Positions 1 to 64,000 of a DNA stretch of 64,000 nucleotides are shown one piece after another. The position numbers were made by a program, and so were the translations under genes. Source of the DNA: an uncultured Bacteroidia bacterium. GTDB taxonomy: Bacteria; Bacteroidota; Bacteroidia; Bacteroidales; UBA932. Where the stretch lies: the NCBI GenBank assembly GCA_902762655.1, contig CACWOZ010000008.1, forward strand, positions 17,920 through 81,919, read 5' to 3'. The stretch's first letter is position 1; each line of letters opens with the position of its first letter. The notes beneath the pieces were generated by a model. It was not told where the DNA came from. It ran no database searches and saw only the letters and a program-made list of their open reading frames with translations.

Positions 1-1587
1 CGGGCCGTAGAGTCTGCAGTAGTAGTAGCGGTCGCGGTCAAGCGAGGCAGTGGTTTTTGATGTGGTAGATGAACTGCCGTACATCTGCGCCATCAACTGA
101 TAGTTGTAGTAGTTGGAATAATAGTTTCCGTAACCGCCGTATCCATAACCGTATCCATATCCGCCGTACCCTCCGTACATCCCGCTCATCATGCTCTGGT
201 AGGCCATGTAGTTATATAGGTCGCTCATTTCGGAGTTGCCGCTGGTTGTCGTGGTCACCACGTCGTTGTGCTGTATCAGCATCCAGATGTCGTAACTTCC
301 GTCGGCGAGTTGGCTGTCCCCGTCCTCAAGCCCGATCAGGCGCTGGAGATGGTAGGTGATATCCGGAGAGTAAGTCATCTGCGAACGATGGATATTGCCC
401 TGGTCCTCATTGCTGTCGGATGCGTCCGTAAGGCCCATATAAGAGAAGGTAGTGTCCGAGGTCTTGATGCGGCAGGTCGGGCTCAGAATCTGAGGCACTT
501 TGTGCATATTCTCAAAGTTCTCGTCCGGAGCAAGGTAGTGCATGGTGATAGAGGCCTTGTTGATGATGGCCTTCTTCGGGTCGTGCCCGTTGGCGCGGAT
601 TATCTGCATTGCCTTGTCCCTGATATCCTTGGCGGGAATTACCGGCTTGACTCCGCCGCCGCCGTCAACATAAATATAGTCGGTGGCATTTCCAGCCATC
701 GCCGAGGAATTCTCCTTGGTGACGTTGGCGCAGTATTGGGGGAAATTTCCGGTGCCGGACTTGGAGAAAAGAGAATCGAGGTCGTAGAAATCCGTTGCAG
801 AGAAATAGAAATACAGGGTGCTGTCTTTCTGCACATCCTTACCGTCTATCTCCCAGGTTGAGTTGAACTTGAGCTCTGCCATGCATCCGCCGATGTAGCC
901 GTAGTCGCTGTCATACTGCAACTGCAGCTGGAAGATATTGAACCTTCCGCCCTTGCCCTTGGGCTCGTTCGTGGTGATGTAGATTCCCGGGAAGCGCTTT
1001 GTGTAGAGATTAAGGTCCTTCGTCTCTTCTTTGGTAATGGTGAGGAACTTCTCTCCGAATTCCTTGGTAAAGTTGAAACTGAGCGAGTCGCCTGGGCCGA
1101 TCACGGGTACCGTGGTGGTGATGAGGCTGCTGCCGTGGGCAGGGTCCGAACTGCAGTAGGTCAGGTAGTTCGTGTCCAGCTGGCTGCTCAGTTCATAAAC
1201 GTATACGCTCTGCAGTATCTCTGCCTGGTCGGGGTCGCATACGGAACTGGAGTCGGCCGATGCCGAAAAGTGGAACTTCTTGAACACCGGATTCTTGCCG
1301 TAGTCGATCTCGTCGACGAACATCGGCACCAGGGTTACGCAACTGCTGCGTGTGCTGAGCCCGAACTCTTCGTCATTGCGTATGGCGCCTATGGTAATAC
1401 GCGTCGAAGAATAGGCCGACAAACTGTCGGACAGCTTCATCTGCACGGGGATTGCCACAGGGTCCGGACTGATCACCTTGTATGTGTGGTTGACAGGAAG
1501 CATGCTCCCGCCAAGTTCATTGTCGACCGATACGCAGCCGATGCAGCACAGGGATGCCGCAGCGGCAAGGAACCATCTTGATTTCAT
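1..1587 (-). CDS. DUF4270 family lipoprotein, 3' end cut by window edge
   Basis: The reading frame is open for 529 codons from the ATG at 1587 to base 1 and continues beyond the window. The N-terminus is a lipoprotein signal with the lipid-attachment Cys at residue 18 (CCIGC), so the protein should be anchored in the envelope. The body resembles the Bacteroidota DUF4270 family, whose function is not established. The part nearest the window edge is rich in Gly, Tyr, Ser and Asn, with a run of GYG repeats followed by Tyr/Asn-rich sequence, an unusual low-complexity tail. The starch-synthase-like gene lies 3 bases upstream on the same strand, so the two are probably cotranscribed. The family call is from memory of the family and its position beside the synthase-like gene. 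Confidence 0.75.
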   Translation of the reverse strand, partial: MKSRWFLAAAASLCCIGCVSVDNELGGSMLPVNHTYKVISPDPVAIPVQMKLSDSLSAYSSTRITIGAIRNDEEFGLSTRSSCVTLVPMFVDEIDYGKNPVFKKFHFSASADSSSVCDPDQAEILQSVYVYELSSQLDTNYLTYCSSDPAHGSSLITTTVPVIGPGDSLSFNFTKEFGEKFLTITKEETKDLNLYTKRFPGIYITTNEPKGKGGRFNIFQLQLQYDSDYGYIGGCMAELKFNSTWEIDGKDVQKDSTLYFYFSATDFYDLDSLFSKSGTGNFPQYCANVTKENSSAMAGNATDYIYVDGGGGVKPVIPAKDIRDKAMQIIRANGHDPKKAIINKASITMHYLAPDENFENMHKVPQILSPTCRIKTSDTTFSYMGLTDASDSNEDQGNIHRSQMTYSPDITYHLQRLIGLEDGDSQLADGSYDIWMLIQHNDVVTTTTSGNSEMSDLYNYMAYQSMMSGMYGGYGGYGYGYGYGGYGNYYSNYYNYQLMAQMYGSSSTTSKTTASLDRDRYYYCRLYGP

Positions 1588-1590
1588 CTT

Positions 1591-2409
1591 CTACAACTTG
1601 TCATAAAGGGCGTCGTAATCGTCGATATAACTGCCGTCCTCGAGACTGCCGGCCTTGTAGGGCAGAATCGGAACCTTGAGCGCCTTGCAATACTTGACCA
1701 ACTTCGGGTCCAGGTCCGGCGAAGCGAGGATGATACCGTCCGAATACTTCGCTGCCGTTTCAGCAAGTTTTATGCCATCGGGATGTTCGGATATGGGCAG
1801 GTCTGCCGGCTTGATGCTCCCGGCCAGCGCTTTGGAAGCAAAGTCCGCCGCGAATTCGGCTGCCGGAGCATCGTTGTAGAGGGAAAGGACCACCTTGCTG
1901 GACGAAAAAATCGGGTCGTCCTTGAAAACCTTCTTGAGATATACCGGCACGAGGTGCGAAATCCAGCCCTGGCAATGGATGATGTCGGGGGCCCAGCGGA
2001 GTTTCTTTACCGTTTCCAGCACGCCCTTTGCGAAGAAAATGGCGCGCTCGTCATTGTCGCCGAAAAAGCGGCCTTCGGCATCGGAATATACGGCTCTTCT
2101 CCTGAAATAGTCTTCGTTGTCAATGAAATATACCTGTATGCGGGCTGCCGGAATGGATGCGACCTTAATTACCAGCGGGCGGTCCACGTCTCCGATAACT
2201 ATGTTGATGCCGGAAAGGCGGATGACCTCGTGGAGTTGGTTCTTGCGCTCATTGATGCAGCCGAAACGGGGCATGAAGGAGCGGATCTCCTTCTTGTGCT
2301 CCTGGATTCCCTGGGGGAGGTAGCGCCCTACCCGGGAAATATCGCTCTCGGGGAGATAGGGATATATCTCCGAGTTCACGAACAGGACTTTTTTGTTTGT
2401 TTCAGCCAT
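1591..2409 (-). CDS. Glycogen/starch synthase catalytic-domain-like protein (GT5 N-terminal half only)
   Basis: This 272-residue protein matches only the N-terminal Rossmann-like half of GT5 glycogen synthases, which are normally about 480 residues. The start (KKVLFVNSEIYPYLPES) resembles GT5 enzymes, but the ADP-glucose-binding KxGG motif that should follow is replaced by ESDISRVGRYLP, and the C-terminal GT-B domain is missing altogether. The central WAPDIIHCQGW segment corresponds to the conserved PDxxHxHDW region. It is therefore unlikely to be a working glycogen synthase and may be a regulatory or structural relative. Half-length versions of this kind occur elsewhere in Bacteroidota. It heads a two-gene unit with the DUF4270 lipoprotein and is divergent from ftsX. 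Confidence 0.7.
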   Translation of the reverse strand: MAETNKKVLFVNSEIYPYLPESDISRVGRYLPQGIQEHKKEIRSFMPRFGCINERKNQLHEVIRLSGINIVIGDVDRPLVIKVASIPAARIQVYFIDNEDYFRRRAVYSDAEGRFFGDNDERAIFFAKGVLETVKKLRWAPDIIHCQGWISHLVPVYLKKVFKDDPIFSSSKVVLSLYNDAPAAEFAADFASKALAGSIKPADLPISEHPDGIKLAETAAKYSDGIILASPDLDPKLVKYCKALKVPILPYKAGSLEDGSYIDDYDALYDKL

Positions 2410-2432
2410 ACCAACAATAAAATCGATTTTAA

Positions 2433-2440
2433 CAAAGGTA
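2433..2440 (-). promoter_or_regulatory. Candidate -7 promoter element for the synthase-like/DUF4270 unit
   Basis: On the minus strand the sequence reads TACCTTTG, an exact match to the Bacteroidota TAnnTTTG element, 24 bases before the start codon at 2409. No clear TTG -33 box is seen at the usual distance. Confidence 0.5.
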
Positions 2441-2470
2441 CGAAAAATTTTTTTAATATTGATTATTCAT

Positions 2471-2478
2471 TATCTTTG
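2471..2478 (+). promoter_or_regulatory. Candidate -7 promoter element for ftsX
   Basis: TATCTTTG matches TAnnTTTG 17 bases before the ATG at 2496. The divergent element for the other strand lies about 30 bases to the left, so this short gap serves both directions. No convincing -33 TTG is seen. Confidence 0.5.
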
Positions 2479-2495
2479 ACGCAATTTCCGTAATT

Positions 2496-3374
2496 ATGCC
2501 TAAGGGAGAAAATAAAAAGATGAAAAGGCGGCTGACGGGTGCTTATCTGTCGTCGGTAATCAGCATCAGTCTCGTCCTGCTGCTCATTGGAGTCGCTTCT
2601 GCGCTGATCCTGAATGCCGGCCGCGTCAGCAATTATTTCAAAGAGAACGTCCAGATTTCCCTGTTGTGCGCTCCGTCGGTGCAGGAGAGCGAGGCTGCTG
2701 CCTGCGCTGCGCGCATCGACTCCCTACCCTTTGTCCGCAGCACGGAGCTGATCGGCAAAGCCCAGGGAGAGAAGGAACTCCGCGAGATGCTGGGGGATGA
2801 TTTCCTCTCCGTGTTCGAGACCGCTCCAATCCCCGTGTCCATAAACGTAGGGCTTAAGGCTGAATATGTGTCGGCCGACAGTCTCTCGCACATCATTCCT
2901 CTGCTCCAGGCGTATCCGGAAATCGAAGAAGTAGAGAGCAGGCAGTCGCTGGTAGAGACCCTTAACCGCAATCTTTCGGGTATTTCGCTGGTGTTAGGAA
3001 TCTTTATCGCCCTGCTGCTATTCATCTCATTCATCCTTATAGGCAACACGGTGCGCCTGAGCCTGTACTCCCGGCGTTTCACCATACACACCATGCGTCT
3101 CGTCGGAGCTACCCGTGCCTTCATCCGCCGGCCTTTCATAGGTTCCGCTGTCGTCCAGGGGCTGATTTCCGGCCTGCTCGCATGCGCAGCCCTGGCAGGT
3201 GCCCTCGCGCTCGTCCGCCGCTCCTTCCCCCAGATATTCGCGGTGTTTACTCCGGAGGTTCTGGTGGCCGTCGCACTCATCGTACTGGGCTGCGGGGTGC
3301 TTATCTGTATGCTCGCGACTTATTTTACTGTCAACAAACTCGCTCTTGCCAGCGAGGATTCATTATACTACTAG
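2496..3374 (+). CDS. ftsX: Cell division protein FtsX
   Basis: This is the inner-membrane partner of FtsE, which in other bacteria links the divisome to activation of peptidoglycan hydrolases. The 292-residue protein has the FtsX layout: a short cytoplasmic N-terminus, one membrane segment (about residues 15-38), an extracytoplasmic domain (about 45-155), and three further membrane segments at about 160-182, 212-233 and 248-275. The cytoplasmic loop contains the MRLVGAT segment typical of the FtsX/MacB permease superfamily. ftsE is not adjacent. The gene heads a run with the DUF3098 gene, uppP and lpxH in which spacing is 3 bases or fewer. An alternative start exists 8 codons downstream. Confidence 0.9.
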   Translation: MPKGENKKMKRRLTGAYLSSVISISLVLLLIGVASALILNAGRVSNYFKENVQISLLCAPSVQESEAAACAARIDSLPFVRSTELIGKAQGEKELREMLGDDFLSVFETAPIPVSINVGLKAEYVSADSLSHIIPLLQAYPEIEEVESRQSLVETLNRNLSGISLVLGIFIALLLFISFILIGNTVRLSLYSRRFTIHTMRLVGATRAFIRRPFIGSAVVQGLISGLLACAALAGALALVRRSFPQIFAVFTPEVLVAVALIVLGCGVLICMLATYFTVNKLALASEDSLYY

Positions 3375-3377
3375 AGA

Positions 3378-3602
3378 ATGGACAACAAACCTGCACTTAC
3401 CCGCAAGGGTGTCAAACTCCTGCTCGCCGGCGTGATAGTTATGGCCGCGGGCTTCATCCTGCTGATGGGAGGGGGCCTCAAGGATCCCCAGGTCTTCAAT
3501 TATTCAATGTTCGACTTCCGACGTCTCGTGGCAGCTCCTATAGTAATCGTCGCCGGGATTGTGGTGATGGTTGTGGCGATAATGAGGAGGGATGCGAAAT
3601 GA
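3378..3602 (+). CDS. DUF3098 family small membrane protein
   Basis: This 74-residue protein has two hydrophobic helices (about residues 13-32 and 51-69) joined by a polar loop, with a short charged N-terminus and C-terminus. It matches the Bacteroidota DUF3098 family, whose usual position is between ftsX and uppP, exactly as here. The function is unknown; position suggests a role in envelope growth. Its TGA stop overlaps the ATG of uppP, so the two are likely coupled in translation. Confidence 0.8.
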   Translation: MDNKPALTRKGVKLLLAGVIVMAAGFILLMGGGLKDPQVFNYSMFDFRRLVAAPIVIVAGIVVMVVAIMRRDAK

Positions 3603-4396
3603 GTTGGCTGGAAGCACTGATCCTCGGCCTTGTGCAGGGCCTTACCGAATTTCTGCCGGTCAGCAGCAGCGGACATCTTACCATAGGCCGTGAACTCCTT
3701 GGAGTCGAGGCTTCGGGCGACCTTGTTTTCGAAGTCACCGTGCATGCTGCCACCGTGCTCAGCACGATTGTGGTATTCCGCAAAGAGATATGGAAACTCC
3801 TCCGGGGGCTCTTCAAGTTCAAGATGAACGACGAGACCGACTATGTACTCAAGATTGTCGTGTCGATGATTCCCGTGTTCGTGGTGGGCATGTTCTTCAA
3901 GGACTACGTCGAGAATCTGTTCGCATCGATGATGGTGGTGGGACTCGCACTGATAGTTACCGCAATGCTGCTGTTCTTCTCTGATTTTGCGTCCAAGAAA
4001 GCCCAGGCGGAGAATAAGGCCCGCAACGGCATAAAATATTGGCAGGCATTTGCTGTGGGCATAGGTCAGGCTCTGGCCGTGATCCCCGGCCTTTCCCGCT
4101 CGGGCACGACCATCTCCACAGGTCTCATCTGCGGAGTGAAGCGCGAGGTTATGGCCCAGTTCTCGTTCCTGATGGTGCTCGTGCCCATCCTGGGCGAGGC
4201 CTTCCTCGACCTTGTCGGGGGAGATATGGCGGCCTCTTCGATAGGCCTGCTGCCGCTTGCGGTGGGATTCATGGCCGCATTCATCTCCGGCCTTTTCGCT
4301 TGCAAGGTGATGATAGCGCTCGTGCGCAAGGCCCGCCTCAGCTGGTTCGCGCTCTACTGCGCAATCGTGGGCATACTCGTACTTATCTTCGCGTAG
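3599..4396 (+). CDS. uppP: Undecaprenyl-diphosphatase UppP (BacA)
   Basis: The 265-residue polytopic membrane enzyme dephosphorylates undecaprenyl diphosphate so that the lipid carrier can be reused for peptidoglycan and polysaccharide export. Both family signatures are present: the glutamate-rich motif GLVQGLTEFLPVSSSGH at residues 10-26 and PGLSRSGTT at residues 163-171. The start is taken at 3599, overlapping the preceding stop by the ATGA arrangement; the frame is open for 139 codons further upstream, but that stretch lies inside ftsX and the DUF3098 gene and shows no UppP similarity. The next gene, lpxH, begins directly after the stop. Confidence 0.95.
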   Translation: MSWLEALILGLVQGLTEFLPVSSSGHLTIGRELLGVEASGDLVFEVTVHAATVLSTIVVFRKEIWKLLRGLFKFKMNDETDYVLKIVVSMIPVFVVGMFFKDYVENLFASMMVVGLALIVTAMLLFFSDFASKKAQAENKARNGIKYWQAFAVGIGQALAVIPGLSRSGTTISTGLICGVKREVMAQFSFLMVLVPILGEAFLDLVGGDMAASSIGLLPLAVGFMAAFISGLFACKVMIALVRKARLSWFALYCAIVGILVLIFA

Positions 4397-5113
4397 ATGG
4401 AGAGGACGAAGACATATTTCGTGGCGGACATCCACCTCGGGCTCAAGGCGAACGATCCTGCTGGGCGCGAGGAGCGTTTCGTGCGGTGGCTGCGCAGCAT
4501 CCGCACCCCGGAAACCAAGACACTATGGCTCCTCGGGGATATCTGGGATTTCTGGTATGAATACCGCGACGTCGTACCGCGCGAAGGTGCCCGGGTGCTC
4601 AGCGAACTTATACAAATGGTGTCCGAAGGAATAGAAGTGTATTTCATCCCCGGCAACCACGATATCTGGTGCTACTCTTTCTTCGAGAGCCTGGGGATAA
4701 AGAAAGTTCTCCAGCCGCAGGCGGTGGAGATCGATGGCAAGCGTTTCCTTCTCGGCCACGGAGACGGGCTGGGTGGTGCCAAATTCGGCTATCGCGTGCT
4801 TTTGAGCATCTTCCATTGCCGCTTCCTGCAGATACTCTTCAGCGGCCTGCATCCCTGGCTGGCCTTCCGTTTCGGCACGGACTGGAGCAATTCCAACCGC
4901 CGCAAACACGGGGGCTACAAGTTCCGCGGGGAGGACGAGCCTCTCTATAAATTCTGTATGGACAAACAGGCGGATTATTTCATCTTCGGACATTTCCACG
5001 ATGCCGTAGACCTCGCCTTGCCATCCGGCGGACGTCTGATCGTTCTCAAAGACTGGATTGCGGGCGGAGTGCACTATGCCTGCTTCGACGGAGAAAGCTT
5101 GACGGTGGTCTAA
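4397..5113 (+). CDS. lpxH: UDP-2,3-diacylglucosamine diphosphatase-like phosphoesterase LpxH
   Basis: The 238-residue calcineurin-like phosphoesterase is expected to remove UMP from UDP-2,3-diacylglucosamine to give lipid X in lipid A synthesis at the inner membrane. All metal-binding motifs of the fold are present in order: DIH (residues 11-13), GDIWD (about 47), GNHD (about 83), HGD (about 119) and GHFHD near residue 198. A basic and hydrophobic insertion in the middle (FSGLHPWLAFRFG) fits the LpxH lid that contacts the membrane. The ATG follows the uppP stop with no gap. The 3' end overlaps the convergent DUF4294 gene by 4 bases. Bacteroidota carry several LpxH-like proteins, so the exact substrate is inferred. 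Confidence 0.85.
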   Translation: MERTKTYFVADIHLGLKANDPAGREERFVRWLRSIRTPETKTLWLLGDIWDFWYEYRDVVPREGARVLSELIQMVSEGIEVYFIPGNHDIWCYSFFESLGIKKVLQPQAVEIDGKRFLLGHGDGLGGAKFGYRVLLSIFHCRFLQILFSGLHPWLAFRFGTDWSNSNRRKHGGYKFRGEDEPLYKFCMDKQADYFIFGHFHDAVDLALPSGGRLIVLKDWIAGGVHYACFDGESLTVV

Positions 5114-5877
5114 TCTTCTTTCAGCATCTCCTTTGCTTCCTTGAGGCCCTGGCGCATCAGATTGGCCTCTTCTTCCTTGCGCTTGCGCTTGTCTTCGCGC
5201 GAAGCGACCGTGCTCTGCAGGTAGTCACGCTTGATGACTGTCTTGGTCGGATGGTCGAAGAAGACGGCGTAGTAGAAGGAGTCCCAGTGCCCCTTGTTCC
5301 ATATCCCCACAAGTTCCTCGAGTTTGGCATCTTCTCCTTGGGGGTCGTAACGCTTCTTTAGGTTCTGTCCGAACATCCTGGCGATCAGCTGCCAGAAGTT
5401 GGCGGAGAAGGAACTCCGGTACTGTTTGATGATCTCGAAGGGGGGAATTCCGCATTCCCTGTCTACCAGGCGCATCAGCATGACTCCCTGCGAGATACTC
5501 ATCTTCTTGATGTCCCCGGCAAAGATGGTAAAGAGTTCGATCATCACATCGTGGGTATAGGCGTTGCGCTGGCTGCGCTTGGTGACATCGGCCGCTATCA
5601 CACTGTCGACCTGGCGCATCATCTTGCGCCCGGCAATGGCATAGGGATAAACTTTGTTGAAGTTGTAGACCATCTTGTATTGCTTACGCCAGTCGCCTTT
5701 CTTCAGCCTTGTCCCTTTTGGGAAACACCATACCGGATCCAGCGAATCCACGAAGGTTGTGTCGCCGTTCTCGTCGACCACATAGTACATGGGGAACTTT
5801 TCCGCCTGTTTCTTCCTCTGTCCGATGGCTGGGAGGCACATAAGGAAACAGAGTGTTATCAGCACAATTCTTTTCAC
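5110..5877 (-). CDS. DUF4294 family secreted protein
   Basis: The 255-residue protein begins with a signal peptide (about residues 1-19, ending LPAIGQ) without a lipobox Cys. The motif YNFNKVYPYA near residues 71-80 is characteristic of the Bacteroidota DUF4294 family, followed by a helical region and a very basic and acidic C-terminal tail (EDKRKRKEEE). The function is unknown. It is convergent with lpxH and divergent from the ribosomal operon. Confidence 0.75.
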   Translation of the reverse strand: MKRIVLITLCFLMCLPAIGQRKKQAEKFPMYYVVDENGDTTFVDSLDPVWCFPKGTRLKKGDWRKQYKMVYNFNKVYPYAIAGRKMMRQVDSVIAADVTKRSQRNAYTHDVMIELFTIFAGDIKKMSISQGVMLMRLVDRECGIPPFEIIKQYRSSFSANFWQLIARMFGQNLKKRYDPQGEDAKLEELVGIWNKGHWDSFYYAVFFDHPTKTVIKRDYLQSTVASREDKRKRKEEEANLMRQGLKEAKEMLKED

Positions 5878-5882
5878 GGTCG

Positions 5883-5890
5883 CAAAGGTA
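5883..5890 (-). promoter_or_regulatory. Candidate -7 promoter element for the DUF4294 gene
   Basis: TACCTTTG on the minus strand matches TAnnTTTG only 5 bases before the ATG at 5877, so the transcript would have almost no leader. Confidence 0.45.
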
Positions 5891-5989
5891 GTAAAAATAT
5901 TTTTTCTCCGCGTTTGTAAGTGTTTGAAAAATCAATAGTTGACTATCACTTTTTTGCGTCGAAAACGTTCAAAATATTTGCCAAAAACC

Positions 5990-6019
5990 TTGCGCGTAAA
6001 GAAATTTTTTGTAACTTTG
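5990..6019 (+). promoter_or_regulatory. Consensus promoter of the rplP-rplQ operon
   Basis: A TTG at 5990-5992 and TAACTTTG at 6012-6019 are separated by 19 bases, matching the TTG-N19-20-TAnnTTTG arrangement of Bacteroidota housekeeping promoters. The surrounding sequence is AT-rich. It places the transcription start near 6026, about 80 bases before the rplP start. This is the best-formed promoter in the window together with that of tRNA-Leu. Confidence 0.75.
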
Positions 6020-6034
6020 CATCCCAAAAATCTG

Positions 6035-6067
6035 CCCTATAATAGCTTAAGACGCTGATTATCAGGG
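6035..6067 (+). promoter_or_regulatory. Leader hairpin before rplP, possible autoregulatory site
   Basis: CCCT-ATAAT-AGC (6035-6046) can pair with GCT-ATTAT-AGGG (6054-6067), with single bulges at G6057 and C6063 and a 7-base loop. It lies inside the predicted 5' leader, and no U-run follows, so it is not a terminator. Ribosomal operons are often repressed by one of their own proteins binding such leaders; which protein would bind here cannot be told. Confidence 0.4.
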
Positions 6068-6106
6068 ATTTGGCTTGAAAATACAAATTTTTAAAATAAC
6101 AGTAAA

Positions 6107-6526
6107 ATGTTACAACCTAAGAGAACAAAGTACAGAAGGGAACAGAAGAACCGCATGAAGGGTATGGCCCAGCGTGGCAACCAGCTTGCATTCGGTTCCT
6201 TCGGTCTCAAGAACCTTGAGAATTGCTGGCTCACTGCCCAGCAGATCGAGGCTGCACGTCAGGCCATCACCCGTAAGATGAACCGTGAGGGCCAGTTGTG
6301 GATCCGTGTATTCCCTGTGAAGCCGGTTACCAAGAAACCTCTCGATACCCGTATGGGTAAGGGTAAGGGCGATCCCTACGGATTCGTCGCTCCCATTACT
6401 CCCGGCCGCATCATCTTCGAGGCAGAGGGTGTTTCCCTCGAGATTGCCAAGGAAGCAATGCGTCTTGGCGCTAACAAACTCCCCGTTGCGACCAAATTCA
6501 TCGTCCGCAGGGATTATGTGGAATAA
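6107..6526 (+). CDS. rplP: Large-subunit ribosomal protein L16
   Basis: The 139-residue protein is full length for uL16, which sits near the A- and P-site tRNAs at the peptidyl transferase centre. The N-terminus ([14 protein letters not shown]) and the MGKGKG stretch are diagnostic. It is the first gene of the operon here, although in most bacteria rpsC precedes it; instead a promoter and leader occupy the upstream 120 bases. rpmC follows after 21 bases. Confidence 0.98.
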
Positions 6527-6547
6527 TTTAATGGAGAAGAAAAGAGT

Positions 6548-6742
6548 ATGAAAGCAGCAGAAGCACGCGAAATGTCTGTAGCAGACCTGCGCGACCGCAT
6601 CCAGATCGAGAAGGGAAATCTCGACACCATGAAGATCAATCACGCTATTTCTCCATTGGAGGACACTTCCAAATTCAAGAAACTCCGCAAGGATATTGCT
6701 CTGATGATCACGATCCTCGCTGAAAAAGAAAAACAGAACTAA
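6548..6742 (+). CDS. rpmC: Large-subunit ribosomal protein L29
   Basis: At 64 residues this is a typical two-helix uL29, located at the polypeptide exit and used as docking surface for targeting factors in other bacteria. The conserved start region (EIRxLS-like, here [13 protein letters not shown]) and the KLRKDIA segment support the call. Two bases separate it from rpsQ. Confidence 0.95.
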
Positions 6743-6744
6743 TT

Positions 6745-6999
6745 ATGGAAAGAAATCTTCGTAAGGAAAGACAGGGCGTCGTGGTCAGCAACAAGATGGA
6801 TAAGACCGTCGTAGTTGCCGTAGAACGCAAAGAGAAGCATCCCTTGTACGGAAAGTTCGTTAAAAAGACCACAAAGTTCGTTGCTCACGATGAGAAGAAC
6901 GAGTGCGGCGAGGGCGATACCGTCCTCATCATGGAAACACGTCCTCTGAGCAAGACCAAGAACTGGAGAGTAGAAAAAATTGTAGAAAAAGCTAAGTAG
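6745..6999 (+). CDS. rpsQ: Small-subunit ribosomal protein S17
   Basis: This 84-residue protein has the uS17 OB-fold signature: [19 protein letters not shown] at the start and [16 protein letters not shown] near the C-terminus. S17 binds the 5' domain of 16S rRNA early in assembly. Two bases separate it from rplN. Confidence 0.97.
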
Positions 7000-7001
7000 T
7001 T

Positions 7002-7367
7002 ATGATACAGCAGGAAACACGTCTACAGGTGGCCGACAACAGCGGTGCTAAGGAAGTCCTTTGCATCCGTGTGCTTGGCGGTACCCACCACCGTTATGCC
7101 ACTGTCGGCGACACCATCGTCGTCGCAGTGAAGAGTGCGATTCCTGGCGGTGACGCCAAGAAGGGTACAGTCTCCAGGGCTGTGGTCGTACGCACTAAGA
7201 AAGAAATTCGCCGCGTCGATGGTTCTTACATCCGTTTCGACGACAATGCATGCGTTCTCCTGAACAATGCAGGCGAACTTCGCGGAACCCGTATCTTCGG
7301 CCCCGTTGCCCGAGAACTCCGCGAGAATTACATGAAAATCGTTTCACTGGCACCGGAGGTCCTTTAA
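7002..7367 (+). CDS. rplN: Large-subunit ribosomal protein L14
   Basis: The 121-residue protein starts [18 protein letters not shown] and ends in a [10 protein letters not shown] tail, both strongly conserved in uL14. L14 contributes to an intersubunit bridge and is the docking site of silencing factor RsfS in other bacteria. A 12-base gap precedes rplX. Confidence 0.98.
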
Positions 7368-7379
7368 TTAATCAGAAGT

Positions 7380-7709
7380 ATGAAAAAGTTCAAGATCAAG
7401 AAAGGTGACACCGTGTATGTAAATTCCGGTAACGATAAAGGCAAGACCGGCAAGGTTCTTTCCGTTCTCACCGAGAAGGACCGTGTGATTGTCGAGGGCG
7501 TCAACCTCGTGAGCAAGCACACGAAGCCCAATTCCAAGCAGCCTCAGGGCGGTATCGTCAAGCAGGAGGCCGCAATCCATATTTCCAACGTGAATCTGCT
7601 CGATCCCACTTCGACCGCAGCCAAGGCTGTTCCTACCCGCGTAGGTTACAAGACTGTGGACGGCAAGAAGGTTCGCGTAGCTAAAAAATCAGGACAGGAG
7701 ATTAAGTAA
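7380..7709 (+). CDS. rplX: Large-subunit ribosomal protein L24
   Basis: The 109-residue protein carries the KOW motif near its start ([20 protein letters not shown]), as expected for uL24, an early assembly factor near the exit tunnel. The later [14 protein letters not shown] segment also fits. Two bases separate it from rplE. Confidence 0.97.
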
Positions 7710-7711
7710 TT

Positions 7712-8305
7712 ATGGCAAAGAAAGCAACAGCAGATCAGCAGAAGACCCCCAAGGGTTACGTTCCTGCTCTGAAGAAGGCCTATAAGGAAGAAATTGCTGA
7801 CAAACTCGTCAAGCAGTTTAACTACAATACCATCATGGAAGCTCCCCGCCTCGTAAAGATTACCATCAACGAAGGTGTCGGCGACGCTACCCAGGACAAG
7901 AAACTCGTCGAAGATGCAGCCGCAGAACTTTCCCTCATCACCGGACAGAAGGCTGTCATCACCATCTCCCGCAAAGACATCTCCAACTTCAAGCTCCGTA
8001 AAGGAATGCCTGTAGGTTGCAAGGTCACCCTTCGCGACGTCAAGATGTACGAGTTCCTCGAGAAACTCATCCGTGTCACCCTGCCCCGTATCCGTGACTT
8101 CAACGGTATAGCCGAGAACATGGACGGCCGCGGAAACTACACCCTCGGTATCAAGGAGCAGATCATCTTCCCCGAGATCGACATCGACAAGAACCCCCGC
8201 ATCCACGGGATGGAGATCACTTTCGTAACTACAGCCAAGTCCGACGAGGAGTGCAAGGCCCTGCTCGCCGCCTTCGGTCTGCCTTTCAAGAAACATAACA
8301 ACTAA
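7712..8305 (+). CDS. rplE: Large-subunit ribosomal protein L5
   Basis: This 197-residue uL5 is about 18 residues longer than the E. coli protein because of an N-terminal extension before the conserved [11 protein letters not shown] segment. L5 forms the central protuberance with 5S rRNA, L18 and L25. The [15 protein letters not shown] and RDFNGI segments are typical. Five bases separate it from rpsN. Confidence 0.97.
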
Positions 8306-8310
8306 GAGAT

Positions 8311-8580
8311 ATGGCAAAAGAATCAATGAAAGCCCGCGAAGTAAAGCGCGCAAAACTGGTTGCCAAATACGCCGAAAAGAGGAAGGCTCTCAAGGAAGCA
8401 GGTGACTGGGCTGCTCTCGACAAGCTCCCCAAGAACGCCAGCCCCGTTCGTCTTCATAATCGTTGCTCTCTTACCGGTCGTCCCAAAGGATACATGAGGG
8501 CATTCGGCCTCAGCCGTATTCAGTTCCGCGAGATGGCCAGCAACGGTCTTATCCCGGGTGTAAAGAAGGCAAGTTGGTAG
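8311..8580 (+). CDS. rpsN: Small-subunit ribosomal protein S14, zinc-independent form
   Basis: The 89-residue uS14 has the long form of the family without the CxxC pairs of the zinc-binding short type; its single Cys lies in [15 protein letters not shown]. The family C-terminus ([11 protein letters not shown]) is present. S14 is a late-binding protein of the 30S head. A 20-base gap precedes rpsH. Confidence 0.97.
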
Positions 8581-8600
8581 AATATTAAAAGATTAACGAT

Positions 8601-8996
8601 ATGACTGATCCCATCGCAGATTTCCTTACCAGGATCCGCAATGCCTATCTGGCAGGCAAGAAGGTGGTCGAGATTCCCTCTTCCAAGATGAAGGAAGCTC
8701 TCACCAAGATTCTGTGCGAGAAAGGATACATCCTCAGCTACAAGGTAGTTGAAGGCACTCCGTACAACACCATCAAGATCGCTCTCAAGTACCATCCCGA
8801 GACCAAGATGCCCGCTATCAAGAAGATCGAGCGCGTATCCACCCCCGGCCTCAGGCAGTACACCGGCGTAGAGGACATGCCCCGCGTCCTTAACGGACTC
8901 GGCATCGCTGTCATCTCTACCTCCAAGGGCCTGCTTACCGACAAGGAAGCAAAGGAACTCGGCATCGGCGGAGAGATTATTTGCTACGTATATTAA
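8601..8996 (+). CDS. rpsH: Small-subunit ribosomal protein S8
   Basis: This 131-residue uS8 begins MTDPIADFLTRIRNA and ends GGEIICYVY, both family signatures. S8 binds the central domain of 16S rRNA; in E. coli it also represses its own spc operon by binding mRNA near rplE, but no clear copy of such a site was recognised here. A 20-base gap precedes rplF. Confidence 0.98.
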   Translation: MTDPIADFLTRIRNAYLAGKKVVEIPSSKMKEALTKILCEKGYILSYKVVEGTPYNTIKIALKYHPETKMPAIKKIERVSTPGLRQYTGVEDMPRVLNGLGIAVISTSKGLLTDKEAKELGIGGEIICYVY

Positions 8997-9016
8997 TTTT
9001 ATAAAGAACAATACAA

Positions 9017-9577
9017 ATGTCACGAATTGGTAAATTACCTGTAAACCTTCCGGCCGGGGTGAGCGTACAGCTCCTAGACGGCAACGTTGTGAAGGTGAAA
9101 GGACCTCTTGGTGAGATGTGCCAGAAAGTTGATCCGGACATCACTGTCACCATCGAGGACAACGAGATCAAATTCACCCGCCCGACGGACCAGCCCCGTC
9201 ACCGCAGCATGCACGGTCTGTACCGCGCCCTGGTGCACAACATGGTCGTCGGCGTAAGTGAAGGATTCACTATCAAGCAGGAGCTCGTCGGCGTCGGCTA
9301 CCGTGTAGCCGTACAGGGCCAACTCCTTGTCTTCTCTCTCGGTTATTCCCACGAAATCCATCTCATGCTTCCTGCAGAGGTGAAGGCCGAGGTTCCCGAG
9401 ATCAAGAAGGGAGAAACCCCCAAACTGGTTCTCAAGAGCTGCGACAAGCAACTCGTCGGCCAGGTTGCCGCCAAGATCCGCTCATTCCGCAAGCCTGAAC
9501 CTTACAAGGGCAAGGGTATCAAGTTCGTCGGTGAACAACTTCGTCGCAAGGCAGGCAAGACTGCTGCTGCTAAATAA
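9017..9577 (+). CDS. rplF: Large-subunit ribosomal protein L6
   Basis: The 186-residue uL6 begins [14 protein letters not shown] and ends with the conserved [11 protein letters not shown] and a short Ala/Lys tail. L6 lies near the factor-binding site by the sarcin-ricin loop. rplR follows after 14 bases that include an unusually good Shine-Dalgarno sequence. Confidence 0.98.
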
Positions 9578-9591
9578 AGGAGGACAGAATT

Positions 9592-9954
9592 ATGGCATTA
9601 AGTAGAATAGCAAGAAGAAAAAGGATCCACTACCGTATCCGCAAGCACGTCAACGGCACCGCAGAGCGCCCGCGTCTTGTAGTCTTCAGAAGCAACAAGC
9701 AGATCTATGCTCAGGTGATCGATGATGAGGCAGGCAAGACCCTTGCCGCAGCCGCATCCAACGACAAGGCTCTTGCAGCAGAATGCAAGGGCAAGACCGG
9801 CATCGAGGCCGCTGCAATCGTCGGCAAGGCAGTTGCAGAGCGCGCCCTCGCAGCAGGTGTCAGCACCGTATGTTTCGACCGCGGAGGTTATCTCTTCCAC
9901 GGACGTGTTAAAAGTTTGGCAGATGCTGCCCGTGAAGGCGGCCTCGTATTCTAA
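9592..9954 (+). CDS. rplR: Large-subunit ribosomal protein L18
   Basis: At 120 residues this is a standard uL18, which binds 5S rRNA in the central protuberance. It starts with the basic [17 protein letters not shown] and ends [20 protein letters not shown], both diagnostic. The ATG is preceded at 8 bases by AAAGGAGG (9576-9583). Confidence 0.98.
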
Positions 9955-9965
9955 CAGGAAAGACT

Positions 9966-10484
9966 ATGGCAAATACAAATGTTAAAAGAGTTAAGACGTC
10001 TGACCTCGAACTGAAGGACAGGCTCGTTGCCATCCAGCGTGTGACCAAGGTCACTAAGGGTGGTCGTCACTTCCGCTTTGCTGCTATCGTAGTCGTAGGT
10101 GACGAGAACGGCGTTGTAGGCTATGGTCTTGGAAAAGCCAACGAAGTCACTGCGGCTATCGCCAAGGGTGTGGAGGATGCAAAGAAGAACCTCGTAAAGG
10201 TCCCCGTCATCAACACCACCATCCCTCATGAGCAGGAATCCGCATTCGGCGGTGCAAGGGTATTCATGAAACCCGCAGCTCCCGGTACCGGTGTAAAGGC
10301 CGGTGGTGCTATGCGTGCCGTATTCGAGAGCGCAGGCATCCAGAACGTGCTTGCAAAGAGCAAGGGTTCTTCCAACCCTCACAACCTCGTGAAGGCTACC
10401 GTGGCCGCACTTACCGAAATGCGCGACGCTTATACCGTCGCCGGTCTGCGCGGAATTCCTATGAGTAAAGTTTTTAAAGGCTAG
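9966..10484 (+). CDS. rpsE: Small-subunit ribosomal protein S5
   Basis: The 172-residue uS5 shows the N-terminal double-stranded-RNA-like domain ([19 protein letters not shown]) and the C-terminal domain ending in [12 protein letters not shown]5 lines the mRNA entry channel and affects decoding fidelity. rpmD follows after 12 bases. Confidence 0.98.
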
Positions 10485-10496
10485 GAGGAAAGAACC

Positions 10497-10679
10497 ATGG
10501 CAAAACTCAGAATTACCCAGACTATAAGCACAAACGGTGAGACCAAGCGTCAGAAGGATAATCTCCGCGCACTCGGTATCCGCCGTATCCGCCACACCGT
10601 TGAGGTTGAGGATACCCCTATCACCCGCGGCCAGCTTGCCAAGGTGGCGCATCTCGTAAAATACGAAGTAATCGACTAA
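10497..10679 (+). CDS. rpmD: Large-subunit ribosomal protein L30
   Basis: This 60-residue uL30 has the conserved core TKRQKDNLRALGIRRI followed by TVEVED. The start codon is preceded at 8 bases by TAGGAGG (10482-10488). rplO follows after 14 bases. Confidence 0.96.
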   Translation: MAKLRITQTISTNGETKRQKDNLRALGIRRIRHTVEVEDTPITRGQLAKVAHLVKYEVID

Positions 10680-10693
10680 AGGAGGAACAGACC

Positions 10694-11146
10694 ATGAAAC
10701 TTAATAATCTTACACCTGCTGCAGGTTCTGTAAAGAACGCAAAGAAAAGATTGGGCCGTGGCCAGGGTTCCGGCAAGGGCGGCACTGCCACCCGTGGTAC
10801 CAAAGGTGCTCAGGCACGTGCCGGTTACGAGCATAAGATTGGTTTCGAAGGCGGCCAGATGCCTATTCAGAGGCGTCTTCCCAAGTTCGGCTTCACCAAT
10901 CCCACCCGCGTTGAATATACCGCTGTCAATGTTGCTACCATCAATGCAATCGCCGAGGCCTCCAAGGCTGCCGAGATTACCGTTGATGATATCAAGGCTG
11001 CAGGACTCGCCGGAAAGAACGACCTTGTAAAGGTCCTTGGCAATGGTGAGATCTCTGTCGCCGTCACCGTCAAGGCTGACGCATTCAGCAAATCTGCAAT
11101 CGCTAAAATCGAAGCTGCCGGTGGAAAGGCAGTCGTAAATGAATAA
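10694..11146 (+). CDS. rplO: Large-subunit ribosomal protein L15
   Basis: The 150-residue uL15 has the glycine-rich N-terminal extension (KRLGRGQGSGKGGTATRG) that threads into 23S rRNA, then the QMPIQRRLPKFGF segment. A strong Shine-Dalgarno sequence, AAAGGAGG, spans the rpmD stop and lies 8 bases before the ATG. Two bases separate it from secY. Confidence 0.98.
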   Translation: MKLNNLTPAAGSVKNAKKRLGRGQGSGKGGTATRGTKGAQARAGYEHKIGFEGGQMPIQRRLPKFGFTNPTRVEYTAVNVATINAIAEASKAAEITVDDIKAAGLAGKNDLVKVLGNGEISVAVTVKADAFSKSAIAKIEAAGGKAVVNE

Positions 11147-11148
11147 CA

Positions 11149-12486
11149 ATGAAGAAGTTTATCGAGACAATCAAGAACATCTTCAAGATTGAAGAGCTGC
11201 GTAAGCGCCTCCTGTACACCCTGGGGCTCATCCTGGTGTACAGGCTCGGTTGCTTCATCGTGCTCCCCGGCATCGATGCCACCATGCTCGCCAAACTCCA
11301 GAACACTGCTTCCAGCGGCCTCGTAGGTCTGTTGAACATGTTCTCCGGCGGTGCATTCGGCAATGCTTCAATCTTTGCGCTCGGTGTGATGCCCTACATC
11401 TCGGCATCCATCGTAGTCCAGCTTCTTGGTGTGTTTGTGCCTTACTTCCGCAAACTCCAGATGGAAGGCGAAAGCGGGCGCAAGAAGATGAATCAGTTAA
11501 CCAGGTATCTCACCATCCTGATCATCTGCATCCAGGGACCTGCCTACATCGCTGCACTTCACAATCAGATTCCCGGTCAGGCATTCATCGCCGTGAACCG
11601 TCTCGGTTGGAGCAACTTCGCATACAACCTCGTATCCACCCTCATCCTGATGGCCGGTTCGATGTTTGTGATGTGGCTCGGCGAGCGTATCACCGACCGC
11701 GGTATCGGTAACGGTATCTCCCTCATCATCATGATAGGTATCGTAGCCCGCCTGCCTTTCGCAATCGCGGCTGAAGTCGGCGAGAAACTCTCCACCACCA
11801 ACGGAGGTCTTCTTCTGCTCATTGTCGAGTTCCTTATCTGGTTCTTCGTCATCATTGCCGCTATCGCACTGGTTCAGGCGGTCCGCCGCGTTCCCGTGCA
11901 GTATGCGAAGCGTGTTATCGGCAACCGTCAGTACGGCGGTGTCCGTCAGTACATCCCTCTTAAGATCAATGCTGCCGGCGTCATGCCTATCATCTTCGCA
12001 CAGGCCCTCATGCTCTTCCCTCTCATTTTCTCGAGATGGGATGCAACCCGCGGCCTTGCAGCAACGCTTGGTAACTATACCGGATTCTGGTACAACTTCA
12101 TCTTTGCAATTCTCATCATCATCTTCACATACTTCTATACCGCCGTTACGGTGAACCCCACCATGATGGCAGAAGACATGAAGAGGAATGGTGGTTTCAT
12201 ACCGGGTGTGAAGCCTGGCAAGAAAACCGTGGAATATCTTGACTCCATCATGAGCAAGGTCACCCTCCCCGGTTCCATCTTCCTGGCGATCATATCCATC
12301 ATGCCTGCATTTGCCAGGAACTTCGGCGTCACGGATTCGTTCGCAAGTTTCTATGGAGGAACTTCGCTTCTGATCCTTGTCGGTGTCGTTCTCGACACTC
12401 TGCAGCAGATTGAAAGTTATCTGCTTATGCGTCACTATGACGGCCTGATGAAGACCGGCCGCCTTACCGGACGCTCGGGCATGTAG
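11149..12486 (+). CDS. secY: Preprotein translocase subunit SecY
   Basis: The 445-residue protein forms the protein-conducting channel of the Sec system in the inner membrane. About ten hydrophobic helices are visible. Conserved SecY segments include YRLGCFIVLPGID near the N-terminus, the TM2 plug region GGAFGNASIFALGVMPYIS, and the cytoplasmic loop with RRVPVQYAKR that binds the ribosome and SecA. Its usual place between rplO and map is kept. Confidence 0.98.
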   Translation: MKKFIETIKNIFKIEELRKRLLYTLGLILVYRLGCFIVLPGIDATMLAKLQNTASSGLVGLLNMFSGGAFGNASIFALGVMPYISASIVVQLLGVFVPYFRKLQMEGESGRKKMNQLTRYLTILIICIQGPAYIAALHNQIPGQAFIAVNRLGWSNFAYNLVSTLILMAGSMFVMWLGERITDRGIGNGISLIIMIGIVARLPFAIAAEVGEKLSTTNGGLLLLIVEFLIWFFVIIAAIALVQAVRRVPVQYAKRVIGNRQYGGVRQYIPLKINAAGVMPIIFAQALMLFPLIFSRWDATRGLAATLGNYTGFWYNFIFAILIIIFTYFYTAVTVNPTMMAEDMKRNGGFIPGVKPGKKTVEYLDSIMSKVTLPGSIFLAIISIMPAFARNFGVTDSFASFYGGTSLLILVGVVLDTLQQIESYLLMRHYDGLMKTGRLTGRSGM

Positions 12487-12509
12487 TTCTTTGAAAATCC
12501 AGAAGTGAG

Positions 12510-13289
12510 ATGGTAAGACCCAAGACAGAGGAAGAGATTGCGCTCCTTCGCGAGAATGCCATAATAGTCAGCAAGACTCTGGCGGAAGTCGGTAAGACGG
12601 TTGCCCCCGGTGTGACAACCAAAGAGTTGAACAGGGTGGCCGAGACTTTCATCCGCGACCATGGAGCGATTCCTTCTTTCCTCGGATTCGAGGGTTTCCC
12701 CGCAGCAATCTGCGCTTCGGTGAACGATGTCGTCGTGCACGGATTTCCGTCCGACTATGTTCTCAAGGAGGGCGATATCGTCACCGCGGACATCGGCACG
12801 CTGTATAAGGGCTATAACGGTGATTCCGCATACACCTTCCCTGTCGGGGAGGTGAGTGCGGAGACCCGCAGGCTCCTCGACGTGACGAAGGCCTCGCTCT
12901 ACAAGGGCATAGAGGCGGCTGTGGCGGGCAACAGGGTCGGCGACATCGGATACGCGGTGCAATCTTACGTCGAGTCGTTCGGTTTCTCCATCGTCCGTGA
13001 ACTTGAAGGTCACGGAATCGGGAGGGAAATGCACGAGGCTCCGGGCGTGCCTAATTTCGGGCGCCAGGGCCACGGTCCCAAACTGGTGGACGGAATGACT
13101 ATCTGTATTGAGCCTATGGTGAATGCCGGCGGGCGCAGCGTGTACCTCGACCGTAATGGTTGGTCTGTGCACACTTCCGACCGCAGCAACTCCGCTCATT
13201 ACGAACTGACGGTTGTTATCCGTCGCGGCAAAGCTGAGCAGCTGTCTACCTTCGATTTTATCGAGAAAGATCCCAAGATCATTTTTTAA
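12510..13289 (+). CDS. map: Type I methionine aminopeptidase
   Basis: This 259-residue cytoplasmic metalloenzyme removes the initiator Met from new proteins. The pita-bread fold ligands are all present: two Asp in the DIGTLYKGYNGDSAYTF region, His in HGIGREMHEAP, Glu in CIEPMVN and Glu in ELTVVI near the C-terminus. It lies between secY and infA, a common place in this phylum. Confidence 0.96.
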   Translation: MVRPKTEEEIALLRENAIIVSKTLAEVGKTVAPGVTTKELNRVAETFIRDHGAIPSFLGFEGFPAAICASVNDVVVHGFPSDYVLKEGDIVTADIGTLYKGYNGDSAYTFPVGEVSAETRRLLDVTKASLYKGIEAAVAGNRVGDIGYAVQSYVESFGFSIVRELEGHGIGREMHEAPGVPNFGRQGHGPKLVDGMTICIEPMVNAGGRSVYLDRNGWSVHTSDRSNSAHYELTVVIRRGKAEQLSTFDFIEKDPKIIF

Positions 13290-13302
13290 CGCTTAATATT
13301 CA

Positions 13303-13521
13303 ATGTCTAAACAAGTAGCAATAGAACAAGATGGAAAGGTTATAGAGACCCTTCCAAACGCGATGTTCAAGGTCGAGCTTGAGAACGGTCACGTGCTTCT
13401 CTGCAACATTTCGGGGAAGATGCGTATGAACTTTATCCACATTCTTCTGGGCGACAAAGTAAGAGTTGAGATTTCGCCTTACGATTTGACCAAGGGCAGA
13501 ATATCTTTCAGATACAAATAA
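13303..13521 (+). CDS. infA: Translation initiation factor IF-1
   Basis: The 72-residue single OB-fold protein binds the 30S A site during initiation. The segments [24 protein letters not shown] and [12 protein letters not shown] are close to the bacterial consensus. It lies 12 bases before rpmJ. Confidence 0.98.
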
Positions 13522-13533
13522 AATTACCACGAT

Positions 13534-13650
13534 ATGAAAGTCAAAACATCCATCAAGAAGCGCAGTGAAGATTGCAAGATCGTGAAGCGTAAAGGCCGTC
13601 TTTACGTGATCTGCAAAAAGAACCCCAAGTTCAAGATGCGCCAGGGATAA
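13534..13650 (+). CDS. rpmJ: Large-subunit ribosomal protein L36
   Basis: A 38-codon reading frame, [10 protein letters not shown] to FKMRQG, matches bL36. The zinc site is incomplete: of the usual ligands Cys11, Cys14, Cys27 and His33, only Cys14 and Cys27 remain, with Ser at 11 and Phe at 33. Zinc-free L36 is known in other bacteria and seems usual in this phylum. It lies between infA and rpsM as expected. Confidence 0.95.
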
Positions 13651-13683
13651 TCAATTGTCTAACAATTAAGTAAAAGTATAATT

Positions 13684-14058
13684 ATGGCAAGAATAGCCGG
13701 TGTTGATTTACCAAACAACAAAAGAGGTGATGTAGGCCTTACCTACATCTACGGAATCGGCCGCAGCACTGCTTCCAAGATCCTGGAGAAGTGCGGCATC
13801 GATCCTACTATCAAGGTTGGCGACTGGGATGACGCACAGACCGCAGCAATCCGTGCCGAAGTCGGTGAGCTCAAGATTGAAGGTGAACTCCGTTCCACCG
13901 TTCAGATGAACATCAAGCGACTCATGGATATCGGTTGCTACCGTGGAATCCGTCACCGTGTCGGCCTCCCTGTCCGCGGGCAGAGCACCAAGAACAACGC
14001 CCGTACCCGCAAGGGTAAGAAGAAGACTGTTGCCAACAAGAAGAAGGCGACCAAGTAA
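13684..14058 (+). CDS. rpsM: Small-subunit ribosomal protein S13
   Basis: The 124-residue uS13 starts [13 protein letters not shown] and ends in the basic [18 protein letters not shown]-like tail that contacts P-site tRNA. The helix-two-turn-helix segment [13 protein letters not shown] is typical. The 33-base gap from rpmJ is the longest between genes of this operon. Confidence 0.98.
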
Positions 14059-14071
14059 AAGCAGTTGAATT

Positions 14072-14458
14072 ATGGCAAAGAAAACAACAACATCCAAGAG
14101 AGTTGTCAAGGTGGAAGCTTATGGGCAGGCCCATATCTCCTCCACTTTCAACAACGTAATCGTGTCTCTGACCAATGCTCAGGGGCAGGTGATCAGCTGG
14201 GGTTCAGCTGGCAAGTGCGGTTTCCGTGGTTCCAAGAAGAACACTCCGTACGCTGCCCAGATGGCCGCAGAAGATGCCGCCAAGACTGCTTATGATGCAG
14301 GTCTTCGCAAAGTGAAAGTATTCGTAAAGGGTCCTGGCGCCGGACGTGAATCCGCAATCCGCACCATCAACAATGCAGGCATCATTGTCACCGAGATCGT
14401 CGACGTGACCCCTATGCCTCACAATGGTTGCCGTCCGAAAGGCCGTCGTAAAGTTTAA
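14072..14458 (+). CDS. rpsK: Small-subunit ribosomal protein S11
   Basis: This 128-residue uS11 carries the family motifs [15 protein letters not shown] and [16 protein letters not shown] at its C-terminus. It forms part of the platform near the E-site mRNA. rpsD follows after 19 bases. Confidence 0.98.
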
Positions 14459-14477
14459 CGTTTAAAGACAAGAAACT

Positions 14478-15080
14478 ATGGCAAGATATACAGGACCTAC
14501 CACCAAGATCGCCCGTAAGTTCGGCGAACCCATCTTCGGTGCAGACAAAGATTTTGAAAAGAGAAACTATCCTCCGGGACAGCACGGACTCGCTGCAAAG
14601 CGCAAGAAGAGCAAGGAGTATGGTGTCCAGTTGAAAGAGAAGCAGAAAGTCAAATATATGTATGGTGTGCTCGAGCGTCAGTTCCACAACACCTACAACA
14701 AGGCTTCCCGCATGAGCGGCCAGAAGGGTGAGAACCTCATCCTCCTCCTTGAGAGCCGTCTCGACAACGTGGTATACCGTCTTGGCATCGCTCCCTCCAG
14801 GGCAGCCGCACGCCAGCTCGTCAGCCATCGTCACATCACACTCAACGGTTCCGTCTGCAACATTCCTTCCGCAACCGTAAAGGCCGGTGACGTCATCGCC
14901 GTACGCGAAAGGAGCAAGAACCTCGAGGTCATCACGGCTGCTGTCGCAGGTGCATCCAAGTACTCCTGGCTGGAGTTCGACGCGCAGACCCTCAGCGGCA
15001 AGTTCCTGAATGTCCCCCTCCGTGCCGACATTCCCGAAAACATCAACGAGCAGCTCATCGTCGACCTGTACTCCAAGTAA
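14478..15080 (+). CDS. rpsD: Small-subunit ribosomal protein S4
   Basis: The 200-residue uS4 begins [17 protein letters not shown] and has the S4 RNA-binding domain ([20 protein letters not shown]). S4 nucleates 30S assembly, and in E. coli also represses the alpha operon. Zinc-binding Cys residues of some S4 proteins are absent. rpoA follows after 19 bases. Confidence 0.98.
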
Positions 15081-15099
15081 CATTTAACACCCAGCAATT

Positions 15100-16107
15100 A
15101 TGGCAATCTTAGCATTCCAGAAACCTGACAAGGTCATTATGCTCGAAGGTTCCGATACCCTCGGACGTTTCGAATTCCGCCCTCTCGAGCCGGGTTACGG
15201 CCAGACTATCGGCAATGCCCTCCGACGCATACTTCTCGCTTCCCTCGAAGGATTCGCCATCAGCCAGATTCGCATTAACGGTGTCGACCAGGAATTTGCA
15301 ACGATTCCCGGCGTCATCGAAGGCATGCAGGACATCATCCTCAACCTCAAGCAGGTACGTTTCAAGAGGATGGTCGAAGGTGTCGACAGCGAAGAGGCCC
15401 GGATCGTCATCAGCGGCAAGCAGGAGTTCAAGGCGGAGGACATCTCAAAAGGATTGTCTTCTTTCACGGTGTTAAACCCTGATCAGCACATCTGCTCTCT
15501 TGAGCCTTCAGTAAAACTCGAAATCAACATCCTCATCACGAGGGGCCGCGGTTTCGTTCCTGCTGAGGAATCCCGCGACGAGAACACTCCTATCGGAACA
15601 ATTCCGGTAGACGCTATCTACACCCCTATCCGCAAGGTCAACTGGAGCGTGGACAACTGGCGTGTCGAGCAGAAGACTGACTACGAGAAGCTCAACCTTG
15701 AGATTGAAACCGACGGTTCCATTTCTCCGAGCGCTGCTCTTCAGGATGCAGCAAACATCCTCATATACCACTTCAAGCTCTTTACCGACGACAACAAGAT
15801 CTCTCTCGAGAGCCCTCTTGAGACCGAAAGCAAGGAACTTGACGAGGAGAGCCTCCGCATGAGGCACGTCCTTCTCACCAAACTCTCCGATATGGGACTT
15901 TCTGTCCGCGCGTTCAACTGCCTCAAGGCCGCCGACATCGACACTTTCGCCGATCTGGTGTCCTACAGCCGCGCCGAACTCATGAAGTTCCGCAACTTCG
16001 GACGCAAGTCGCTCAACGAGATCGACCTGCTGGTGGAGAAGATGAAACTCTCGTTCGGAATGGATGTCACCAAGTACAATATTGAACCCAAGAAAAAGAA
16101 TATCTAA
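15100..16107 (+). CDS. rpoA: RNA polymerase alpha subunit
   Basis: This 335-residue subunit nucleates RNA polymerase assembly. The N-terminal dimerisation domain shows [17 protein letters not shown] and the C-terminal DNA-binding domain shows [13 protein letters not shown] and [12 protein letters not shown], the helix-hairpin-helix region. Two bases separate it from rplQ. Confidence 0.98.
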
Positions 16108-16109
16108 CG

Positions 16110-16616
16110 ATGAGACACAATAAAGCAGTTAATCATCTCGGTCGCAAGAGCGGACATCGCAAGGCCCTCCTCGCCAACATGGCTTCCTCGCTGATTCTCC
16201 ACAAGAGGATCGTGACCACCGAGGCCAAGGCCAAGGCTCTCAAGCCTTATCTTGAACCGCTTATCACCAAGAGCAAGGAAGACACAACGCACAACCGCCG
16301 CGTCGTCTTCAGTTATCTCAAGGACAAGAACGCCGTCAGCGAACTTTTCCGCACCATCGCCCCCAAGATTGCCGATCGTCCCGGCGGATACCTCCGTATC
16401 CTCCATGTCGGCTTCCGTCAGGGAGATGCCGCTGAGATGGCTCTGATCGAGTTCGTCGACTTCAACGAGGCAGCCCTCGCAGGCAGCACCAAGAAGGAGG
16501 CTAAGAAGACCACCCGCCGCAGCCGCGCGAAGAAGGCTGAAGCAGCGCCCGCCGAAGAGGCTCCCGCAGCAGAAGCACCCGCAGAGGCCCAGGCAGAGGA
16601 GCCGAAGGCTGAATAA
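16110..16616 (+). CDS. rplQ: Large-subunit ribosomal protein L17 with acidic C-terminal tail
   Basis: The core of about 120 residues ([20 protein letters not shown] onward) is a normal bL17, located near the exit tunnel. It is followed by about 45 residues rich in Ala, Glu, Pro and Lys, starting around residue 125 after VDFNEAAL. Such tails are common on L17 in this phylum and look disordered. This is the last gene of the operon and a strong terminator follows 15 bases after the stop. Confidence 0.96.
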
Positions 16617-16631
16617 AACAGCCGCAAAAGT

Positions 16632-16665
16632 GAAGGGAGGAATTTCGGTTTCTCCCTTCTTTTTT
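16632..16665 (+). terminator. Intrinsic terminator of the ribosomal operon
   Basis: GAAGGGAGGAA (16632-16642) pairs with TTTCTCCCTTC (16649-16659), one pair being G-U, around the loop TTTCGG, and a run of seven T follows. This is a textbook rho-independent terminator. Confidence 0.9.
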
Positions 16666-16673
16666 TATCTTTG
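16666..16673 (+). promoter_or_regulatory. Candidate -7 promoter element for hppA
   Basis: TATCTTTG matches TAnnTTTG and begins exactly at the end of the terminator T-run, so terminator and next promoter are nested. A convincing -33 TTG is not seen; that position falls in the terminator stem. The hppA ATG is 25 bases further. Confidence 0.55.
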
Positions 16674-16698
16674 CATATTGTAACTAAAACAAAACTAT

Positions 16699-18906
16699 AT
16701 GAACCCGCTATTCTATGCAGTTCCCGTTGCTTCGGTCGTGGCGCTTGTTTTCGCCGCAATCTTCTATGCGCAAATGAAGAAGGAAGATGAGGGAACGCCT
16801 ACAATGAAGAAAATCGCACAGTTCGTGCGTGAGGGAGCTATGGCTTACCTCAAACAGCAGTACAAAGTAGTGATTATCGTGTTCGCTGTGCTGGCCGTTT
16901 TCTTTGCCGTGCTGGCATACGGATTCGGTGTACAGAACCCCTGGGTGCCGTTCGCATTCCTCACCGGAGGTTTCTTCTCCGGACTTGCAGGCTTCATCGG
17001 CATGCGCACAGCCACATATGCATCCGGCCGCACCGCAAATGCGGCGCGTCGCAGCCTGAACGCCGGCCTGAAGGTGGCCTTCCGCTCCGGTGCTGTCATG
17101 GGTCTCACCGTGGTAGGACTTGGCCTTCTGGATATTGCCCTCTGGTTCCTGCTATTGAATGCCTTCGTTGAAGACGCTACCACCGCACAGAAGATGGTGG
17201 TCATTACCACTACTATGCTTACCTTCGGAATGGGCGCATCCACCCAGGCCCTCTTCGCCCGTGTGGGCGGAGGTATCTACACCAAGGCCGCAGATGTGGG
17301 CGCCGACCTGGTAGGTAAGGTGGAAACAGATCTCCCCGAGGACGATCCGCGCAACCCCGCCACCATCGCCGATAACGTGGGTGACAATGTGGGTGACGTG
17401 GCCGGTATGGGTGCAGACCTTTATGAAAGTTACTGTGGTTCCATCCTCTCCACCATGGCATTGGGTGCATCCGCATTCTATGGGGCAGGCGACGACATGC
17501 AGATGCGCGCCATCCTCGCCCCTATGCTCATCGCCGCAATCGGCGTGGTGCTCTCCGTGCTCAGCATCTTCACCGTCCGCACCAAGGAAGGCGCAGGCAT
17601 GGCCCAGTTGCTCAAGAGCATGAGCGTAGGCACCAACCTTGCCGCTGCCCTGAGCGGTGTCGCGACCTTCGGTGTCCTCTATCTTCTCGGCTTCGAGAAC
17701 TGGTGGCAACTCAGTTTCTCCGTGGTCGCCGGCCTCCTCGCAGGCGTAATCATCGGCAAAGCTACGGAGTACTACACTTCGCACTCTTACAAGCCTACGC
17801 AGAAACTGGCTGAAGCTTCCCAGACGGGCCCTGCGACCGTCATCATCAATGGTGTTGGCCTCGGAATGGTTTCTACCGCCATCCCCGTCATCGCAATCGC
17901 CTGCGCCATCATCCTGGCATATCTCTTCGCAATCAACTTCGATGTCGCCAACATGCTGACCGCCGCCAACCTTTCCAAGGGCCTCTACGGCGTAGCCATC
18001 GCGGCTGTAGGTATGCTCTCCACCCTGGGTATCACCCTTGCCACCGATGCATACGGCCCCATCGCAGATAATGCAGGCGGCAACGCCCAGATGAGCGAAC
18101 TGGATCCTGAAGTACGCGAGCGTACGGATGTCCTTGATGCCCTGGGAAATACCACCGCCGCTACCGGAAAGGGTTTCGCTATCGGTTCGGCTGCCTTGAC
18201 GGCCCTCGCACTGCTTGCATCCTACATCGAGGAAATCAAGATCGCCCTTGAGCGTACGGGCGAGAAGGTGCTTTCCGTTGCGGGAGATATGGTCGCCGCT
18301 GCCGATGCCAGCATCCTCGACATCCTCAACAACTACAATGTCAGCCTTATGAATCCTTCCGTGCTTGCTGGAGTATTTATCGGAGCAATGATGGCATTCC
18401 TATTCTGCGGCCTTACCATGAACGCGGTAGGACGTGCTGCCGGCAAGATGGTCATCGAGGTCCGCCGCCAGTTCCGCGAAATCAAGGGCATCCTCACCGG
18501 AGAAGGTACACCGGATTACAAGCGCTGCGTGGAGATTTCCACCAAGGCTGCCCAGCATGAGATGCTCGGTCCTGCCATCATCGCCATCCTGGTTCCTGTG
18601 ATCACCGGCATCGTGCTGGGTGTCGCAGGGGTCCTCGGCCTCCTTATCGGCGGTCTCGGCGCCGGCTTCGTGCTGGCCGTGTTCATGTCGAACTCCGGCG
18701 GTGCCTGGGATAATGCCAAGAAATATGTGGAGGAGGGTCACTTCGGCGGCAAGAATTCCGACAGCCATCATGCAACCGTAGTCGGTGATACCGTGGGAGA
18801 TCCCTTCAAAGATACATCCGGACCTTCGCTGAACATCCTCATCAAACTGATGAGCATGGTATCCATCGTTATGGCCGGACTTACTGTTGGACTTCATTTG
18901 CTTTAA
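16699..18906 (+). CDS. hppA: Membrane-bound ion-translocating pyrophosphatase, potassium-dependent type
   Basis: The 735-residue polytopic enzyme couples hydrolysis of pyrophosphate to pumping of Na+ or H+ across the inner membrane. The catalytic segments are intact: [11 protein letters not shown] at residue 199 onward, the acidic [17 protein letters not shown] region, and [12 protein letters not shown] near residue 450. In [10 protein letters not shown] (483-492) the position that distinguishes subfamilies is Ala487 rather than Lys, and Gly490 is present, which marks the potassium-dependent group; members from this phylum that have been studied pump Na+, sometimes with H+. The NagB-like fusion gene starts 6 bases after its stop. 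Confidence 0.95.
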
Positions 18907-18912
18907 TATATT

Positions 18913-20844
18913 ATGAGACATTTTACGTTGCCTGAGGACGGTGGCCTGATTACCCAAAACCTGCCGGAAGATATCCTTCACGGATACGATAAGATTTATA
19001 CGGATGTTTATTCAGACTCTACCGAGGGTAGCCGTAAATTGGCCGACATCGTTGTCGAAGCAATCAAGAATCACGAAAAAGAGAATCCGGGGGGGCTCTT
19101 CAGGCTTGGCCTGACGACCGGTGCCACCCCGGCATCTCTTTACAAGGTGCTTTCCCGCTACTATAGTGAGGGAAAGATATCTTTCAAGAATGTCGCCGTG
19201 TTCAGTATCGACGAGTATTACCCGTCGTCGGCGACCGATATGCAGAGCCGCAATCGCAACCTGCATCTCGAGTTGCTGAACAATATCGATATCCTTCCGG
19301 AGAATATCCACATCCCTAACGGAACCGTGTCGCATGACGAAGTCGCTGCTTATTGTGCACGCTTCGACGCCTCCGCCCGCGGACTGGACCTTCTTATCAT
19401 GGGAATCGGCGAGCAGGGACAGGTCGGATTCAACGAAGCCGGCTCCTCCGAGCAGAGCCGTACACGCACCGTGCTGCTGAGTTATCCCAGCCGCAAACGT
19501 CAGGCGCGCTACTTCAACGGGGATATATCTGTCACACCCAAAGAGGCTATCACCATGGGCATCAGCACCATGATGAGCGCCAAGAAGGTCATCCTCATGG
19601 CCTGGGGCGAGACAAAGGCAGAGGCTGTGGCCCGCATAGTTGAAGGAGAGATCGGGGCAGATTGTCCTGCAAGTTACTTCCAGCACCATCACAATGTAAG
19701 GATGTTTGTCGACGAGGTGTCCGGCAGTCTTCTCACGCGAGTGGTGGCCCCTTGGCTTATCGGCCCCTGCGAATGGACGCCCAAATTCCGCCGCAAGGCG
19801 GTCATCTGGCTCTGCCAGCAGGTCCACAAACCCATACTGAAACTTACCCATGCCGATTATCTGCAGCATTCCCTGGAGGAACTGCTCGATGTCATGGGCG
19901 GTTTCAACCAGGTTAATATCCAGGTTTTCAACGATCTCCAGCATACTATCACCGGCTGGCCGGGGGGTAAGCCCAATGCCGATGACAGCACACGTCCCGT
20001 GGCATCAAAGCCCTTCCCCAAGAAGGTCCTCATCCTTTCTCCCCATCCGGACGACGATGTAATCTCCATGGGTGGCACCTTTATCCGTCTGGTACATCAG
20101 GGACATGATGTGCATGTTGCCTATCAGACATCCGGAAACGTGGCCGTTCATGACTCTGTGGTAATGCAGCACATGGATGCCGCATATCAACTCGGATTCG
20201 GCGACCGCACAGCAGAGGTGAAGGCTCTGATAGATTCCAAGATTCCCGGCGAACCCGAGCCCCGTAAACTGCTGGATATCAAGGCCGCCATCCGCCGAAG
20301 CGAGGCCCGTGGGGCAGACCATTCCTTCGGCATGGAAAATGACCACATCCACTTCCTGAACCTGCCATTCTATGAGAGCGGCGGCATACGCAAACTGCCC
20401 TGCAGCCAGGTGGACGTGGACATTATCAAGGACCTTATGGATTCCATCAAGCCGGACCAGATATACATGGCCGGCGACCTTGCCGACCCTCACGGTACTC
20501 ACCGTGTATGCACGGAGGCCGCCCTCGAGGCATTCGAGCAACTCAAAGAGGAAGGTGCATCCTGGATTCCTGACTGCCACATCTGGCTCTATCGCGGAGC
20601 CTGGATGGAGTGGGAACTTGCCCGCGTCGACATGGCTGTCCCCCTCAGCCCGGACGAACTCATCGAAAAACGCCATGCAATCTACCGTCACCTTTCCCAG
20701 AAGGACATCGTGCCCTTCCCAGGCGAGGATCCACGCGAGTTCTGGCAGCGCGCCGAAGACCGCACTCAGGCCACGGCACAGCACTATGACGAACTTGGTA
20801 TGGCTGAATATCAGGCTATAGAAGTTTTCCTTCGACTTCGCTAA
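18913..20844 (+). CDS. Glucosamine-6-phosphate deaminase-like/PIG-L deacetylase fusion
   Basis: The 643-residue protein joins an N-terminal NagB-like domain (about residues 1-260) to a C-terminal PIG-L family metal-dependent deacetylase domain (about 370-640). In the NagB-like part Asp in FSIDEY is kept, but the catalytic loop reads GIGEQGQVGFNE (164-175), so the Asp and His corresponding to D141 and H143 of E. coli NagB are both Gln. The PIG-L part has intact metal motifs, HPDDD at 378-382 and HGTH at 527-530, so it may be an active N-deacetylase of a GlcNAc-type substrate while the first domain binds but does not deaminate. The same fusion architecture is recurrent in Bacteroidota. A true nagB follows. 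Confidence 0.85.
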   Translation: MRHFTLPEDGGLITQNLPEDILHGYDKIYTDVYSDSTEGSRKLADIVVEAIKNHEKENPGGLFRLGLTTGATPASLYKVLSRYYSEGKISFKNVAVFSIDEYYPSSATDMQSRNRNLHLELLNNIDILPENIHIPNGTVSHDEVAAYCARFDASARGLDLLIMGIGEQGQVGFNEAGSSEQSRTRTVLLSYPSRKRQARYFNGDISVTPKEAITMGISTMMSAKKVILMAWGETKAEAVARIVEGEIGADCPASYFQHHHNVRMFVDEVSGSLLTRVVAPWLIGPCEWTPKFRRKAVIWLCQQVHKPILKLTHADYLQHSLEELLDVMGGFNQVNIQVFNDLQHTITGWPGGKPNADDSTRPVASKPFPKKVLILSPHPDDDVISMGGTFIRLVHQGHDVHVAYQTSGNVAVHDSVVMQHMDAAYQLGFGDRTAEVKALIDSKIPGEPEPRKLLDIKAAIRRSEARGADHSFGMENDHIHFLNLPFYESGGIRKLPCSQVDVDIIKDLMDSIKPDQIYMAGDLADPHGTHRVCTEAALEAFEQLKEEGASWIPDCHIWLYRGAWMEWELARVDMAVPLSPDELIEKRHAIYRHLSQKDIVPFPGEDPREFWQRAEDRTQATAQHYDELGMAEYQAIEVFLRLR

Positions 20845-20846
20845 CC

Positions 20847-20874
20847 TGTCATTCCGAACGAAGTGAAGGAATCT
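20847..20874. repeat. Short interspersed inverted-repeat motif
   Basis: The 28 bases directly after the fusion gene contain ATTCC...GGAAT arms around GAACGAAGTGAA. Very similar ATTCCGAACGAAGTGAGGAAT elements are, from memory, scattered between genes in many bacterial genomes. Only one copy was noticed in this window. Confidence 0.4.
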
Positions 20875-20888
20875 AAAACAACAACGAA

Positions 20889-21683
20889 ATGAAAGTAATA
20901 ATCAGAGACACAGAGAAAGAGGCCGCCATGTGGGTGGCGCATCATATCGCCGGGGCAATCAACGCCAAGGCAAAAGTTTCGTCCAAGCCCTTCGTGCTCG
21001 GACTCCCTACCGGATCTACTCCGCTCAAGGTGTACGCTGAACTCGTCCGTATGAACAAGGCTGGCGAGGTCTCTTTCAAGAATGTGATAACTTTCAATAT
21101 GGATGAGTACGTGGGTCTTCCCGTCGAGCATCCGGAGAGTTACCACAGCTTTATGTACAACAACCTGTTCAATCATATCGACATTCCCCGCGAGAACATC
21201 CACATCCTGGACGGCAACGCACCCGACCTCGCAGCCGAATGTGCATCCTACGAAGAGAAGATCGCCGCCACCGGTGGATTCGACCTCTTCCTGGGAGGTA
21301 TCGGCGAGGACGGGCACATCGCATTCAACGAGCCCTTCTCCCCTCTTCAGAGCCGTACCCGCGTAGTCACCCTTACCGACGACACTATCCGCGTGAACTC
21401 ACGCTTCTTCGGCGGAGACGTCAATCTCGTCCCCAAGCAGGCGATGTCGGTAGGCGTAGCCACCGTGCTCGAGGCTAAGGAGGTTGTGATCATGGCATTC
21501 GGCCCCAAGAAGGCCCGCGCCATCGGTGAGGCTATCGAAGGACCCATCACCCACAAGAATACAGTATCCGCCCTCCAGAACCATCCGGACGGAATCGTCG
21601 TCCTTGATGAAGATGCCGCCGGTGAACTTCGCGTAAGCAGTTACAAATACTTCAAGGCAGTCGAGGCTGCCGAAATGAGGTAA
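20889..21683 (+). CDS. nagB: Glucosamine-6-phosphate deaminase NagB
   Basis: The 264-residue cytoplasmic enzyme converts glucosamine 6-phosphate to fructose 6-phosphate and ammonia, letting amino sugars enter glycolysis. The substrate loop GLPTGSTPLKVY, the Asp in FNMDEYVGL, and the catalytic loop GIGEDGHIAFNEP (137-149) with D141, H143 and E148 all match E. coli numbering. It contrasts with the upstream NagB-like domain, in which the first two of these loop residues are lost. Its TAA stop overlaps the radA ATG by one base. Confidence 0.97.
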   Translation: MKVIIRDTEKEAAMWVAHHIAGAINAKAKVSSKPFVLGLPTGSTPLKVYAELVRMNKAGEVSFKNVITFNMDEYVGLPVEHPESYHSFMYNNLFNHIDIPRENIHILDGNAPDLAAECASYEEKIAATGGFDLFLGGIGEDGHIAFNEPFSPLQSRTRVVTLTDDTIRVNSRFFGGDVNLVPKQAMSVGVATVLEAKEVVIMAFGPKKARAIGEAIEGPITHKNTVSALQNHPDGIVVLDEDAAGELRVSSYKYFKAVEAAEMR

Positions 21684-23128
21684 TGTGGTACTGCACTAAC
21701 TGCGGCAACGAGAGCTCCAAATGGATGGGGCGCTGTCCTGCGTGCGGCGAGTGGAACACCATGGTCGAGGCGCCGTCAGAGAAGAAATCTGCAAAAAGTG
21801 GTTCCAAAGGCCTGGCTGCAAGGGCTTCCAGCGGACGCAAACCGGTGCTCCTCAAGGAGATAGACCGCAGCAAGGAACCTAGACTGATGCTCGGCCTACC
21901 GGAAGTCGACAGGCTTCTGGGCGGTGGCATAGTGCCAGGGTCTCTGGTGCTGATCGGCGGTGAACCGGGCATTGGCAAATCGACTCTCAGTCTGCAGATT
22001 CCCCTGGCGTCGGGGCTCAAGACGCTGTATGTTACGGGCGAGGAGAGTGCGCGTCAGGTGAAGATGCGGGCGGACCGGCTGGCCCTTTCGTCGGGAGAAG
22101 TACCCCCTGACGGAGCATTTCCCCGTACAGGGTTGCGAAGCAACGCGGAGGCAGGGGGCACATCTCCCGATAACCATGGTGACGAGCAGACACTGGTCTT
22201 CACCGAAACGAAGATAGAATCCATCATTGCAGAGGCGGAGGAGATCCGCCCGGAACTGATGATAGTGGATTCGGTGCAGACTATGTTCACCGAAACTGTC
22301 GAGTCCACTCCCGGCAGCGTTAGCCAGATAAAGGAGGTGGCGGCAATGCTGCTGCGCTTCGCGAAGGAGAGCGGCGTGCCTGTCATCCTCATCGGCCATA
22401 TCACCAAGGACGGATATATCGCCGGTCCCAAGATACTGGAGCATATCGTGGACGTCGTTCTGCAGTTCGAAGGCGAGAACCGCGGCTCATACAGGATACT
22501 GCGCAGCATCAAGAACCGTTTCGGATCTACATCCGAAATAGCTGTCTTCGAGATGACCGGAACCGGCCTGCGGGAGGTCGCGAATCCTTCGGAGATGCTC
22601 ATCCCCATGCATGAGGCCGGCCTCAGCGGAGCGGCCATCTGCGCAATGCTCGATGGCACCAGGCCCCTCCTCTTCGAGGTCCAGGCCCTGGTGTCCAGCG
22701 CCGTTTACGGCACTGCCCAGCGCTCCGCCACAGGCTTTGATACCCGCCGTCTGAATATGCTCCTGGCAGTGCTGGAAAAACGCGCCGGCTTCCACCTCAG
22801 CGCGAAGGACGTCTTCCTGAATATGGCAGGTGGCCTCAAGGTTAGCGACCCTGCCGCCGACCTCGCCGTAATCGCAGCGGTGCTTTCTTCGAACTTCGAC
22901 TATTCGCTTCCCGGCGACAGCTGTTTTGCCGGGGAAGTGGGCCTCAGCGGAGAAATCCGCCCAGTAGGGCAGACTGACCGCCGCATCGCGGAAGCCGCCC
23001 GCCTCGGATTCAAGCGTATTTACGTCAGTTCCTACACTCCTCTCCCCGACAATCTGCCGAAAGAAATAAAAGTTGTTAAGGTGGCCGATGTCCCGGCCCT
23101 CGTAAAAGCCCTTTTCAAAAATGCTTAG
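21683..23128 (+). CDS. radA: DNA repair protein RadA with a palindromic in-frame insertion
   Basis: RadA is a hexameric ATPase that promotes branch migration during recombination. The 481-residue protein has the N-terminal zinc finger (C4, C7, C18, C21), Walker A GGEPGIGKST at residues 92-101, the KNRFG motif at 277-281 and a C-terminal Lon-like domain. Between MRADRLAL and VFTETKIES, where E. coli RadA has about six residues, there are some 34 residues rich in Gly, Pro and charged residues; the DNA for residues 137-163 is an 80-base palindromic element. Reading frame is kept throughout, so the gene is probably functional. Confidence 0.96.
   Translation: MWYCTNCGNESSKWMGRCPACGEWNTMVEAPSEKKSAKSGSKGLAARASSGRKPVLLKEIDRSKEPRLMLGLPEVDRLLGGGIVPGSLVLIGGEPGIGKSTLSLQIPLASGLKTLYVTGEESARQVKMRADRLALSSGEVPPDGAFPRTGLRSNAEAGGTSPDNHGDEQTLVFTETKIESIIAEAEEIRPELMIVDSVQTMFTETVESTPGSVSQIKEVAAMLLRFAKESGVPVILIGHITKDGYIAGPKILEHIVDVVLQFEGENRGSYRILRSIKNRFGSTSEIAVFEMTGTGLREVANPSEMLIPMHEAGLSGAAICAMLDGTRPLLFEVQALVSSAVYGTAQRSATGFDTRRLNMLLAVLEKRAGFHLSAKDVFLNMAGGLKVSDPAADLAVIAAVLSSNFDYSLPGDSCFAGEVGLSGEIRPVGQTDRRIAEAARLGFKRIYVSSYTPLPDNLPKEIKVVKVADVPALVKALFKNA
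22091..22170. repeat. Palindromic element inside radA
   Basis: TCGGGAGA (22091-22098) pairs with TCTCCCGA (22163-22170), CCCCCTG (22103-22109) with CAGGGGG (22152-22158), and GTTGC with GCAAC around GAA at the tip (22132-22144). The nested arms define an 80-base element translated as part of RadA. The matching loop is short in other RadA proteins. Confidence 0.75.
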
Positions 23129-24515
23129 AAAGATTCTTCTTGCCGCTGCCCTGCTTGTGAGCGTCGCCGCTTTCTCCAAAGACTTCAATCCCAAAAAGGT
23201 GGTCGCCAATCTTGCCGTCATCAGCGATACGCACGTGAACGGCTATCAGACCGTTCCAGCATACAAGTTCCGCAGCGCCCTCATCCAGGAGCGCGACTAC
23301 GCTGAGAAGTTCGGCGGGCTCGACGCCGTCGTGGTGGTGGGCGACCTGGTGGACAGCCCTGCCTGGAACGCCAAGAAGTACACCGAGATCGACGACTGGA
23401 AACGCCTGTATGAGAGCGTGTTCGATCCCAAGGAAATGCCTATGGTCTACACTGTTGGCAATCACGACATATGGAAGGAATGGACCGAGAATACATATAA
23501 GGAAGCCAAGCAGTTCACCAAGCGTCTGGGTGCAGACTACTATCTCACCGAAGTCGGCGACCCTGAAATGGCGGAGAAGTTCGAGTGCAGGCACAATGTG
23601 GTGGGAGGATATCACATCCTCGCCATCACCCCGGACGGCCGCGATCCCGTTATCTATCCTGAAGAATCTTTACGCTGGCTGGACGAGAACCTCAAGGCCA
23701 TTACTGAGGCGGAACCGGACAAGTATGTGATCGTGATAACCCACGCTATGATCTACCATACCATCTACGGCAGTTACCTGGACGACAACTACCCCAAGCA
23801 TACAGGCTACTGGAGCACGCGCGTGTTGACCGATATTCTCAAGAAGTACCCGCAGGCGGTGGTGTTCGGCGGTCATCTGCACTTCCCCCTGAACGACCCC
23901 CGCAGTGTTTGGCAGGGCGATTTCACGGTGATGGGAACTGCCTCCACCCGCTATATGGCGATTGAAAACGGCGGATATGAGAATATGGCCGGCCTTACCA
24001 TCATGCGTGACAAGGATGAGTTCTCGCAGGGCATCCTCCTTCAGTTCGACAACAAGGGCAACATGCGTGCTGTGCGCATGGACTTCTACAACCAGACCAC
24101 CATCGGCGCGCCCTGGACCATGAAACACCCTGCAAAGGACGGCTCGCATCTTCGCAAGTACGACCACAAGGCCGTGGCTGCCGCCAACAAGGCTCCGGTG
24201 CTAGGTTCTCTGGATTGGAAGGATGAAGGCGTGGTGAAAGACGGCCTGCATCGTGTGGTGTTTACCTGGCCTGCCGGAACCGATGACGAGTTTGCGCACA
24301 CCTACTGCCTTACCGTAAAAAAAGACGGTCAGGTATTGACAGAAAAAAAGATACTCTCCGACTTCTATCACGAGCCGCAGACATCCCTTATGAAGAAGAC
24401 CTGGACTCAGGCCGTGGAACTCGCTCCGGGGGAATATGAAGTGACGCTTTCCGCCAAGGATTCCTGGGATGTGGAGAGCAATATTCTCAGTATCTCATGC
24501 AAGATTGACAGATAA
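23121..24515 (+). CDS. Secreted calcineurin-like metallophosphoesterase
   Basis: The 464-residue protein starts with a signal peptide (about residues 1-19, ending VAAFSK). A calcineurin-like phosphoesterase domain follows with the metal motifs VISDTHVNG, VVGDLVD, VGNHDIW, a His in VIVITHAM and GGHLH. The last 150 residues look like a beta-sandwich domain. The substrate is unknown; periplasmic or surface action on phosphate esters or nucleotides is plausible. The start overlaps the end of radA by 8 bases; no ATG further downstream gives a better signal peptide. Confidence 0.85.
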   Translation: MLRKILLAAALLVSVAAFSKDFNPKKVVANLAVISDTHVNGYQTVPAYKFRSALIQERDYAEKFGGLDAVVVVGDLVDSPAWNAKKYTEIDDWKRLYESVFDPKEMPMVYTVGNHDIWKEWTENTYKEAKQFTKRLGADYYLTEVGDPEMAEKFECRHNVVGGYHILAITPDGRDPVIYPEESLRWLDENLKAITEAEPDKYVIVITHAMIYHTIYGSYLDDNYPKHTGYWSTRVLTDILKKYPQAVVFGGHLHFPLNDPRSVWQGDFTVMGTASTRYMAIENGGYENMAGLTIMRDKDEFSQGILLQFDNKGNMRAVRMDFYNQTTIGAPWTMKHPAKDGSHLRKYDHKAVAAANKAPVLGSLDWKDEGVVKDGLHRVVFTWPAGTDDEFAHTYCLTVKKDGQVLTEKKILSDFYHEPQTSLMKKTWTQAVELAPGEYEVTLSAKDSWDVESNILSISCKIDR

Positions 24516-24530
24516 CAAGGTTTCATTGAT

Positions 24531-25040
24531 ATGAAAGCCTTTTTAAAAATCCTGATGGTTGTCTTGTCGCTATTGGCGGCGGCATCCTGTATAAAGGACA
24601 TGGACCCTTTTGAAGGGGCCGACGGCGTGCGCGTCAACATCAATGGCTACAAATGTGTTATGCGCGGCAGCCCTGGTACTAATTATGTCCATTATACGGG
24701 TGGGGAATCCTGTTCGCTCAGGACAGAAGTGGAAATGACGCGCATGCTCGATTTCCATCATTTCAACATGGTATTTTATGTACAAGATGATAACCCTCTG
24801 ACTGTTGGCAAACGTTATTCTACGCTTTCCGGGAACGCCAGTGTCAAATTGCTCTCTCCCAAGGAAGCTCCTGGAGACGAAGTTTCGCTTTCCGGATGGA
24901 TACAGTTTGTGAAGTTCGATCCTTCCAGCCGTATTGTCGAAGCCAGTTTCGAATTTGACGGCGTGGCTTCCAACGGTGAGGACTTATGCTTGCGCCATGG
25001 CTTCTTGAGGTTGTTCAAACAAATAGAAGACGGCCAATGA
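24531..25040 (+). CDS. Small lipoprotein of unknown function
   Basis: The 169-residue protein has a lipoprotein signal with Cys at residue 20 (LAAASCIKD), then a mostly beta-strand sequence without a recognised domain. The Asp/Glu-containing stretch after the Cys fits export to the cell surface as proposed for Bacteroidota lipoproteins. Its stop overlaps the next start (ATGA), so it is probably made together with the barrel protein that follows. Confidence 0.75.
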   Translation: MKAFLKILMVVLSLLAAASCIKDMDPFEGADGVRVNINGYKCVMRGSPGTNYVHYTGGESCSLRTEVEMTRMLDFHHFNMVFYVQDDNPLTVGKRYSTLSGNASVKLLSPKEAPGDEVSLSGWIQFVKFDPSSRIVEASFEFDGVASNGEDLCLRHGFLRLFKQIEDGQ

Positions 25041-25633
25041 AAAAGTGGTTCTTATGCATTGCGATCGCCCTGGCCGGGAGCCAGGCATTCGCGCAGAGAG
25101 GCGGATGGCTCTGCGAGGCGGCAATCTCGTATGGTATGTACGATCGAAGCGGCTTGGGACGTTCTTCGGAGATCGTGGACGTTTCATCGACTTCGACGGT
25201 GAACGGCGGCCAGCGTTCCGACAACCATCCTACCGTGCTTCCGACATTTACTCTCGCCTTTGGTTACAAACTCCCGGATTCTTACGTTGGAATCTTTCTG
25301 GATACGGCGTGGAGCTATGCATACAACAATCTTGAGGGTGGCCCCAGTCTCATGTCGGAGAACGAGCATATCCTGCATGTGATGCCCGAGATCCGTTTGT
25401 ACTATATGGACAAGGGCAATACCAGATTGTATGCTACCATGGGAGCAGGGGCGAGATTCCGCCGTTTTTCCGAGACATACGAAGGCAGCACCCTCTCGAA
25501 CCGCGATGTGGAATTCAGTTACCAACTCTCTCCTTTCGGCATGTCTTTTGGCGAGAAATGGTATTTCTCCTGCGATTTCGGAATGGGTAACGCCTGGTCG
25601 TTTTTCCGTATAGGGGCAGGCTACAAGTTCTGA
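25037..25633 (+). CDS. Predicted outer-membrane beta-barrel protein
   Basis: The 198-residue protein has a signal peptide (AGSQAFAQR, cleavage near residue 20) and alternating hydrophobic strands with aromatic girdles, ending in Phe (RIGAGYKF), as is usual for outer-membrane barrels. No named family is recognised. The ATG at 25037 overlaps the previous stop. The 3' end overlaps the convergent aroB by 13 bases. Confidence 0.75.
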   Translation: MKKWFLCIAIALAGSQAFAQRGGWLCEAAISYGMYDRSGLGRSSEIVDVSSTSTVNGGQRSDNHPTVLPTFTLAFGYKLPDSYVGIFLDTAWSYAYNNLEGGPSLMSENEHILHVMPEIRLYYMDKGNTRLYATMGAGARFRRFSETYEGSTLSNRDVEFSYQLSPFGMSFGEKWYFSCDFGMGNAWSFFRIGAGYKF

Positions 25634-26712
25634 ATCTCCTCTCCTGGAATCTTCCTGACCACGACCTTCCCTATCTTTACTGGAAGAACAAGACGGATTT
25701 CTCCACCTTCGGCCTTCTTGTCTTTCAGGATGGCGGGGAGGAGTTCCTTTTGCGGGCAGGGCAGTTCTGTAGGCAGTCCGCATGAGGTCAGGTCTGCCGC
25801 GATTCTGGCGGAGAGGCCGGGCTCTTCCGCTATCCCCAGTTTCTCTGCGAAACGCGCGGCCTGAACCATCCCGATTGCCACCGCCTCCCCGTGGGTGAAT
25901 GGGGTGCCGGCCAGGGAAACTTTCCTCTGCCACCATTCGATGGCGTGTGCCCAGGTGTGCCCGAGGTTCAGTTTCCGCCGCAGGCCGCTCTCGAACTCGT
26001 CCTTCTCCACTATCTCCTGCTTGATGGCCGCCGCCTGCTGAATCAGTTCCGGCAGCCCGGCGGATACAGCGTTGGCGTCAGCGGACGGGGAATGCAGGTA
26101 CCAGGCCCCTTTTTTCGGGGCATGGACCTGCCCTTTTCCCGCCGCGGAAGAAGTATCCGCCGGATGGAAGGCTGCGACCGTGCGTTCGTAGGCATGATGC
26201 GGATTTTTGATAATGAAAGTCTTGAGCATCTCGGCAAGGCCACTGCGGAACTCCCTCTCAGGCAGGGTCTCCAGTGCCTCGGGAAATATGGCTGTGAATT
26301 CGGGCTGGCGGATCACGCCCAGCAGATTCTTGTAGTCGTCGAGATTTACCCCGGTCTTGCCACCTATACCCGCATCTACCATCGAAAGAAGGGTAGTAGG
26401 GACATTGGCATAGCGGACACCGCGTTTGTAGATGCAGGCCGCGAAACCGGCCATGTCGGTGGTAACGCCTCCGCCCACTGCGAGGACAAGCGCATCGCGG
26501 TCCGCGCCATGTTCAAGGAGCCATCGGCAAATATGCATTACGGTGTTGATGGTCTTGTGCCCCTCATCGGCAGTGATGGCAAGAAGGGGCTTGCCGTCAT
26601 GCTCTGCCCCGGCCGGAATCCCAGCCACCTGGCGTGCAAAATCCTCCACATTGCGGTCGCAAACCACGAACACGTGCCTGTATTTCCTAAGTTCAGAGAC
26701 CAATCCTTTCAT
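25621..26712 (-). CDS. aroB: 3-dehydroquinate synthase AroB with a palindromic in-frame insertion
   Basis: This 363-residue cytoplasmic enzyme converts DAHP to 3-dehydroquinate, the second step of the shikimate pathway. The NAD-binding GGGVTTDMAGF, substrate loops VPTTLLSMVDAGIGGKTG and FRSGLAEMLK, and metal-binding LNLGHTWAHAIE and HGEAVAIGM are present. Between ERTVAAF and LPELIQQAAAIKQE an insertion of roughly 36 residues (184-219) is encoded by a 107-base palindromic element; homologues have a short connection there. Another shikimate gene (the aroD-aroA fusion) lies 16 kb away and also holds such an element. Confidence 0.95.
   Translation of the reverse strand: MKGLVSELRKYRHVFVVCDRNVEDFARQVAGIPAGAEHDGKPLLAITADEGHKTINTVMHICRWLLEHGADRDALVLAVGGGVTTDMAGFAACIYKRGVRYANVPTTLLSMVDAGIGGKTGVNLDDYKNLLGVIRQPEFTAIFPEALETLPEREFRSGLAEMLKTFIIKNPHHAYERTVAAFHPADTSSAAGKGQVHAPKKGAWYLHSPSADANAVSAGLPELIQQAAAIKQEIVEKDEFESGLRRKLNLGHTWAHAIEWWQRKVSLAGTPFTHGEAVAIGMVQAARFAEKLGIAEEPGLSARIAADLTSCGLPTELPCPQKELLPAILKDKKAEGGEIRLVLPVKIGKVVVRKIPGEEIQNL
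26057..26163. repeat. Palindromic element inside aroB
   Basis: The ends CCGGCGGATAC (26057-26067) and GTATCCGCCGG (26153-26163) are perfect 11-base inverted repeats. Inside, GCAGGT and ACCTGC pair, then CCA/TGG, and at the tip GCCCC/GGGGC around TTTTTTC. The whole 107 bases can fold as one long hairpin and are translated as residues 184-219 of AroB. Confidence 0.8.
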
Positions 26713-26717
26713 AATGA

Positions 26718-26747
26718 TTGCAAGTTAAGAATTTTTCCTTACCTTTG
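26718..26747 (+). promoter_or_regulatory. Consensus promoter of tRNA-Leu
   Basis: TTG at 26718-26720 and TACCTTTG at 26740-26747 are 19 bases apart, matching the Bacteroidota promoter. The mature tRNA begins 24 bases downstream. Confidence 0.75.
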
Positions 26748-26771
26748 CAATCCACTACTTCAACCGTACAT

Positions 26772-26856
26772 GCCCGGATGGCGGAATTGGTAGACGCGCT
26801 GGACTCAAAATCCAGTGTCCCTTAAAGACGTGCGGGTTCGATTCCCGCTCTGGGCA
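26772..26856 (+). tRNA. tRNA-Leu (anticodon CAA)
   Basis: The 85-base gene folds as a class II tRNA with a long variable arm. The acceptor arms GCCCGGA and TCTGGGC pair, discriminator base A follows, and the anticodon stem CTGGA/TCCAG closes the loop CTCAAAA with anticodon CAA. The T-arm contains GGTTCGATTCC. CCA is not encoded. Confidence 0.95.
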
Positions 26857-26860
26857 CGTA

Positions 26861-26886
26861 AAAGGCAGCTTCGGCTGCCTTTTTTC
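26861..26886 (+). terminator. Intrinsic terminator after tRNA-Leu
   Basis: AAAGGCAGC (26861-26869) pairs perfectly with GCTGCCTTT (26874-26882) around TTCG and a T-run follows. It begins 5 bases after the tRNA. Confidence 0.9.
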
Positions 26887-26914
26887 TGACCTTGTCCTTC
26901 CGTCTGCGGCGTCC

Positions 26915-26994
26915 GTATGCAAAATGGCCGTTTCTGCATACAAACCCGTCGTTTTTATAGGAGTTGTATGCAAAAGGACAGGATTTGCATACAA
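26915..26994. repeat. Intergenic double-hairpin repeat, copy 1
   Basis: The element holds two hairpins with the same core: GTATGCA (26915-26921) with TGCATAC (26935-26941), and TTGTATGCAAA (26964-26974) with TTTGCATACAA (26984-26994). A second copy with the same order, spacing and total length lies at 42208-42286. The remaining bases to 27104, within the 247 bases between tRNA-Leu and the sensor kinase gene, hold no recognised gene. Confidence 0.8.
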
Positions 26995-27104
26995 AGAACC
27001 ATTTGCTCCGATGAAATGCTTCATCTCGGGTAGCGATAACCGAAATAAACATACAAGGTGGAATTTTAGGAGGGAGACCTTGTACGGTGGGATAGTGCCA
27101 GGGT

Positions 27105-30008
27105 TTACCCTTTTCCTGCATTTCCCCTTCTGTAGTCCGTTGGTGTGACCCCATATGCGTTCTTGAACGTCCGCACGAAGTTGGAGTAGTCATTAAAACC
27201 GCATCTGTCGGCAATCTCTCCGAAGCTCATCTGCGGATTTGCATCAAGAAGGCTTCTGGCTTTCTTGATCTTTATGCGCTGGATATAGACTGTCGGGGTG
27301 CTGTTTGTGAGGGCATTCATCTTGCGATAGAACTGTCTGTCGCTCATGCACATGGCCGATGCGACCTGCGACACCTCAATCACCTTTCCACGATTGAGCT
27401 GAAGATATATGTAATCCGCTACTTTGGCGAGGAAGCGTATGGCAGCGGTGTCCTTTTGCATGGACTCATCCTCTTCCCTATCTTGATTGGTAACCATCAT
27501 TTGTGCGTATTTTTCGCGTAAAAGTCGTCGTCCTTCAAGCAGTTTTTCCACCCGTGTTCGAAGTTCGTCGGCATTGAACGGCTTTGCGATATAGGCGTCA
27601 GCCCCGGCTTCCAGCCCTTTGACGCGCTCCTCCTCTGCGACCTTTGCCGTTACTACGATGATGGGAATATGGTCGATAATCTCGTTGCTGCGAATCCTTC
27701 GACACACTTCCAGCCCGTCCATGGCGGGCATCATCAGGTCGGTGACGATGAGGTCCGGTACCAGTTCCTGTGCCTTTTCCAGACCCTCCAGTCCGTTGGC
27801 GGCATAACTGACTGCATAGCGTCCGGCGAACTGCGTGCCGATGTAGGCGGCGATGTCGCGGTTATCCTCGATGACGAGCAGGCGGCAGAGATTGTCATCT
27901 CCCGGGCCGTCGGCAAGCGCCGTTTCGGTTTCAGGCAAGAGCGGCGTATTGGTTTCCGTCAACTCGGATATCTGTGGTCTGGCTTCGTTTCGTATCGGCA
28001 CGCTGATGTGGAAGGCGGTACCTCTGCCCACGGTGCTCTCCACCGTTATCGTTCCTTCCACGGCATCCAGAATCTGTTTCACTAGCGCCAAGCCAACGCC
28101 CGTTCCGAGGTCCCGGGCATCAGTCTCGCCCTGATAGAACGGCTCAAAGACGCGGGAGAGTGTTTCTTTGTCCATTCCTTCGCCAGTGTCCTCTACGTCA
28201 ATGAGCACTCTTTTGCCCTCCCGCCGCATCATCACGCTCACCTTGCCATATTCGGGCGTGAACTTGAAGGCGTTGGAGAGCAGGTTATTCATCACCTTGT
28301 TCACATAGTCTGGCACGAAGTCCATCTCCACTGCCTCCGAGCTGAAGAATTGCAGGTCTATATTGCGGCGGCGCGCATAATCGCGGTAGGTCTCGATAAT
28401 CATCGTCAGGTGGGCGGTGATGTTGCCGTTCTTCCAGTCGGCATTGCCAACGGCCGACTTTATCTTCGAGATGTCGAGCAACTGGTTGATAAGCGTAAGC
28501 AGACCCCTGCCCTGCCGCTCGATTGTCTTCCCCTTGTCCCTGACCTCCGCATCATCGGAGGCTTGCAGGTCGTGGCTCAGTCCGAGTATCACGGTGAGCG
28601 GCGTTCGGAATTCGTGGGTGATATTGGTGAAAAAGGTCTCGCGCAGCGAAGAGAGCCGTTTCAATTTCAGATGGTTACGCTTTCGGATGCGCTGAATGTA
28701 GAGCAATTGGACGACCAGGCCCAACAGGAAGAGCACCACAATGGCGAAGAGGATGATCCCGTTCTTTTTCGCCACCCGTTCCTGATCCAGGCGCAGCCTC
28801 ATCTTGTCCGTCTCCCTTTCCTGCCGGTTGCGTTCAATTCTAAGGCTAGTGTTCTGGATACGGTTCACCTTCTCCAGGTCCAGCATACTGTCCTTCATGA
28901 CGGCAGCTTGCTCGTGGGATGCCAAGGCCGTGCGATAATCACCTTGCCGCTTGAAAATCTCATAATACAGGGTGTGGATCTCCGCAAGGTGCTCCTTCGA
29001 GCCTATGCGTTCCGCTACCGGCTTTGCCTTGCCGAGATAGTCCAAGGCCTTTGTCCCGTTCCCCATCACATTGTGGATGCCCGCAAGGGCGATGAGTGAG
29101 TTCAGGGCATGCCACTCGTCCTTGGAGGCCTGCATTATCTTGTAAGCGGCCTCGTATTCCTCGGTCGCCTTGTCATATTGTCGCGCTTTCTCGTAAAGCG
29201 AACCGAAGTAGGTGTGGCAGAGCGATATGCCGAGGTCGCTTCCGGCTTCCTGGTTCAGCGCCATGGAGCGCCGGTAACAGATCCACGCTGAGTCCGTTTG
29301 TCCCCGGTACTCGAAGATGGAACCCAAGTTGGCGTAGTTGATGGCCATCCCGAGGGCACTGTTCAGTTCTTGTTCTCCTTTCAATGCCATGCGTAATACG
29401 CTGTTGGCACGTTCGTAGTTGCCCAGCGTCAGATAGATGTTGCCCAATCCGTTGAGTGAAACCAAACGGTTCTTCTTGGCAGTAAACGTGGTGTCTGCAA
29501 AACTCTCGCTCATCATCCAGGCACTATAGTGGTACTCCTGTGCCACGTCGAGCACGCCCATGCGCCGATAGTCTGTGCCGATGTTGTTCAGTGCTTGCAC
29601 CCATTCAAGGGTATCTCCGACGGCTTCCGCCAGCCGTAGCCCCTCGCTGTGGATGCGAAGTGCTTCCTCGAAGCGGCTCTCGTTGCGCAGCAGCTTGCCC
29701 CATTCTCTGAAGGCTACGATGCTGCCCAGCATGTTGCCATCGGCTTCGAAACGCTTTTGAAGCAGGGTGATCGAGTCGATCTCGCGCGTTGAGTGCACGA
29801 TGCTGTCTATCGTCTTGCGTTCATCGGGGGTGACGGCCGCATGGTTTTTCCCACACATAACCAGCATGAAGCAAATTGAGACGAACGACATGGTCGCCCC
29901 AAAAGACAAGCGGCAGCGTTTAGCGGATGCCTTGAGGTGCAAGGCAGGACGGCAAAGCGGTTCGGTAAGCATCTCTATAATGCTGCATATGTACTTTGGG
30001 ATATTCAT
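27105..30008 (-). CDS. Hybrid two-component sensor: TPR, histidine kinase, receiver and AraC-type DNA-binding domains
   Basis: The 967-residue protein combines a whole two-component pathway. After an N-terminal hydrophobic segment (about residues 38-52), an extracytoplasmic region holds about seven tetratricopeptide repeats (about 90-375) instead of the propeller common in such sensors. A membrane segment follows (about 418-440), then the kinase dimerisation domain with phospho-acceptor His465 in THEFRTPLT, the ATPase domain with NLLSNAFKFTPE and GTGVGLALVK, a receiver domain with Asp757 in VTDLMMPAMDG, and a C-terminal AraC helix-turn-helix (about 860-960). It may control genes nearby, such as the divergent 30389 gene. 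The ligand is unknown. Confidence 0.9.
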   Translation of the reverse strand: MNIPKYICSIIEMLTEPLCRPALHLKASAKRCRLSFGATMSFVSICFMLVMCGKNHAAVTPDERKTIDSIVHSTREIDSITLLQKRFEADGNMLGSIVAFREWGKLLRNESRFEEALRIHSEGLRLAEAVGDTLEWVQALNNIGTDYRRMGVLDVAQEYHYSAWMMSESFADTTFTAKKNRLVSLNGLGNIYLTLGNYERANSVLRMALKGEQELNSALGMAINYANLGSIFEYRGQTDSAWICYRRSMALNQEAGSDLGISLCHTYFGSLYEKARQYDKATEEYEAAYKIMQASKDEWHALNSLIALAGIHNVMGNGTKALDYLGKAKPVAERIGSKEHLAEIHTLYYEIFKRQGDYRTALASHEQAAVMKDSMLDLEKVNRIQNTSLRIERNRQERETDKMRLRLDQERVAKKNGIILFAIVVLFLLGLVVQLLYIQRIRKRNHLKLKRLSSLRETFFTNITHEFRTPLTVILGLSHDLQASDDAEVRDKGKTIERQGRGLLTLINQLLDISKIKSAVGNADWKNGNITAHLTMIIETYRDYARRRNIDLQFFSSEAVEMDFVPDYVNKVMNNLLSNAFKFTPEYGKVSVMMRREGKRVLIDVEDTGEGMDKETLSRVFEPFYQGETDARDLGTGVGLALVKQILDAVEGTITVESTVGRGTAFHISVPIRNEARPQISELTETNTPLLPETETALADGPGDDNLCRLLVIEDNRDIAAYIGTQFAGRYAVSYAANGLEGLEKAQELVPDLIVTDLMMPAMDGLEVCRRIRSNEIIDHIPIIVVTAKVAEEERVKGLEAGADAYIAKPFNADELRTRVEKLLEGRRLLREKYAQMMVTNQDREEDESMQKDTAAIRFLAKVADYIYLQLNRGKVIEVSQVASAMCMSDRQFYRKMNALTNSTPTVYIQRIKIKKARSLLDANPQMSFGEIADRCGFNDYSNFVRTFKNAYGVTPTDYRRGNAGKG

Positions 30009-30037
30009 GTACTATTATCTAAGCCTCCACTAATTAT

Positions 30038-30045
30038 CAAATATA
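30038..30045 (-). promoter_or_regulatory. Candidate -7 promoter element for the hybrid sensor gene
   Basis: TATATTTG on the minus strand matches TAnnTTTG 29 bases before the ATG at 30008. No -33 TTG is apparent. Confidence 0.4.
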
Positions 30046-30212
30046 ATAAGCACAACCTACCAGTATAAAGAGCCAGGTATATCTTTCGGGTATTCTTTCG
30101 GGGTTACACGGCGTGATATCATTTGTGTGTTGAAAAATATGTCAGCGCAACTTGCTTATACTCTGCCTGTTACAAGCAAATGATGTCAGGTGGTGCAAGA
30201 TGGCCAAAAAGC

Positions 30213-30313
30213 AGAATGTCCGATAACGCAAGAATTTTGGCAGGATCCGCAAAGCCGGATAGTACCCCTCTCCCTTATTTTTGCAACGTAGGACATTCTA
30301 GCAGCGGATCCTG
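30213..30313. repeat. Two interleaved inverted repeats in the 30009-30388 intergenic region
   Basis: AGAATGTCC (30213-30221) is the inverse of GGACATTCT (30291-30299), and CAGGATCCGC (30241-30250) is the inverse of GCGGATCCTG (30304-30313). The order A-B-A'-B' is that of a pseudoknot rather than of nested hairpins. The 380-base gap contains no recognised gene. Confidence 0.7.
30276..30283 (+). promoter_or_regulatory. Candidate -7 promoter element for the 30389 gene
   Basis: TATTTTTG matches TAnnTTTG inside the interleaved repeat region. Transcription starting near 30290 would begin at the GGACATTCT arm. Confidence 0.4.
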
Positions 30314-30388
30314 GGAGCATTCAGATGCTGGACATACTTCAAATAAGAGTTTTAATAAAGGGAACAATTATCAATATCACATTGCGAC

Positions 30389-31726
30389 ATGAAAAAAAGA
30401 CGAATCAATCCTCTCAATCTGCTGTTTCGCTGCAGATGGGCAAGAATGGGTCTCTGCGTCGTGTTTTCCGCAATCGTTGCCATCGGCGCTCATGCGCAGA
30501 CGCAGAACGACGGAGAAAGCGGAATTCTGCCGCCACGGGACCGGAACAGCGAACTACGTACCAGTACCTGGAGCATTTACGCACAGGGCGGACTATCGTG
30601 GGCTACAAGCGTATGGTACCAGGAACTTGACGCCAAGCGCGTTTACACTCTGTCACCGGCCGTGGGTTGTGGTGTGGATTTCACCATCCGCCCGTGGGTG
30701 CGCGTGGGTGTTGAATACCTTTGGTCGAACCATTGCCTCGAGCAACGCTTCTTTGCACTTGACGCCATGACTATGCCCTTGAAAACGTATGGAAACTACA
30801 AGGTGAACTACCACAACGCCAAGCTCGGTGCAGGTTTCAATATGATGGAGTTATGGCCGCAGCGTCGTGCGCAGTGGCTTAACATCTGGGCAGGGACAGG
30901 ATTCGGATATAGTTTCGGCTCCGGTAATGAATATGGCATGTTCTTCAGCAACACCCAGACACAAAACGGTGTCACGACTCCTTTGACAGACGGAAGCATC
31001 GTACTGGATGATTCTGAGATTACCATTACCGGAAATGTCAGGACAACCAACCGTCACGAAGTCTTCAATACACCATTCGTTCCCGCTTCGCTACATGTCG
31101 AGGCGGACTTGAACCGACGTTTTACCGTGGGACTCAAGGGAGAGGTGGACTGGCTTCTCAACAGGCAGAACATCGCTCCTAAATGCCTGATATATGCTAT
31201 GGCAACCTTGCGATACAACTTCGTTCAGAGCTCCACTCGTGTGCAGAGGAACTACTATGAGGGTGTGAAAAAAGCCCTTAGGGAAGAACTCGAGGCCGCC
31301 AAGGCTAAGGCTGAAAGTGAGAAGCAGAAGCGCCTACAAATGGAAGAACAGAACGGTATCCTTCTTCAACAGCTCTCCGACTGTGAAAAAAACAGGGAAA
31401 GCGAAGCGTCCGTTGAACAGCAACCATTGTCTCATTTCGTTCAGTTCGAACACAACAGTTCATTTTTAAGTCCTTCGGAAAGAGACCGACTCAAGGAATT
31501 CGCACTAAACGTAACGGGGTTGAAACTTTCCATTCTCGCAGAGGCAAGTACCCCCGGGACAGAAGAATACAATCAGATGCTCTCCGAGAAGAGGCTCGAA
31601 AGAGTCGTCAAGGCCCTCATTGAAGAAGGATTCACCGAAGAAAACCTACATCCGCAGATCGCCATAGGCGAAAAGAACGGGAAGCCGGCAGCGGAAGGAA
31701 GGAGAGTAACTATCACCGTTGAATGA
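30389..31726 (+). CDS. Outer-membrane beta-barrel protein with OmpA-like C-terminal domain
   Basis: The 445-residue protein has a signal peptide with a long basic N-region (cleavage near residue 36, after GAHAQ), a barrel-like region of about residues 50-285 rich in aromatic strands, a charged coiled coil (about 290-340: EELEAAKAKAESEKQKR) and a C-terminal domain like OmpA (SHFVQFEHNSS... QMLSEKRLERVV... GRRVTI). The OmpA domain is weak around the peptidoglycan-binding Asp position, so wall binding is uncertain. A lipoprotein gene follows 52 bases downstream and may be cotranscribed. The divergent hybrid sensor is a candidate regulator. Confidence 0.75.
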   Translation: MKKRRINPLNLLFRCRWARMGLCVVFSAIVAIGAHAQTQNDGESGILPPRDRNSELRTSTWSIYAQGGLSWATSVWYQELDAKRVYTLSPAVGCGVDFTIRPWVRVGVEYLWSNHCLEQRFFALDAMTMPLKTYGNYKVNYHNAKLGAGFNMMELWPQRRAQWLNIWAGTGFGYSFGSGNEYGMFFSNTQTQNGVTTPLTDGSIVLDDSEITITGNVRTTNRHEVFNTPFVPASLHVEADLNRRFTVGLKGEVDWLLNRQNIAPKCLIYAMATLRYNFVQSSTRVQRNYYEGVKKALREELEAAKAKAESEKQKRLQMEEQNGILLQQLSDCEKNRESEASVEQQPLSHFVQFEHNSSFLSPSERDRLKEFALNVTGLKLSILAEASTPGTEEYNQMLSEKRLERVVKALIEEGFTEENLHPQIAIGEKNGKPAAEGRRVTITVE

Positions 31727-31778
31727 CATGGCTATTCTTAAAAACTTACATATGAAATCAATCATAAAAAATAACAAT

Positions 31779-32714
31779 ATGAACCGCATTAAAACTTTCC
31801 TGTTCGCCGTCATCGCCATGATGGGAACAACCGGCATCTTGACCTCGTGCCAGGAAGAAGCCCCAGCAATAAATTACACTATGAGCATCACCGTGACGAA
31901 CGACATCAACAAGGTCGTTGAAGCGATTGAGAACGGTTTCCTCAAGAACGAGGATGCCATCAAAAAACTCACCGAATCCATCGACAAGATGAACACAGAC
32001 CAGGCTGGCAAACTGCAGTCCATTCTCGATGTTTTAACAAACGTAAACTTGACGCTGGACACTAAACTTGCCGTCCTCGAGGCCGCCATGCAGGCGCAGA
32101 CGCTCTCGCTAGAAGCCAAGCTCGACCTGCTGGAAGCGGCCATCAATAACCTCAAAGCCGAGGTTAATGCCGGCAACACAGCCGATGAAGCTGCCCTCGC
32201 ACAGATTATACAAAAGCTAGAGGATCTCAAGGCTGCCATGGAAAGCGGTGGTGGCAGCACCCCTGTCTTTACCAACACCGTTACTCTTGACGGCGTGAAA
32301 ATGCCGATACTCAGTGCATACATTGACAAATCAGACTTGGAGGGAGACAATTGGTACGACATTTACCTCTTCCTGTCCGAGGACAAAAAAAAGTACGTCG
32401 AAATCATGGCTGACGGCAAGCACCACAACGGCAAGACCTTGGATCTTACCCGGAAGGAAGACGAGCACGACGGATGGTACTGGGCTGTCGAAATGCGTAA
32501 TCCCACAAGATTATTTCAAACTTTTGGTGAACCAGGGACCGAATATCCGGTCTTCCTAAGCGGCACGCTACTGGTCGAGCACATCGGCACCGGGACAGAA
32601 TTTGAGATAACGCTCAAGAACGGCAAGGTAAAAGGCGAAGGCATGTATGGTGACGGCCTTGAGCACACCATCAGCCTAAGTTATAAAGGCGTTTTAGCTT
32701 TCGACGAGTTCTAG
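31779..32714 (+). CDS. Coiled-coil lipoprotein of unknown function
   Basis: This 311-residue protein has a lipoprotein signal with Cys at residue 24 (GILTSCQEE). Residues about 35-155 are strongly helical with regular Leu/Ile spacing (KLTESIDKM, KLAVLEAAM, KLDLLEAAI), suggesting a long coiled coil; a Gly/Ser linker then leads to a beta-rich C-terminal domain. No known family was recognised. In-frame ATGs at 31719 and 31752 would only lengthen the signal peptide; 31779 gives the best lipoprotein signal. Confidence 0.7.
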   Translation: MNRIKTFLFAVIAMMGTTGILTSCQEEAPAINYTMSITVTNDINKVVEAIENGFLKNEDAIKKLTESIDKMNTDQAGKLQSILDVLTNVNLTLDTKLAVLEAAMQAQTLSLEAKLDLLEAAINNLKAEVNAGNTADEAALAQIIQKLEDLKAAMESGGGSTPVFTNTVTLDGVKMPILSAYIDKSDLEGDNWYDIYLFLSEDKKKYVEIMADGKHHNGKTLDLTRKEDEHDGWYWAVEMRNPTRLFQTFGEPGTEYPVFLSGTLLVEHIGTGTEFEITLKNGKVKGEGMYGDGLEHTISLSYKGVLAFDEF

Positions 32715-32765
32715 GGATTTTTTGTGTCACACTTCTTTGTTGAAGAGCCTTCCAAGGGGAAAAAC

Positions 32766-32791
32766 AAAAATAAGAAAAAATTCTTATTTTT
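32766..32791. promoter_or_regulatory. Perfect A/T inverted repeat before the deformylase-like gene
   Basis: AAAAATAAGAA and TTCTTATTTTT are perfect 11-base arms around AAAA. The right arm overlaps the candidate -7 element TATTTTTG (32785-32792), which ends only 4 bases before the ATG at 32797. It could be an operator, or a weak terminator for the upstream lipoprotein gene. Confidence 0.45.
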
Positions 32792-32796
32792 GTGAT

Positions 32797-33408
32797 ATGA
32801 AAGGATTTATCAATTTTTTGGCCTTGGTCTCCATGTTTGCGTTGGCCGCATGCGCTCCGAAAGGCGCATGGACCGATGCGGAAATAGCGACAATCAGCGC
32901 CGATGCTCCGTTGAGGGTTCTCACGATATATGATAAATCTGATTCCATTATGCTCAGAATCCCTTCCGCTATTCTGGAACCGGAACTAATCCGTTCGGAC
33001 ATTTTCGAAGATCTCAAGGCTAAACTGCTTGCTACCGTAACCGATCCTTCGCAGGACGGAGTCGGCATAGCAGGCCCTCAGGTAGGGATTCTCCGCCGGG
33101 TAATCGCGGTGCAGCGATTCGATAAGGAGGGAGAGCCTTTCGAGGTATATCCCAATGTATTTGTAACCTCCACCCGTGGCGAAAAATCCCCGGGCCCCGA
33201 AGGTTGCCTTTCCATTCCGGGATGGAGGGGAGATGTTCTCCGCTATCGTGATATAGACATCGAATATACTTCGCCAAAAACCCTTAAAGACACCGCTGAA
33301 CGTGTGCAGGGCTTTTCGGCGGTAATCTTCCAGCATGAGTGCGACCATCTAGACGGCGTGCTTTATATCGACAAGACAGTTGAAGGGACTCTCAGGCCTT
33401 CTGAATAA
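32797..33408 (+). CDS. Peptide deformylase-like protein with a lipoprotein signal
   Basis: The 203-residue protein carries the three peptide deformylase motifs: GIAGPQ (residues 90-95, a variant of GxAAxQ), EGCLS (135-139) and HECDH (180-184), the last two providing the metal-binding Cys and two His and the catalytic Glu. What is odd is the N-terminus, which is a lipoprotein signal with Cys at residue 19 (MFALAACAPK). Deformylases act on new proteins in the cytoplasm, so an exported, lipid-anchored version would need another substrate. The next gene starts in its stop codon (TAATG). The frame is open 25 codons upstream without a better start. Confidence 0.8.
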   Translation: MKGFINFLALVSMFALAACAPKGAWTDAEIATISADAPLRVLTIYDKSDSIMLRIPSAILEPELIRSDIFEDLKAKLLATVTDPSQDGVGIAGPQVGILRRVIAVQRFDKEGEPFEVYPNVFVTSTRGEKSPGPEGCLSIPGWRGDVLRYRDIDIEYTSPKTLKDTAERVQGFSAVIFQHECDHLDGVLYIDKTVEGTLRPSE

Positions 33409-34622
33409 TGAGAAAGCTGATTGCTATAACGGCTCTGATGTTTTGCGGGTCATGGCTTCTGGCCCAAGGAGGGCTGGTATTCTCGGTACGTGGTACAGTG
33501 GAAGATTCCAGCACAGGCAGGCCGGTTGCATCTGCCAGTGTAACGGTAAGCGGAAAGAACTTCTCTACTGTCACGAACGCAGATGGCAGTTTTGTTATCA
33601 AATCAGATTCTCCTATTGATGCTGTCGACGTTTCCCACATCGGTTTTAAATCTACTTGTGTCAAGGTTCTTTCAAGAGATGTACGGGTGTTACTAGTGCC
33701 TGTAGCCTATCCTTTGAAAGAGTCCTCGATCATTTCCGGAGATCCCTTCGAAATAGTTAAAAATGCAATGGATAAAATAAAAGATAACTATCCTTTGCAT
33801 CCGGAATCACTGTACTGTTTCTATCGGGAAACTGTCCGGAAACGACATCGGTATATCACTGTAAACGAGGCTGTTGCCCGCGTGTATAAAACTTCTTACA
33901 CTCAGGGTGCTTCCCATCAGGACCGCACCGCGATCGAGAAGAGCAGGGTAATTATAAGCCAACGTCGACGCGACACTTTGAGTGTCCGGATGATGGGCGG
34001 ACCCACGCCGGCGGCAAACTTTGATCCGGTGAAAAACGAGTCTATTATCTTCAATGCGACAGATCTGCAATACTACCGGTTTCAAATGGAATCTCCAACT
34101 TATATAGGAGACCGTCTGCAATTCGTTATTTCTTTCGAACCTGAAAGCGAAGCGCCATATGCGCTGTATCGCGGCACCTTGTTCATTGACAGAGAATCGC
34201 TGGCATTCAGTAGGATAGAGCTTTCATTGGATGTTTCCGACCGAGTCAAAGCCACTCGGATGATGTTGATTAAAAAGCCTGCCGGCCTGCGGTTCATTCC
34301 GAAAGAATTGAGTTATATCGTGAATTACCGACTCCAAAATGGGGTTTTCCGTCTGGATTACTTCCGTTCAAACATGCAGTTCAACTGCGACTGGAGAAAG
34401 TGGGGGTTCGCCTCCAGTTATACTGCGGTGAACGAACTGGTTATTACTGATATTGCTGAATCTGCCGTACCCATCCAGAAATCGGAAATGTTTCGTGCTA
34501 CAGATATCCTTGATGACAAGGCGTTTTTGTTCCTGGACCCGGACTTTTGGCAGGATTACAATATAATTGAACCTTCGGAGAGTCTGGAGAACGCAGTAAA
34601 ACGTTTGAAAAAGCAGAATTAA
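33408..34622 (+). CDS. Secreted protein with carboxypeptidase-regulatory-like domain
   Basis: The 404-residue protein has a signal peptide (cleavage near residue 20, SWLLAQG) followed by a CarboxypepD_reg-like beta-sandwich (about residues 24-105; VRGTVEDSSTGRPVASASV and the NADGSFVIKS turn). The remaining 300 residues match the general look of uncharacterised Bacteroidota proteins that carry this domain without a TonB-dependent barrel. No catalytic motif is seen. It is coupled to the deformylase-like lipoprotein upstream by a one-base overlap. Confidence 0.75.
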   Translation: MRKLIAITALMFCGSWLLAQGGLVFSVRGTVEDSSTGRPVASASVTVSGKNFSTVTNADGSFVIKSDSPIDAVDVSHIGFKSTCVKVLSRDVRVLLVPVAYPLKESSIISGDPFEIVKNAMDKIKDNYPLHPESLYCFYRETVRKRHRYITVNEAVARVYKTSYTQGASHQDRTAIEKSRVIISQRRRDTLSVRMMGGPTPAANFDPVKNESIIFNATDLQYYRFQMESPTYIGDRLQFVISFEPESEAPYALYRGTLFIDRESLAFSRIELSLDVSDRVKATRMMLIKKPAGLRFIPKELSYIVNYRLQNGVFRLDYFRSNMQFNCDWRKWGFASSYTAVNELVITDIAESAVPIQKSEMFRATDILDDKAFLFLDPDFWQDYNIIEPSESLENAVKRLKKQN

Positions 34623-34632
34623 TCATTAAAAT

Positions 34633-36096
34633 ATGATCAGGAGAACTCTAATCGCACTTACGTCAGTCATCATGCTGGCGGCTTGTACACAGCAACCGAA
34701 AGTTAATTATAAAGTTTGGTACGACTGGCCGGAAAGGTACTTGCCGGATTTCTCCACCTTGGGAGAACCAGCCCTTACCGGAGTGAAGACCAACCTGGAT
34801 CTGGAGGGCATTGATGACACCAAGAATCACTTTTGTGTATTGTTTGAAACTGTCTTGAAGGTCAAGGTCGAAGAGGAATACACCTTCACTGTGACGACTG
34901 ACGACGGCAGCAGGTTCTATGTTGACGGCAATCTTCTTATAGATAACGACGGAGCCCATGGCCCGATTGAAAAGAAAGCTACGAAGGTCCTTGCCGCCGG
35001 GAAGCATGACCTGCGCCTTGAGTTCTTTGATTTCGACAAGGGGCAGTCGATAGTATTCCGCTATTCCACCCCTACCATCCCGGAGAGAGAACTGGATGAA
35101 ACACATCTCTACAGGGAAGACCGTGCGTCCAGCAGACATGGTTTCGTCAAGCCCCAGGTGAAAGAAGCATACAAGCGTTTTGCTGCCTGGAAAGGGGATG
35201 ATGAGGTTCTTGTTTATCCCATCCTTACGGACGTACATACATGCGGGCGTTTCAGTTATAAACATATAGGATATGCGACAGCCGCTGCCAGGAAGTTCAA
35301 TGCTGATTTCATGGTCAACCTCGGTGACATCGGCCTGAATGCCTATCCTGCCACCGTCGATGCCAAATATGCGAAATGGATTCTAGACAATGTCCGTGCG
35401 CAGATGGACAAGTACGACGGTATCTGGCTGTATGCTCCGGGCAATCACGACTGGGATGCCGGCGAGGGCCGCTACCATAGCGAGCAGGAACTGCAGGACT
35501 TCTTCCAGAAACCCTGGGAGGAGCGTGCCGGAGGCAATCTGCACCTTGTTCCCGAGAGGACTTACGGCTATTATGACATCCCCGAAAAGGACTTCCGCAT
35601 CATCTTCCTCAACAGCTGCACCACCCGCACCCTTGGAGAGGCCTACTATCTCTATGGGAATGAGGAACTTGCCTGGCTGGAAGCCCTTCTCGAAGAGACG
35701 GATCCCGCCACCAATATCATAGTCATGGCGCACTATATGCCCCATCCCATGGGCCGCTGGACAATCAGCAAGCCTGTAGAGCCGACGGATACCCAGAACG
35801 ATGCTCTTATGGATATGTTGTCGGAATACGCGCAAAAACGCACCCTCGTGGGCATGATCACAGGCGACAGCCATACCAACGATTACATCAAGTACAAAGG
35901 AGTGAACTATTTCGTAAGCCAGGGCTATGGATGGGTGGTTCCGGACCTGATGCTGCCCACCAACCGCCACGCCTTCTTCGACTATAAGGAAACTCTCTGC
36001 ATAGACGTGGTCGCTGTCAAGCCATCGACACGCGAGGTACATACCTTCCGCATCGGAGCAGGCGGCGCAGAATACGATTGCGAGTTCGGGTATTAG
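34633..36096 (+). CDS. Lipoprotein with PA14 and metallophosphoesterase domains
   Basis: The 487-residue protein has a lipoprotein signal with Cys at residue 18 (IMLAACTQQ). A PA14-type carbohydrate-binding domain follows (about residues 40-155; TFTVTTDDGSRFYVDG is diagnostic), then a calcineurin-like phosphoesterase domain with MVNLGDIG, APGNHDWD, MAHYMPH and ITGDSHTND. It is likely a surface phosphoesterase directed to glycans, with an unknown substrate. It ends 4 bases into the convergent LuxR-type gene. Confidence 0.85.
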   Translation: MIRRTLIALTSVIMLAACTQQPKVNYKVWYDWPERYLPDFSTLGEPALTGVKTNLDLEGIDDTKNHFCVLFETVLKVKVEEEYTFTVTTDDGSRFYVDGNLLIDNDGAHGPIEKKATKVLAAGKHDLRLEFFDFDKGQSIVFRYSTPTIPERELDETHLYREDRASSRHGFVKPQVKEAYKRFAAWKGDDEVLVYPILTDVHTCGRFSYKHIGYATAAARKFNADFMVNLGDIGLNAYPATVDAKYAKWILDNVRAQMDKYDGIWLYAPGNHDWDAGEGRYHSEQELQDFFQKPWEERAGGNLHLVPERTYGYYDIPEKDFRIIFLNSCTTRTLGEAYYLYGNEELAWLEALLEETDPATNIIVMAHYMPHPMGRWTISKPVEPTDTQNDALMDMLSEYAQKRTLVGMITGDSHTNDYIKYKGVNYFVSQGYGWVVPDLMLPTNRHAFFDYKETLCIDVVAVKPSTREVHTFRIGAGGAEYDCEFGY

Positions 36097-37496
36097 ATCA
36101 GCCCCAGTTCGTTGGCGGTGCGGATCATATCGGAAACATTCTTCACATCCATCTTGGCGTAGATGCGCTGGCGATGGGTGTTGACTGTGTGCACGCTAAG
36201 GAACAGTTTATCGGCAATCTGTGCTGCTGTAAGACCTTGTGCGCTTAATCGGATGATTTCAATCTCACGCTTGGATAGGCCTATGTCCGCGATCTTACGG
36301 CTCCGCTCTATCAGCAGGTCGCCCACATATCTGGCCACGTCTTCGTTTATGGACTGGGCGTTTTCCGCCATGGCTCTGCAGCGTTCGCGTATCTGGCCGG
36401 AATCAAGCGTGGGCGCATCTTCCGACAGTTTCTCCAGCTCGGACCTGTATGCCCGGGCTGGGCTACTGAGGTCTTTGGAAAGAATCTCTATCAACTGTTC
36501 TTTGGTGTCGTTGATGCGCTGGAGCTCAACGTTGCGGCGGCGCACCCGCTTGATATGGTTGACCGCGATCACTATTATGGCCGCCGCCAGCATCACAAGC
36601 ATCAGCAGAATGGTAATCTGATAACCGCGCTTTTCCAGCTTACGCTCTTTCTCCTGCACTTCGAAGCGGGTTTCCATCTCCTGCAGGGTTTCATCCGACT
36701 TCTGGGTCATATAGCGGGTAATCTCACGCACATAATCGTCATGGGCATCCAGGGCTGCCTGGGCATCGCCGGTACGGGTGTAGAGTCGCACCAGGCGGTC
36801 GTCCAGGGCACTCGCCATCAGGTGGTCATCTTCCGGCAGAGCCTTCCGCGCATTTGCAAAGTAGTCCAGCGCCTCCTGGTTGCGGCCCCCCTGCTGGAAC
36901 CAGCGCGAGCGGAAGAGGACGCCGTTTCGGCGGAGGCGTTCGATGCTATTTGAATCGGCAATCGCCTGCCCGCGGTCCAGCCACTCCCCGGCAGTTCGGT
37001 AGATGTCCTGGTCGATGGGATCGCTCCAGCGGTTCTTGTTGATATAGAGTGATCCGATGACGAAGCAGGCCTCCGCCTCCTCTTCATGAGCGCCGATTTC
37101 CTTCGCTATCTCCAGCGCCTCATTGGCGTAGGTCAGACCCTCATCGTTACGTCCGGTTTCGGGAGAGATCTCGGCATAGGAGCAGAGTTTGGCCTTGGAG
37201 ATGAGTATGCCGGCGAGTTCCTTGTCGAACCCTTCTTTGCGGGCGATGCCTTCAGCCTCCACGGCCTTCTCCCAGGCATCCGCATCGCGGCTGGTCATGA
37301 TATCGATGCCGACGATTGTCTGCAGGGCATGCACCTTTATCCGGGGCTGCCCCTCCGATTGCTCCAGCGCCATCAGCGCCTTCTCCATCGCCGCATCGTA
37401 CTTCTGGGACGACACATCCTTGCCGGCCTGTGCGATCAGGCTCTCAGCCATTACCACGGCAATAACCGCAAAATTCATCAATCGTGTTATCATCAT
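36093..37496 (-). CDS. Membrane LuxR-type regulator with TPR-like sensor and degenerate kinase dimerisation domain
   Basis: The 467-residue protein has an N-terminal hydrophobic signal or anchor, a TPR-like helical region (about residues 25-265), a membrane segment (about 288-308), a helical region like a histidine kinase dimerisation domain, and a LuxR-type helix-turn-helix at the C-terminus (about 400-467; LSKREIEIIRLSAQGLTAAQIADKL). The usual phospho-acceptor motif SHDLRSP reads SKDLSSP, with Lys341 in place of His, and there is no ATPase domain, so signalling must pass directly from the periplasm to the DNA-binding part. Its ATG overlaps the abiEii stop (ATGA). Confidence 0.85.
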   Translation of the reverse strand: MMITRLMNFAVIAVVMAESLIAQAGKDVSSQKYDAAMEKALMALEQSEGQPRIKVHALQTIVGIDIMTSRDADAWEKAVEAEGIARKEGFDKELAGILISKAKLCSYAEISPETGRNDEGLTYANEALEIAKEIGAHEEEAEACFVIGSLYINKNRWSDPIDQDIYRTAGEWLDRGQAIADSNSIERLRRNGVLFRSRWFQQGGRNQEALDYFANARKALPEDDHLMASALDDRLVRLYTRTGDAQAALDAHDDYVREITRYMTQKSDETLQEMETRFEVQEKERKLEKRGYQITILLMLVMLAAAIIVIAVNHIKRVRRRNVELQRINDTKEQLIEILSKDLSSPARAYRSELEKLSEDAPTLDSGQIRERCRAMAENAQSINEDVARYVGDLLIERSRKIADIGLSKREIEIIRLSAQGLTAAQIADKLFLSVHTVNTHRQRIYAKMDVKNVSDMIRTANELGLI

Positions 37497-38329
37497 CCGT
37501 CGATTATGTTCATATGGTCTGCCAGCTGCAGGAAATAGTCGTTGGACCAGAAGTCCAGCTGGCGAAGTGTCTGACTGTCAATGTAATAAATAACATCTTC
37601 CTTGACTGCTTCAATATCTGTGGTGGCCAGTTTCTGCCGCAACATACTCTTGAAATCATCCAAGCTGACATCCTCGCCATTGAATTCTTTGATTCTGGCT
37701 TGAAGATGCTTGAAATCCAGCGGGACTTCGTTGCGTACATACCACTCGAAGTCAAACCAGTCCCGCCCCTTTACGCGCCTTTTCCACGCCCTATATACAA
37801 GAGCGTGCATCTTGCCGGCGAACAGGTCCGGCAGGGTGACACAACGTGCCATGAATGAATACGGATCAAGGAGAACCTTCTGCTCAGTATTGAAAAGAAG
37901 AGGAGGGTCTGTATCTAACTCAATCTTGACCTTGACGGTTTTCTTTGTCTGGAATTTGATGTCGTAGGCCTCGGTGTTTTCTTTCAGGAAAGCAGACTCC
38001 ACACGGCCGAACATCTTCTTTTCCTTTTTGTTTATGATTACTTCGAACCCTGCAATTTTGAACTCTTCACGAATGGCATCGAAATAATTCTCGAGATGGA
38101 TATCATCCCGTTTTTCGATGAGGGAAAAGTCGAGGTCTTCCGAGAATCTGGGCAATCCGTGGAAAAGCCTCAGGCAGGTGCCGCCATAGAAGGCGGCATG
38201 GTCGAAGAAACCGCCACGGCACAGGCCGGCAAGTGCGATTTTCTGGCAGATCTCCTGCTCGGCATTAGGAGGAACAACTCCTCCGCCCTGTTGGCTATAC
38301 TTTGCCAACATAGATTCGTAAGTGGTCAT
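37493..38329 (-). CDS. abiEii: AbiEii-type nucleotidyltransferase toxin
   Basis: The 278-residue protein belongs to the AbiEii/AbiGii family of type IV toxin-antitoxin systems, which were described as abortive phage infection systems; characterised relatives transfer nucleotides to RNA. The nucleotidyltransferase signature GGTCLRLFHGLPRFSEDLDF (about residues 49-68) contains the GG(T/S) and DxD elements. The gene overlaps abiEi upstream by 4 bases and the LuxR-type gene downstream by 4 bases, so all three should be translated from one mRNA. Confidence 0.9.
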   Translation of the reverse strand: MTTYESMLAKYSQQGGGVVPPNAEQEICQKIALAGLCRGGFFDHAAFYGGTCLRLFHGLPRFSEDLDFSLIEKRDDIHLENYFDAIREEFKIAGFEVIINKKEKKMFGRVESAFLKENTEAYDIKFQTKKTVKVKIELDTDPPLLFNTEQKVLLDPYSFMARCVTLPDLFAGKMHALVYRAWKRRVKGRDWFDFEWYVRNEVPLDFKHLQARIKEFNGEDVSLDDFKSMLRQKLATTDIEAVKEDVIYYIDSQTLRQLDFWSNDYFLQLADHMNIIDG

Positions 38330-38958
38330 TGCTTGATTATTTTAATCAGGTTTTCAAAAATCTGAGTCTTTCTGCCCATTCTGGCGCACTGCTCTATGAT
38401 ATTGGTGTCAAGTTCCGAGACCACGTCCATATCCAGCCTCATATCTTCCTCGAGATAAGCAATCAGGGACTTTATGGACTGATTCGGCACATAATTATCG
38501 TGCAAAATCAGATCGCACAGGGCCTTTTCCCTGCTGGCTATAAGATAATGCACCTCACCATCTTCCTTGCTTTCTATTCCTATAGAGAAGTATTTGTCGG
38601 GCACCTGAAAATAGGCATAACGACCCACAGGTGTTTGAAATGTGCGGGAGCGCTTTGTGGTTGCAGAAGTTATAGTGTAGACCCTTTCCGGAATCATGCC
38701 ATAGTAACGGAGTGCCCAGTGAAGAGATACGTATGAAGGGCCGTAAATATGGTTGGCGCAAAGGCCTTTGTCGGTTGGTTTTCCGGAAAGATCCCTATTG
38801 ACTATGTAGAGATTTCTCTTAAGCCGTATAAGTTCCCCGCTTTGTTCAAGAGCCTGAATCTTCTTTTCCGGATGGGCCAGCGAAGAAAAGCAGGACTTCA
38901 GCGCTGCTCCTGAAACGGGTATTCCGGCAAATTGAATAAGAGGATTCTTCTGATACAT
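38326..38958 (-). CDS. abiEi: AbiEi-type antitoxin and transcriptional regulator
   Basis: The 210-residue protein has the AbiEi layout: an N-terminal winged-helix region (ALEQSGELIRLKRNLYIV near residues 37-54) and a C-terminal antitoxin domain (SREKALCDLIL near residue 140). In characterised AbiE systems this protein represses its own promoter and counters the toxin. It comes first in the operon, as expected, and overlaps abiEii by ATGA. Confidence 0.88.
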   Translation of the reverse strand: MYQKNPLIQFAGIPVSGAALKSCFSSLAHPEKKIQALEQSGELIRLKRNLYIVNRDLSGKPTDKGLCANHIYGPSYVSLHWALRYYGMIPERVYTITSATTKRSRTFQTPVGRYAYFQVPDKYFSIGIESKEDGEVHYLIASREKALCDLILHDNYVPNQSIKSLIAYLEEDMRLDMDVVSELDTNIIEQCARMGRKTQIFENLIKIIKQ

Positions 38959-38977
38959 ACAATGTGTAGTTTGATCG

Positions 38978-38985
38978 CAAAGATA
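38978..38985 (-). promoter_or_regulatory. Candidate promoter of the abiE operon
   Basis: TATCTTTG on the minus strand matches TAnnTTTG 19 bases before the abiEi start. Just upstream, AAAGGAA (39001-39007) and TTCCTTT (39015-39021) form a 7-base inverted repeat where the -33 region lies, a possible AbiEi operator. Confidence 0.45.
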
Positions 38986-39146
38986 GAAAATTCTACATAG
39001 AAAAGGAAAAGTTTCTTCCTTTTCTTTGCAGATTTTGTGATGTGGGCAATCATGACTGTGGCCAAATTATGGCCTTAGTAGCGCAAATTACTGAAAAATC
39101 ATTAATCAAAAGTGACGGCTAAAAACCATTTTTGCAATCAACAGTT

Positions 39147-39326
39147 ATGGGAATGTATCTGGCACTCATAGTCCTTTTGTTTTTGGTTGTGCTGATAGGA
39201 GCCGGGTGGCTTCTTCGCAGATCCGAAAAGGAACACCGTGCTGAGATGAAGCAGTTGCAGGATGAGAACGCTTATCTGCGGGACAAGGTGAACCGGCTCA
39301 CCGCGCATGAAATGCTGAAAATATAA
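39147..39326 (+). CDS. Small single-pass membrane protein with coiled-coil tail
   Basis: The 59-residue protein has one hydrophobic helix (about residues 3-23, ending before LLRRSEK) and a charged helical tail (EMKQLQDENAYLRDKVNRL) with heptad spacing. No known family is recognised. It stands first in a possible unit with the YxxP peptide and fimbrillin-like genes. An upstream TTG in frame is less likely as start than the ATG at 39147. Confidence 0.55.
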   Translation: MGMYLALIVLLFLVVLIGAGWLLRRSEKEHRAEMKQLQDENAYLRDKVNRLTAHEMLKI

Positions 39327-39339
39327 ATACTATAGGTCT

Positions 39340-39477
39340 ATGAAAGTGAAACAACATTACGAAAGCCCGCAGGCAGTCGGGTTCTCCTTCAAAAGCGAAG
39401 GGGTGATTTGCACCAGCGATCTGCTTGAAACAGCGGATCCGCTGCAGGAAATGGAAGTTGAAACATTTGAATGGTAG
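39340..39477 (+). CDS. Short YxxP peptide, first copy
   Basis: This 45-codon frame encodes MKVKQHYESPQAVGFSFKSE, then GVICTSDLL and an acidic end (EMEVETFEW). Like the 47-residue peptide at 40939 it has a basic N-terminus with Lys and Gln, a YxSP motif at residues 7-10 and a Cys near residue 24, and directly precedes a fimbrillin-like lipoprotein gene (11 bases). Such peptides recur in Bacteroidota genomes. The YxxP motif resembles the part of lasso-peptide leaders that is bound by PqqD-like proteins; that similarity is suggestive only. Confidence 0.6.
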   Translation: MKVKQHYESPQAVGFSFKSEGVICTSDLLETADPLQEMEVETFEW

Positions 39478-39488
39478 GAGGATCTGTC

Positions 39489-40916
39489 ATGAAAAAAGCA
39501 TTGATTATTATGGCCTTCGGGGCACTTGCATTGGCCTGCTCCAAAATAGAATCCGCACCTGCAGAAGATATTGTTCCGCTGCCGGATGGATATATAACCA
39601 TTACTGCCACGGCGGATGGCTCCGGCGACACAAAAGTCCAACTCACAACCGGTTCCGCTGCGAACAAGATGCAGCTGATCTGGTCTGCGACCGACAGGAT
39701 AGGAGTTTATGCTCCCGATTCAAACGTGCCGTTCAGCCTTTCTTCCGGTAGCATGAGCGCAACCGCGCAGTTCACGGGAGATGCCGCTGGCATCTACTCC
39801 GCCTGCAGTGAAGGATGGACGGCCCTGTATCCACACCAGGAACGCCCGGATGCATTCGTGGCTTACGGGGATGGCAAGGATTATTACTATTGCAAACTGA
39901 ATGCATACCAGGCAGCAACCGAAGGATCTTTCGACAGGAACTGTTTCCTTATGCTTGCACACAGCGCAACGCTGGGGGACTTTTCTTTCAAGCCCCTCGT
40001 GGCCCTGCTTAAGGTGACGCCCCAGTTCGACTGCAAGCAGATTTATCTGACTGCAAGGCAGCCCGGTGGTACGTATGTGAGGATAAGCGGGCAGGCGGAT
40101 TTTGAGTGGAATGGCGGAGCCCCGACAATGGAGGCGCCCCCCGTCTGCAATCTTGCCTCGAATTCCACCTCTATAATCCTGACCGGCAACATCGAGGCCG
40201 GCAAAGACTACTACATCTGCGTTTATCCTATGGAGATGCCGGAAGGCTTCGACCTCAGTTTCGTTGCGACGGACGGGAAGGTGTATGTGCGTGGAAGCGG
40301 CAACTCCTTCATTCCGGTACGTGGGAAGATATACGATATGGGAGAGTTCTCCGTCGCAGGTACCTCCTGGGCGGAGGTCAAGGCTGCGCCGGATGCAAAC
40401 GGCCATACTTATGTCGACCTAGGGCTCGTGGTAGACGGAAAGAAGCTTTATTTCGCCGACCGGAATCTCGGGGCATCTGCAATAGATGTGTTGGGAGATA
40501 CCTATTACTGGGGTAACGTGAACCCTTCTCCTTCCTCTGATTACTACAGGCCCGGGGCGAATATGAACATCGGCGGAAACATCAACTACGACGCCGCAAC
40601 GAAGAACTGGGGCGGTGACTGGAGAATCCCGGGAGTCAGCCATCTGGACATTCTATGGGGGGATGTGCCTTCCAGGCCGTTCCTCTCCATTGCCTGGGAT
40701 ACATCCAGGGCAACTAACGGCAACACCGTCACATCATCCATCCCCGGATATGAAGGCACCACCATCTTCATCCCCGATGGCCAGTATTGGACTTCCGAAT
40801 ACTATAAGTCCAGCGGCAGGTACTATTGTCTGTCCGCTCACGAAACCATCAGTAGCTGGAGCGTTTATTACCCGAATGCTGCCTATCAACCCATCCGCCC
40901 GGTAATCTTCAAGTAA
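39489..40916 (+). CDS. Fimbrillin-like lipoprotein with C-terminal FISUMP-type domain
   Basis: This 475-residue surface lipoprotein has the lipid-attachment Cys at residue 17 (ALALACSKIES), a fimbrillin-like beta-rich region (about 30-295; ITATADGSGDTKVQL and LIWSATDRIGVYAPD are typical) and a C-terminal domain (about 305-475; YVDLGLVVDGKKLYFADRNL, WRIPGVSHLDIL, YWTSEYYKSSGRYYCL) like the Fibrobacter major paralogous domain. The same domain ends the protein at 52273. The start at 39489 sits 8 bases after GGAGG. Probably exposed at the cell surface, with an adhesive or structural role. Confidence 0.8.
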   Translation: MKKALIIMAFGALALACSKIESAPAEDIVPLPDGYITITATADGSGDTKVQLTTGSAANKMQLIWSATDRIGVYAPDSNVPFSLSSGSMSATAQFTGDAAGIYSACSEGWTALYPHQERPDAFVAYGDGKDYYYCKLNAYQAATEGSFDRNCFLMLAHSATLGDFSFKPLVALLKVTPQFDCKQIYLTARQPGGTYVRISGQADFEWNGGAPTMEAPPVCNLASNSTSIILTGNIEAGKDYYICVYPMEMPEGFDLSFVATDGKVYVRGSGNSFIPVRGKIYDMGEFSVAGTSWAEVKAAPDANGHTYVDLGLVVDGKKLYFADRNLGASAIDVLGDTYYWGNVNPSPSSDYYRPGANMNIGGNINYDAATKNWGGDWRIPGVSHLDILWGDVPSRPFLSIAWDTSRATNGNTVTSSIPGYEGTTIFIPDGQYWTSEYYKSSGRYYCLSAHETISSWSVYYPNAAYQPIRPVIFK

Positions 40917-40938
40917 CAACCTTAAACAATCAATAATT

Positions 40939-41082
40939 ATGAGCAAAAAACAATTTTATTCTTCACCCGAAATCGAGGTGATTAGTATTGGACCGGCAGG
41001 GAGGCTCTGTGATTTGTTAGTGGGATCATCTTTTGATTCAATAACCGCCCCCGGATTTGAAAACGGTGGGGATTTAGTCTAA
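40939..41082 (+). CDS. Short YxxP peptide, second copy
   Basis: A 47-codon frame starts MSKKQFYSSPEIEVISIGPA, then GRLCDLLVG and a Gly/Asn/Asp-rich end. Its first half is strikingly like the leader of the lasso peptide paeninodin as I remember it (a KKQYxxPxLEVL pattern), in which Tyr and Pro are bound by a PqqD-like recognition protein. It lies 22 bases after one lipoprotein gene and 17 bases before the next. No cyclase or other modifying enzyme is adjacent. Confidence 0.6.
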   Translation: MSKKQFYSSPEIEVISIGPAGRLCDLLVGSSFDSITAPGFENGGDLV

Positions 41083-41099
41083 AAAAGGAGGAAATGATT

Positions 41100-42146
41100 A
41101 TGAAAAAGACAGTTATTATAGTGTCTGCGCTGGTATGCCTTGCAGCCTGCAGTAAAACGGAAATAGCAACCCCCGACAACAATTCAATCAATCCAGAGAC
41201 TCGAGAAGTAACTCTTACCGTGAGTCTGGAAGGGAGCGGTGAAGACTCCAAGACAAGCTATGCCGTTGATGGTTCCGCATTGAAGTGCACCTGGAGTGCC
41301 GGAGATCAGCTGACTCTAGTCACCTACGATGCCACTGCAAGTTCCAGTACCCTTATGACCATCGACAATCTTACCCTCTCCAGCGGGAAAGGCAAAACTA
41401 GCGGAACATTTACTGGTACTATAACCGGGACGCCTGGAGCATATTATCGTATATTATATCCTGCCGTTACCCAAACGGAATCAGCGCCCTATAAGTCTGT
41501 AGCAAACGGCAGCGGAAGCATTGTTTCCATCTCACAAGGATCCACGTACTGGGAAGTAACCCTGTCTCTTTTTAACAGAGTAATGCAAAGTGGAGGCAAC
41601 GGTAATATGAATCATTTACGCAACTGCACCTTGATGGGTTTCGGAACCATAACGGGCGGCGTGCTGTCTCCGGTTTCATTGTCTAACCGCTTCTCTATTC
41701 TGAAAATCACCGCCACTTTGCCAGAGACATGGAAGGGAAAGAGATTATATGCAGTAAAAGTTGGGACTAATCTCGACAATTGTTTTAGTTCATCTCCAAC
41801 TTATGGTTCCAGGAGCTCTGATTCAATGGTAATAGTATCTGGAGGAGGGCAAGAAAAACAAGGACCTGCAATTGGGCTTGGAACATTCTGGGATGGTGAT
41901 TACACGCCGGCACGATATGGCGGAATCGATGTAGATAAGGATCTTGAGGACAGGAAGATAACCATCTATTATCCTTACTTGCCTTACATTTCCAACGATT
42001 TCAATAGTGGTTCCACGCTTTTCTTGTACGGTTACGATTCTTCGGATTCTTATATGCTGGGCGGTAGCGGTATCGAAATTGCACGCAAGACTCTGACAAC
42101 GACTGTTGATAATAATTGGGGTAAGGTTTATACCTTGAATTTCTAA
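41100..42146 (+). CDS. Fimbrillin-like lipoprotein
   Basis: The 348-residue protein has a lipoprotein signal with Cys at residue 17 (VCLAACSKTE) and a beta-rich sequence of fimbrillin type (VTLTVSLEGSGEDSKTSY, LKCTWSAGDQLTLV near residues 35-80), with a Gly/Ser/Thr-rich centre. It lacks the FISUMP-type C-terminal domain of its neighbour. GGAGG at 41087-41091 favours the ATG at 41100 over the one two codons earlier. It probably forms a surface structure with the product of 39489. Confidence 0.72.
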   Translation: MKKTVIIVSALVCLAACSKTEIATPDNNSINPETREVTLTVSLEGSGEDSKTSYAVDGSALKCTWSAGDQLTLVTYDATASSSTLMTIDNLTLSSGKGKTSGTFTGTITGTPGAYYRILYPAVTQTESAPYKSVANGSGSIVSISQGSTYWEVTLSLFNRVMQSGGNGNMNHLRNCTLMGFGTITGGVLSPVSLSNRFSILKITATLPETWKGKRLYAVKVGTNLDNCFSSSPTYGSRSSDSMVIVSGGGQEKQGPAIGLGTFWDGDYTPARYGGIDVDKDLEDRKITIYYPYLPYISNDFNSGSTLFLYGYDSSDSYMLGGSGIEIARKTLTTTVDNNWGKVYTLNF

Positions 42147-42207
42147 TAACGGATTCCTGCGTTTTCCCGCCTGCTCCTTAACGTGATGTCGTGATTCTTC
42201 CCGGCCC

Positions 42208-42286
42208 GTATGCAAAAACGCCTTTCCTGCATACAAACAGCTTGAAAACCGACCACTTGTATGCAAAACAGGCTTTTTTGCATACA
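42208..42286. repeat. Intergenic double-hairpin repeat, copy 2
   Basis: GTATGCA (42208-42214) pairs with TGCATAC (42228-42234), and TGTATGCAAAA (42258-42268) with TTTTGCATACA (42276-42286). Order, spacing and length (79 bases) match the copy at 26915-26994. It occupies the first part of the 306-base gap before the aroD-aroA gene. Confidence 0.8.
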
Positions 42287-42330
42287 CACTTGCCGAATTC
42301 ACGTATTGAAGCCTCCTCCCATCCCCATGT

Positions 42331-42415
42331 GTTCCCGGTCCTCAAAAAAATGACCGACCGGGAGAAAAAACGCCAAAAGCGTTCCCGGTCGTACAAAAGT
42401 TGTAGGACCGGGAAC
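42331..42415. repeat. Tandem GTTCCCGGTC hairpins before the aroD-aroA gene
   Basis: TCCCGGTC (42333-42340) pairs with GACCGGGA (42356-42363), and 50 bases further GTTCCCGGTC (42381-42390) pairs with GACCGGGAAC (42406-42415), with TAC/GTA extending the second stem. No long T-run follows, so this does not look like a simple terminator. Confidence 0.65.
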
Positions 42416-42426
42416 ACTTTATTTGC

Positions 42427-42434
42427 TATCTTTG
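42427..42434 (+). promoter_or_regulatory. Candidate -7 promoter element for the aroD-aroA gene
   Basis: TATCTTTG matches TAnnTTTG 18 bases before the ATG at 42453. The second tandem hairpin ends 11 bases upstream and covers the -33 region. Confidence 0.5.
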
Positions 42435-42452
42435 CAGCGAAAACGCAAGGAT

Positions 42453-44459
42453 ATGATTTGCACCACAATACAGAATAAGACATACGACGAGATCCTGGCC
42501 CTCCTGGATGATCCGTGGATAGAAATGGCGGAGATCCGCCTGGACCGATGCGATCTCTCGGACGAAGAGATAGAAGACCTGTTCGCCAACACCGACACGC
42601 CGCTGATTGCGACGTGTCGGATTGTTGAGGTCGGGGCCAAGGAGGCGGAGCGCCGTCTGGGCGTGGCGATTCGTGCCGGGGCTCGTTTTGCCGATTTGGA
42701 AATCGAGGCAGATGTGGCATTCAGCAAGCGCTTCCGCTCGGCCTGCGAAGAGTGCGGCACTGAGATCATCCGCTCCTTCCACGACTTCTCCGGCACTCCG
42801 GACCTGGAGTATCTGAAGCAGGTGCGGGACCGTTGCTACCGCTACGGCGCCGATATAGCAAAAATCGTCGTGACGGCACATAGCGCCGAAGATGCCGCGC
42901 GGGTCATGGCGCTGTACGGTGCGGGCGAGCCTAACGGACGGGCAATGCCCGGACAGGGCTCCCCCTGCGGGACACTGCCGGGCCCTTTGCCCGTCGCGGA
43001 TGGCCGCGGGCTGATCTCCTTTGCCATGGGCGATGCTGGCCGCGACACCCGCATAGAATGCCTGAAACGGGGTGCCCCCTTTAGCTACGCATCCCTCTCC
43101 GATGCCGAAGCCACCGCTCCCGGGCAGATCGACTACATCACCATGCACCGCGAGGTCTACGGCAACTGGCGCGGATTCTTCCGCAACTCCCTGCAGATGC
43201 CCGCATCCAAGAGCTTCGCGCAGCGGGCCATCATCGCCGCCGCACTCGCCGACGGCCGCAGCCATCTCCGCGGATATTCCCCCTGCGCCGACAGTGAATC
43301 CGCCCTTGAAGTCGCACGCACTCTTGGCGCGAAAGTCCGCATCGACGGCAGCACCCTGACCATCGACGGCATCGGCGGAGCGCACACATCCCTCGACACC
43401 CTTCACACCGGCGAATCCGGGCTGCTGACGCGCCTGATGATTCCCTTGATGGCTACCATCAACGACTGCCCCGTCACCATCACCGGTGAAAAAACCCTCA
43501 CCCATCGCCCACTGAAAGGCGTAAGCGACATAATGGCCTCGTTTGGGGTTATAGTGCGCGAGAACACTGTCCCCATGCACGTGGACGGCCGTATCATCCC
43601 CGGCGTAGCCGAGATATCCGGTAAGGACGGCTCGCAACTTATCTCGGGCCTGCTGACCGCCCTTCCTCTCTTTGACAAACCCTCAACTCTGATAGTCACC
43701 GAACCCAAGAGCATTCCCTACATGTTCATCACCTGCGACGTGCTCAAGCATTTCGGAATCAAGATATCCGCGGAGATGGAAGGGGACCAGAAGATGATAG
43801 AGGAGCAGGACTGGAGCGGATGCACGGGCGTGACCTTCAAGATACGCGGAGGCCAGCACTATCACGCCGCAGACTTCGACATCGAGGGCGACTGGAGCAG
43901 CGCAGCGAACTTTCTTGTCGCAGGCGCCATCTACGGCAAGGCCGAGGTCGAAGGGCTTGATACCAAGAGCCTGCAGGCCGACCTTACCATAGCGGATATC
44001 CTTGTTGAGGCAGGAGCGGTGGTTTCGGAACTCGATGGGGCCGTGTGCATCAGCCGAGCCCCGCTGGAAGGCTTTGAGGCCGATCTCAACAACGCGCCCG
44101 ACATCTTCCCGATAGTGAGCATTCTGGCGGCTTTCTGCGAAGGCGAAAGCGTGATTTCCGGTGCCGGCAGGCTGGTAGGCAAGGAAAGCAACCGCGCCGA
44201 GGCCATCCTGGAGATGCTCTCAGGGCTGGGGGTGAAAGCGGGTATAACAGGAGATGACCTTCACATTGAGGGAGAAACGCTGACATCCCGTCTGCTGAAC
44301 GGGCGTATGCTGAAGGGGGGTAACTTTACTTCTCGCGGCGACCACCGTATGGCGATGGCCCTCAAGATCGCATCTATAGGCGCAGATGGACCGATAGTTA
44401 TCGACGATACCGCCTGCGTTGCCAAATCCTTCCCCGGATTCTGGGAGATGTTCGACTGA
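42453..44459 (+). CDS. Bifunctional 3-dehydroquinate dehydratase/EPSP synthase (AroD-AroA fusion)
   Basis: The 668-residue protein joins two shikimate-pathway enzymes. Residues about 1-235 are a type I dehydroquinate dehydratase with Glu in AEIRLDRCD, His110 in RSFHDFSGT and the Schiff-base Lys137 in ADIAKIVV. Residues about 240-668 are EPSP synthase with MPASKSFAQRA (249-259), GESGLLTRL, PDIFP, KESNRAE (577-583) and RGDHRMAMAL. Residues about 162-181, in a loop between ALYGAG and GRGLISFAMG, are encoded by a palindromic insertion. The two activities are normally on separate proteins in bacteria and are not consecutive steps. The start at 42453 follows a promoter element; the frame is open only 10 codons further upstream. 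Confidence 0.93.
   Translation: MICTTIQNKTYDEILALLDDPWIEMAEIRLDRCDLSDEEIEDLFANTDTPLIATCRIVEVGAKEAERRLGVAIRAGARFADLEIEADVAFSKRFRSACEECGTEIIRSFHDFSGTPDLEYLKQVRDRCYRYGADIAKIVVTAHSAEDAARVMALYGAGEPNGRAMPGQGSPCGTLPGPLPVADGRGLISFAMGDAGRDTRIECLKRGAPFSYASLSDAEATAPGQIDYITMHREVYGNWRGFFRNSLQMPASKSFAQRAIIAAALADGRSHLRGYSPCADSESALEVARTLGAKVRIDGSTLTIDGIGGAHTSLDTLHTGESGLLTRLMIPLMATINDCPVTITGEKTLTHRPLKGVSDIMASFGVIVRENTVPMHVDGRIIPGVAEISGKDGSQLISGLLTALPLFDKPSTLIVTEPKSIPYMFITCDVLKHFGIKISAEMEGDQKMIEEQDWSGCTGVTFKIRGGQHYHAADFDIEGDWSSAANFLVAGAIYGKAEVEGLDTKSLQADLTIADILVEAGAVVSELDGAVCISRAPLEGFEADLNNAPDIFPIVSILAAFCEGESVISGAGRLVGKESNRAEAILEMLSGLGVKAGITGDDLHIEGETLTSRLLNGRMLKGGNFTSRGDHRMAMALKIASIGADGPIVIDDTACVAKSFPGFWEMFD
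42937..42995. repeat. Palindromic element inside the aroD part of the fusion gene
   Basis: GACGGGCAA (42937-42945) pairs with TTGCCCGTC (42987-42995), GCCCGG (42947-42952) with CCGGGC (42978-42983), and CAG with CTG further in. The 59-base element is read in frame as a Gly/Pro-rich loop of AroD. Confidence 0.7.
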
Positions 44460-45308
44460 TTAATCGAAATTCCTTGAAGCGAAAGGCAGGGAAAGCCGGA
44501 GCGCAAGATGCCAGTATTCCCAGTTGTGCACACCGTTACGCACGCGGAGTTCGCTGTGCACCTTCTTGGCGCGCATCTTCATGTGAAGATCCATACTTAA
44601 TTGCAGCAGGAAATCGTCATCCCCGCAATCGATAAACCATGCCACCGTGCGGAGTCTCTCGAGAGTTGCCTCATCGGCATTATCCATAAAATCCAACGCC
44701 GAGTGCTCCCTGACGGCCTGCCCAACCAGGTAAAGTTTGTCATAAGACCCTTTCTTATAGCCGACTTCGTCGCGCTTGTTATCCAGCCAGGCGCTCATAG
44801 CATAGCAACTCGAAAACTTGTCGGGATGTCTCTGGGCATACACCGTGCTTCCGCCTCCACCCATGGAGAGACCCATCACTGCGCGCTTGCCTTTGCTTCC
44901 GCCACAATTGTATTTCTTTTCAACCGCAGGCACCAGTTCGCCGAAGAAGAAGTCTTCGTAGTTCCAACCGGGCATATTGAAATATCCGTTCCAGGTATTG
45001 TGGGTGTCCGGACCGCCGGCGTTGGGCATTATGATGACCATAGGTTTGGCTTCTCCGGAACGGATGAGTTCGTCGGCCACGGTCTGCATATTGCCGCGCT
45101 TGACCCAGGCAGTATAATCGTCGCTCAGACCATGAAGCAGGTACACTGCCGGGTAGAGATTGTCGCTGTTGTAACCACTCGGAAGGTAAACATTATACTT
45201 TACCACTGTCCCCAGCACTTTACTGTAAAGACTGTCGGTAACCACTTTCCCAGCACGGAGAGGCAGGAAGGCCAAAGCAAGCAGGACTGCAAATACTATC
45301 TTTTTCAT
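44460..45308 (-). CDS. Secreted esterase of the alpha/beta-hydrolase fold (esterase D/feruloyl esterase-like)
   Basis: The 282-residue protein has a signal peptide (cleavage near residue 19, LPLRAGK). The catalytic triad is visible: Ser148 in GLSMGG, Asp in DCGDDDFLL and His in NGVHNWEYW. The YLLHGLSDDYTAW segment gives the oxyanion hole region. Relatives cleave acyl or feruloyl esters from sugars or glutathione; secretion favours a polysaccharide-related substrate here. It is convergent with the aroD-aroA gene with no spacing and divergent from the desulfidase-like gene. Confidence 0.85.
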   Translation of the reverse strand: MKKIVFAVLLALAFLPLRAGKVVTDSLYSKVLGTVVKYNVYLPSGYNSDNLYPAVYLLHGLSDDYTAWVKRGNMQTVADELIRSGEAKPMVIIMPNAGGPDTHNTWNGYFNMPGWNYEDFFFGELVPAVEKKYNCGGSKGKRAVMGLSMGGGGSTVYAQRHPDKFSSCYAMSAWLDNKRDEVGYKKGSYDKLYLVGQAVREHSALDFMDNADEATLERLRTVAWFIDCGDDDFLLQLSMDLHMKMRAKKVHSELRVRNGVHNWEYWHLALRLSLPFASRNFD

Positions 45309-45325
45309 AAAAAGAGGAGTTTCCG

Positions 45326-45333
45326 CAAAAATA
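45326..45333 (-). promoter_or_regulatory. Candidate -7 promoter element for the esterase gene
   Basis: TATTTTTG on the minus strand matches TAnnTTTG 17 bases before the ATG at 45308. Confidence 0.4.
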
Positions 45334-45346
45334 AGATTTTTCTGCT

Positions 45347-45354
45347 TATATTTG
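45347..45354 (+). promoter_or_regulatory. Candidate -7 promoter element for the desulfidase-like gene
   Basis: TATATTTG matches TAnnTTTG and ends 7 bases before the ATG at 45362, so the mRNA would be nearly leaderless. Confidence 0.45.
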
Positions 45355-45361
45355 TTATTCC

Positions 45362-46702
45362 ATGCAAGACCGGCGCGAACAAATAATCGATATCATCCAC
45401 CGCGAGGTAAAACCTGCGCTGGGCTGCACCGAACCCATTGCCGTTGCACTCGCAGTCGCCAAGGCCGTAGAAATCATCACCGACAACTGCCCATGCATCT
45501 GTCCCGAAGGCTGGCGCCTGAAGGTGGACTTCCGCATCGAAGTGGCAGTCAGCGGCAATATCCTCAAGAATGGAATGGGCGTCGGAATCCCCGGCACAGG
45601 CATGGTAGGACTTCCGGTCGCAGCTGCACTCGGAGCCGTCTGCGGAGAGTCCGCCAGGGGGTTGGAGGTGCTGGCGGCGCTTAACGACTGCAGCGTGAAA
45701 AGGGCCAAGGAGCTGGTTGCAGGAGGCAAGGTACACATCAGCGTTGCGGATACCGACCGTCTACTGTACGTGAAGGCCACTGTTTCGGTGGACGGACGGG
45801 CGGAAGCCAGTGCAGAGGTTGATCCTCATGCATATGCGGTAATCGAGGACGATCACGACCGCATTGTGGAAACAAGTTTCGCCGGCAAGATACTGATGAG
45901 TTCCGAGTCCGGCGCCGCGGCCGTCGAACGCACAGCCAATAATGACGGCCTGACTGTCCGGGAAATCTACGATTTTGCCAGCACTGCCCCTTTCGAGAGT
46001 ATTTCCTTTATCCTTGAAGACCGCAGTCTCAATCTCGCTCTTGCCAAAGAGGGCCTGAAGGGAGATTACGGCATGAAAGTAGGCAAGGCCATACGCGAGA
46101 ACCAGAAAGAGGTCTTCGGTGATGATTTCATGAGTTTCGCCATGGGGATGACCGCCGCGGCATCTGACGCACGCATGGCCGGATGCACCCTGCCTGCCAT
46201 GTCCAACAGCGGCAGCGGCAATCAGGGAATTACCGTCAGCATGCCGGTCATCGCCTATGCGATGAAGTACGGAGTCGATGACGAGCGTCTGGCCCGCGCA
46301 CTGATCCTGAGCAATCTGGTCGCCATACATATCAAGAGTTACCTCGGCAAGTTGTCCGCCCTTTGTGGTTGCGTCGTGGCTTCCACCGGTTCCGCCTGCG
46401 GAATAGTGTGGCTGCAAGGCGGAAGTTACGAACAGGTGTGCTATGCCATCAAGAACATGGCAGGAAACATAACAGGAATGGTTTGTGATGGCGCCAAAGT
46501 GGGCTGTGCCATGAAGGTGGCTTCCGGAGTGTCCTCCGCCGTCCAGTCCGCCGTACTTGCGATGCGTGGTACATGCATCCCTTCAACCGACGGCATTATC
46601 GATGACGACATAGAAAAAACCATCAGCAACCTCGGCGCGATAGGCTCCGCCGGCATGAAGGCGGCAGACCGCATGATATTAGACATCATGCTTTGTAAAT
46701 AA
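45362..46702 (+). CDS. UPF0597/L-cysteine desulfidase-like protein (CyuA family)
   Basis: The 446-residue protein matches the family of E. coli CyuA (YhaM), an iron-sulfur enzyme that breaks L-cysteine into pyruvate, ammonia and sulfide, related to the alpha subunit of L-serine dehydratase. The GCTEP motif near residues 21-25 and later Cys residues (AGCTLPAMSNSGSGNQG near 280, CGCVVAST, GAKVGCAMK) fit an Fe-S cluster. The product is expected in the cytoplasm. Substrate could also be serine or another amino acid. A 26-base gap separates it from the HprK-like cassette, so cotranscription is possible. Confidence 0.85.
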   Translation: MQDRREQIIDIIHREVKPALGCTEPIAVALAVAKAVEIITDNCPCICPEGWRLKVDFRIEVAVSGNILKNGMGVGIPGTGMVGLPVAAALGAVCGESARGLEVLAALNDCSVKRAKELVAGGKVHISVADTDRLLYVKATVSVDGRAEASAEVDPHAYAVIEDDHDRIVETSFAGKILMSSESGAAAVERTANNDGLTVREIYDFASTAPFESISFILEDRSLNLALAKEGLKGDYGMKVGKAIRENQKEVFGDDFMSFAMGMTAAASDARMAGCTLPAMSNSGSGNQGITVSMPVIAYAMKYGVDDERLARALILSNLVAIHIKSYLGKLSALCGCVVASTGSACGIVWLQGGSYEQVCYAIKNMAGNITGMVCDGAKVGCAMKVASGVSSAVQSAVLAMRGTCIPSTDGIIDDDIEKTISNLGAIGSAGMKAADRMILDIMLCK

Positions 46703-46728
46703 AAGAACTAATCCGTATATTAGCCAAT

Positions 46729-47607
46729 ATGAGTGAGAAAAGATTCTATCGCGTAGCAGGATTCGTTTTTGGAGTAGGGAGCCCGGAGGAGGACTTTCTC
46801 GACTCTATGACGAATCTCGCTCCGTTCAAGGAAGACGGCGCATCCGGGGAACATATATTCAACCTGGAAATCGTGGATTCTATCCCGGAAAACAGTCCGG
46901 AGTTGATGTTCCGTACCGATGATGGTCCGGGTTTTCCGGAAATCAGCATTTTTAACGTGGATGGGGGCTGGCAGATTCGTGTGAAACCTCTTCCGCAACT
47001 CCCGGAGGCTTCGGAAATGTGGGTCAAGGAGGATTTTTCCGAGGCAACTCTCCACTTCCTCCGCAAAGAAGACAGACAGTTTGCCCTGAACAATGCCCTG
47101 ATGCTTATGTTCGCATTCTCCACCGCCTGCCGCGGTGCGTTGGAAATGCATTCTTCCGTGGTGATGAACGACGGGAAGGGATATCTTTTCCTTGGCCGCA
47201 GCGGCACGGGAAAGAGTACCCACAGCCGTCTCTGGATAGATAATATCCCGGGAACGGTGCTGCTCAACGACGACAATCCCATACTCCGTCTCATGCCGGA
47301 CGGTAGCGCCCGTGTCTTCGGCTCACCATGGAGCGGGAAAACGCCCTGCTATAAGGCCGAAGACGTGCCCGCCGGAGCCGTGGTGCAGTTGAAGCAGGCC
47401 CCATATAACAAGATAGAGCGCATGCATGCGTTGCAGGCATATGCTACCCTGATGTCTTCCGCTTCATCTTTCCGCCCCTTCAAGGGCCTTGCGGACGGAT
47501 GGCACCGCACTCTCGAAGGGCTGGTCGGCGTGTTGCCATGCTATATGCTCGAATGTCTGCCGGACGCCGCTGCCGCGGAACTTTGCCATAGCACGATTCA
47601 TGGATAA
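46729..47607 (+). CDS. HPr kinase-like protein, first gene of a PqqD/ABC cassette
   Basis: The 292-residue protein has a Walker A motif GRSGTGKST at residues 156-164 preceded by LEMHSSVVM, the arrangement of HprK/PEPCK-type kinases, and LNDDNPILR and GSPWSGKTPCY further on. The N-terminal 140 residues are variable. Homologues of this kind in lasso-peptide clusters phosphorylate the precursor peptide; others are often mislabelled as PEP carboxykinase. The target here is unknown. Its stop lies inside the next gene (8-base overlap), the first of three overlaps in this four-gene unit. Confidence 0.8.
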   Translation: MSEKRFYRVAGFVFGVGSPEEDFLDSMTNLAPFKEDGASGEHIFNLEIVDSIPENSPELMFRTDDGPGFPEISIFNVDGGWQIRVKPLPQLPEASEMWVKEDFSEATLHFLRKEDRQFALNNALMLMFAFSTACRGALEMHSSVVMNDGKGYLFLGRSGTGKSTHSRLWIDNIPGTVLLNDDNPILRLMPDGSARVFGSPWSGKTPCYKAEDVPAGAVVQLKQAPYNKIERMHALQAYATLMSSASSFRPFKGLADGWHRTLEGLVGVLPCYMLECLPDAAAAELCHSTIHG

Positions 47608-48025
47608 ACGGACGGTTGCGAACGAGTTGCTGCTGGAAGATGCGGCCATGCTTATGGATGAGGGGCGCGAGGTGACCTTCACCCCCCTCGGCAGCAGCAT
47701 GCTGCCCTTCATCAAGGGGGGCAAAGACAGTGTCCGGCTGAAGAAAATGCCGGAGGTGGAGGTTGGCGACATTCTGCTTGTCCGCCTCCCGGGTCCGCGC
47801 TATGTGCTGCACCGGCTGATTCGGAAGGATGGCTCCGATCTGACCCTGATGGGTGACGGCAATATCGCAGGGGTGGAAACCTGCAAGGCAGGTGACGTGC
47901 TAGGCACGGTAACTGCCATAATAAAGGATAAACGCACGGTGGTGCCGGGGAAAGGCCGCATTTGGCGGGCCCTGAAACCGTTTAGACGTTATATACTTGG
48001 TATTTACAGAAGAATAGCATTATGA
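47600..48025 (+). CDS. S24/S26-type (signal peptidase-like) serine peptidase
   Basis: The 141-residue protein has the nucleophile motif GSSMLPF (Ser33 most likely) of S26 signal peptidases and YVLHRLI (His71), so it is of the Ser/His type seen in SipW and Sec11 rather than the Ser/Lys type of bacterial LepB. The GDGN box follows near residue 90. No N-terminal membrane anchor is visible; the basic C-terminus (FRRYILGIYRRIAL) could be amphipathic. In this context it may cut a leader from an exported peptide. It overlaps the gene before by 8 bases and the PqqD-like gene by 4. Confidence 0.8.
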   Translation: MDKRTVANELLLEDAAMLMDEGREVTFTPLGSSMLPFIKGGKDSVRLKKMPEVEVGDILLVRLPGPRYVLHRLIRKDGSDLTLMGDGNIAGVETCKAGDVLGTVTAIIKDKRTVVPGKGRIWRALKPFRRYILGIYRRIAL

Positions 48026-48288
48026 AGATCAAAGAAGGATTCACACTCCGCCAGATTTGCGGCGAGTATGTAGTGGTTGGCGAAGGCCTGGCACAGGTCA
48101 ATTTCAATAAACTTCTCTCCCTGAACGAGACAGCCGCCTTCCTTTGGCAGAAGGCGGAAGGCATGGAGTTTACCAAAGAAGACCTGGTTGCCCTGCTGCT
48201 CGATAATTATGAGGTAGAAGAGGCGCGCGCTTCCGAAGATGTTGACAAACTGCTCGAAATCTGGCAGAAAGAAGGCGTAGTAGAATAA
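48022..48288 (+). CDS. PqqD-like peptide recognition protein (RRE)
   Basis: The 88-residue protein fits the PqqD fold of an N-terminal beta hairpin and a helical end; LNETAAFLWQKAEG near residues 35-48 is the family hallmark. PqqD-type domains bind leader peptides of ribosomally made, modified peptides and present them to modifying enzymes. It overlaps both neighbours (ATGA upstream, TAATG downstream), so it is tied to the kinase, peptidase and transporter. Confidence 0.87.
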   Translation: MKIKEGFTLRQICGEYVVVGEGLAQVNFNKLLSLNETAAFLWQKAEGMEFTKEDLVALLLDNYEVEEARASEDVDKLLEIWQKEGVVE

Positions 48289-49916
48289 TGGAAAGGTCGT
48301 TCCGCGCTTGTGCGAAGGCACTATGGAGGATGTCCGTCCCGGTAAGGTGGCGGATGCTGGTCAGCGTGCTTTCAGGTGCGGTGCGGATAGCCGTTTCGCT
48401 GGCCTTCGTATGGACGAGCAAGCATCTGGTGGACATTGCCACCAAAGTGTCGGATGCACCGCTGAGTTCCGGAATATGGATGTTCGCCGTTGTGCTTGCC
48501 CTGCAACTTTGTGTGGTCCTGTTCGTCAACTGGTGGGATGCCTACAGCGAGGTAAAATCCCGCAACCGCCTGCGCATGGACACCTTCGCAAAGGTTATGA
48601 GCAGCCGTTGGGACGGACGCGAGCGTTTCCTCTCCGGAGATACGGTCAACCGTCTGGAGGAGGATGTACGCGTGGTAGCCGATCTGCTGATCGTCCGTAT
48701 TCCCGGGGTGGTGGTTACATTGCTGCAACTGCTGGCAGCCTCGGCCTACCTTATGGTGCTTGCCCCCAATCTGCTCTGGGTGTTGCTTATACTTATGTTC
48801 TCCGCCGTATTCGGATCCAAAATGTTCTTCCGGCAGATACGTTCTCTGATGACCCGTATCCGTGCTCGTGAGAGCGAACTGCAGCAGCATATGCAGGAGA
48901 GTCTCCAGCACCGTGTGCTGGTGCTGACCCTCACCAATCTGGACCGCGTCCTTGAGAAGTTCGGGTGGCTGCAGGCAGATATTGAGAGCAATACCCGCAA
49001 GCGGCTGAATTATAATGCAGTTGCCCGTGGACTGATGTTCCTGGGATTTCAAGCCGGGCACGCTGCCGCCTTTCTTTGGGGTGCGATAGGAATCATGCAC
49101 GGCACGGTTACATACGGTATGATGACCGCTTTTCTGCAACTCGTCGGGCAGGTGCAGCGGCCAATAGCCGAATTCGGCCGGCAGGTGCCCGCTTTCATCG
49201 TGGCCATCGCATCCGTCGAGCGCATCATGGACCTGGAGGAACTTGAGCAGGAACCGTCTTCCGAAAGCATCGTCCTGCCGGGCGCTCCCGCTGTCGAAAT
49301 CTCGGGCGTGAGTTATTCATATCCCGGATCGTCGGTGAAAGTCCTGGACAATTTCTCTGCCGTTTTTCCGGAAGGTTCCTTCACGGTGGTGGCCGGCTCA
49401 ACCGGGGTGGGGAAAAGTACCCTGATACGTCTTATTCTGGGGCTCCTGACTCCGTCGGAGGGGAGCATACTTGTTGGAGGAAAGGCCGCCGGTGCCGCTC
49501 TGCGCGGGAATTTTATGTATATCCCGCAGGGAAACTCTCTGCTGAGCGGGACCATCCGCAGCAATCTTCAACTGGCCTCTCCGGATGCCACGGAAGATGA
49601 AATGCGTTCTGTCCTGGAGACGGCGATGGCTCAGTTCGTATTCGAGCTTCCTGATGGGCTGGATACCCCCTGCGGAGAGGTCGGAAGCGGTCTGAGCGAG
49701 GGTCAGTGCCAGAGAATAGCGATAGCACGCGGTCTGCTGAGGCCGGGTGGTATAATGATTCTGGATGAATCCACTTCAGCCCTTGATGCCGCGACCGAAG
49801 AAGCCCTGCTGCAAAACCTTTATGTCAAGTACCATCAGCGGAAAACCATCATATTCATCTCACACAGGAAAGCAGCGGCCCGTTTTGCCGATGCTGTTAT
49901 AGAGGTGTCGCAGTAA
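48288..49916 (+). CDS. ABC transporter with fused membrane and ATPase domains
   Basis: The 542-residue half-transporter has an N-terminal membrane domain of six predicted helices (about residues 20-300) and a nucleotide-binding domain with Walker A GSTGVGKST (370-378), Q-loop PQGNSLLSGTIRSNL, signature LSEGQ (469-473; Glu replaces the usual Gly) and Walker B MILDESTSALD. It probably acts as a homodimer exporter. There is no N-terminal C39 peptidase domain, which fits with a separate peptidase in the operon. Substrate unknown; a peptide is likely from context. Confidence 0.88.
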   Translation: MERSFRACAKALWRMSVPVRWRMLVSVLSGAVRIAVSLAFVWTSKHLVDIATKVSDAPLSSGIWMFAVVLALQLCVVLFVNWWDAYSEVKSRNRLRMDTFAKVMSSRWDGRERFLSGDTVNRLEEDVRVVADLLIVRIPGVVVTLLQLLAASAYLMVLAPNLLWVLLILMFSAVFGSKMFFRQIRSLMTRIRARESELQQHMQESLQHRVLVLTLTNLDRVLEKFGWLQADIESNTRKRLNYNAVARGLMFLGFQAGHAAAFLWGAIGIMHGTVTYGMMTAFLQLVGQVQRPIAEFGRQVPAFIVAIASVERIMDLEELEQEPSSESIVLPGAPAVEISGVSYSYPGSSVKVLDNFSAVFPEGSFTVVAGSTGVGKSTLIRLILGLLTPSEGSILVGGKAAGAALRGNFMYIPQGNSLLSGTIRSNLQLASPDATEDEMRSVLETAMAQFVFELPDGLDTPCGEVGSGLSEGQCQRIAIARGLLRPGGIMILDESTSALDAATEEALLQNLYVKYHQRKTIIFISHRKAAARFADAVIEVSQ

Positions 49917-49960
49917 GCACATTAATGCATCTATATAATCAGAATTATTTGAAATCGACT

Positions 49961-50509
49961 ATGAACACATTTAAGAAATCCCTTGCAGTGCTATGTCTGG
50001 CACTCATCCCGGTTTTCGTATTTGCTCAGAAGACTTCGAAGTTCCCTCAGAGGAACGAAATCGTAGAGGTTGAAAACGAAAATGATCCATCAATGATCCT
50101 CGAGGTGTTCGATTGCCCCGTAGACGGAGTAAGCCACTATTTCCTTTCAGTAGGCCACCTTGGATTCGGTGACGAAGTTGTACAGGTGCTGTTCGATCCC
50201 GTCTTCGAACTTTTCTTACCCCTTGGTGACTCGATTTCCGAGGCGCTTGAAACGCTGAAGCAACTGCAGGCTCTCTACAAGAGCGAGCCCGGCGCAAGCA
50301 TGGAGGTCCAGGGCTGCCTCGCCTTCGGTATCCCTAACGACAAATATGAAACCGTAAAGGTGACATTCCGCAAGGTGCTCCTCACCCGTTTCCTGGAGTT
50401 CAGCGTCCAGCGCGAAGGCTATATCCGTGCGGCACATGTTCAGAAGTCTGATTTCGGCTCCCTCGTCACAAGCATGAAACTGCACCATAAAATGTATCCT
50501 AAAAAGTAA
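49961..50509 (+). CDS. Secreted protein of unknown function downstream of the PqqD/ABC cassette
   Basis: The 182-residue protein has a clear signal peptide (cleavage near residue 22, FVFAQKT) and no recognised domain. It contains a DCPVDG motif and several charged strands. It starts 44 bases after the transporter gene on the same strand and could be part of the same unit, but no motif links it to the cassette. The ATG at 49961 is preferred over the one 12 codons earlier because it begins the signal peptide directly. Confidence 0.65.
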   Translation: MNTFKKSLAVLCLALIPVFVFAQKTSKFPQRNEIVEVENENDPSMILEVFDCPVDGVSHYFLSVGHLGFGDEVVQVLFDPVFELFLPLGDSISEALETLKQLQALYKSEPGASMEVQGCLAFGIPNDKYETVKVTFRKVLLTRFLEFSVQREGYIRAAHVQKSDFGSLVTSMKLHHKMYPKK

Positions 50510-50524
50510 CTGAACAGACTTCCG

Positions 50525-50920
50525 TTATTTCCATACCTTAAGCGTGGCAATGAGTGGATTTGCTGCCGATGTTGATTCGGGCCGAATCTCAACAGCGCTG
50601 CAGAGATGCAGTTCCGCTGCTTTCAGGCGCATTGCCATAAGTATCTCTCCCGCTTCAATCAGACGCTTTCGCGGCGAGGTCGGGCCGAGGAGAAGGATGC
50701 TGTCATCTGTCAGTTCGAAACGGAAGGATTCCGCCACCTCAAGCAACCTGGCGGCTCTGGCGATTGCCTCAAGTTGGGCGGACATCACGGTCCCTTTGTG
50801 CTCTTGATCCTGCCCTTGGAGGCTTTTTAGAAGGCCCTCCACAGAAACGGAGGGCCTCTTTATGATTTTCGGCCCCTGCCTCAGGGCTTCCATTTTATTC
50901 TCAAGATAATTGTCAGCCAT
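50525..50920 (-). CDS. Small hypothetical protein, last of a three-gene unit
   Basis: The 131-residue protein begins MADNYLENKMEALRQGP, a start found on several unrelated Bacteroidota proteins, followed by helical sequence and a strand-rich end (HLCSAVEIRPEST). No domain is recognised. It lies 7 bases after the helical-protein gene, within a run begun by the DUF5674 gene. An in-frame ATG further upstream falls inside the neighbouring gene. Confidence 0.6.
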   Translation of the reverse strand: MADNYLENKMEALRQGPKIIKRPSVSVEGLLKSLQGQDQEHKGTVMSAQLEAIARAARLLEVAESFRFELTDDSILLLGPTSPRKRLIEAGEILMAMRLKAAELHLCSAVEIRPESTSAANPLIATLKVWK

Positions 50921-50927
50921 AGTGGTA

Positions 50928-51257
50928 TTAACGTTTTGCAGCAAAATGGTCCAGATAGCGATTGGCTGCAACCAGTTCGGGAAGATTGCGTTCCTCAAAA
51001 GCGGCACAGTATAGTTCTCGGAAGCGGCACAGCTCTTCCCACATTGCATTGCGGGCATCAGCACTTTCTCCAATCCTCCCGTAACGTATGGTGAGGTCTA
51101 TGAGTTCCTGAAAACGGACGAAGGCACTTATTGCACGGCTCTCTTTGCCTGCCTCCAATGCTTTCATGACTCGAAAAGTTTCGCTGCCTATGTTAGCCAT
51201 TTGTTGCGGGAAGGTCAACTCGGCCCAACGACCGTTTTCTAGCTCAAAGTGCTGCAT
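50928..51257 (-). CDS. Small helical hypothetical protein
   Basis: The 109-residue protein is almost entirely helical (ELIDLTIRYGRIGESADARN, MWEELCRFRELYCAAFEERN) and has no signal peptide, so it is cytoplasmic. A four-helix bundle is plausible. No family was recognised. It starts 2 bases after the DUF5674 gene. Confidence 0.65.
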   Translation of the reverse strand: MQHFELENGRWAELTFPQQMANIGSETFRVMKALEAGKESRAISAFVRFQELIDLTIRYGRIGESADARNAMWEELCRFRELYCAAFEERNLPELVAANRYLDHFAAKR

Positions 51258-51259
51258 TA

Positions 51260-51598
51260 TTATAAAATGAATTTATCCACGATAGAGCGGATTGCGCTGC
51301 GTGTATCAGGGTCTTGGACATCACGAGAGGGATTACCCTGCCATGAACGTATATTGATAAGCGAATCGAATTCTATGAAGTCTTCGCCTTCCTCTTCAAC
51401 CCAAAGATTGAATCCCCACAGATTCTGCTGCTCTGAGCCATTTGCGAGGAGAAGATGCTCCAAATCGGAATGTAGCTCTGCATCGACAGCCAGAAGACCG
51501 TTTTTGACGTCGGCGACACACTTTATCATTTCGACAAAGGTGTTTTTCGCCAGTTCTTTAAGTTCGGACCTGGATATTGGTTGTTGTAGAATCCGCAT
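51260..51598 (-). CDS. DUF5674 family protein
   Basis: The 112-residue protein matches the DUF5674 family: QPISRSELKELAKNTF at the start, GLLAVDAELHSDLEHLLL in the middle and FIEFDSLINIR with SWQGNPSRDVQDP near the end. The function is unknown. The ATG at 51598 is chosen because family similarity starts there; the longer upstream frame runs into the divergent gene. It heads the three-gene unit. Confidence 0.8.
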   Translation of the reverse strand: MRILQQPISRSELKELAKNTFVEMIKCVADVKNGLLAVDAELHSDLEHLLLANGSEQQNLWGFNLWVEEEGEDFIEFDSLINIRSWQGNPSRDVQDPDTRSAIRSIVDKFIL

Positions 51599-51613
51599 AA
51601 TCAAGTATTTTGA

Positions 51614-51621
51614 CAAATATA
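51614..51621 (-). promoter_or_regulatory. Candidate -7 promoter element for the DUF5674 unit
   Basis: TATATTTG on the minus strand matches TAnnTTTG 15 bases before the ATG at 51598. It is divergent from the element at 51637. Confidence 0.45.
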
Positions 51622-51636
51622 CAAAAAAGAAATAGT

Positions 51637-51644
51637 TATCTTTG
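51637..51644 (+). promoter_or_regulatory. Candidate -7 promoter element for the frameshifted LuxR gene
   Basis: TATCTTTG matches TAnnTTTG and ends 6 bases before the ATG at 51651, again giving a nearly leaderless mRNA. Confidence 0.45.
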
Positions 51645-51650
51645 TAACCG

Positions 51651-52191
51651 ATGGGTCTTAAAGAGTTACTGTTTTTGACTGCAGGGTCGCTTGCAATTGC
51701 CGTTTCCTGGCGCGATCTGCTTACCGAGAGTGATAGATTAGCCGCTTTGCAAGAGTGGGAACCTGCCACGGAATATGTTATTAAAGCGTTGTCCGCCAAA
51801 GATTTGACGGAAGGAGGCAAGTCCTCAGTTCAACCGTAAGATTTCTGAATCTTTGCGAGAGTTATCTTCTCTCGGGAATGCAGAAGCCATCCGCACCAGA
51901 TGCGAAGAACTATTTGGCGAAGAGGAGGGTTTTGTTGCGGAAGATGTGGCGCCGTATATAATGACGCTTGTTGAGGAACGTTCAAGTAAAGTAAAGGAAT
52001 TGGGTCTCACTGCCCGCGAACTTGAAGTCATACATCTGAGCAGCGAAGGCCTTTCCGCAGCGGAAATTGCCGAGAGGCTTCACGTCAGCGTCTATACTAT
52101 CAAAAATCATAAGCAGAATATCTATCTCAAGATGGACGTACGCAGCAATTCAGAGATGCTGCGTTATGCAAATCAGCTTGGAATAGTTTAA
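51651..52191 (+). pseudogene. LuxR-type regulator gene with a frameshift
   Basis: The first frame (51651-51839) encodes a short protein starting with a hydrophobic segment and ending YVIKALSAKDLTEGG. The second frame, open from 51808 to 52191 without an ATG near its start, encodes KISESLRELSS and then a LuxR helix-turn-helix (LTARELEVIHLSSEGLSAAE). Read across the shift near 51808-51820, the product parallels the C-terminal 145 residues of the regulator at 36093, including its degenerate kinase-like ALSAKDL segment. One extra base explains the break. It could be a disabled gene, a sequencing error or programmed frameshifting. TPR-like sensing repeats are missing. Confidence 0.65.
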
Positions 52192-52272
52192 AATAGTTCT
52201 TTTGTACTATTTTGCGAAGACGGGTTTTACCTATCTTCGCCGACACTGTTTATTCTAGTCAAAATAGATCTT

Positions 52273-54333
52273 ATGAAGAAAGTATTATCCGCCATTGCGG
52301 CGTTTGCGCTGCTCGTCTTTCCGGCCTGCACCGAAGAAGAAATCCAGAATGCCCTGAACGGGGGAGAAGGCGGCAAGGAAGTCGCGGCCACCGGCATTAC
52401 AATTGACCCGTACTCAGCCGAAATGACCGTAGGTGAGACTCTGCAACTTGTTGCTACGGTAACCCCGGAAAATTGTACCGACAAGGTGGAGTGGACCTCG
52501 CTCATGGAAGAAAACGCTACCGTAAAAGACGGTCTGGTAACCGCCTTGAAAGAAGGGTACGCTTCTATCGTCGCCCAGGCAGGGGAGTTCCAGGCTACCT
52601 GCCGCATAGCAATCCGCGGTGCGAATAACGGGAGTGTAACGGGCATCACTCTTAACAAGACAGCCCTGCAGATGGTAGTCGGTCAGAGCGAAGTGCTCAT
52701 TGCCACGGTCCTCCCCGAAAACGCCACGGACAAAACAGTCTCCTGGAGTAGTTCCAATTCCCAAGTGGCGGACGTGGTGCTTGGAGAAGGTTATGGTGCG
52801 GACGGCACGGTTGTGGTAGGCGGCAGGGTTACTGCCATCAGCGAGGGTGAGGCCGTTATAGAAGCAAAGGCCGGCGGTGTCACCGCTACGTGCAAGGTCA
52901 CGGTCGGCAAGGGCAGCGGAAACGGCAAGATAGAGGTAACAGAAATCCAGCTCAATAAAACGGAAATTACCGTTGTAACAGGACAGAGCGAGCAACTTGA
53001 AGTCGTGAAACTTCTTCCTGAAAACGCCACGGAAAAAACCGTCGTCTGGGAGAGTGACAATACGGAAATTGCGCTTGTTACACCCCGTGACGCAACGGTG
53101 GACGGAGTCTTTTACAAGGGCGGAAGAGTGACCGGAAAGAATCCCGGCACCACCACAATCCGGGCGCTTGCCGGCGTGGCGAGGGCAGAATGCAAGGTAA
53201 CCGTTACCTCCGGAGGTTCCGTAACCATCGAGAGCCTTTCCATCGATCCGGCATCGGTCAGCCTTACCGTAGATGAAGAAAAGATACTGACGGCCGTCGT
53301 AACCCCTTCAAATGCCAAGGCGGATATAACCTGGCAGATCGACAACCCGAAGATTGCCGCCGTGGGTTCCATTAACGAGAAACAGGCAAAGGTACAGGGC
53401 CTTTCGACAGGCAAGACCACAGTCAAGGCCATTGCGGGCGGGAAGACCGCTACCTGCGAGGTTACGGTTACAGGCGGATCCGGGAATGTGGCGGTTCAGT
53501 CGATAACGCTTAACAAAACCACCCTTAAACTTGAAGTCGGCCAGTCCGCGCAGCTCACCGCCACAGTCCTTCCTGAAAATGCCCACGACAAGAGTGTAAT
53601 CTGGACCACTACGGATCCTCATAATGCATATGTAAATGGCGGGCTGGTTACCGGTTATGGCGTTTGTGAAGCCACGATCACTGCAACAAGCGTGAGCAAT
53701 CCTCAGGTAATGGCGACCTGCAAAGTAAGCATAGTAGCCGCGGGAAGTGGCGGTGGGGCAGAAATCGAAGCTGTGGACCTGGGCCTGCCAAGCGGATTGA
53801 AGTGGGGTTCCATGAACGTTGGAGCTTCGAAACCGGAGGATTATGGTAACCACTACGCCTGGGGAGAAATAAAGACCAAAACAAGCTATACGGGATCCAA
53901 CTATAAGTTTGGGCCGGTTCAATATAGCGAACTCTCAATGTATTCCAAGTACGAGACCAAATTGGGCGGCGATAAGAAGACTGTCCTGGAGGCTGAAGAT
54001 GATGCTGCAAGCGTGAATGTCGGCTCGGGTTGGCGAATGGCCACTTTCGCAGAGTGGAAAGAATTGCGTGAGAAATGCACTTGGACGTGGACGACCCGTA
54101 ACAGAGTCAATGGAATGCTGGTTACAGGCCCGAACGGCAAGAGCATCTTCCTCCCCGCTGCAGGTGTCTTCGAGAGCACCAAGAACAGAGTGGGCTCCTA
54201 CGGAAGTTACTGGACATCTTCCCTCGCGGAAGCAGAGGGAATGGCGCACGCCGTGGACTTCATTTCCAGCGGAAAGGACAAGGCCCTCATAGGTCGTTGT
54301 TATGGACTATCTGTCCGTCCCGTCAAAGATTAA
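52273..54333 (+). CDS. Surface lipoprotein with five Ig-like (Big_2) repeats and a FISUMP-type domain
   Basis: The 686-residue protein has a lipoprotein signal with Cys at residue 19 (VFPACTEEE), followed by acidic residues that favour export to the surface. Five bacterial Ig-like repeats follow (about residues 38-115, 120-215, 222-315, 320-400 and 405-495), each with a pattern like ITLNKTxLxLxVGQS and ending in CKVTV. The C-terminal domain (about 500-686; VDLGLPSGLKWGSMNVGA, YAWGE, WRMATFAEWKEL) is the Fibrobacter major paralogous type. Likely a stalked surface adhesin or binding protein. The stop overlaps the convergent CPBP gene. Confidence 0.85.
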   Translation: MKKVLSAIAAFALLVFPACTEEEIQNALNGGEGGKEVAATGITIDPYSAEMTVGETLQLVATVTPENCTDKVEWTSLMEENATVKDGLVTALKEGYASIVAQAGEFQATCRIAIRGANNGSVTGITLNKTALQMVVGQSEVLIATVLPENATDKTVSWSSSNSQVADVVLGEGYGADGTVVVGGRVTAISEGEAVIEAKAGGVTATCKVTVGKGSGNGKIEVTEIQLNKTEITVVTGQSEQLEVVKLLPENATEKTVVWESDNTEIALVTPRDATVDGVFYKGGRVTGKNPGTTTIRALAGVARAECKVTVTSGGSVTIESLSIDPASVSLTVDEEKILTAVVTPSNAKADITWQIDNPKIAAVGSINEKQAKVQGLSTGKTTVKAIAGGKTATCEVTVTGGSGNVAVQSITLNKTTLKLEVGQSAQLTATVLPENAHDKSVIWTTTDPHNAYVNGGLVTGYGVCEATITATSVSNPQVMATCKVSIVAAGSGGGAEIEAVDLGLPSGLKWGSMNVGASKPEDYGNHYAWGEIKTKTSYTGSNYKFGPVQYSELSMYSKYETKLGGDKKTVLEAEDDAASVNVGSGWRMATFAEWKELREKCTWTWTTRNRVNGMLVTGPNGKSIFLPAAGVFESTKNRVGSYGSYWTSSLAEAEGMAHAVDFISSGKDKALIGRCYGLSVRPVKD

Positions 54334-54974
54334 ATGGGAATGATCACGAATACCAGCGCGTCCCAGAGGGCGTGGCTGATTACTAAAGCCGGAAGCAATT
54401 CCGGCTTTAGTCTGTATATAAGACCCCAGACTGCTCCGGCCACCATCGCAGCCATAACCAGCATGAAGTTGAAGGACCAAATATGCACAAGTGAATAGAC
54501 CGCGACCGTAACGACCAGGGCTATGTCCGCCGCCCGCTTCGAAGGCAGTGCCTTCGCGAGAGTTCTCTGCACGTATCCACGCCAGAACAGTTCTTCGGCG
54601 GGTCCTATCAAAAAGATAAGCAGCAACGCGATTCCCCATTGGGGCAGGCCGGTCTTCATCGCATAGACTGCATTGACCTCCGCCCTCGCAAAATCGAATA
54701 GTAGGGCGGATACTTTGTCTCCAATCCAGAAAACGCCCCAGAGCGTCATGGCGATGACGATACCCAGAACTATTTGCAGGAAAGGCTTTTCCACCCGGAA
54801 CAATACTTTGCGGTCCTTGGTAAATGCAATGCAAAGGCTGGTCAGCACTACGGCCGCAAAGGACATCACCAGCCAGAAATTCGGCCGGCCTTGTGTCCAC
54901 GGGCTGAACATATAGAACCAGAAAGCGGCCGCCACCAGGACGGAAGCAATCAATCTGCGAAGTTCGCGTGTCAT
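54330..54974 (-). CDS. CPBP family intramembrane metalloprotease
   Basis: The 214-residue polytopic protein has the CPBP (Abi/CAAX-like) motifs: PAEELFWRGYV near residue 127 with the double Glu and Arg, a His in SLVHIWSFNF, and a His in SHALWD near the C-terminus. Such proteases act within the membrane on varied substrates; the target here is unknown. The start at 54974 overlaps the prenyltransferase stop by ATGA. Confidence 0.85.
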   Translation of the reverse strand: MTRELRRLIASVLVAAAFWFYMFSPWTQGRPNFWLVMSFAAVVLTSLCIAFTKDRKVLFRVEKPFLQIVLGIVIAMTLWGVFWIGDKVSALLFDFARAEVNAVYAMKTGLPQWGIALLLIFLIGPAEELFWRGYVQRTLAKALPSKRAADIALVVTVAVYSLVHIWSFNFMLVMAAMVAGAVWGLIYRLKPELLPALVISHALWDALVFVIIPI

Positions 54975-55885
54975 AGCCAGAATGAAATGAACAGGCCGAT
55001 GGAAAGCAATAAGGAGAACTGGAGTTGCAGTTGCGACGAATGGAAGTCCAGTCCCTTCATGGCCTCGCGGCCGACGCTCGGCCATGTGGCTGCCTGTTTG
55101 AAATTCTTATAGGCCTTGGGGATTGCGAGCAGGCAAAGCAACGAAGGTGCCGGAAGCCATCCTGCAATTACGGATGCAACCACGCACAGGAAAGGCAGCA
55201 CCATGTAGCAGCAATATAGCACGTACGAAGCCTTTTCCCCTATCAGCATGGCGAAGGTCTTGATCCCTGCAGCCCCGTCCGTCGGAATATCCAGGGTGTT
55301 GTTTGCATGAAGCACAGACACGGTAATGATGCCTATGGGGACGGACAGTACCAAAGCGTCAACGTGCCATTCACCGGTTATGGCATAGGCAAGGCCTATT
55401 ACGGTCAGCACCCCGAAAATAACGAATATATCGGCATCGCCGAGGGCGTGATACTTTAAGAAAGAGTAGAGTGCGGTAAGGGCTACAGCTATGACTCCTA
55501 CTATCAGCACCCCGACGCCGCAGATGGCTACAAGGCAGAGGCCGACGGCAATGCCAAGAACAAACAGGATAGCGCTGAACACAAGATACTCCATGGGCTG
55601 GAACTTGCCGAATACCAGATTAGGAACGGCATAGGCATCCTTGTTATCAACACCGCTACGGAAGTCGGCCCAGTCGCTGAGCACATTTCCTGCGGCATGA
55701 AGCAGCACGACTCCGAGCAGAGACAAGCCTAGAATCACCCACGGAAGGGCCCCGGAAGGCACCATGCCCTTTGCGAACAAATAAGCAAACGTAACGATAA
55801 GCGGCATTGTGGATACGGTGAATGACCAATAGCGCGTAACTGCTAACCACTCCTTAAAGTTGTGTTTTCCCATAATAAACTGCAC
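54971..55885 (-). CDS. UbiA-family prenyltransferase (MenA-like)
   Basis: The 304-residue membrane protein has eight or nine hydrophobic helices and the Asp-rich motif NVLSDWADFRSG (about residues 66-77) that binds the prenyl diphosphate through Mg2+; the second motif region reads NNTLDIPTDGAAG. It most resembles 1,4-dihydroxy-2-naphthoate prenyltransferase of menaquinone synthesis, but no men gene is adjacent, so the substrate is inferred. A start four codons later (MGKHNF) is equally possible. Confidence 0.78.
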   Translation of the reverse strand: MQFIMGKHNFKEWLAVTRYWSFTVSTMPLIVTFAYLFAKGMVPSGALPWVILGLSLLGVVLLHAAGNVLSDWADFRSGVDNKDAYAVPNLVFGKFQPMEYLVFSAILFVLGIAVGLCLVAICGVGVLIVGVIAVALTALYSFLKYHALGDADIFVIFGVLTVIGLAYAITGEWHVDALVLSVPIGIITVSVLHANNTLDIPTDGAAGIKTFAMLIGEKASYVLYCCYMVLPFLCVVASVIAGWLPAPSLLCLLAIPKAYKNFKQAATWPSVGREAMKGLDFHSSQLQLQFSLLLSIGLFISFWL

Positions 55886-55928
55886 TTGTTGAAAAAAACG
55901 TGCGAATTTACCACTTTTTCTTTATTAT

Positions 55929-56582
55929 TTACACAGAGACTATCCCCTTTGCGGCGGCAGTGGCAACGCACTCGACGATGCTGTCCAGGCCGAACTTGCC
56001 CTTGATGCGCTCTTTGTAGCTGTCGACCGTGTTCAGGGAGATATCAAGGGCCGACGCAATCTGGGAGTTGCTGTAGCCGGAAGATGTCAGCTGCAGCACT
56101 TCCAGTTCGCGTGGCGTAAGCCCCTGCGGCTTCCGGGAATCGAGATTGTCCCGGCCGTCGAAGAGGCGGAGGATCTTTTCAGAATCGATAGTCTCTCCGA
56201 AGAAGAGACACTTGCCTGCGGCCACGTCTCCAATGGCCTCTACAATGGATTCGGGAGAGGAATCCTTGGCCAGATAGGCACAGGCGCCGGATGTGATGGC
56301 TCTCAGGATGTATGCCGGGTTCTTGTAATGTGATAGCACCAGCGTTTTCAACGCCGGGAAGGCTTCCCGGAGAATCCCCAGAAGTGTAAGGCCGTCCGTC
56401 TCGGACTCCAGGGTTATGTCCACCACGGCGATATCCGTCTCCGGATGGGCGTTGAGGAATGCTACCGCTGCTCCAGGCGAGGCTACCGATTCGACGCTGC
56501 CGAAGGCTGGATTGCCCGACAGGGCCAGCTTGAGACCCAACACGAACACGGCGGAATCTTCGATCAGAAGGACGTTTATCAT
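55929..56582 (-). CDS. NarL/FixJ-type response regulator
   Basis: This 217-residue protein has an N-terminal receiver domain with phospho-acceptor Asp55 (VVDITLE), the acidic pair before it (IEDS) and Lys in YLAKD, and a C-terminal LuxR helix-turn-helix (LTPRELEVLQLTSSGYSNSQ). It overlaps the sensor kinase gene by 4 bases (ATGA) and is surely its partner. Confidence 0.92.
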   Translation of the reverse strand: MINVLLIEDSAVFVLGLKLALSGNPAFGSVESVASPGAAVAFLNAHPETDIAVVDITLESETDGLTLLGILREAFPALKTLVLSHYKNPAYILRAITSGACAYLAKDSSPESIVEAIGDVAAGKCLFFGETIDSEKILRLFDGRDNLDSRKPQGLTPRELEVLQLTSSGYSNSQIASALDISLNTVDSYKERIKGKFGLDSIVECVATAAAKGIVSV

Positions 56583-59314
56583 AAATCAATACTTATTTCA
56601 AGACCGGCTCCCGGCCTGTTCTGCATCTGCATTGTAGCTCCTAGCTTGTCCAGCAGTTCGCGGGTGATCACCAGGCCGAGCCCGTGGCCCCAGCTGGTTT
56701 TCCCCACCTGCAGGCCGGGGCCTTCGTCGGTGATGGTGATATTCGAACCCCTGGCCCTGAGCATCACTTTCCCGCTGGCTGGAGTCACCTTGACGGCATT
56801 GTCCAGCAAGTTCCTCAGGCAGGTCAGCAGCATATTGCGGTCGGTACGCACGCTAAGCCCGGTGGGGATGTCCACTTCGACGGTGCACCCGTTCCGCAGG
56901 GGTTCTATGGCTTCGGCCGCCAGCCCGGCCAGGTCTTCATCGCGCATTACCGGTTTCAGCATTCCCTCCTGGTCCAGCGACCATAGCAGCAGGTTTTCCA
57001 GCAGGGATGAGGTATTGTCGGCCGACTTGGATAGCAGGCCGAGGGCTTCCTTCAGTTGGGCGGCGTCCAGTTTATCTGCCTGTTCCAGCAGCTGCCGGGC
57101 CAGCAGGCGGTTGCCCGATATGGGGCCGCGGAGGTCGTGGGAGATGATGGAGAAGAGGCGGTTGCGCATATCCAGCTCCTTCACCAACAGACGCCTCTCC
57201 CGGAGTTTGATGACCGTCAGGACGGCCACCAGCGAAACCAGCAGGTAAACCAGCAGGAAGGGCCAGCGCAGCCACAGGGGCGGCGGGACGCGGAGCACCC
57301 TGCGGGAGGACTCTCCGTAATCCCATCTTCCGAAGATATCCGAACTCTGCTCCTGGAGTACGTAGCGGCCGGGACTGATGTTTTCCGGGAATCCGGAGAA
57401 GCTCCCTTCCGTCCATTCTCCGTCATTCAGCCGGTGCCGCTGCCGGACCAGGCGTTGGAGAGGCAGGTTTCCCCCGGCCCGTATAGACAGCAGGCTGTCG
57501 GGATGGAAGACGACGGCACCCGCAGCGCCTCCGAATGCCAGGGATCCGTCCGCGAGGCGGCAGGAAACGTGTTCTCCGTATATTTCGGAGGGAAAGCCCA
57601 GTTCCTTGGGGAGGCGGCCGGTGCTTCCGTCGGTATCTATGAAGTAGAGTCCGTCTTCGGTGCCGGCCCAGAGGCGGCCTTTGGCGTCGGATTCTACCGA
57701 CTGTACCAGCATTCCGTCAAGGAAATGCCTGCCGGAAGGGTTCCACAACCCTCCGCGTGTGGCGGCCCAGACGGTTCCGTCCGGCGAAAGGCAGAGGTCG
57801 GTGACATAGTCGTCGGGGATGGAAGAATTCCCACGGTAGTATTTGGTGACCAGCCCGGTTTCAGCGTCGATGATGTTCAGACCGGCGTGAGTGGTGGCAT
57901 AGACCAGATTCCCGCGGGCATCCTCAATCAGGGCGCTGCCCAGGCGGGAACTGAGGTAGATGTTGGAGTCCAGTTGCGGGGATGGATACCGGAAAGGGCT
58001 GAGCCAGCGGGGAGGAAGGCTCCGCCGGGCCTGACGGTCCCATCCGTTGAGTCCGACTCCTTCCCAGCTCACCACCCAGAAATGGCCGCGGCTGTCTTCC
58101 AGGAATGCGGAGATCCAGTTGGCTCCGTCCAGGTACCGGGCTTCCCGCTGCTCTTCGGGGAGAGGGCCGCTCAGGCGCTCCTTATGCATCTTCCCATCCT
58201 TCCATACCTCCCATCCGGTATTGTTCCAAAGGCCTACGTATATGGTGCCGGAGCTGTCCTCGTAGAGGCAGGATACGCGCTCCTCCGCCGTCCCTATCCG
58301 CATCTTCCCGCCGCTTTCCTGCATTATGGCGGTGACGTTGGCCCGCGAGATGACATCCACCATCTGAAGCGCGGGGCAGAGGACGGACAGGCCGTTGTCA
58401 CCACCCAGCCATAGATTGCCCTGGCGGTCTTCGAATATGCAGTAGAGCTCCCCGGAGGACGGGCTGGACGGGTCGCCGGCCGAGTGGCGGGATACTTTCG
58501 TCCGTTCCGGATGGGCTGTGTCCACTATGCCCAGACCGTAGGAGCCTGCGGCCCAGAGACGCCCTTTGCTGTCGGTAAGAAGCCTCGTATGAGCTATGGG
58601 GAGCCGGCCGAGGGGGACAGGCTTTTCGCCCTCGCAGGCATACAGGAGCGATGTGTGGTCTTCGAAGGCGTATAGCCTGCCGCCGCTTTCAGCATAGCTT
58701 CCATTGCAGAACAGATCCCAGTGGGGGAGCGTGGCCTGCGGCGACTCCCTGTCTGCGACGAACTGGTTGTGGACTAGGCGGCCGGCCAGCCAGAGCTTTC
58801 CGTCCGCAGCTTCGTATATCTGATAATACGGATAGTCCCCTTCTGAATCCCGCTTGTAGTAGAAGCAGCGGGCCTCTTCCCTGATACCATCATCGTAGGA
58901 CAGTTTCAAAAGGAGGGTGTCCCCCACGGTTGCCCATACATAGCCCTCAGCATCGGCGTGCAGGGCCCGTATGTTGCCGTCTATTATGTCGTCACGTACC
59001 TTCAGGCCCTTCGATGTCCCTGCCCACAGCCGTCCGCCACGGTCCACTGCAAGGGCGTTCACCCTTCCGTATTCCTTGAATGCCCGGAAACGCCTGCCGT
59101 CAAAGCTGGCAAGCCCGTTGCGTGTGCCTATCCACAGCACTCCGCTTTCATCCTGCGCAATGGCATAGACGGTGTTGGAAGGCAGCCCGTCCGCCGAACC
59201 GTAGTTCACGAAACGCATCGTTGTGCCCGGACCTTCTTCTGTCGTGTCCGGCACCGACCGGGCATCCAGCCCGGCAAACAAAAGCAGGATCAATATGAAG
59301 GTAAAGCGGCGCAT
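56579..59314 (-). CDS. Sensor histidine kinase with periplasmic two-component propeller
   Basis: The 911-residue membrane kinase has a signal peptide, a large periplasmic region of propeller repeats (about residues 30-590; many WIGTRNGL, WAGTSKGL, WLGGDNGL and WAATRGGL motifs), a Y_Y_Y-like domain (about 590-670), a membrane segment (about 680-702), a dimerisation domain with His726 in ISHDLRGP and an ATPase domain with NLLDNAVKV and GHGLGLVI. Propeller sensors in this phylum often detect glycans. Unlike the sensor at 27105, it works through a separate regulator. Transcription of the divergent 59429 gene may be its target. Confidence 0.92.
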   Translation of the reverse strand: MRRFTFILILLLFAGLDARSVPDTTEEGPGTTMRFVNYGSADGLPSNTVYAIAQDESGVLWIGTRNGLASFDGRRFRAFKEYGRVNALAVDRGGRLWAGTSKGLKVRDDIIDGNIRALHADAEGYVWATVGDTLLLKLSYDDGIREEARCFYYKRDSEGDYPYYQIYEAADGKLWLAGRLVHNQFVADRESPQATLPHWDLFCNGSYAESGGRLYAFEDHTSLLYACEGEKPVPLGRLPIAHTRLLTDSKGRLWAAGSYGLGIVDTAHPERTKVSRHSAGDPSSPSSGELYCIFEDRQGNLWLGGDNGLSVLCPALQMVDVISRANVTAIMQESGGKMRIGTAEERVSCLYEDSSGTIYVGLWNNTGWEVWKDGKMHKERLSGPLPEEQREARYLDGANWISAFLEDSRGHFWVVSWEGVGLNGWDRQARRSLPPRWLSPFRYPSPQLDSNIYLSSRLGSALIEDARGNLVYATTHAGLNIIDAETGLVTKYYRGNSSIPDDYVTDLCLSPDGTVWAATRGGLWNPSGRHFLDGMLVQSVESDAKGRLWAGTEDGLYFIDTDGSTGRLPKELGFPSEIYGEHVSCRLADGSLAFGGAAGAVVFHPDSLLSIRAGGNLPLQRLVRQRHRLNDGEWTEGSFSGFPENISPGRYVLQEQSSDIFGRWDYGESSRRVLRVPPPLWLRWPFLLVYLLVSLVAVLTVIKLRERRLLVKELDMRNRLFSIISHDLRGPISGNRLLARQLLEQADKLDAAQLKEALGLLSKSADNTSSLLENLLLWSLDQEGMLKPVMRDEDLAGLAAEAIEPLRNGCTVEVDIPTGLSVRTDRNMLLTCLRNLLDNAVKVTPASGKVMLRARGSNITITDEGPGLQVGKTSWGHGLGLVITRELLDKLGATMQMQNRPGAGLEISIDL

Positions 59315-59322
59315 AGCTATGC

Positions 59323-59330
59323 AAAGATAT
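59323..59330 (-). promoter_or_regulatory. Candidate -7 promoter element for the propeller two-component operon
   Basis: TATCTTTG on the minus strand matches TAnnTTTG 8 bases before the ATG at 59314. Confidence 0.5.
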
Positions 59331-59405
59331 CATTTCCTATGGAAATAACCTTGAAAATCAGAGCCCTGTGGTGTTTTCCGCCACAAGAAGAATCTGGCGA
59401 TGCTG

Positions 59406-59413
59406 TAGTTTTG
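59406..59413 (+). promoter_or_regulatory. Candidate -7 promoter element for the 59429 gene
   Basis: TAGTTTTG matches TAnnTTTG 15 bases before the chosen start codon. No clear -33 box. Confidence 0.4.
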
Positions 59414-59428
59414 CAAAAAAATATGCTT

Positions 59429-60958
59429 ATGAAAACTAAACTATTAACCATTCTGGCTCTATCTATGGTCATCTTCTCTTCCTGCGACAAGGAAGGGGGA
59501 GACGGGAAGAATGCTAAAGCCACCTTCCGCAAAGCGAATATCGCAGACGCGCATATGCTGGCCCTCGCCCAGGGCAGCGCGCCAACCAAGGCCGAAGGCG
59601 ATATAACCGTGGGCCCCAAGGCCCTTTACACCGTGTCTGAAGACGGCTCTATGGTGGAGGTCAGTTATAATGTGGACGTAGAGGGGGCCGACGGCGAAGT
59701 GGCCGAAACCATCAAGGCCAATCTGATCATTTCTCCAGGCTTCGTGTTCCCCGTTGACGAAGGCTGGCTGTGGCTCGCCAACTGCCATTATGATGTAAAG
59801 GGCGGATGGAATAATTATCCTACGGACGGCAACAAGGCTGCACATCATGCGCTGTCCAAAATTATGAACGATTTCAGCGCCAAGTACCACGACCGCCACG
59901 GCGCCCACTACCTTGTGAGAAAAAGCGACGGCGCCCTGTTCGAGTGGACGCTGGAGGCAGGTGCTCCTGACGGAATGGACGACGGCTTCAAGCAGCCCAC
60001 CTTCCTCAACGGCTGGTTCCACCAACTGGGTAACGACCTGTTCGTGAGGACCGGCGGCTGGAATTATGATGGCATAAACGGAGGGCTTCCGTCACTTATC
60101 TGTCTGAAGGATAACGGCAGCACACTGGATGCCGTCAACGTGCTGGGAGACAATATCACCTGTTGGAAACTCTATCCTGCAGGCGGCAACTGTCTGGGCG
60201 GGACTTTCGGTTATCCTGGCGCTAATGGCGGAATGCAGGGAATCATAGCCCCTCCTTCCTATGAACCGGTTCTTCTTCAAATGGAGCCCGGGAAAGAGAC
60301 TTTCCTTCTTTCCATAGGCGGAAAACTCTATCTTGGAAACAGTTATGATGCAGAAATCCAGGAAGGCGACGGCAAGGAAGGGTCTTGGACAAGGAGCGTA
60401 TCCAGAACCGATTTCTATAATCTTTCGGTTACAGGGAGTTCTGTCTCTCTGGGCAGCCTTATCTGCAGCTTTGACGGGCGTATGGACGCTAACCGCGTTT
60501 ACATCTCCACAGCAGACAACCTTACCTGGTGGGGAGGAAATGAATACGACGGAGCCGTGATCTATACCTTCGATCCAAAGGCCGGCACTGTTTCTTCCAG
60601 GAGACTGCCGGACCACTATCCCGGCAACGAAGGCGAATATGTAGATGGGGTTGCTTATGCTATTGATGGTACTGTAGGATACTGGGAGTGCGACCTTTCC
60701 AAGGATGCGGCAGATTATGTGACGCTCGACTGGAGCAGTGCCGCCGAGTATCAAGGCAAGATTGTTCCAGGAACCCTGAGGATGGAACGTTTCGAGGCGG
60801 CATCACTCACCCTTCAGTTCGTTGCATATATGACCAACGGCACGCGGCTGAATTTCTATACCTCCGTCGTGGGCGCCGACCGCGGCAAAATCAAGACCAA
60901 TGTGGGCAGCGACGGCAACGCCGGTATGGTTGTGACCACAATGGTTAGGCTGAATTAA
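59429..60958 (+). CDS. Large lipoprotein of unknown function
   Basis: The 509-residue protein has a lipoprotein signal with Cys at residue 19 (MVIFSSCDKEGGDG), then the low-complexity acidic and glycine-rich start common to surface-exposed lipoproteins in this phylum. The body is beta-rich with many Trp and Gly (GWLWLANCHYDVKGGWNN) and repeating strand patterns that could form a propeller. It resembles DUF4374-type lipoproteins in general appearance, without certainty. It is followed after 12 bases by a barrel protein gene. The frame is open upstream to 58958, but that part is antisense to the kinase. Confidence 0.72.
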   Translation: MKTKLLTILALSMVIFSSCDKEGGDGKNAKATFRKANIADAHMLALAQGSAPTKAEGDITVGPKALYTVSEDGSMVEVSYNVDVEGADGEVAETIKANLIISPGFVFPVDEGWLWLANCHYDVKGGWNNYPTDGNKAAHHALSKIMNDFSAKYHDRHGAHYLVRKSDGALFEWTLEAGAPDGMDDGFKQPTFLNGWFHQLGNDLFVRTGGWNYDGINGGLPSLICLKDNGSTLDAVNVLGDNITCWKLYPAGGNCLGGTFGYPGANGGMQGIIAPPSYEPVLLQMEPGKETFLLSIGGKLYLGNSYDAEIQEGDGKEGSWTRSVSRTDFYNLSVTGSSVSLGSLICSFDGRMDANRVYISTADNLTWWGGNEYDGAVIYTFDPKAGTVSSRRLPDHYPGNEGEYVDGVAYAIDGTVGYWECDLSKDAADYVTLDWSSAAEYQGKIVPGTLRMERFEAASLTLQFVAYMTNGTRLNFYTSVVGADRGKIKTNVGSDGNAGMVVTTMVRLN

Positions 60959-60970
60959 AAGTAAGAGTAT

Positions 60971-61615
60971 ATGAAAAAGCTTCTCCTGATTATCCTGGCA
61001 GGCTTTTGCCTTTCGGCCCCCAGAGCATCGGCCCAGCTGGGCTTCGACTTCGGAATGAACTTCGAATTCCTGAACCGCAAGGTTCCGGACGGATTCAAAT
61101 CCGGCGGATTCGGAATGGGCCCCTATGCCGGTATCATATATGGTATCCCGGTATCTATGTCCAGTATGGTCAACGTGGGCCTCAACTACAAATACGACAT
61201 ACTCTGGGGCGCTCCAGGCGCCTGGGACGATGACAAGAAACTATGCCCCGTATCCCTGGGCAATTTCGATACCGACATCCGTGAGCAGCACGTTCAGATG
61301 CCTGTTATGTTCAACCGGCAGAGCGGATTTTTCAATTGTTGTGTCGGCCCTGTGTTCGACTACTGCCTTTCATCGAAAATCTCCAGCGACAATATCGCGT
61401 GGCCAAAGGACGCAGATGGAAACAAACAGAAGCTGGACTGCCTGAAGGATTATGGCGTCAAGCCTTTCAATATCTATCTCAAGGCCGGAGCAGGATTCGG
61501 AACGAAGGGCTTTTCCTTCAAGCTGACGGCCGCCTACGGCCTTCTGGACCTGTCGCCAGATGGAGGCGGGCTGCGCCGCTGGACTGTCGGCATGGACTTT
61601 CATCTTAATCTCTAG
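60971..61615 (+). CDS. Predicted outer-membrane beta-barrel protein (PorT-like)
   Basis: The 214-residue protein has a signal peptide (cleavage near residue 21, RASAQLG) and beta strands with aromatic ends, including GMGPYAGIIYGIP, NVGLNYKYDILWG and a C-terminal GMDFHLNL. It resembles the outer-membrane beta-barrel proteins of Bacteroidota, including PorT-like ones. It lies between the lipoprotein gene and the WG-repeat gene with short gaps, so an envelope operon is likely. Confidence 0.75.
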   Translation: MKKLLLIILAGFCLSAPRASAQLGFDFGMNFEFLNRKVPDGFKSGGFGMGPYAGIIYGIPVSMSSMVNVGLNYKYDILWGAPGAWDDDKKLCPVSLGNFDTDIREQHVQMPVMFNRQSGFFNCCVGPVFDYCLSSKISSDNIAWPKDADGNKQKLDCLKDYGVKPFNIYLKAGAGFGTKGFSFKLTAAYGLLDLSPDGGGLRRWTVGMDFHLNL

Positions 61616-61620
61616 TTCCT

Positions 61621-63076
61621 ATGCGTAATATTGTCCTGGCCGCAGTGCTTCTTTTGCTCGGCAGTTTCCAGCTGGCCGGGCAGGCTCCCCAAGAAGGAGG
61701 GCTGGACGGTCGTCTCGAAGAATGTGGCCATACCGGGCGTATCCCCGGAAATATGGTGCGGAATAGCCCAGATCAGGAAATCGGACAAGAATTATATCGC
61801 CACCCTTGCCTACGGTCCGGTGCGTTGCGACAGGATGTGGGTACTCTCCGAAGGGCTGGTAATCTACAATAAAGGATCGAAGTATTCCGCCCTGTGCCTG
61901 GCGGACGGGAAGTGGAAACAGACCCTCAAGGGCTATAACTGCGAGGCCATACCTTTCGGGCACGCGGATGGAGGCAAGGCGCAGATGCTCTCCCGGGGGA
62001 AAGACGGTTTCTATAGTTGGATAGACGAGGGAGGGAAGCACCTTGCCGGCACCCCCGACCATTATGAGCAGACCGTGCTTTATAGCCGCAACGATGAAGT
62101 AGCCGCCGTCAAGACCGGTGGCAAGTGGGGGGCGGTATCTTCTGATGCCCGCACGGTGGTCCCCATACAGTACGACACCGTCTTTCTCACCGCGCCTCTC
62201 CGCCGTTGGGGAGGGAGGTGGGCCGGCGTCAACTGGTTCTACGTGAACAAAAACGGCCTCTGGGGGGTGCGTGGGGATGATGGCAGCGAGGCTCTTCCGC
62301 CTATTTACGGGGGATTGTCCTACTGGCCCACGGCTCCGGACAGCTGGTGCTACCATATGCCCGGCGGCAAGTGGGGAATGAAGGAAAGCGGCGGCAAGCA
62401 GATTCTTCCGGAGGAATACGATGGCCTCTCCCCCTACAGTTTCAACGCCTCCGTGAGCGGAGCCGGCCGACTCCCCTTCGCAATCATAGCGGGCCGCGGC
62501 AAAGGAAGGGCCCTGCTCAATCACAAGGGCCGCGAGCTTCTCCCCTATATGGAGGATGCCGACAAGTTCGATATGCTGGTGATGTTCTATCCCCAGCAGT
62601 CTTTCTCCGTATTCGCCTGGAATCGCTATAAACTATGGACCAAGGGTGAATTCGAATCCACCGCGGAATTCGAGGCGAGGCGGAGGGATGCCGACAGGAC
62701 GGCCGGCTATATCTCCTCGCTGCTTCCTGCGGCCGAGAAGGCCTTCACTGCGGCCATCCTCGGGAGCGATGCCCGGCTGATACTGAGCCGCTACGATGCC
62801 GACAGCGAATGCTTCCTCTTCTCCGTGAACAAGATACTGCAGGATACATACAGGATCCGCGTCCCCCGCTCCGATGCCCCTCTGTTCAAGGAGGAGTTCG
62901 CCAGCTTTGCGGCCGCTGCCCTCGGCTCGGCCAAGTACTTCATCAAGAATGACATGCTCGCGCTCCGCAGCATCACTTTCACTACTCCGGAGGGGAAATC
63001 TTTCAGTTTCGAGAATCCTGAGGCTGAAGGGTATTCCTTGCCGTCACTAAAAGATCTTGACCTGATTCAGAGATGA
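61621..63076 (+). pseudogene. Secreted WG-repeat protein with a frameshift after the signal peptide
   Basis: The frame starting at 61621 encodes a good signal peptide (MRNIVLAAVLLLLGSFQLAG) but stops at 61872. The frame that carries the mature protein begins with KKEGWTVVSKNV and runs to 63076, with three WG-repeat motifs (GKWGAV, GLWGVR, GKWGMK) and a C-terminal globular region. The two frames meet at CCCC (61687-61690); removing one C would join them. The long frame itself has only a TTG at 61631 and no signal peptide of its own. A sequencing error, a null mutation or slipped-strand phase variation could explain it. The last 4 bases overlap the next gene. Confidence 0.65.
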
Positions 63077-63753
63077 AAAAGATAATTGCAAGCTTGTTCC
63101 TGGCCTGCCTCAGCTTGGCGGCCGGGGCCCAGTCTTCCAAGTTCGACACGGGCACGCGCTCGACTTCGGCGCTGGGTCAGCTGGAAGAAATCAGCGGGCA
63201 GAAAGTATCCCGCCCCAATAACGATCACCGCATCGTGATTCCTGCAACACGGGCCGTAAGCGCTGCTAGTTCCGCCCGGCCTTCCTCCGGCGGCAACAGC
63301 ACTCTGAGCCTTGCTTTGGGGATTATTACCCCTATGCTTTTCAGTGCCCTGGACGCCTTGGAAGAGAGCAGGTCCGCCGAACCTTCTACGGTCGGGACCT
63401 ATGAACTGGCTCCGAACCCCGTGGCCCCCGACATCATTGATGAGTGTGATGCGGACATTGTCAGCAAATCTACTCCCGGATGCAAGTTCGAGAGGCACTA
63501 TCCCGTCCCTGGTGACAAGGATTGGTATCTGGAACTTAATATGACCAATGAAAGTTCTGTCGACCACGATTTTACGGTAATCTATTGGGAGAAAGAGGGA
63601 AGGGATGGTGTGCCCAGGCTGAAGGTGCTGCGCAGCGGCCTTCCCCAGAACCATATCCACGACCCGCTGCTCGGTATCAGCGTGAACGGGCATTACGATA
63701 CAGGCACGCTCTCGACCCGTTACAAGATCGAGAAGATCATATATAACGACTGA
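63073..63753 (+). CDS. Secreted protein of unknown function
   Basis: The 226-residue protein has a signal peptide (cleavage near residue 19, LAAGAQS) and no domain that I recognise. A hydrophobic stretch at about residues 76-95 (TLSLALGIITPMLFSALD) and a beta-rich C-terminal half are visible. The ATG overlaps the stop of the WG-repeat gene (ATGA), so the two belong to one transcript. Confidence 0.7.
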   Translation: MKKIIASLFLACLSLAAGAQSSKFDTGTRSTSALGQLEEISGQKVSRPNNDHRIVIPATRAVSAASSARPSSGGNSTLSLALGIITPMLFSALDALEESRSAEPSTVGTYELAPNPVAPDIIDECDADIVSKSTPGCKFERHYPVPGDKDWYLELNMTNESSVDHDFTVIYWEKEGRDGVPRLKVLRSGLPQNHIHDPLLGISVNGHYDTGTLSTRYKIEKIIYND

Positions 63754-63826
63754 CCGTGTACAATTATTTGCCACCTTTCCTAAAGATACGTTGGCGCTCA
63801 AATAGTTATGAGTCAATTGTTTATAT

Positions 63827-63860
63827 AAATCAGCCTGCCATTATATTGGCAGACTGATTT
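63827..63860. terminator. Strong hairpin after the last complete gene
   Basis: AAATCAG-CTGCCA (63827-63840, with one mismatch) pairs with TGGCAG-CTGATTT (63847-63860) around TTATAT. Only three T follow on the plus strand, so it is a plausible but imperfect terminator. Confidence 0.5.
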
Positions 63861-63918
63861 GTGTAATGTGCTGATAGTCAGGCGTATGTCCGCCAAGAGA
63901 TCTGTGTCGTCCTGAAAA

Positions 63919-63942
63919 AAGTTTACCAAAAAGAGTAAACTT
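63919..63942. promoter_or_regulatory. Inverted repeat directly before the last partial frame
   Basis: AAGTTTAC and GTAAACTT are perfect 8-base arms around CAAAAAGA and end right at the ATG at 63943. It may be an operator or an end of a mobile element. Confidence 0.35.
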
Positions 63943-64000
63943 ATGATGATCGAAAGTCAACGTTACAAGTTGCAGATGCAAGCAACGAGCAAGCTGCTCC
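63943..64000 (+). CDS. Start of a gene cut by the right edge
   Basis: An open frame starts MMIESQRYKLQMQATSKLL and leaves the window. It is too short to identify. Its position after a gap with low similarity to its surroundings, and the palindrome at its start, would fit a transposase or other mobile gene, but nothing confirms this. Confidence 0.3.
   Translation, partial: MMIESQRYKLQMQATSKLL

Follow-up and report, generated by a model that had tools for sequence, protein, structure and literature searches.

A probable Bacteroidales counterpart of the linear polyphosphorylated peptide machinery, with candidate YxxP precursors dispersed beside lipoprotein genes

On what substrate do a kinase, a peptidase, a PqqD-type protein and an ABC transporter encoded by four overlapping genes act? 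The question is posed by a cassette in the 64,000-nucleotide stretch analyzed here (the window), whose source, a Bacteroidales bacterium, has relatives among rumen and gut species. All four genes lie on the plus strand and encode (i) an HprK-like kinase (LppK-like; 46729..47607, 292 aa, with the P-loop GRSGTGKST and an NDD motif), (ii) a soluble SipW/S26-like Ser/His leader peptidase (LppS-like; 47600..48025, 141 aa), (iii) a PqqD-type discrete RiPP recognition element (RRE; LppB-like; 48022..48288, 88 aa) and (iv) an MsbA/CydC-like ABC exporter (LppD-like; 48288..49916, 542 aa). A preliminary description, made from the sequence alone, had named these four families, proposed that the proteins act together on a small peptide, whose product could be phosphorylated or simply cleaved, and suggested that the system is uncharacterized. 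Its successive overlaps of 8, 4 and 1 bases are confirmed by the ORF coordinates. The check it proposed, a search for the same gene order in relatives, was also met: the exact order HprK-Pep-PqqD-ABC was found in 61 of 111 fetched relative loci, the window excluded (a few contigs were present in both source sets), so the arrangement is more than chance. The upstream neighbor of the cassette is a serine-dehydratase-like gene (45362-46702) and the downstream neighbor encodes a 182-aa protein (49961-50509). Neither was found by tblastn in 31 related loci, and both were set aside as cassette members.

The four family assignments held, those of the kinase and the peptidase on weak sequence matches. 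The kinase matched PEPCK_ATP (4.8e-05) and ScmC (4.9e-06), both under the cut-off. Its AF2 model (pLDDT 94.6) retrieved ATP-PEPCK (1.1e-06) and HPr kinase/phosphatase chains (1knx, 2.7e-05; 1jb1, 2.9e-05) among its top Foldseek matches, with modest TM-scores, and S158, G159, G161, K162, T164, N180, D181 and D182 are invariant in 26 sequences. The peptidase scored 0.0052 against S24, under the curated cut-off (one relative reached 7e-07), and in PDB profile searches weakly matched signal peptidase IB (0.018), LexA (0.025) and SEC11C (0.16). Ser33 and His71 never vary across 24 homologues, and of two further invariant positions, D86 and E93, either could be the acidic catalytic residue. The highest 19-residue hydropathy of the window peptidase is 1.01, and therefore this protein has no membrane anchor, as had been claimed; the maximum among the 24 homologues, 1.67, is marginal. 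The PqqD-type protein matched PF05402 above the cut-off (2.1e-15), and its profile matched the lasso RRE TfuB1 (6jx3; 3e-05). N35 and D73, which do not vary among 19 sequences, align with N46 and D83 of TfuB1. In LppB, D70 and N33 fix the Tyr and Pro of the leader (PMC13381572); LppB itself was not in our alignment. The ABC protein matched ABC_membrane and ABC_tran (4.9e-24 and 3.6e-23) and, under their curated cut-offs, MsbA_lipidA (2.7e-53) and CydC (3.8e-65). The claim that this exporter lacks its own C39 peptidase also held, as no peptidase domain appeared in the Pfam scan.

The label "uncharacterized" has to be corrected. Systems of this kind are now known as linear polyphosphorylated peptide (LPP) RiPPs of Bacillota, exemplified by lppAKBSDN of Paenibacillus alginolyticus (Popov et al. 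2026, PMC13381572), and their parts have been studied experimentally there: the kinase phosphorylates a core Ser, the SipW-like peptidase removes the leader and the RRE binds YxxP (PMC13381572). Multiple phosphorylation of a single core Ser is a mark of the class. The window cassette has the discrete PqqD-like RRE, the HprK-like kinase (by fold matches; activity is inferred), the SipW-like (SpI) Ser/His peptidase (by S33/H71 and the weak PDB profile matches) and the MsbA-like exporter (by the MsbA_lipidA and CydC matches; export is inferred). The YxxP leader, discussed below, is likewise shared. The four-gene picture was itself incomplete. Many Bacteroidales relatives add an NTP transferase (LppN in the LPP system), for which PF14907 gave no match in the window genome, and four relatives (L040, L218, L219 and L220) carry the peptidase domain fused to the N terminus of the exporter, an arrangement unlike LPP. 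The authors describe LPPs as restricted to Bacillota and their role as not known (PMC13381572). They call the peptidase network only "predominantly" Bacillota, and therefore the supplement of that paper may list other phyla. No Bacteroidota version was reported in the open-access literature that we searched (one library); RiPPs in anaerobes are the subject of PMC4289311.

Candidate substrates were found through a YxxP motif search. The YxxP peptides of the preliminary description exist, and two lie in the window on the plus strand. Candidate precursor 1 (39340..39477, 45 aa) has the leader motif YESP and a Ser at Y+19; candidate precursor 2 (40939..41082, 47 aa) has YSSP, and its first Ser after the hydrophobic pair comes late, at Y+23. 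They score 1.0e-7 and 3.4e-8 against a profile that includes both peptides themselves. To the earlier picture we add that the precursors of the window genome, of which there are at least 12 (including one YxP variant), are dispersed over the genome and mostly sit upstream of lipoprotein genes, the nearest being 5.6 kb from the cassette; LPP clusters hold 1-3. Members of the family are about 35-80 residues long. Among 87 precursors the motif is conserved, and a pair of hydrophobic positions comes ahead of a recurrent Ser/Thr that usually falls 18-20 residues after the Tyr (mostly Y+19/20, as opposed to Y+18 in LPP). The Bacillota leader consensus YxxPxVLxHQxIxFETxxS is not conserved in them; all that the two have in common is YxxP, hydrophobic positions further on and a Ser/Thr later still. 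Pfam named none of 4 precursors scanned and NCBIfam none of 24. Two other routes yielded nothing of use: a scan demanding two YxxP motifs per ORF, and clustering of short ORFs within 2.5 kb of the cassette, in which only PqqD/Pep and overlapping shadow ORFs clustered.

The link between peptides and cassette rests on loci from relatives. Nine HprK-Pep-PqqD-NTase loci could be evaluated, and in every one a YxxP peptide is encoded after the NTase, on its strand and no more than about 220 nt away (a tenth, L014, was left out since a contig edge falls inside its NTase). At three further loci (L221-L223) the peptide sits between PqqD and HprK. Ten kinase-positive genomes of the order carry a YxxP peptide within about 1 kb of HprK, and six of these contributed no leaders to the profile. 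On precursors encoded in the cluster, as in LPP systems, the evidence is mixed: in some Bacteroidales relatives YxxP peptides lie in or next to the cassette, and in the window genome they are dispersed. These peptides are candidates for the constant small companion gene that the preliminary description suggested seeking. In loci with the window's gene order they are not close by: none of the 61 has a precursor nearer than about 1.7 kb, and only 3 (duplicates collapsed) have one anywhere in the fetched stretch.

Peptide and kinase also co-occur. Across the order, a peptide was found in 32 of 42 strong-kinase genomes versus 16 of 252 others, and in 24 of 34 versus 16 of 252 once the 8 leader-supplying genomes were removed (Fisher p 8e-17); the strong-kinase cut-off (E<1e-20) was chosen after viewing the table, to exclude PEPCK-like cross-matches. 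Within the genus, 136 of 150 genomes have the kinase, whereas LPP is patchy in Bacilli (PMC13381572), and a peptide was found in 121 of the 136 versus 1 of the 14 kinase-negative genomes (p 2.6e-10). The sole exception, G032, carries PqqD (1.2e-39); the other 13 gave no match to PqqD and none to the peptides. These Fisher values count related genomes as independent. There are mismatches in both directions: the kinase occurs without a peptide match in 10 of the 42 genomes of the order and in 15 of the 136 of the genus, and G303, G301 and G155 have YxxP matches (E 1.7e-8, 2.0e-6 and 8.7e-4) without a strong HprK or a PqqD match. Cassettes in genomes lacking any leader-like peptide would have refuted the proposal, and this was generally not borne out. 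A cassette acting on leader peptides is supported because peptides lie inside or beside it in relatives, because the two co-occur and because the Bacillota counterpart has the same parts. The substrate is very probably this family of small peptides with a YxxP leader.

There are at least two ways to deny this connection. The YxxP ORFs could have nothing to do with the cassette and instead serve the lipoprotein genes as regulatory or translation-coupling leaders. In favor, a lipobox ORF starts at -40 to +250 nt after 58 of 87 peptides versus 39 of 414 control genes, and several peptide ORFs overlap the start of the next gene. This explanation leaves unaccounted for the co-occurrence with the cassette, the in-cassette placement in other families, the RRE-type motif and the absence of peptide matches from the 13 genomes of the genus that have neither kinase nor PqqD, and we regard it as very unlikely. 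Alternatively, the kinase and exporter could act on a metabolite or lipid with the peptides as bystanders, since the kinase matches PEPCK/HprK-type P-loop enzymes and the ABC protein matches MsbA/CydC. Against this stand the four peptidase-ABC fusions, the RRE in the operon, the precursor evidence and the Bacillota counterpart of the kinase, which phosphorylates a peptide (PMC13381572); there is little to recommend this reading either. Peptidase-containing ABC transporters (PCATs) likewise have an N-terminal peptidase domain on the exporter. PCATs carry a C39 cysteine peptidase and act on double-Gly leaders; the fusions differ in having an S24/S26-type serine peptidase and a YxxP-type leader.

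A third alternative is a degenerate or atypical lasso peptide cluster whose product is, or once was, cyclized. Paeninodin-type phosphorylated lasso peptides share a YxxP/WxxP leader, a PqqD-like B1 protein (here the TfuB1 match), an HprK-like kinase, an NTP transferase and an ABC exporter; the paeninodin precursor model gives weak matches (E up to 0.1, the best at 0.042) to 2 of 24 precursors, and LPPs have been termed linear analogues of phosphorylated lasso peptides (PMC13381572). The B2-type leader peptidase PF13471, however, has no match in the window genome and was found in 7 of 100 genus genomes at E<=0.001 (1 of 100 above the cut-off), and the SipW-like peptidase is conserved in its place. 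No cyclase was noticed in the gene lists that we read, without a dedicated search. The lasso assignment was rejected on the PF13471 result and appears very improbable.

In a sample of the phylum, the peptidase profile was positive in 10 of 247 genomes, and seven stretches from six of these were inspected. One (L317, genome G334) holds the full set of five parts, the NTP transferase among them, and no match in the YxxP profile search; another (L322) has PqqD, HprK and peptidase. The remaining five, from four genomes, hold more distant gene sets adjoining radical SAM-like genes. A search with the peptidase-ABC fusion was uninformative on fusion frequency because ordinary ABC transporters swamped it (247 of 247 genomes matched).

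What do the dispersed peptides accompany? In the window genome they precede 11 large ORFs, 10 of them with a lipoprotein signal, a pairing that sets many Bacteroidales precursors apart from LPP. In the window, partner lipoprotein 1 (39489..40916, plus strand, 475 aa) has a fimbrillin-like N-terminal region and partner lipoprotein 2 (41094..42146, plus strand, 350 aa) a fimbrillin-like motif after the lipid Cys (motif only). Pfam gives no family name for lipoprotein 1; its middling AF2 model (pLDDT 63) matched 3ufi (6.2e-08), 4k4k (8.5e-08) and 3sy6 (5.5e-07) in Foldseek with modest TM-scores. The motif occurs in 43 of 56 partners, and among other lipobox ORFs in 45 of 278; it was defined after viewing the partners, and the start pattern used to choose the controls was slightly stricter. 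Pfam support is scant (Mfa_like_1, fimbrillin-like, matches 4 of 34 partners), so this count and the middling model carry the fimbrillin assignment. From these we infer that the partners are probably fimbrillin-like, that is, pilin-like surface lipoproteins.

The same machinery could instead make a bacteriocin, with the adjacent lipoprotein as immunity or receptor protein. Precursor and downstream surface protein do recur as pairs with divergent cores, and loss is sporadic (the kinase is missing from 14 of 150 genomes of the genus). Typical immunity proteins are small; the 56 partners of at least 200 aa span 257-2231 aa (several are truncated where the locus ends), the fimbrillin-like motif is frequent among them, and most genus members keep the kinase. 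We consider this option unlikely.

A Bacteroidota variant of the LPP machinery is therefore favored as the best explanation, and a likely one, with no product seen. By analogy with Bacillota, the PqqD-type protein would bind the YxxP leader of precursors encoded at dispersed sites, the HprK-like kinase would phosphorylate the conserved Ser (or Thr), and the soluble peptidase would next cut off the leader near the phosphorylated residue, at a site that is unproven; leader binding, phosphorylation, cleavage and the order of steps are all inferred from that system. The MsbA-like protein is predicted to export an acidic linear phosphopeptide to the periplasm, where the mature peptide may work with the adjacently encoded fimbrillin-like lipoprotein, an idea inferred only from gene adjacency. 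The joint action on a leader peptide claimed earlier is thus supported, and the product, cleavage site and role of the Bacteroidales cassette are proposals only. Within the literature searched, the Bacteroidota version, the dispersed precursors, the lipoprotein pairing, the peptidase-ABC fusions and the absence of an NTP transferase from the window genome are probably new.

A bolder reading remains possible. One cassette might tailor a dozen or more peptides in trans genome-wide, mostly co-operonic with fimbrillin-like lipoproteins, each exported phosphopeptide being a dedicated lipoprotein partner (cap, ligand or subunit), and phosphorylation would thereby tune the adhesin or pilus repertoire. 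If the proposal is true, the LPP family would gain a second phylum and a testable cell-surface role, and Bacteroidales small ORFs that Pfam (4 scanned) and NCBIfam (24) leave unnamed would have a candidate function.

The four-gene cassette is real. ORF calling on the forward strand of the window placed an HprK-like kinase (46729-47607), a SipW/S26-like peptidase (47600-48025), a PqqD-type protein (48022-48288) and an ABC exporter (48288-49916) in frames overlapping by 8, 4 and 1 bases, which confirms the arrangement given in the preliminary description. Pfam assigned the PqqD family (2.1e-15) and the ABC exporter (4.9e-24 and 3.6e-23). The kinase gave only weak matches to PEPCK/HprK-type proteins (4.8e-05) and NCBIfam ScmC (4.9e-06), and the peptidase a weak Pfam S24 match (0.0052), all below curated cut-offs. 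Modelled with AlphaFold2 (pLDDT 94.6), the kinase matched ATP-PEPCK (1.1e-06, TM 0.52 by query) and the HPr kinase/phosphatases 1knx and 1jb1 (about 3e-05, TM up to 0.51 by target). The reading of the peptidase as an unanchored Ser/His enzyme also held: Ser33 and His71 are invariant across 24 homologues, and a hydrophobic anchor is absent from the window protein (maximum hydropathy 1.01; the highest among the homologues is 1.67).

Conservation was assessed in 111 fetched loci, 31 from genomes of the same order and 80 from named MAGs, mostly rumen and gut Bacteroidales; some contigs are present in both sources, and the window was left out of the count. The exact order HprK-Pep-PqqD-ABC, which the preliminary description had proposed seeking in relatives, occurs in 61. 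In ten loci an NTP transferase (NTase) of the PF14907 type comes after HprK-Pep-PqqD, in six it is inserted between PqqD and ABC, and a further locus carries one at each of two positions; in the remaining 33 the cassette is partial, rearranged or cut. The kinase is present in 136/150 genus genomes (completeness at least 90%) and strongly matched (E<1e-20) in 42/294 order genomes (completeness at least 85%). At E<=0.001 the order count is 88/294, and many of the extra matches are probably PEPCK cross-hits, judging from their roughly 550-aa frames. Four relatives (L040, L218, L219, L220) encode peptidase and exporter as a single protein of 746-805 aa, with the peptidase at the N-terminus. The fusion links cleavage and export in the manner of C39-type exporters.

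Clustering of short ORFs revealed no conserved small ORF at the cassette. A motif search brought up short ORFs whose peptides have YxxP in the N-terminal part and end in an acidic tail. Such peptides lie 3' of the transferase, on the same strand and within about 220 nt, in 9/9 evaluable HprK-Pep-PqqD-NTase loci (the tenth stops at a contig edge). In three loci of other families (L221, L222, L223) the peptide lies between PqqD and HprK, and in another (L038) 39 nt upstream of HprK. A profile of 23 leaders (A5), used to search the order genomes, placed a peptide no farther than about 1 kb from HprK in ten of them, 6 of which had contributed no leader to it. Among the 61 loci with the window's gene order, no precursor is closer than about 1.7 kb, and only 3 have one anywhere in the fetched stretch. 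A small gene beside the cassette, which the preliminary description had proposed seeking, is present in some relatives only.

Peptides and machinery co-occur across genomes. At E<=0.05, a peptide match was found in 32/42 strong-kinase order genomes vs 16/252 others; without the eight leader-supplying genomes the counts are 24/34 vs 16/252 (Fisher p 8e-17), and at E<=0.001, 12/34 vs 3/252. Several of the 16 are likely false, given their long open frames. Within the genus (E<=0.02), 121/136 kinase-positive genomes have a match vs 1/14 kinase-negative genomes (p 2.6e-10). The Fisher p values overstate independence because the genomes are related. The lone kinase-negative exception (G032) carries a PqqD gene (1.2e-39), with no other cassette gene within the 10 kb examined, and PqqD was not matched in the other 13. 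Cassettes in genomes without leader-like peptides had been named as grounds for refutation; kinase-positive genomes with no peptide match are a minority, numbering 15 in the genus and 10 (strong kinase match) in the order. Three order genomes (G303, G301, G155) have convincing YxxP peptides without a strong HprK or any PqqD match; their assemblies may be incomplete, they may have lost the machinery, or a second one may be at work.

The 87 unique precursors from the fetched loci, 64 of them outside A5, form two subtypes with a mean net charge of -3.8 from Y+18 onward. Type A (n=76), the window's kind, has a hydrophobic residue at Y+16 (75/76) and Y+17 (76/76), and its first Ser within Y+16..25 falls at Y+19 in 40, Y+20 in 20, Y+18 in 5 and elsewhere in 9, and is absent in 2. 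Type B (n=11) has I-D-x-x-I-S-[LMI]-[IV]-M ahead of a Ser or Thr at Y+20 (11/11). The collecting profile itself spans these positions, and the pattern may thereby be favoured. Of the 56 type A members outside A5, 35 have their first Ser at Y+19 and 14 at Y+20; Ser/Thr is at Y+20 in 8/8 of the type B members outside A5. Window precursor 1 (39340-39477) fits type A, with Ser at Y+19; precursor 2 (40939-41082) is atypical, its first later Ser being at Y+23.

The closest precedent is the linear polyphosphorylated peptide (LPP) RiPPs of Bacillota (Popov et al., Nat Commun 2026; PMC13381572). There, the YxxP leader is bound by a discrete RRE, LppB, whose D70 and N33 help to fix Tyr and Pro; HprK-like LppK places several phosphates on core Ser3; SipW-like LppS cuts after FET, requiring LppB and showing little activity on precursor that is not phosphorylated; LppD resembles MsbA; and the NTP transferase LppN had no detected effect in the authors' host. 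Bacteroidales cassettes share the peptidase, RRE, kinase, exporter and YxxP leader. Judging by these shared parts, the cassette most likely works as an LPP system, although leader binding, phosphorylation, cleavage and export are all inferred by analogy. In the lasso RRE TfuB1, the positions aligned with invariant D73 and N35 of Bacteroidales PqqD are D83 and N46; the correspondence of D73 and N35 to D70 and N33 of LppB is only inferred. The proposal that the four genes act together on a small peptide is thus supported by adjacency, co-occurrence and the LPP parallel. In contrast to LPP systems, Bacteroidales precursors lack the LPP consensus leader, the window genome has no PF14907 match, and precursors are only sometimes encoded in the cluster. 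A lasso system was rejected on the single feature tested, the B2-type peptidase PF13471, which has 0 matches in the window genome and in the genus occurs in 1/100 genomes over cut-off (7/100 at E<=0.001). The authors describe LPPs as restricted to Bacillota and the LPP peptidase network as only "predominantly" so; their main text contains no word beginning Bacteroid-, and no Bacteroidota version was found in the other open-access literature searched. Judged by shared parts and a limited literature search, the Bacteroidota form appears new, with descent versus convergence unresolved.

Some cassettes (L317 109-13999, L269, L031, L033) lie amid genes that we take to be glycosyltransferase-like, sugar-nucleotide and polysaccharide-export-like; capsule loci likewise lie near Bacillota LPP clusters. 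In five loci from four phylum genomes (L318-L321, L323), distant kinase and/or peptidase relatives adjoin what we take, from protein starts, to be radical SAM enzymes, an arrangement resembling SynChlorMet cassettes. A second PqqD-domain match in the window genome (1.1e-7; L063 about 3611-3775, G000:C9:7610-7774) falls in an open frame of 482 residues, which may encode a distinct enzyme that modifies peptides.

The window genome encodes at least 12 YxxP-type peptides: nine profile matches, each in an open frame of at most 60 aa (one, on contig C20, with E 6.45 and YxP in place of YxxP), and three from inspecting neighbourhoods. They lie directly 5' of 11 large same-strand ORFs, one preceded by two tandem peptides, and 10/11 of these ORFs begin with a lipobox signal. 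Overall, a lipobox ORF is next after the precursor in 58/87 cases (type A 56/76, type B 2/11) vs 39/414 control genes. A [TSAK][KR]...W..[DE] motif, picked after inspecting partner lipoproteins, lies no more than 130 aa from the lipid Cys in 43/56 partners of at least 200 aa vs 45/278 other lipobox ORFs; Mfa_like_1 matches 4/34 partners. The model of partner 1 (39489-40916; pLDDT 63 overall and at least 70 in 18/23 ten-residue blocks of the span 61-290) has as best Foldseek matches the Bacteroides fimbrial or adhesion proteins 3ufi (6.2e-08), 4k4k (8.5e-08) and 3sy6 (5.5e-07), with TM 0.41-0.54 by target. Partners are not only fimbrillin-sized, since a YxxP peptide at L270 (5390-12085) is followed by a lipoprotein of 2231 aa that has leucine-rich repeats of the BspA type in 15 stretches (PF13306, 1.5e-185). 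Short repeats with TATGCAAAA / TTTTGCATA lie 3' of the second window lipoprotein (41094-42146) at 42190-42300, and an ORF near 26755-27024 hints at similar ones. The protein encoded at 52273-54333 (686 aa) contains five Ig-like stretches of the Big_2 family and matches Fib_succ_major weakly; the motif scan found no YxxP ORF upstream of it.

The original find held and is of greater interest than the first account suggested: the cassette is widespread in Bacteroidales, its likely substrates have been identified, and it is unexpectedly linked to surface lipoproteins of a fimbrillin-like kind. As for the product, first suggested to be perhaps a signal rather than an antibiotic, the mature peptide may be a partner of the lipoprotein, a signal, or a bacteriocin with a surface partner.
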